A stretch of DNA of 12,415 nucleotides, from positions 1 to 12,415 of the forward strand of contig JACQZL010000302.1 of the NCBI GenBank assembly GCA_016213865.1, written 5' to 3'. Made by a program: the position numbers and the translations under genes. The stretch is from Candidatus Rifleibacteriota bacterium (GTDB lineage Bacteria; UBP17; UBA6191; JACPRK01). Shown piece after piece: positions 1 to 12,415 of this stretch; positions within the stretch are counted from its first letter, which is position 1; the number at the start of each line of letters is the position of its first letter. The notes beneath the pieces are model-generated. The model was not told the DNA's origin, did not search any database, and saw only the letters and a list, made by a program, of their open reading frames with translations.

Positions 1-11
1 CCCCCTCCCCA

Positions 12-32
12 CCCTCCCCCGGAGGGGGAGGG
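12..32. repeat. GC-rich perfect palindrome downstream of flippase gene
   Basis: Two 9-base arms (ccctccccc at 12-20 and gggggaggg at 24-32) are separated by a 3-base loop. The same 21-base core occurs in inverted orientation at 10585-10605 inside the Ser/Thr kinase gene, so this is an interspersed REP-like palindrome rather than a one-off. It lies about 25 bases beyond the flippase stop and could act as a 3' stabilising hairpin for that transcript. There is no T-run on the minus side, so a Rho-independent terminator is not supported. Confidence 0.75.
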
Positions 33-57
33 GGCCTGCCCGGCAACCCGCTGGGGT

Positions 58-1548
58 TCATTCGACGGCGGGACCGGTGGCCGCGGCTGGCTTGGCGTCC
101 TTCGGCCGGAGGATCGCGTCGACCACGGTCCGATCGTCGGTGCTCGACAGCAGAAGCGGCCAGGCCAGGAGAGCGAAAACGGCCACGTAGGCACAGGATC
201 CGGCGATCGGGCCCAGGCCGGTGCCCCAGGGCACGACCAGTACCACGGCCGCCAGCGTCACGGGCGCCAGCAGCGAGCGCAGAGCGGGCCCGACGAACTG
301 CCGCGCTCGTGACGAGGCCATGCAGAGCAGCATGTAGACGAGGTAGGCACCCAAAGCCGTCATGGCCGCGCCGTTCTGGGCCAGGTGCGGCTGCAAGAGA
401 GCGTTGCCGGCCACGCTGAAAGCGACCGCTCCGCCCAGGTAGGCCATGTTCACTCGCTCCAGCCCCAGCGAGATCATCAGGTAGTTGGTGATCGTGTAGA
501 GGCAGGCGCCCAGGGTCGTCCAGACGTGGATGGACAGGGTCGCGGCCGACGGTGCGAAGGCCGGCCCGAAGAGGAGCGACACGACCCAGGGGGAGTAGAA
601 GCCGATACACGCCCCGAGCGGCGCGACGTACAGCGCCAGGTACTTGAAGGAGAGCCGGAAGAAGAGGATGCCCTTCTCCGGATCCGCCCGGGCGAACCGT
701 GCCAGCACCGGGAAGACGAGCGGGAAGAAGGCCTCGGGGATGAGCGAGAGGATCTGGCAGAGCTTCTGCGCGACGCCGTAGAGACCCACCGCCGCATGGC
801 CCTGCAACTTCGAGAGCATCACGACGTCGACCCGTACGAAGAGGATCTGCAGCACCGTCATGACCGCCAGCGGCCAGCACCAGTGGAGGATCTCCCTCAT
901 CTGGGTCTTCTCGTAGGGTCCCGTGGCCGTCCCCAGAGGCGCCACCGGCAGGGCCCAGAAGTAGACGGCCGATCGGATGAGCTCCCCGCCGATCAGACAG
1001 GCGAAGAGCTCGGCGTAGCCTCCACCCAGGGCCAGAGCTCCCGCCATCAGGACCAGGGCAGACGCCTGCCCCGCCACGTCTCCCCGGACCACGCGCGGCA
1101 TCTCGAACTGACCCTGGTACCAGCAGATGCACGACTGGTTTACGTTGAACAGCAGGACGTTCGGAAGCGCGAAGACGACCATCCAGAAGGTCAGCTCCGG
1201 CTCATACCCGAGTAGCAACGTGGCCACCGCCGAGATCCCCACCGACACTCCCGCCAGCGCGAGACGCAAGCGGAAGACCCGGCAGAAGAGCGAACGGAAG
1301 GCCTCCTGGCCCTCGCCCACGCGCTGCAGGAGCAGCGACCCCGTTCCCAGATCGGAGAGCACCTGATAGAACAGGTAGTACGCCGTCAACAGGTTGTAGC
1401 GCCCGTAGTCGGCCTGTCCCAGCCGCCGGATGACCCAGATGGCCATCGCGAGCTGCAGGGCCTTGAGCGTCAACCGGCCCATCAGCGTCACGCGGAAATT
1501 GCGTGCCACTGCTGCCAGAGTGCCGCCGCCGGGCTTGGTGGTCTCCAC
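58..1548 (-). CDS. Polysaccharide flippase (Wzx/RfbX-like, MOP superfamily)
   Basis: This is a predicted inner-membrane lipid-linked oligosaccharide flippase of about 496 residues, the usual length for Wzx/PST proteins. The sequence is almost entirely hydrophobic helices, about 12 to 14, with short polar loops. The N-terminal helix is followed by RRLGQADYGRYNLL, the typical 'arlLGpedYGry' signature of this family. A second-half repeat begins near WCWPLAVMTVLQILFVRVDVVMLS, with the characteristic 'D.vmls' segment, and continues to VGLYGVAQKL. The frame stays open upstream to an ATG at 1791, but those codons read through interspersed repeats and have no membrane character. I therefore place the start at GTG 1548, just before the amphipathic N-terminus; ATG 1482 is possible but would cut into the first helix. 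No ribosome-binding site is visible. Neighbouring glycosyltransferase genes on the same strand support a role in surface glycan export. The family is fairly certain; the substrate is unknown. Confidence 0.85.
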   Translation of the reverse strand: METTKPGGGTLAAVARNFRVTLMGRLTLKALQLAMAIWVIRRLGQADYGRYNLLTAYYLFYQVLSDLGTGSLLLQRVGEGQEAFRSLFCRVFRLRLALAGVSVGISAVATLLLGYEPELTFWMVVFALPNVLLFNVNQSCICWYQGQFEMPRVVRGDVAGQASALVLMAGALALGGGYAELFACLIGGELIRSAVYFWALPVAPLGTATGPYEKTQMREILHWCWPLAVMTVLQILFVRVDVVMLSKLQGHAAVGLYGVAQKLCQILSLIPEAFFPLVFPVLARFARADPEKGILFFRLSFKYLALYVAPLGACIGFYSPWVVSLLFGPAFAPSAATLSIHVWTTLGACLYTITNYLMISLGLERVNMAYLGGAVAFSVAGNALLQPHLAQNGAAMTALGAYLVYMLLCMASSRARQFVGPALRSLLAPVTLAAVVLVVPWGTGLGPIAGSCAYVAVFALLAWPLLLSSTDDRTVVDAILRPKDAKPAAATGPAVE

Positions 1549-1556
1549 GAGGGCAG

Positions 1557-1562
1557 AGTATA
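1557..1562 (-). promoter_or_regulatory. Possible -10 box (TATACT) for a near-leaderless flippase transcript
   Basis: TATACT on the minus strand lies 8 bases before the chosen GTG at 1548. A start site about 7 bases downstream would fall near 1550, giving an almost leaderless mRNA. No -35 match is seen 15-19 bases upstream (the sequence there is C-rich), and no Shine-Dalgarno is present. The call is tentative. Confidence 0.3.
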
Positions 1563-1657
1563 CTCGGGCTTGGGGAGCGGGGGCGTTCTGGGGCTGGAGG
1601 GGCTCAGGGTACGAGGCTGAAGGGCCGGGGGGCTGCGTTGCGCAGCAAGGCGCCGTG

Positions 1658-1772
1658 GCGCGGGCCCTCTTCGACAAGCTCAGGACATGCTCGTGGCTCG
1701 CAGAGTCCGTCAGACCGCTTCCCAAGCGGGGGACAAGCCCCCGCGCTACACCACTCACAAAGCCAGTTGCGG
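1658..1772 (+). repeat. Interspersed repeat, copy A, with a nested second repeat
   Basis: The 3' 50 bases (1723-1772) match 5241-5290 at 47 of 50 positions, in the same orientation. This part contains a 7-bp stem, gcggggg/cccccgc, around an ACAAG loop. The 5' edge (gcgcgggccct) also matches copy B. Between them copy A carries 23 extra bases (cttcgacaagctcaggac and following, near 1669-1692), a short motif I recall as very common in intergenic repeats of other GC-rich bacteria; this suggests one repeat inserted in another. A 6-bp hairpin (gctgcg/cgcagc, 1632-1646) lies just outside. Reading through this repeat produces the spurious N-terminal peptide SGVARGLVPRL. Confidence 0.8.
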
Positions 1773-1817
1773 CCCTTAACCCCGGTACCACTGACTTGGC
1801 GGTACTTCATGTTCCTA

Positions 1818-1905
1818 CTGGAGCTTTGCTCCAGACCTCACCAAGGGCGATGCTCACCCCTGGGCCCCGCAATCATCGCGGGTTCCAAGGGATGCAATCC
1901 CTTGG
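1818..1905. repeat. Tandem cluster of short perfect hairpins
   Basis: Three perfect stem-loops lie within 88 bases. They are ctggagc-TTT-gctccag (1818-1834), cccgc-7nt-gcggg (1866-1882) and ccaaggga-TGCAA-tcccttgg (1885-1905). A fourth, imperfect one (ccaaggg/cccctgg, 1841-1863) fills the space between the first two. Stem sequences differ while the spacing is regular, which resembles the multi-hairpin intergenic repeats found in many GC-rich genomes. Function is unknown; mRNA processing or stabilisation between the glycosyltransferase and flippase coding regions is one option. Confidence 0.65.
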
Positions 1906-1986
1906 TCGGGGTTCGGTGGCGAAGCTCCCGATTGGCAAAATGGTACAACCATAAGAGTTCTTAATCATGGGTATTGCACCTAACAC

Positions 1987-3153
1987 CTACCCCCGCGCCA
2001 CACGCCGATACACCCCCACCGTGCGCCGCGCCGTCTCTCGCCACGAGAAGCGGCCCGCGCGCGCGAGGCCTCGCCGGCCAAGGTCGGCTCGCGCCCCGGG
2101 ATCGGTCAGCACGGCCGCCATCGACTCGGCGAAGCGTTCGGCGGTCAGCGGCTGCGGGACCAGCACGCACGCGTCGCCCGCCACTTCGGGGATCGACGAG
2201 ACACTCGACGCCACGACGGGCGTCCCGCAGGCCATCGCTTCCAGCACCGGCAGGCCGAATCCCTCGTAGGCTGACGGGAAGACGAAGAGCTCGGCGCCCT
2301 GGTAGAGGGCGACCAGGTCGTCGCCGGAGACGTAGCCGGTCAGAGTAACCGACCGCTCCAGATCCGCGCCCCGGCATGCCTTCTGCACCGTCGCGAGGCC
2401 CCAGTCCTTGCTCCCGGCGATGACGAGCGTGAGCTGGGCCGGGAGCCCCGCTCGTCTCCGGCAGAGTTCGAAGGCCTCGACCAGCATCGGGAAGTTCTTG
2501 CGCGGCTCGATCGAGCTGACGCCGAGGACGTAGGGACAGCGCACACCCAGCCGCGCGAGGGCCGCTTCCAGGGCCGCTGCATCCGGCGGGGGACGGTAGG
2601 CGGGTGCGGCCGCCAGCGGAATGACCTCGATGCGTTCGGCGGGCACGCGGGTCAACCGCAGCAGGTCGTGACGCGAGGCCTCGCTGATGGTGATGATGGC
2701 CGCGGCAAAGCGGAAGGTGAAGGGCATCCAGCGCGTGTAGTAGAACCACGACGGCCACGAGAAGTCGCCCGGAAAGAGCGACGGGATGAGGTCGTGGACC
2801 GTCAGCACCACGGGGCACGGCGAGCCCAACGGCGCCGAGTACCCCGGGCAGTGCAGCACGCTGGGCCCCAGCCGGCGGACGTGCGAAGGCACGTGCCACT
2901 GGTCCCAGAGCCAGCGCTGAGGCGTGCGCATGTGCCAGTCGCCCCCGGCGCCAAAGCGGACGACCTCGAGACCCGGTTCCTCGAGGGCCTCCAGCGCGTC
3001 GAGAAGGCAGGCGGTGTAGACCCCGATGCCCGCGCGGTTGCCCGCGGTCGTGCGCGCGTCCACCGCGACGCGCAGCGGGCGGTCCGGAGCACCGCTGCCC
3101 GAGGAGCCGCCTCCCCCTGTTTCCGCCGTGGCTTCCGCCCGTGGCAGGTTCAT
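1987..3153 (-). CDS. Family 4 glycosyltransferase (GT-B fold)
   Basis: This 388-residue cytoplasmic or membrane-associated sugar transferase uses a nucleotide-activated donor to extend a glycan. The N-terminal Rossmann half starts at LRVAVDARTTAGNRAGIGVYT (residues 27-47), a typical GT4 acceptor-side glycine-rich loop, and includes VLTVHDLIPSLFP (116-128). The donor half begins near YVLGVSSIEPRKNFPMLVEAF (208-228), where E216, R218 and K219 match the nucleotide-sugar phosphate-binding 'epRKN' motif. LTGYVSGDDLVALYQGAELFVFPS (271-294) leads into the EX7E signature (E297 and E305) in EGFGLPVLEAMACGTPVV. The start ATG lies inside the stop of the upstream gene (ATGA overlap at 3150-3153), so translation is probably coupled; no separate ribosome-binding site is visible. 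The first 25 residues are low-complexity and polar. The family is clear. The sugar is unknown, though the sequence resembles mannosyl- and rhamnosyltransferases of O-antigen and exopolysaccharide clusters. Confidence 0.93.
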   Translation of the reverse strand: MNLPRAEATAETGGGGSSGSGAPDRPLRVAVDARTTAGNRAGIGVYTACLLDALEALEEPGLEVVRFGAGGDWHMRTPQRWLWDQWHVPSHVRRLGPSVLHCPGYSAPLGSPCPVVLTVHDLIPSLFPGDFSWPSWFYYTRWMPFTFRFAAAIITISEASRHDLLRLTRVPAERIEVIPLAAAPAYRPPPDAAALEAALARLGVRCPYVLGVSSIEPRKNFPMLVEAFELCRRRAGLPAQLTLVIAGSKDWGLATVQKACRGADLERSVTLTGYVSGDDLVALYQGAELFVFPSAYEGFGLPVLEAMACGTPVVASSVSSIPEVAGDACVLVPQPLTAERFAESMAAVLTDPGARADLGRRGLARAGRFSWRETARRTVGVYRRVARG

Positions 3154-5069
3154 CGTTGCGCCCGCGCGGCAGGCCCGGACAGCACCCGGAAGACCTGGTA
3201 GCCCGGGAACTCCTTGGCCAGTTGCAGCCGGCCGCCGAACCGCTCGGGTCGGAGCGTTCCCAGGCGCCGGTCGGCGGGCGTCAGGACGATCCAATCGAGC
3301 TTGAACCGGTCCAGCCACTGGGCAGGCTTGGCGGGCAGGGCCCGGTAGCGCGCCTCGAACTGGGCGGCCACGGACGCGGGCAGCGTCGTCTCGCTCTCGC
3401 TCCGCGCGTAGCGCCAGCCGAGGAAGAAGTAGCGGCCCATCTCCTCGAGCTGTTCGGGACTCGGACAGTAAGCCCCCGCGTTGACCCCGGGTGGGATGCG
3501 GGCTTCGCTCGAGAGACGGCCTCGCACCACCTCTGCCGGGACGTCCAGCAGCCGGTGGCCCAGGAACATCCTCTCCAGCCCCTCGTCGGTCGGGACCAGG
3601 GTGCTGATGGCCCCCGGCACGAAGCGGAAGCAGTGCGTGTGCGCGGTCAACAACGCGTTGAATTCGATCGAGTTCGTCAGGACCACGTCGCCGGCGCAGG
3701 TGTTGGAACCGAGCCAGTCGAGGCAGGCGCCTTGCGGGGCGGGCAGGCGGTGGGCGGCGGCCATCGACGTCGAGTACGTCAGGTGGACGGAGAACCCCCA
3801 CGCGAGCAGGAAGAGCCCCACGAAGCCCACGGCCCGCGACCGTGCCAGTCGGCCCCACCAGCGCGGCGCGGCCATCAAGTTCTGCAGTGCCAGGGCGAGC
3901 GACAGGGCCATCGCCGGATGGACCGCGCGGGTCTCCCAGTGCCACGGCTGCACCGTGTGGCCCGTCAGGAGTTGCGCGTTGAGGCACGCGGCGCCGCCCG
4001 CGATCAGGCTCGCTGCCCACAGATCGACGGCCCTGCGTGCCGACAGGGCGAAGAGCACCGCCGCCACCGCGAGATACTTGAGGCCCTTGGCGAGCCCGGT
4101 GAAGCGGCCGTCCGTCTGCACGAGCCGCATTTTCAGGTCCGCGGCGTAGGGCGCCGTCCAGCTCGAGACGAAGTCGTACCAGAACGGCACGCTCAAAAGG
4201 GCAGTCAGGGCCGCCAACTGGAAGGCGCGCACGAGGAGGGCCCGCCGTCCCTGGGGGTCCGACCCCCATCGCGCTGCGACGTAGATCGCCGTCCCGGCGC
4301 AGAGGAAGGTCCAGTAATAGACGTAGAGGTAGAACAGCACGGCCATCGACCCCGCCGCCGCCCACAACCTGCGAGCGCGACGTTCGCCGTCTTCCAGCCA
4401 GGCGTGGACCGCGCCGAGCGACCAGGCGAAGAAGAGGACGATGAACGACGGGACGTAGAAGCGGCTGTAGTCGAGTGGACGGTGGCCGCCGCCGTAGCTC
4501 GTGAGGTTCGTCCACAGCTCGCCCAGTTGCGAGAACCCCCGTGGCGGGAGGTACGCCAGGAGCGGCTGGCCCAGGAGGACGCCCAGCGCGCCGAGCGTCG
4601 CGACGTCCGGCCGGCACCCCCAACGCCGGAGCACTCGATAGAGGATCAGATAGAAGATCGCCGGGAAGACGAAGTCGCCGGCAATCGCGAGGCGCTCGAC
4701 TGAACCGAGCAGCCGCGCGGCCTGGCCTAGCATCGCGTTCGGCAGCCACCCGAACATCCGCGGCACATCCCGGTGCTCGTACACGTACGGGTCGGCGCAG
4801 CGGAAGAAACCGTCCATCTCGCGGCGCACGAACGCTCCGTAGGTGTTGCACTCGTCGAAACCGAACGACGTGACCCCGGCCGCCACCAGGTTGACGTACG
4901 GCTCGAGGTACCCGCGCTCCCGCTGGACGAGCGGGATGAGCAGGTGCGGCAGTCCGAAGAGGACCGCCACCAGCACGGCCACCAGGATCGGCCGTGCCAG
5001 CAGCCTGCGAGCCACGCCTTCGGCCTGTGGAGCGCTATCGCAAGCGGAGTTCACGTCATCATCTCCCAT
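3150..5069 (-). CDS. Polytopic membrane protein, GT-C glycosyltransferase-like, family not recognised
   Basis: The protein has 639 residues. The first helix (about 24-44, ARPILVAVLVAVLFGLPHLL) is followed by a long polar loop with acidic residues (FGFDECNTYGAFVRREMDGFF). About ten more hydrophobic helices follow, up to about residue 430. The last 200 residues are soluble (from about LPAPQGACLDWLGSNTCAGDVVL to the end). One helix plus an acidic extracytoplasmic loop, a polytopic core and a C-terminal soluble domain is the plan of GT-C enzymes that use polyprenyl-phosphate sugars, but I see no diagnostic family motif, so this is inference. Several Cys residues in the predicted external parts could form disulfides. 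The start is ATG 5069; the frame runs further upstream only through an interspersed repeat. A sigma70-type promoter precedes this start. The gene overlaps the following glycosyltransferase by 4 bases, so the two form one translational unit. Confidence 0.75.
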   Translation of the reverse strand: MGDDDVNSACDSAPQAEGVARRLLARPILVAVLVAVLFGLPHLLIPLVQRERGYLEPYVNLVAAGVTSFGFDECNTYGAFVRREMDGFFRCADPYVYEHRDVPRMFGWLPNAMLGQAARLLGSVERLAIAGDFVFPAIFYLILYRVLRRWGCRPDVATLGALGVLLGQPLLAYLPPRGFSQLGELWTNLTSYGGGHRPLDYSRFYVPSFIVLFFAWSLGAVHAWLEDGERRARRLWAAAGSMAVLFYLYVYYWTFLCAGTAIYVAARWGSDPQGRRALLVRAFQLAALTALLSVPFWYDFVSSWTAPYAADLKMRLVQTDGRFTGLAKGLKYLAVAAVLFALSARRAVDLWAASLIAGGAACLNAQLLTGHTVQPWHWETRAVHPAMALSLALALQNLMAAPRWWGRLARSRAVGFVGLFLLAWGFSVHLTYSTSMAAAHRLPAPQGACLDWLGSNTCAGDVVLTNSIEFNALLTAHTHCFRFVPGAISTLVPTDEGLERMFLGHRLLDVPAEVVRGRLSSEARIPPGVNAGAYCPSPEQLEEMGRYFFLGWRYARSESETTLPASVAAQFEARYRALPAKPAQWLDRFKLDWIVLTPADRRLGTLRPERFGGRLQLAKEFPGYQVFRVLSGPAARAQR

Positions 5070-5094
5070 CGTCGGATTGGTTGGCGGGGCGACG

Positions 5095-5123
5095 ACACTA
5101 GCACGCGGTCCAGGCGGGATCAA
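5095..5123 (-). promoter_or_regulatory. Sigma70-type promoter of the membrane protein/glycosyltransferase unit
   Basis: On the minus strand, TTGATC (5123-5118) is separated by 17 bases from TAGTGT (5100-5095). Transcription would start near 5088, giving a leader of about 19 bases before ATG 5069. Each hexamer has 4 of 6 consensus bases and spacing is optimal. There is no Shine-Dalgarno in the leader. Confidence 0.55.
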
Positions 5124-5198
5124 CGCGGCAGCGCATCGGGGGTGCGCTCGCAGAACGCGGGGAGGCGCATGACCGGGAGCTCGGTCCAAGGAGTTGTT

Positions 5199-5290
5199 GC
5201 GCGGGCCCTTGTGGCCCGCTCGGGTCGAGTCGCCGCTCCACAAGCGGGGGACAAGCCCCCGCGCTACGCCACTCATAAGGCCAGTTGCGG
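5199..5290 (+). repeat. Interspersed repeat, copy B
   Basis: This copy has the same orientation as copy A and lacks its 23-base nested insert. It contains two perfect stems: gcgggcc-CTTGT-ggcccgc (5201-5219) and gcggggg-ACAAG-cccccgc within 5241-5265. The last 50 bases match copy A at 47 positions. It sits in the 328-base divergent region between the membrane-protein gene and the protease gene, outside both predicted promoters. Apart from this repeat and the promoters I see nothing further in that region. Confidence 0.8.
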
Positions 5291-5336
5291 TTGTTGACCC
5301 ATGAGCCAGCATCGCTCTCAGCCCCGAGGCCGTGGC

Positions 5337-5365
5337 TTGACGCTTGCCAGGTGCGACTTCATAAT
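5337..5365 (+). promoter_or_regulatory. Sigma70-type promoter of the protease gene
   Basis: TTGACG (5337-5342) is followed after 17 bases by CATAAT (5360-5365). Each hexamer matches 5 of 6 consensus bases at optimal spacing, the best promoter in the window. A start near 5372 gives a leader of about 26 bases before ATG 5398. No strong Shine-Dalgarno is visible in that leader. Confidence 0.7.
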
Positions 5366-5397
5366 CTCTCCACGTTCGTACGTCTCGCTCATTTGCC

Positions 5398-6981
5398 ATG
5401 ATCCGCCGACTTGCAGCGCTCACCCTCCTGGCCGTGATGGCCACCGTGGCCCCGGTCCACGCGCAGGACCAGCCTATCTCTCGCCGCGAGAAGCTCTCTC
5501 CGGCCCTGCAGAAGGCGTTGAAGTCCGGGGCCCGGAGCGTGCGCGTCCTGGTGCGGATGCGGGGTCATCGCGGCGCGGCCCCCGTGGCCAATCTGACCGG
5601 CGCGCCGGCCGCCATGCAGTTGGCGGTCCGTCGCGACGAGGCCCGGCAGGCGGCGGCTTCCCTGCTCGAATACCTTCAGTCTTCGGCCTCCGAGACCCGT
5701 TCGTTGCCGGCGGCACCGGGTAGCCCACGGGCCTCCGAAACCGCGCGCGCGGATGCCGGCCGGCCGACGCAGCTCTGGATCGCCAACTCCGTCTGCCTCG
5801 AGGCGTCCGCCCGGACGCTCGACGAGCTGGCCGCCCGGCCCGACGTCGCGGGCATCTATCAGGACGTGCGGATCCAGGCGATCCCTCGAGGCGAGCTGGT
5901 CCGCGGCGGCGCCGCCGACGCGGCTGCGGCCGAGGCCGGTGCGCAACTCTGGGGACTCGAAAAAGTCGGGGCCGCGCGGGTCTGGAACGTCCACGGCTTG
6001 CGCGGCGAGGGGATCGCCGTCGGCCACATCGACACGGGCGTCGACGCGAGCCACCCCGCGATGGTCGGGAAGGTCCTCCGGTTCAAGGACTTCGTCAACG
6101 GCCGGGCCGAGCCCTATGATGACGACGGTCACGGGACGCACACTGCGGGCACGCTCTGCGGCAGCGGGCTCGGCGTCGCACCGGCAGCAAAGCTGATCGT
6201 CGCCAAGGCCCTCGACTCGACCGGCACCGGGATGCTCAGCACCCTCCTGGCGGCCATGCAGTGGATGCTCGATCCCGACGGCGACCCCGCGACGCACGAC
6301 GCCCCCGTCTGTGTCAGCAACTCCTGGGGTATCGAACGCAAGGCGATGACCGACCTCGGCGCCGAGGAGACGTTCTTCTGGGACGCGGTGCAGGCCTGGC
6401 GGGATGCCGGGACCCTGCCGCTCTTCGCCGCGGGCAACACCGGCGCGGGCACCGAGGTTGTTCCGGGGGTCTACCCGATCGCGCTGGCCGTCGGGGCCAC
6501 GGATGCTCTGGACGGCTCGCCGGCCTACTCCGCCGGCGGTCCCTCCACCTGGAACGGCCTGACCCGCATCAAGCCCGACTTGTGCGCTCCGGGTGCGGCC
6601 ATCGTGAGCGCCGTCCCGGGTGGAAAGATGCAGTCCCTGAACGGTACTTCGATGGCGTGTCCTCACGTTGCGGGCGTCGTCGCTCTCGTCAAGCAGGCCC
6701 GCCCCTCGGTCACGCTCTCCGAACTGGGGCAGATCCTGCGGTCGACCTTGACCGACCTGGGCCCGGCGGGCGCTGACGAGCGGTTCGGAGCCGGCCAGAT
6801 CGACGCGATGGCCGCGGTGAACCGAGCCTTGAGCCTTCCTTCGCCCGGATCGTCTCACGCGGGCGGCGCGTCGACGCCTGCTCCGACCCCGGAGGCCGCT
6901 CGACAGAAGATCTCCGGCGGCCTGGTGGGGTTGCTGCTGGGGCTCGCGGCCCTGATGGGCCTGGCGCTGCTGGCAAGCTGA
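5398..6981 (+). CDS. Secreted subtilisin-like serine protease (S8 family) with C-terminal membrane anchor
   Basis: This 527-residue endopeptidase is exported by Sec. Residues 1-22 form a signal peptide (MIRRLAALTLLAVMATVAPVHA, cleavage after AHA-like VHA). Residues about 45-160 look like an I9-type prodomain (SVRVLVRMRG, ending LDELAARPDVAGIYQDVRI). The catalytic domain runs from about 185 to 478. It carries Asp212 in HIDTGVD, His245 in DDDGHGTHTAG, the oxyanion Asn347 in FAAGNTG and Ser418 in NGTSMACPHVAG, so the triad is complete. A Pro/Ser/Thr/Ala-rich linker (480-502) leads to a single hydrophobic helix at the extreme C-terminus (SGGLVGLLLGLAALMGLALLAS), suggesting a membrane-tethered periplasmic or surface enzyme. 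Unlike GlyGly-CTERM proteins it has no basic tail after the helix. It is a single-gene unit behind a good promoter and converges on the hybrid kinase gene. Family assignment is very secure; the substrate is unknown. Confidence 0.96.
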   Translation: MIRRLAALTLLAVMATVAPVHAQDQPISRREKLSPALQKALKSGARSVRVLVRMRGHRGAAPVANLTGAPAAMQLAVRRDEARQAAASLLEYLQSSASETRSLPAAPGSPRASETARADAGRPTQLWIANSVCLEASARTLDELAARPDVAGIYQDVRIQAIPRGELVRGGAADAAAAEAGAQLWGLEKVGAARVWNVHGLRGEGIAVGHIDTGVDASHPAMVGKVLRFKDFVNGRAEPYDDDGHGTHTAGTLCGSGLGVAPAAKLIVAKALDSTGTGMLSTLLAAMQWMLDPDGDPATHDAPVCVSNSWGIERKAMTDLGAEETFFWDAVQAWRDAGTLPLFAAGNTGAGTEVVPGVYPIALAVGATDALDGSPAYSAGGPSTWNGLTRIKPDLCAPGAAIVSAVPGGKMQSLNGTSMACPHVAGVVALVKQARPSVTLSELGQILRSTLTDLGPAGADERFGAGQIDAMAAVNRALSLPSPGSSHAGGASTPAPTPEAARQKISGGLVGLLLGLAALMGLALLAS

Positions 6982-6982
6982 G

Positions 6983-7011
6983 GCCGGGGGACAGGGGGGG
7001 GGAACCCCGGC
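6983..7011. terminator. Possible bidirectional hairpin between convergent genes
   Basis: Arms gccgggg (6983-6989) and ccccggc (7005-7011) pair perfectly around a 15-base loop containing a run of eight G. The structure fills the 30-base gap between the protease stop and the hybrid-kinase stop. No T-run follows on either side, so it is at best a weak or factor-assisted terminator. Confidence 0.4.
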
Positions 7012-8916
7012 TTACCCGGTCCGCTTGCCCCTGAGCAGGTGGTACTTCTTGATGACCTTCTTGAGGTCCGCCACCTTGAAGGGCTTGTCGATGATGTCGA
7101 AGGCGTCGAGGCCGAAGACCTCCTTGGCCATCGAATCTTCGAGGCTGCCGGTCACGATGACGACCGGGAGGCCGGGCTGGATGGCCTTGAGGCGTTTGAA
7201 GGTGTCGATCCCGGAGATCTTCGGCATCTTCAGGTCGAGGAAGACGATGTCCACCCGTTCGCTCTTGACCGCCTCGATGGCGTCGAAGCCCGAGGAGAAT
7301 TCGGAGACGATGTGGTTGTCGTTGAGGAAGATCTCCTTGCAGAGGGCCCGGATGTCGTCCTCGTCGTCGACCAGCATCACGCGCAGCCGTTCCTGATCCT
7401 CGGCCACTAGCTGGGCCTCCTCGGCCTTGGGCTTCACGTCGCCCTGCTCGTGCTTGGGAAGGGTGATGTGGAACGCGGCGCCCTCGCCCGGGCGGGACTC
7501 GAGGGACAGGGTCCCGCGGTACTTGTCGACGATGTTCTGGACGATCGCGAGGCCCAGGCCCGTGCCCTTGCCCGATTCCTTCGTGGTGAAGAAGGGCTGG
7601 AAGATCTTCTGCTGGATCTCGGGCGGCACGCCGGGGCCGGAGTCCTGGATGACCACCCGGATGGTGGTCTCGGAGTTGACGGTCTTGATCGTCAGGGTGC
7701 CGCCGGTCTTCTCCATGGCGTCCTTGGCGTTGACGATCAGGTTGAAGAAGATCTGCTGCAGCTCGCTCTCGTTGCCCCAGTAGGGTGGCAACATCGAGGA
7801 GTACTCGGTCACGACCTTGATGTTCTGCACCAGGAGCTGCTTGCCCAGCAGCTCGAGGGTCTCGCTCAGGGTCTGGTTGACGTTGATGGGGACGATGTCG
7901 ACGTCGGACTTTCGCGAGAACTTGAGGAGGTTCCCGACGATGGTGCGGCAGCGCTCGGCCTGGCGCTGGATCTTGAGCAGGCTGTCGTTGGCGGTCTTCT
8001 CGTCGGGCTTGGATTCGAGCAGCAGCTCGCTGTAGCCGAGGATGACCGAGAGCGGGTTCTTGATCTCGTGCGCGACCCCGCCGGCCAGCAGGCCGATGGC
8101 CGCGAGCTTCTCGGAGTGGATGAGCTGTTCTTCCAGGCGCTTCTTCTCGGTGATGTCGCGGCAGAGGACGATGACGCCCTGCAGGCTGTCGTCGTTTCCG
8201 AAGAGCGGGTGCGTGCCGAAGCCGACCAGGGTCGTGCCGAAGCCGACCATCCGGGTCTCTCCGTTGGCCTGCATCTCGATCTCCTGGTAGTCGAGGTTGT
8301 GCACCGACGAGAGGGTCTCGCGAATGATGGGCAGCAGCGGAGCGAGCGTCGGAAAGTCGGTCACCTGGTGCCCGCGGGCCGACTGGGAATCCAGGCCGAA
8401 CAGCTTGGCCGCGGCCGGATTGATCAGATAGATCTTGTAGCTCGTGTCGACGACCATCAGGCCGGACACGAGACTCTGGATGATGTTGTGGAGCGAGAAG
8501 TTGTCCTTGCGGAGCTCGGCCGTGAGCCGGCGGTTCTCTTCCAGGACGCGGTAGTGGTCGTAGGCTTGCTTGATGAAGATGCGAAGCTCGGCCACCTCCC
8601 AGGGTTTGCGGATGAAGCCGTAGATCTGCCCCCGGTTGATCGCGTCCGCCAGGGCGTCGATGTCCGGGTACCCGGTGATAAGCATGCGGACGATCTCCGG
8701 GTACTTCTCGCGGACCTTGACCAGGAGCTCGCTGCCGGTCATCCCCTCCATGTGGTAATCGGCGAGCAGCACATGGACCGGCTGGCGAGAGACGAGCTCC
8801 AGCGCCTCCGGTCCCGAGGACGCGGTCAGCACGTCGTACTGCGGGACGAAGATGCCGCGGAACAGCTCCAGTATGCGTTCCTCATCGTCGACGACGAGAA
8901 TCGTTCCCTTGTCCAT
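7012..8916 (-). CDS. Soluble hybrid sensor histidine kinase, REC-PAS-HisKA-HATPase-REC
   Basis: This 634-residue cytoplasmic phosphorelay kinase has no signal peptide or membrane helix. An N-terminal receiver (5-120) carries the acidic pair D10/D11, phospho-acceptor D53 in LLADYHM, T81 and K104. A short helix leads to a PAS domain (about 143-255, with GLMVVDTSYKIYLINPAAAKLFG) ending in the classic CRDITEKKRLEEQL junction. The HisKA box has the phosphorylated His283 in GGVAHEIKNPLSVILGYSELL. The HATPase domain (378-487) has N396 in NLIVNAKDAM, DSGPG (425-429), FQPFFTTK and GKGTGLGL (449-456). A second receiver (511-628) has D516-D518, D561 in FLDLKMP, T589 and K611. All key residues are intact. 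The start is ATG 8916 with GGAGGT (8925-8920) just upstream. There is no DNA-binding output and no partner regulator next door, so its target is elsewhere. The N-terminal receiver suggests input from another kinase. Confidence 0.96.
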   Translation of the reverse strand: MDKGTILVVDDEERILELFRGIFVPQYDVLTASSGPEALELVSRQPVHVLLADYHMEGMTGSELLVKVREKYPEIVRMLITGYPDIDALADAINRGQIYGFIRKPWEVAELRIFIKQAYDHYRVLEENRRLTAELRKDNFSLHNIIQSLVSGLMVVDTSYKIYLINPAAAKLFGLDSQSARGHQVTDFPTLAPLLPIIRETLSSVHNLDYQEIEMQANGETRMVGFGTTLVGFGTHPLFGNDDSLQGVIVLCRDITEKKRLEEQLIHSEKLAAIGLLAGGVAHEIKNPLSVILGYSELLLESKPDEKTANDSLLKIQRQAERCRTIVGNLLKFSRKSDVDIVPINVNQTLSETLELLGKQLLVQNIKVVTEYSSMLPPYWGNESELQQIFFNLIVNAKDAMEKTGGTLTIKTVNSETTIRVVIQDSGPGVPPEIQQKIFQPFFTTKESGKGTGLGLAIVQNIVDKYRGTLSLESRPGEGAAFHITLPKHEQGDVKPKAEEAQLVAEDQERLRVMLVDDEDDIRALCKEIFLNDNHIVSEFSSGFDAIEAVKSERVDIVFLDLKMPKISGIDTFKRLKAIQPGLPVVIVTGSLEDSMAKEVFGLDAFDIIDKPFKVADLKKVIKKYHLLRGKRTG

Positions 8917-8919
8917 CGG

Positions 8920-8925
8920 ACCTCC
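8920..8925 (-). promoter_or_regulatory. Shine-Dalgarno of the hybrid kinase
   Basis: GGAGGT on the minus strand ends 3 bases before ATG 8916. It is the only full Shine-Dalgarno match seen at a start in this window and fixes that start. The spacing is short but workable if pairing uses the GGAG part. Confidence 0.7.
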
Positions 8926-9001
8926 GTAGCCTCACCCTCAGTCTACACCATCGGCGCGGACCAGGTGTGTGCCCCCGGCCGGATGAGGTACCATCCGAAC
9001 C

Positions 9002-9439
9002 ATGCCAAACCAGAGAATCGTAGGCCACACTCTCCTGTTCGTCGGATGGGTCGCCCTTGGACTCGCGCTCGCGGGGCCGCTCGGAGCCCAGGGCCAGATG
9101 CCGCCGTTGACCGTGTCTCAGGGCGGCCAGGTGCCGCTCTTCGCATCCCTGGCCGGCACTCCGGAGGCGGGCGTGCTGGCGGGCCTGCCGTCGGTGCGTC
9201 GCCAGTCGCTGGACGGGTTGACCTTCGAGCAGAAGGTGCGCCGCGCGGAACTGTCGAAGCTGAGGGCGGACCTGGACGCGATCCGGTCCCAGCTACCGGC
9301 GAACCGAACCGATCCGGCCGCCCACGCGGTCAACTGTGCTCTCCGCGTGGCCCTCGTCGGGAGGCTGAACCGCCTCGCAACCATCGTGACGCGCCTGGCG
9401 GAAGTCGATCGGGAACTGGACCGACGGCGCGACCGCTGA
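9002..9439 (+). CDS. Small exported protein of unknown function
   Basis: The protein has 145 residues and I do not recognise a family. Residues 1-30 form a signal peptide (VGHTLLFVGWVALGLALAGPLGAQG, likely cleaved after GAQ or GAQG). A Pro/Gly-containing stretch follows. From about residue 78 to the end it is predicted helical and highly charged, with heptad-like leucines (LSKLRADLDAIRSQL, then LVGRLNRLATIVTRLAEVDREL), so a short coiled coil or helical hairpin is likely. A single Cys sits in the middle of the mature chain (VNCALRV). GAGGT at 8986-8990 with an 11-base spacer is a possible ribosome-binding site. The gene is divergent from the hybrid kinase (85-base gap) and convergent with the Ser/Thr kinase (18-base gap), so it is a single-gene unit. 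High third-position GC supports a real gene. Confidence 0.7.
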   Translation: MPNQRIVGHTLLFVGWVALGLALAGPLGAQGQMPPLTVSQGGQVPLFASLAGTPEAGVLAGLPSVRRQSLDGLTFEQKVRRAELSKLRADLDAIRSQLPANRTDPAAHAVNCALRVALVGRLNRLATIVTRLAEVDRELDRRRDR

Positions 9440-9457
9440 AGCCGCCCGGGAGCCGAA

Positions 9458-11548
9458 CTACTTCTCCGGCAGCACCAGCGTCACGGTCCGCAAGTTCCTG
9501 CGAGAGACGACGTGATCGAAGAGGCGGCGTGACGTGAGCCAGCCTTCGTAATCGCCCGGAGGCAGCACACCTGGGCCCAGGCTCAGGGTCACCAGCGACC
9601 AGGCCTCGCTCCGGCGCGCGGAAAGGACATTCACGATGGGCAGGACCAGGGCCCGCGCCGCCGGTCCCGGCTTCAGATGGAGGAGGAACGCCGACTGGGC
9701 GTCCAGTTCGTCGACCGTCGCCACGAACCGGACAGGCCCCGTCAGCCCGGCCGGAAGGCGAAACCGTGCCAGAGGCTCGCGCTGGCGGATCCGGTCGGTC
9801 GTCTCGAGGTACTCCACGAGACCGTCGAGCTTGCGCTTCGTCTGGACGTTGTCGTAAGCCCAGGTGTCGGAGTTGCCCGTCACCGCCAGCAGCGGAATCC
9901 GGACCAGGGGTGGCGGGAAAGCCTGCTCGATGGCCCGCAGAAGGGCGGTCTCCGACCCGGTCGCCGCGCTCCCGGTCAGCCTCGTCGTCTGATAGGCGAT
10001 GCGCCCCGAGAGCTTGGGCAAGACGCCCAGGGGGCCCGGCCGGTTCCAGGCTTCGTGGCAGAGGTCATACCGCAGCATGGAGAGGAGCTCCTCTCCATGG
10101 TTCACCCGCTCGTCCCAGGAGAGGTGCGGACCCAGAAAGGTCTCGGGGGCCGTCTTGACCCGCGTCAGGCACGCCGCCAGCAAGCTCGAGGCGGCGGCCC
10201 GCCCTTCGGCCTCGAGGAGTCCTGCTCGCTGGGCCGAGGTGGCTCTGGTGATACGGGAATCGAGCACCTCGGCCCTGTTGCTCGGCGCAAAGGCCCTGAG
10301 CGCCAGGGTGAGGTTGCCCGGCTCGGGGGCCGCGAGGGCTGCCGTCGCTCGATTCGAAGTCAAAGGACTCACTGGGGCTGCCGAGGTCGCGGTCCGGATC
10401 GCCGGGGCGCCGGTCCTGCCGGGTTCCGACGGCGAGTCGGAGTCCGTGCGAGGTCCGGTAACGTAGAAGCCCCCGGCCGCGCCGAGGGCCAGCGCCATGC
10501 ATACGCCTGCGGCGGCGAGCAACGATCGCACCCCCGACTGCCGGGGGCCTCCGGGGGCCGTGCCTGACGCCGGCCCCGTCTCCACCCTCCCCCTCCGGGG
10601 GAGGGCCGGGGTGGGGACCGCTTGGGCCGGTCCGGGCGACGGGGAAGACGCCTTCGCGGGGGCCTCTGCCTCAGGAGCGGCTCGGGCGGAGGCGTCAGGG
10701 GGAAGGGCCCGTCGCTGGACCGCCGAGCGGCGTTCGGCTGCCTTGAGGTCGGCTTCCAGCTCGTCCGGCGTCTGGTAACGGACCGCGGGGTCCTTTTCGA
10801 GACAGTTGAAGACGAAGTTGACCAGCGCGGCCGGGATGGCGTTTGCTTCCACCGGCAGGGGAGGAGGTTGCTGCTTGACGATCATCGGGAAGACCTCGGT
10901 GGGGGTCTTGCCCTCGAAGGGAAGCCGGCCGGCGAGCATCCGATAGAGGATGACGCCGAGTGCCCAGATGTCCGCGCTGGGACTGACGGTGGCGCCGCGC
11001 AGGAGCTCTGGAGCGAGGTAGGCCGGGGTGCCGACCAGGCAGTGCTCGCGAGTGATGGGGGTGGCGTGCAGGTCCTTGACCAGGCCGAAGTCGGTCAGGA
11101 TGGCCCTTCCGCTGCCATCGATCATCACGTTGGCCGGCTTGAGGTCCCGGTGGATGAACCCCAGCGGCATGTAGTACTTGAAGGCAGCCACGATGTCCCG
11201 CGCCACGCGCAGCGTCATCGAGATCGGCTGGACCGGCTTTTCATCGAGAAGTTCCTGGAGGTCGCGCGCCCGGAGCAACTCCATCGCGTAATAGAAGACG
11301 CCCTGTTCGTGCCCGTAGTCGAAGACGCGAACGATGTTGGGGTGGGAGAGGCGGGCGCAGCTCGAGGCCTCTCTCAGGAACCGCTTGGCCAGGTCCCCCT
11401 GGGGGTCGACCGACTCCTCGCGCAGGACCTTGAGGGCCACCTCGCGGCCCAGCTCCTCGTGAACGGCGAGGAAGACAGTGCCCATCCCTCCGCGTCCGAG
11501 GACGCTCTGGACCAGGTACCTGCCCAGGCGTTTGCCTTGGTTGGTCAT
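9458..11548 (-). CDS. Membrane-anchored Hanks-type serine/threonine protein kinase
   Basis: This 696-residue protein has a cytoplasmic kinase domain (about 10-270) with every catalytic element. These are the Gly-rich loop LGRGGMGTVF (17-26), Lys40 in VALK, Glu60 of helix C, HRDLKPAN (Asp135, Asn140), DFG (153-155) and APE (179-181). Arg before the catalytic Asp makes it an RD kinase, likely activated by activation-loop phosphorylation (Thr163/Thr166/Thr174). A Pro/Ala-rich linker (280-340) contains ALPRRGRV, which is encoded by a GC palindrome shared with position 12-32. One transmembrane helix (about 341-363) is followed by a predicted periplasmic domain of about 330 residues that I do not recognise; it is not PASTA, WD40 or TPR by eye. 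The last 90 residues look beta-rich (ending NLRTVTLVLPEK). ATG 11548 is the start; the leader lacks a Shine-Dalgarno. No phosphatase or obvious substrate is adjacent. Confidence 0.94.
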   Translation of the reverse strand: MTNQGKRLGRYLVQSVLGRGGMGTVFLAVHEELGREVALKVLREESVDPQGDLAKRFLREASSCARLSHPNIVRVFDYGHEQGVFYYAMELLRARDLQELLDEKPVQPISMTLRVARDIVAAFKYYMPLGFIHRDLKPANVMIDGSGRAILTDFGLVKDLHATPITREHCLVGTPAYLAPELLRGATVSPSADIWALGVILYRMLAGRLPFEGKTPTEVFPMIVKQQPPPLPVEANAIPAALVNFVFNCLEKDPAVRYQTPDELEADLKAAERRSAVQRRALPPDASARAAPEAEAPAKASSPSPGPAQAVPTPALPRRGRVETGPASGTAPGGPRQSGVRSLLAAAGVCMALALGAAGGFYVTGPRTDSDSPSEPGRTGAPAIRTATSAAPVSPLTSNRATAALAAPEPGNLTLALRAFAPSNRAEVLDSRITRATSAQRAGLLEAEGRAAASSLLAACLTRVKTAPETFLGPHLSWDERVNHGEELLSMLRYDLCHEAWNRPGPLGVLPKLSGRIAYQTTRLTGSAATGSETALLRAIEQAFPPPLVRIPLLAVTGNSDTWAYDNVQTKRKLDGLVEYLETTDRIRQREPLARFRLPAGLTGPVRFVATVDELDAQSAFLLHLKPGPAARALVLPIVNVLSARRSEAWSLVTLSLGPGVLPPGDYEGWLTSRRLFDHVVSRRNLRTVTLVLPEK
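10585..10605. repeat. REP-like GC palindrome inside the kinase coding sequence
   Basis: Perfect 9-base arms (ccctccccc and gggggaggg) flank a TCC loop. The 21-base core is the exact inverse of 12-32. It encodes linker residues of about 315-321 in the Ser/Thr kinase, between the kinase domain and the transmembrane helix, where a neutral in-frame insertion would be tolerated. Confidence 0.75.
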
Positions 11549-11563
11549 GGGCGAAAAAAGTCG

Positions 11564-11592
11564 TTGACTTCTCGGTATCGCGATGATAGCAT
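11564..11592 (+). promoter_or_regulatory. Sigma70-type promoter of the putative noncoding RNA
   Basis: TTGACT (11564-11569) is followed after 17 bases by TAGCAT (11587-11592). The -35 matches 5 of 6 bases and the -10 matches 4 of 6. Transcription would start near 11599, running away from the kinase gene. It lies within the 5' leader region of the kinase, so the two transcription units are divergent and closely packed; a weaker TATCAT (11588-11583) on minus could be the -10 of the kinase. Confidence 0.6.
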
Positions 11593-11598
11593 CGCACC

Positions 11599-12160
11599 CC
11601 TCCGAACGGAGAGGCAGCCGACAAACGGGCGGGGTCGCCCGGAGGATGCCAGTAACGTTCGAAGGACGGCGCGCAGTTCTGCAGGACCAACCGCCGTAAC
11701 GCCGGCAGGCCCGAGGGACCGGCGGGGCGGCAGCCCGAAAACTGAAGTGGCCCTGGGATCCTCGTGTACCCGAGGATGTGGTTGGACAAGGATCGACCGC
11801 GGGATGCGGGCGGAAACTGATCGCAGATCAGCGAAAGCCCAGTGCATCAGGTCCTTTGAAGCAAAGGTACTGAAGGCAGGAAAGGCCCCCGAACTGCCCC
11901 GGCCAGAGGGTTCAAAGACTGACGCCGGCCCTCTTGGCAACCAAGTTCCGTCTGGCGCCAAGCTCGACGGGAAGCGATGGCCTCAATTCCCGCTCGGCAC
12001 GAAACAAGCGGAACAACGCCGTCAGCAGGTCATCTTCGAAGAGCCAGGTCTCGAAAGAAACCGCGCTCTCAGAAGACAGGTGGATGGACCCAAGAGGGTC
12101 AAGGCCCCGCGAAAACACATCCCCTGACAAGCCCCCTCGCCCCAAAGGCGTGGGGGTTTT
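11599..12160 (+). ncRNA. Putative large structured noncoding RNA (about 560 nt), family unknown
   Basis: The stretch is bounded by a promoter (11564-11592) and an intrinsic terminator (12132-12160). In between I count consecutive stems: ctcc/ggag (11600-11611); ggca/tgcc (11613-11650) enclosing cgggcg/cgcccg (11626-11641); acggc/gccgt (11666-11697); cgccgg/ccggcg (11700-11724); atcctcg/cgaggat (11758-11777); ctgatc/gatcag (11817-11831); cagt/actg (11840-11872) enclosing cctttg/caaagg (11853-11867); gccagaggg/ccctcttggc with one bulge (11902-11938); ccgtc/gacgg (11948-11970); gaccc/gggtc (12087-12100). Linkers are A-rich on the plus strand (gaaaactgaa, ggaaactga, gcgaaagc, gaaacaagcggaaca, gcgaaaac), as expected for unpaired RNA. 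The longest ATG frame inside (11804-12127) has only about 60% GC at third positions and uses rare codons, unlike neighbouring genes. I found no signature of RNase P RNA, tmRNA, SRP RNA or a self-splicing intron. Exact ends and function are unknown. Confidence 0.65.
12132..12160 (+). terminator. Rho-independent terminator of the putative RNA
   Basis: ccccc plus cgcc (12132-12136 and 12138-12141) pair with ggcg plus ggggg (12147-12150 and 12152-12156). There is one T-T mismatch and a CCAAA loop, followed by TTTT. This gives a GC-rich stem of nine pairs oriented for plus-strand transcription. Confidence 0.75.
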
Positions 12161-12314
12161 GCCATTCCACGGCCCAGGCGGCGGGCTGTCGGGTCCGGCC
12201 CCGGACGCGGCCAGGTCCGCTTGTGCCCAGGCTGCGCCCAATGGCATTAAATCCTCATGGTTCCCATCTCCTGCCATGGATTTGCCGGCGAGGCCGCAAC
12301 GACAGCCACGCCGC
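12161..12314. other. Intergenic stretch without recognised features
   Basis: There is no convincing gene, promoter or structured repeat between the RNA terminator and the terminal inverted-repeat element. The short frames here have no signal peptide, domain or coding bias. Confidence 0.5.
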
Positions 12315-12410
12315 AAGGTAGAAGCGGCTTCCAGCCGCTTTTTGGGCGCCTGGTCACACGATAGCGATTTGCCCGGACTTGTGGAAGCGGCAAGATGCCG
12401 CTTCTACCTT
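12315..12410. mobile_element. MITE-like inverted-repeat element
   Basis: This 96-base element is bounded by perfect 14-base terminal inverted repeats, aaggtagaagcggc (12315-12328) and gccgcttctacctt (12397-12410). Each end also folds on its own: aagcggc-TTCCA-gccgctt (12322-12340, followed by a T-run, so it could terminate plus-strand transcripts) and gaagcggca-AGA-tgccgcttc (12384-12404). It carries no coding capacity. No target-site duplication is evident, and the window ends 5 bases later. The layout resembles a non-autonomous miniature element or paired REP (BIME-like) unit. Confidence 0.7.
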
Positions 12411-12415
12411 TCCGA

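Follow-up and report, generated by a model that had tools for sequence, protein, structure and literature searches.

A candidate new family of large structured noncoding RNAs, present in several copies per genome in Wallbacteria and Riflebacteria

The window, that is, the whole 12,415-nucleotide stretch of contig JACQZL010000302.1 analyzed here, carries a histidine kinase gene (positions 7012-8916), a Ser/Thr kinase gene (9458-11548) and, beyond about 11550, a region with the features of a separate RNA gene on the plus strand. The C-terminal part of the Ser/Thr kinase (residues 270-696) had no relative other than itself among the 7996 candidates scored, and no relatives of this kinase were found in viral contigs. 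About 150 nt past the predicted RNA lies an inverted repeat (12315-12410; AAGGTAGAAGCGGC...), which on visual inspection resembles a REP or MITE; its 26-nt arms are 88% complementary and separated by 44 nt.

A promoter scan of positions 11400-12415 found one sigma-70-type site, on the plus strand at 11564-11592, consisting of the -35 hexamer TTGACT (11564-11569) and the -10 hexamer TAGCAT (11587-11592) separated by 17 nt. This site has 9 of 12 consensus matches, with a mean of 0.1 such sites in shuffled sequences, and bears out the optimally spaced promoter proposed in the preliminary description of this DNA. The pattern TTGAC-N, exactly 17 nt, TA...T recurs in all 13 full-length copies of the region (see below), with TTGAC at the same position. 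The predicted transcript would start at 11599, 7 nt past the -10 hexamer, and extend to 12160 (562 nt). The intrinsic terminator that had been proposed at the other end was only partly upheld: a terminator scan of the region found none, including at the hairpin at 12129-12160, which is followed only by TTTT, but the hairpin is present and its position is kept in 13 of 13 full-length copies. We credit it as terminator-like because the homologues keep it at the same place, not on account of the scan. All 13 copies end in this G+C-rich hairpin, in which 6 of 14 pairs show both-side changes among the ten aligned copies, and a short, often imperfect T tract follows it (TTTTT in three copies; TTCT, TTTCT or TTTTC in others; CTCTC, and slightly later TTTTTT, in one). 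Outside the unit from promoter to terminator hairpin, conservation across the copies fades.

The pronounced codon-position GC signal that marks the kinase gene is lost at about 11550, and the RNA apparently encodes no protein. In frame 2, the window copy is free of stops over 175 of its 187 codons and copy G33C89 over 169 of 215, whereas in the remaining 11 full copies no sense frame stays open for more than 136 codons; because the long stop-free frame is confined to these two, no frame is conserved across copies. In an alignment of ten copies, 113 of 152 internal gap runs have lengths that three does not divide. The gap-run lengths and the frames that are not kept open together form the pattern of a structured RNA rather than that of a protein gene, in line with the initial view that the region is non-coding. 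The adenine excess noted earlier on the plus strand was also recovered (A 0.22-0.27 against T 0.13-0.14 in three 300-nt windows between 11551 and 12150).

The sense strand folds with a minimum free energy of -263.2 kcal/mol, compared with -234.1 +/- 7.1 for shuffled sequences (z -4.08; none of 100 as good). The complement of the RNA region also folds stably (z -3.70), as does the alignment of complements (-122 against -52 +/- 5 in 50 shuffles), so the strand is not given by folding alone; the plus strand was assigned because of the promoter, the terminator hairpin and the better sense energy.

Homologues were reached through the histidine kinase gene, which is also the basis for placing the window taxonomically and whose nearest relatives are 85, 80 and 72% identical; the 80% relative belongs to the Candidatus Wallbacteria metagenome-assembled genome (MAG) NC_groundwater_1055 (L001, here G001). 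Blastn of the RNA region identified near full-length relatives in G001 and in Wallbacteria NC_groundwater_677 (G003, L005), with E-values of about 1e-60, and a relative found in these two genomes, used as query, yielded five copies in G033, a genome of the same phylum group. A covariance model (R1) of 135 central positions then reached two copies in Riflebacteria NC_groundwater_1567 (G002, L003), and its successor including these two (R2) reached five in that genome; both models were built without the near-identical copies G3C157 and G3C108. All homologues come from MAGs, those of G001, G002 and G003 from groundwater. Altogether, there are 13 full-length copies, the window copy and 12 others in four MAGs of the Wallbacteria/Riflebacteria group: two in G001, two in G003, five in G033 and three in G002 (G2C570, G2C466 and G2C172). 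Thus, the candidate new large structured RNA proposed in the preliminary description was confirmed, with the correction that it is a multi-copy family and not a one-off, and the family is almost certainly real, as judged from these comparisons.

The nine Wallbacteria-type homologues are 66-70% identical to the window copy. Full copies range from 546 to 675 nt and differ mostly in the length of their arms: a long additional 5' arm is seen in one copy, an insertion of 21 columns in P14 in one, and an added arm in the 3' domain in five of the ten aligned copies. The closely related G003 and G033 share two RNA copies, 99% identical and in the same positions. Four further copies are partial, namely, G1C133 (5' part), G1C68 (core), G2C55 and G2C203. 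Of these, G2C203 (L135:6397-6608) comprises the core and the 3' hairpin, and G2C55 (L147:6376-6817) has TCGACC as its first hexamer; both lack the 3' domain and retain the 3' hairpin. The partner strand of the PK2 pairing described below was searched for in these two short variants and not found. They would be either dead copies or functional short forms.

Within the phylum group, four of the 39 genomes have accepted copies, and among the remaining genomes none was accepted. At an E-value of 0.1, R1 had hits in 8 of the 39, the hits in G010, G022 and G039 being weak and outside the four accepted genomes; R2 had hits in 5 of 39 at 0.01. A model hit in G027 was discounted (20.5 bits, A+T-rich, no other family motif seen). 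In each genome, the model runs scored 8 to 85 candidates, taken from first-look lists that ran to thousands in some cases. On this basis, the Elusimicrobia group gave one hit in 247 genomes at 1e-4 (22.9 bits; by eye, a protein gene), the Deltaproteobacteria group 4 in 377 (22.5-25.2 bits) and the Acidobacteria group one in 396 (21.8 bits), each of the latter five in an open frame of more than 120 codons, which in G+C-rich DNA is weak evidence against a hit; the Myxococcales group gave none in 195 genomes at 1e-6 among the candidates scored. In ten mixed genomes, R1 found two hits at 0.01 (22.2 and 17.7 bits), one of them in G045. As far as this weak test goes, model hits outside the Wallbacteria/Riflebacteria group looked like chance. 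Blastn of the RNA region gave no match in 50,697 phage records and none in plasmid records, and two exact patterns from the RNA had no matches in IMG/VR.

Comparison of the copies shows that a predicted secondary structure is conserved. For the ten-copy alignment (A2), which consists of Wallbacteria-type copies and excludes those of Riflebacteria, RNAalifold gave a consensus energy of -174 kcal/mol, whereas 100 alignments with shuffled columns averaged -85 +/- 6 (z -14), and in 47 of the 137 predicted pairs at least one copy is changed on both sides. Adding the PK2 helix and removing one conflicting helix resulted in a structure of 22 nested helices and one pseudoknot helix, with 140 pairs. 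In this structure, 49 of 140 pairs show both-side changes (22.1 +/- 3.2 in shuffles), 95.3% of 1391 cells are paired (88.3% in shuffles) and the covariation score is 0.309 (0.166 +/- 0.008 in shuffles); none of 500 shuffles reached any of these values, although the structure was derived from the same ten-copy alignment and the shuffles ignore relatedness. Sliding the partners by 1-3 columns reduced the paired cells from 95% to 34-48%, a control that favours the structure because the structure comes from that alignment. Two of the ten rows (G3C157 and G3C108) are near-duplicates; they were kept in the energy and pair counts and left out of the candidate-helix scan. Compensatory changes, which had been named as a check, are abundant among the homologues in this predicted structure. 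Outside the ten-copy alignment, the Riflebacteria copy G2C570 folds alone with z -6.8.

In the window copy, the fold begins with P1 (11599-11608/11656-11665), which encloses P2 (11613-11619/11644-11650) and P3 (11626-11631/11636-11641); 9 of 21 pairs in the 11599-11665 unit show both-side changes. It is followed by the P4 hairpin (11667-11696; both-side changes in 9 of 11 pairs), with the palindromic tip CUGCAG at 11679-11684, and by P6 (11700-11724), with the well-conserved internal CAGGCCCGAGGGA. The apical loop of the P9/P10 hairpin (11749-11783) holds the 5' strand of a putative pairing, PK1, and the large loop of the P15 hairpin (11902-11938; both-side changes in 4 of 11 pairs) holds that of a second one, PK2. 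The 3' domain includes the P21/P22 hairpin (12080-12124), the site of the extra arm in half of the aligned copies.

In PK1, UGUACC in the P10 loop (11765-11770) faces GGUACU (11866-11871) within GGUACUGAAGGCA, a 3' strand that is invariant in the ten A2 copies. The usual P10 loop strand is AGUACC, and the window copy, with a U-U opposition, forms five of six pairs; the other 13 of the 14 copies holding both strands form all six. The Riflebacteria versions are GCUUCG/CGAAGC and GCGUCG/CGACGC, so that five of the six positions are changed on both sides among the variants. PK1 was first noticed by eye and then checked, and its support comes from four copies in one Riflebacteria genome because the pairing is invariant in Wallbacteria-type copies apart from the U-U of the window; the last G of the Riflebacteria loop strand is also part of a predicted stem. 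In PK2, CUGACG in the P15 loop (11919-11924) faces CGUCAG (12020-12025) in a linker about 100 nt downstream. Of 13 copies, nine form six pairs and four form five, with one A-C mismatch, and three of six positions show both-side changes. The variants are CUGACG/CGUCAG (seven copies), CUGUCG/CGACGG (G33C89), CCGACG/CGUCGG (G2C172), CCGAUA/CAUCGG with five pairs (two Riflebacteria copies) and CUGACG/CGCCAG with one mismatch (two copies). PK2 was chosen by eye from 60 candidate helices, many of them necessarily due to chance, before the Riflebacteria copies were examined. Comparison shows PK1 and PK2 to be two conserved loop-to-linker pairings of Wallbacteria- and Riflebacteria-type copies alike. 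Each could form within a molecule or between molecules; the loop-linker pairing found by covariation in ROOL RNA is described as intermolecular (in the part of PMC12286853 that treats it).

The divergent arrangement of the RNA gene and the Ser/Thr kinase gene, which the preliminary description had mentioned, holds in the window but is incidental, as other copies adjoin different genes. The kinase was considered as a partner and rejected; the genes next to other copies encode an ABC transporter, an alpha-2-macroglobulin-like protein, an M28 peptidase, a transglycosylase, a uracil-DNA glycosylase, a GNAT/glyoxalase protein, a methyltransferase, a redoxin with a Prok-RING domain, a DUF2196 protein and others. 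Some copies do have kinase genes at distances of up to several kb. No neighbour gene common to the copies was found, the families being different, and of the 12 full copies for which a gene was called past the RNA, 7 have a convergent gene next downstream and 5 have one on the same strand (genes were called by a simple script, and six frames overlapping the RNA, in the window, L110, L112, L116, L148 and L149, were set aside). Because the neighbours differ between copies, the RNA very probably acts in trans.

Among 30 neighbour proteins compared with Pfam, there was no transposase or nuclease family except for two integrase-like pieces, and no CNNM-type match. Both pieces resemble phage-type integrases and score just below the Pfam cut-off of 27.1 bits: one (L135:6943-7311; 26.8 bits) lies about 0.3 kb from G2C203, and the other (L148:5956-6444; 24.5 bits) about 4 kb from G2C466. 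They leave some room for a mobile history. One of ten neighbours matched a PHROG, a uracil-DNA-glycosylase-like protein, and a tRNA scan of 17 sequences found one tRNA, in one of them, at a distance of 5.7 kb from the RNA.

Several partial similarities among neighbourhoods were observed. Zinc-ribbon-like protein genes stand beside two G002 copies (L136:6803-7567 and L135:5481-6398, with a Prok-RING Pfam match in the first only) and are possibly just a common family in that genome. ABC transporter genes that are 75% identical occur near RNA copies of different genomes, one about 6 kb from the RNA (L117:1059-2651) and one adjacent to it (L110:5331-7256), a partially shared neighbourhood. In both G033 (L111:7448-7834) and G003 (L114:2946-3311), the RNA is followed immediately, in the same position, by a small gene for a repetitive, coiled-coil-like protein with TNSRIDQ repeats.

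All ten Wallbacteria-type full copies carry CUGCAG at the tip of P4; the Riflebacteria copies have UCUAGA there in G2C570, G2C466 and G2C55 and UCCGGA in G2C172. Palindromes in the apical loops of A2 are found in P4 (UGCA) and P10 (GUAC, within the PK1 strand), in 10 of 10 copies each; in the remaining apical loops checked, they occur in at most one of ten copies each, and the GUAC of P10 is absent from the Riflebacteria copies. The local fold of P4 has a 5-nt loop in G2C172 (CCGGA) and in G33C135, the 5' fragment G1C133 is without CUGCAG, and UCCGGA is also found elsewhere in several other copies. Adjacent bases of one loop cannot pair together in the same chain, and the switch from palindrome to palindrome in P4 therefore points to a contact between two molecules. 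For OLE and GOLLD, such loop switching is taken as support for intermolecular kissing in the relevant part of PMC12286853. That the RNA forms a homo-dimer or a larger assembly is a proposition with nearly even prospects, argued from one loop that was noticed post hoc.

The reading that we prefer, and consider slightly favoured on balance, is that of a stand-alone, trans-acting structured noncoding RNA that belongs to a new family, has paralogues as well as a sigma-70-type promoter and terminator hairpin of its own, and is joined through P4 into a homo-oligomer. The RNA would fold into a compact particle in which PK1 and PK2 lock one molecule or bridge neighbours, and two or more molecules would join via the self-complementary P4 tip into a homo-dimer or larger assembly, in a manner likened to that of OLE, ROOL and GOLLD. 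Because the ten Wallbacteria-type full copies have identical P4 tips, paralogues could mix into hetero-assemblies. The particle might be a scaffold, a cage, a means of sequestering a protein or RNA, or a catalyst; scaffolding or sequestration by an abundant RNA is the first guess, given that the number of paralogues and their consensus-like promoters hint at a need for high dosage. The fuller proposal, of a new class of chromosomal, multi-copy, self-assembling Wallbacteria/Riflebacteria RNA that uses P4 kissing and perhaps PK1/PK2 bridges and is unrelated to OLE, ROOL and GOLLD, is more tentative and falls somewhat short of an even chance.

The same RNA could instead be a monomer, part of a complex with protein or a catalyst, in which PK1 and PK2 are intramolecular and the P4 palindrome is incidental. 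This is unlikely, if to be taken seriously: long, strongly conserved stretches such as GGUACUGAAGGCA would suit it, and raiA RNA, also large, is a monomer in the structure reported in PMC12286853, but the palindromic P4 tips in three versions would be left unexplained and no protein gene was seen travelling with the copies. A mobile or guide-type RNA, left behind or carried along by a transposon- or integron-like system and dispersed and truncated by movement, is an improbable source of the pattern. The scattering of 2-5 copies in each genome, the four partial copies, the closest G001-G033 pair (85%) without a common neighbour gene, and the sub-cut-off integrase-like pieces near G2C203 and G2C466 are consistent with movement, whereas the otherwise transposase- and nuclease-free set of 30 scanned neighbours, the end of conservation at the promoter and terminator hairpin, and the two copies in the same positions in G003 and G033 speak against it. 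Still less probable is a long trans-acting base-pairing RNA or a protein sponge comparable to CsrB; the gene is stand-alone with several paralogues, as such an RNA might be, but the tertiary-type constraints of PK1 and PK2 and the long conserved stretches do not fit, and a repeat search of 11400-12415 found no direct-repeat family. A cis-acting leader or riboswitch of the downstream gene, to which the terminator-like 3' hairpin and the same-strand gene in 5 of 12 full copies might point, is very improbable in view of the convergent gene in 7 of 12 and the differing neighbour families.

Last, a diverged RNase P RNA, tmRNA, 6S RNA or other Rfam family, or a protein gene, is barely credible despite the similar size range and the one nearly open frame of the window copy, as there is no Rfam match, no frame is kept across copies, and the known RNAs have their matches elsewhere in the four genomes. 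With Rfam 15, nothing in the window reached the gathering score, as anticipated by the earlier failure to recognize a known RNA; 11500-12415 gave only six sub-threshold hits (E 0.6-9.4), with OLE, ROOL and GOLLD not among them. The 13 homologue contigs searched (the G2C203 contig was left out) had nothing at gathering score, and neither RNase P RNA, tmRNA nor 6S RNA matched at the RNA locus. RNase P RNA was detected once per genome in all four genomes, at other places; tmRNA exceeded the cut-off in three, also elsewhere, with weaker split matches in the fourth; and 6S-like matches occurred in all four, over the cut-off in one, all elsewhere.

Few bacterial noncoding RNAs of such size and complexity are known. 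The raiA motif (ModT), likewise a large structured noncoding RNA, has an Rfam model, which the new RNA does not match. The raiA RNA was resolved as a monomer, according to the section of PMC12286853 devoted to it. OLE resembles the new RNA in being about 600 nt long and non-coding, with an elaborate fold and highly conserved stretches, and in a palindromic loop switching that is read as a self-kissing contact (PMC12286853, in the part on OLE). It differs in that the OLE gene immediately adjoins the gene for the membrane protein OapA (PMC11332333), and no CNNM-type match was found among the 30 neighbour proteins scanned around the new RNA, which has several copies per genome, belongs to another phylum and has no match to OLE in Rfam. 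OLE forms a homodimer and ROOL an octameric cage; the palindrome switching of P4 is suggestive of a dimer in the new RNA. ROOL, 659 nt in the solved example, is also large, with multiple pseudoknots and no known protein partner, and its loop-to-linker pairing J6/8-L8 is conserved by covariation (PMC12286853); there is again no Rfam match, and the occurrence of ROOL in phages and prophages, often close to tRNA islands (same source), has no counterpart seen around the new RNA, where this context was tested less sharply. GOLLD is a large ornate RNA with self-kissing palindromic loop switching, but many GOLLD RNAs exceed 800 nt and they occur in phages and prophages, often near tRNA islands (PMC12286853, in the part on GOLLD), and the new RNA has no Rfam match to it. 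A literature search, with subscription papers mostly outside it, found nothing pairing Wallbacteria with noncoding RNA or Riflebacteria with an RNA motif.

Because there is no Rfam match, membership of OLE, ROOL or GOLLD by sequence does not apply, and on this evidence the new RNA is not shown to be related to these families and would not be one of them; it may work like them. The best reading is of a previously undescribed family within the loose kind of large ornate bacterial RNAs. The functions of OLE, ROOL and GOLLD are still poorly understood (PMC12286853). A further, apparently unrelated family with 2-5 copies per genome in an uncultured group would provide an independent case on the purpose of such RNAs and would also bear on whether RNA-only assemblies evolved more than once. 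Swapping the P4 tips makes the question of the oligomer testable in vitro from the sequence alone, in an RNA that shares its size, its putative pseudoknots and its palindromic loop switching with such examples.
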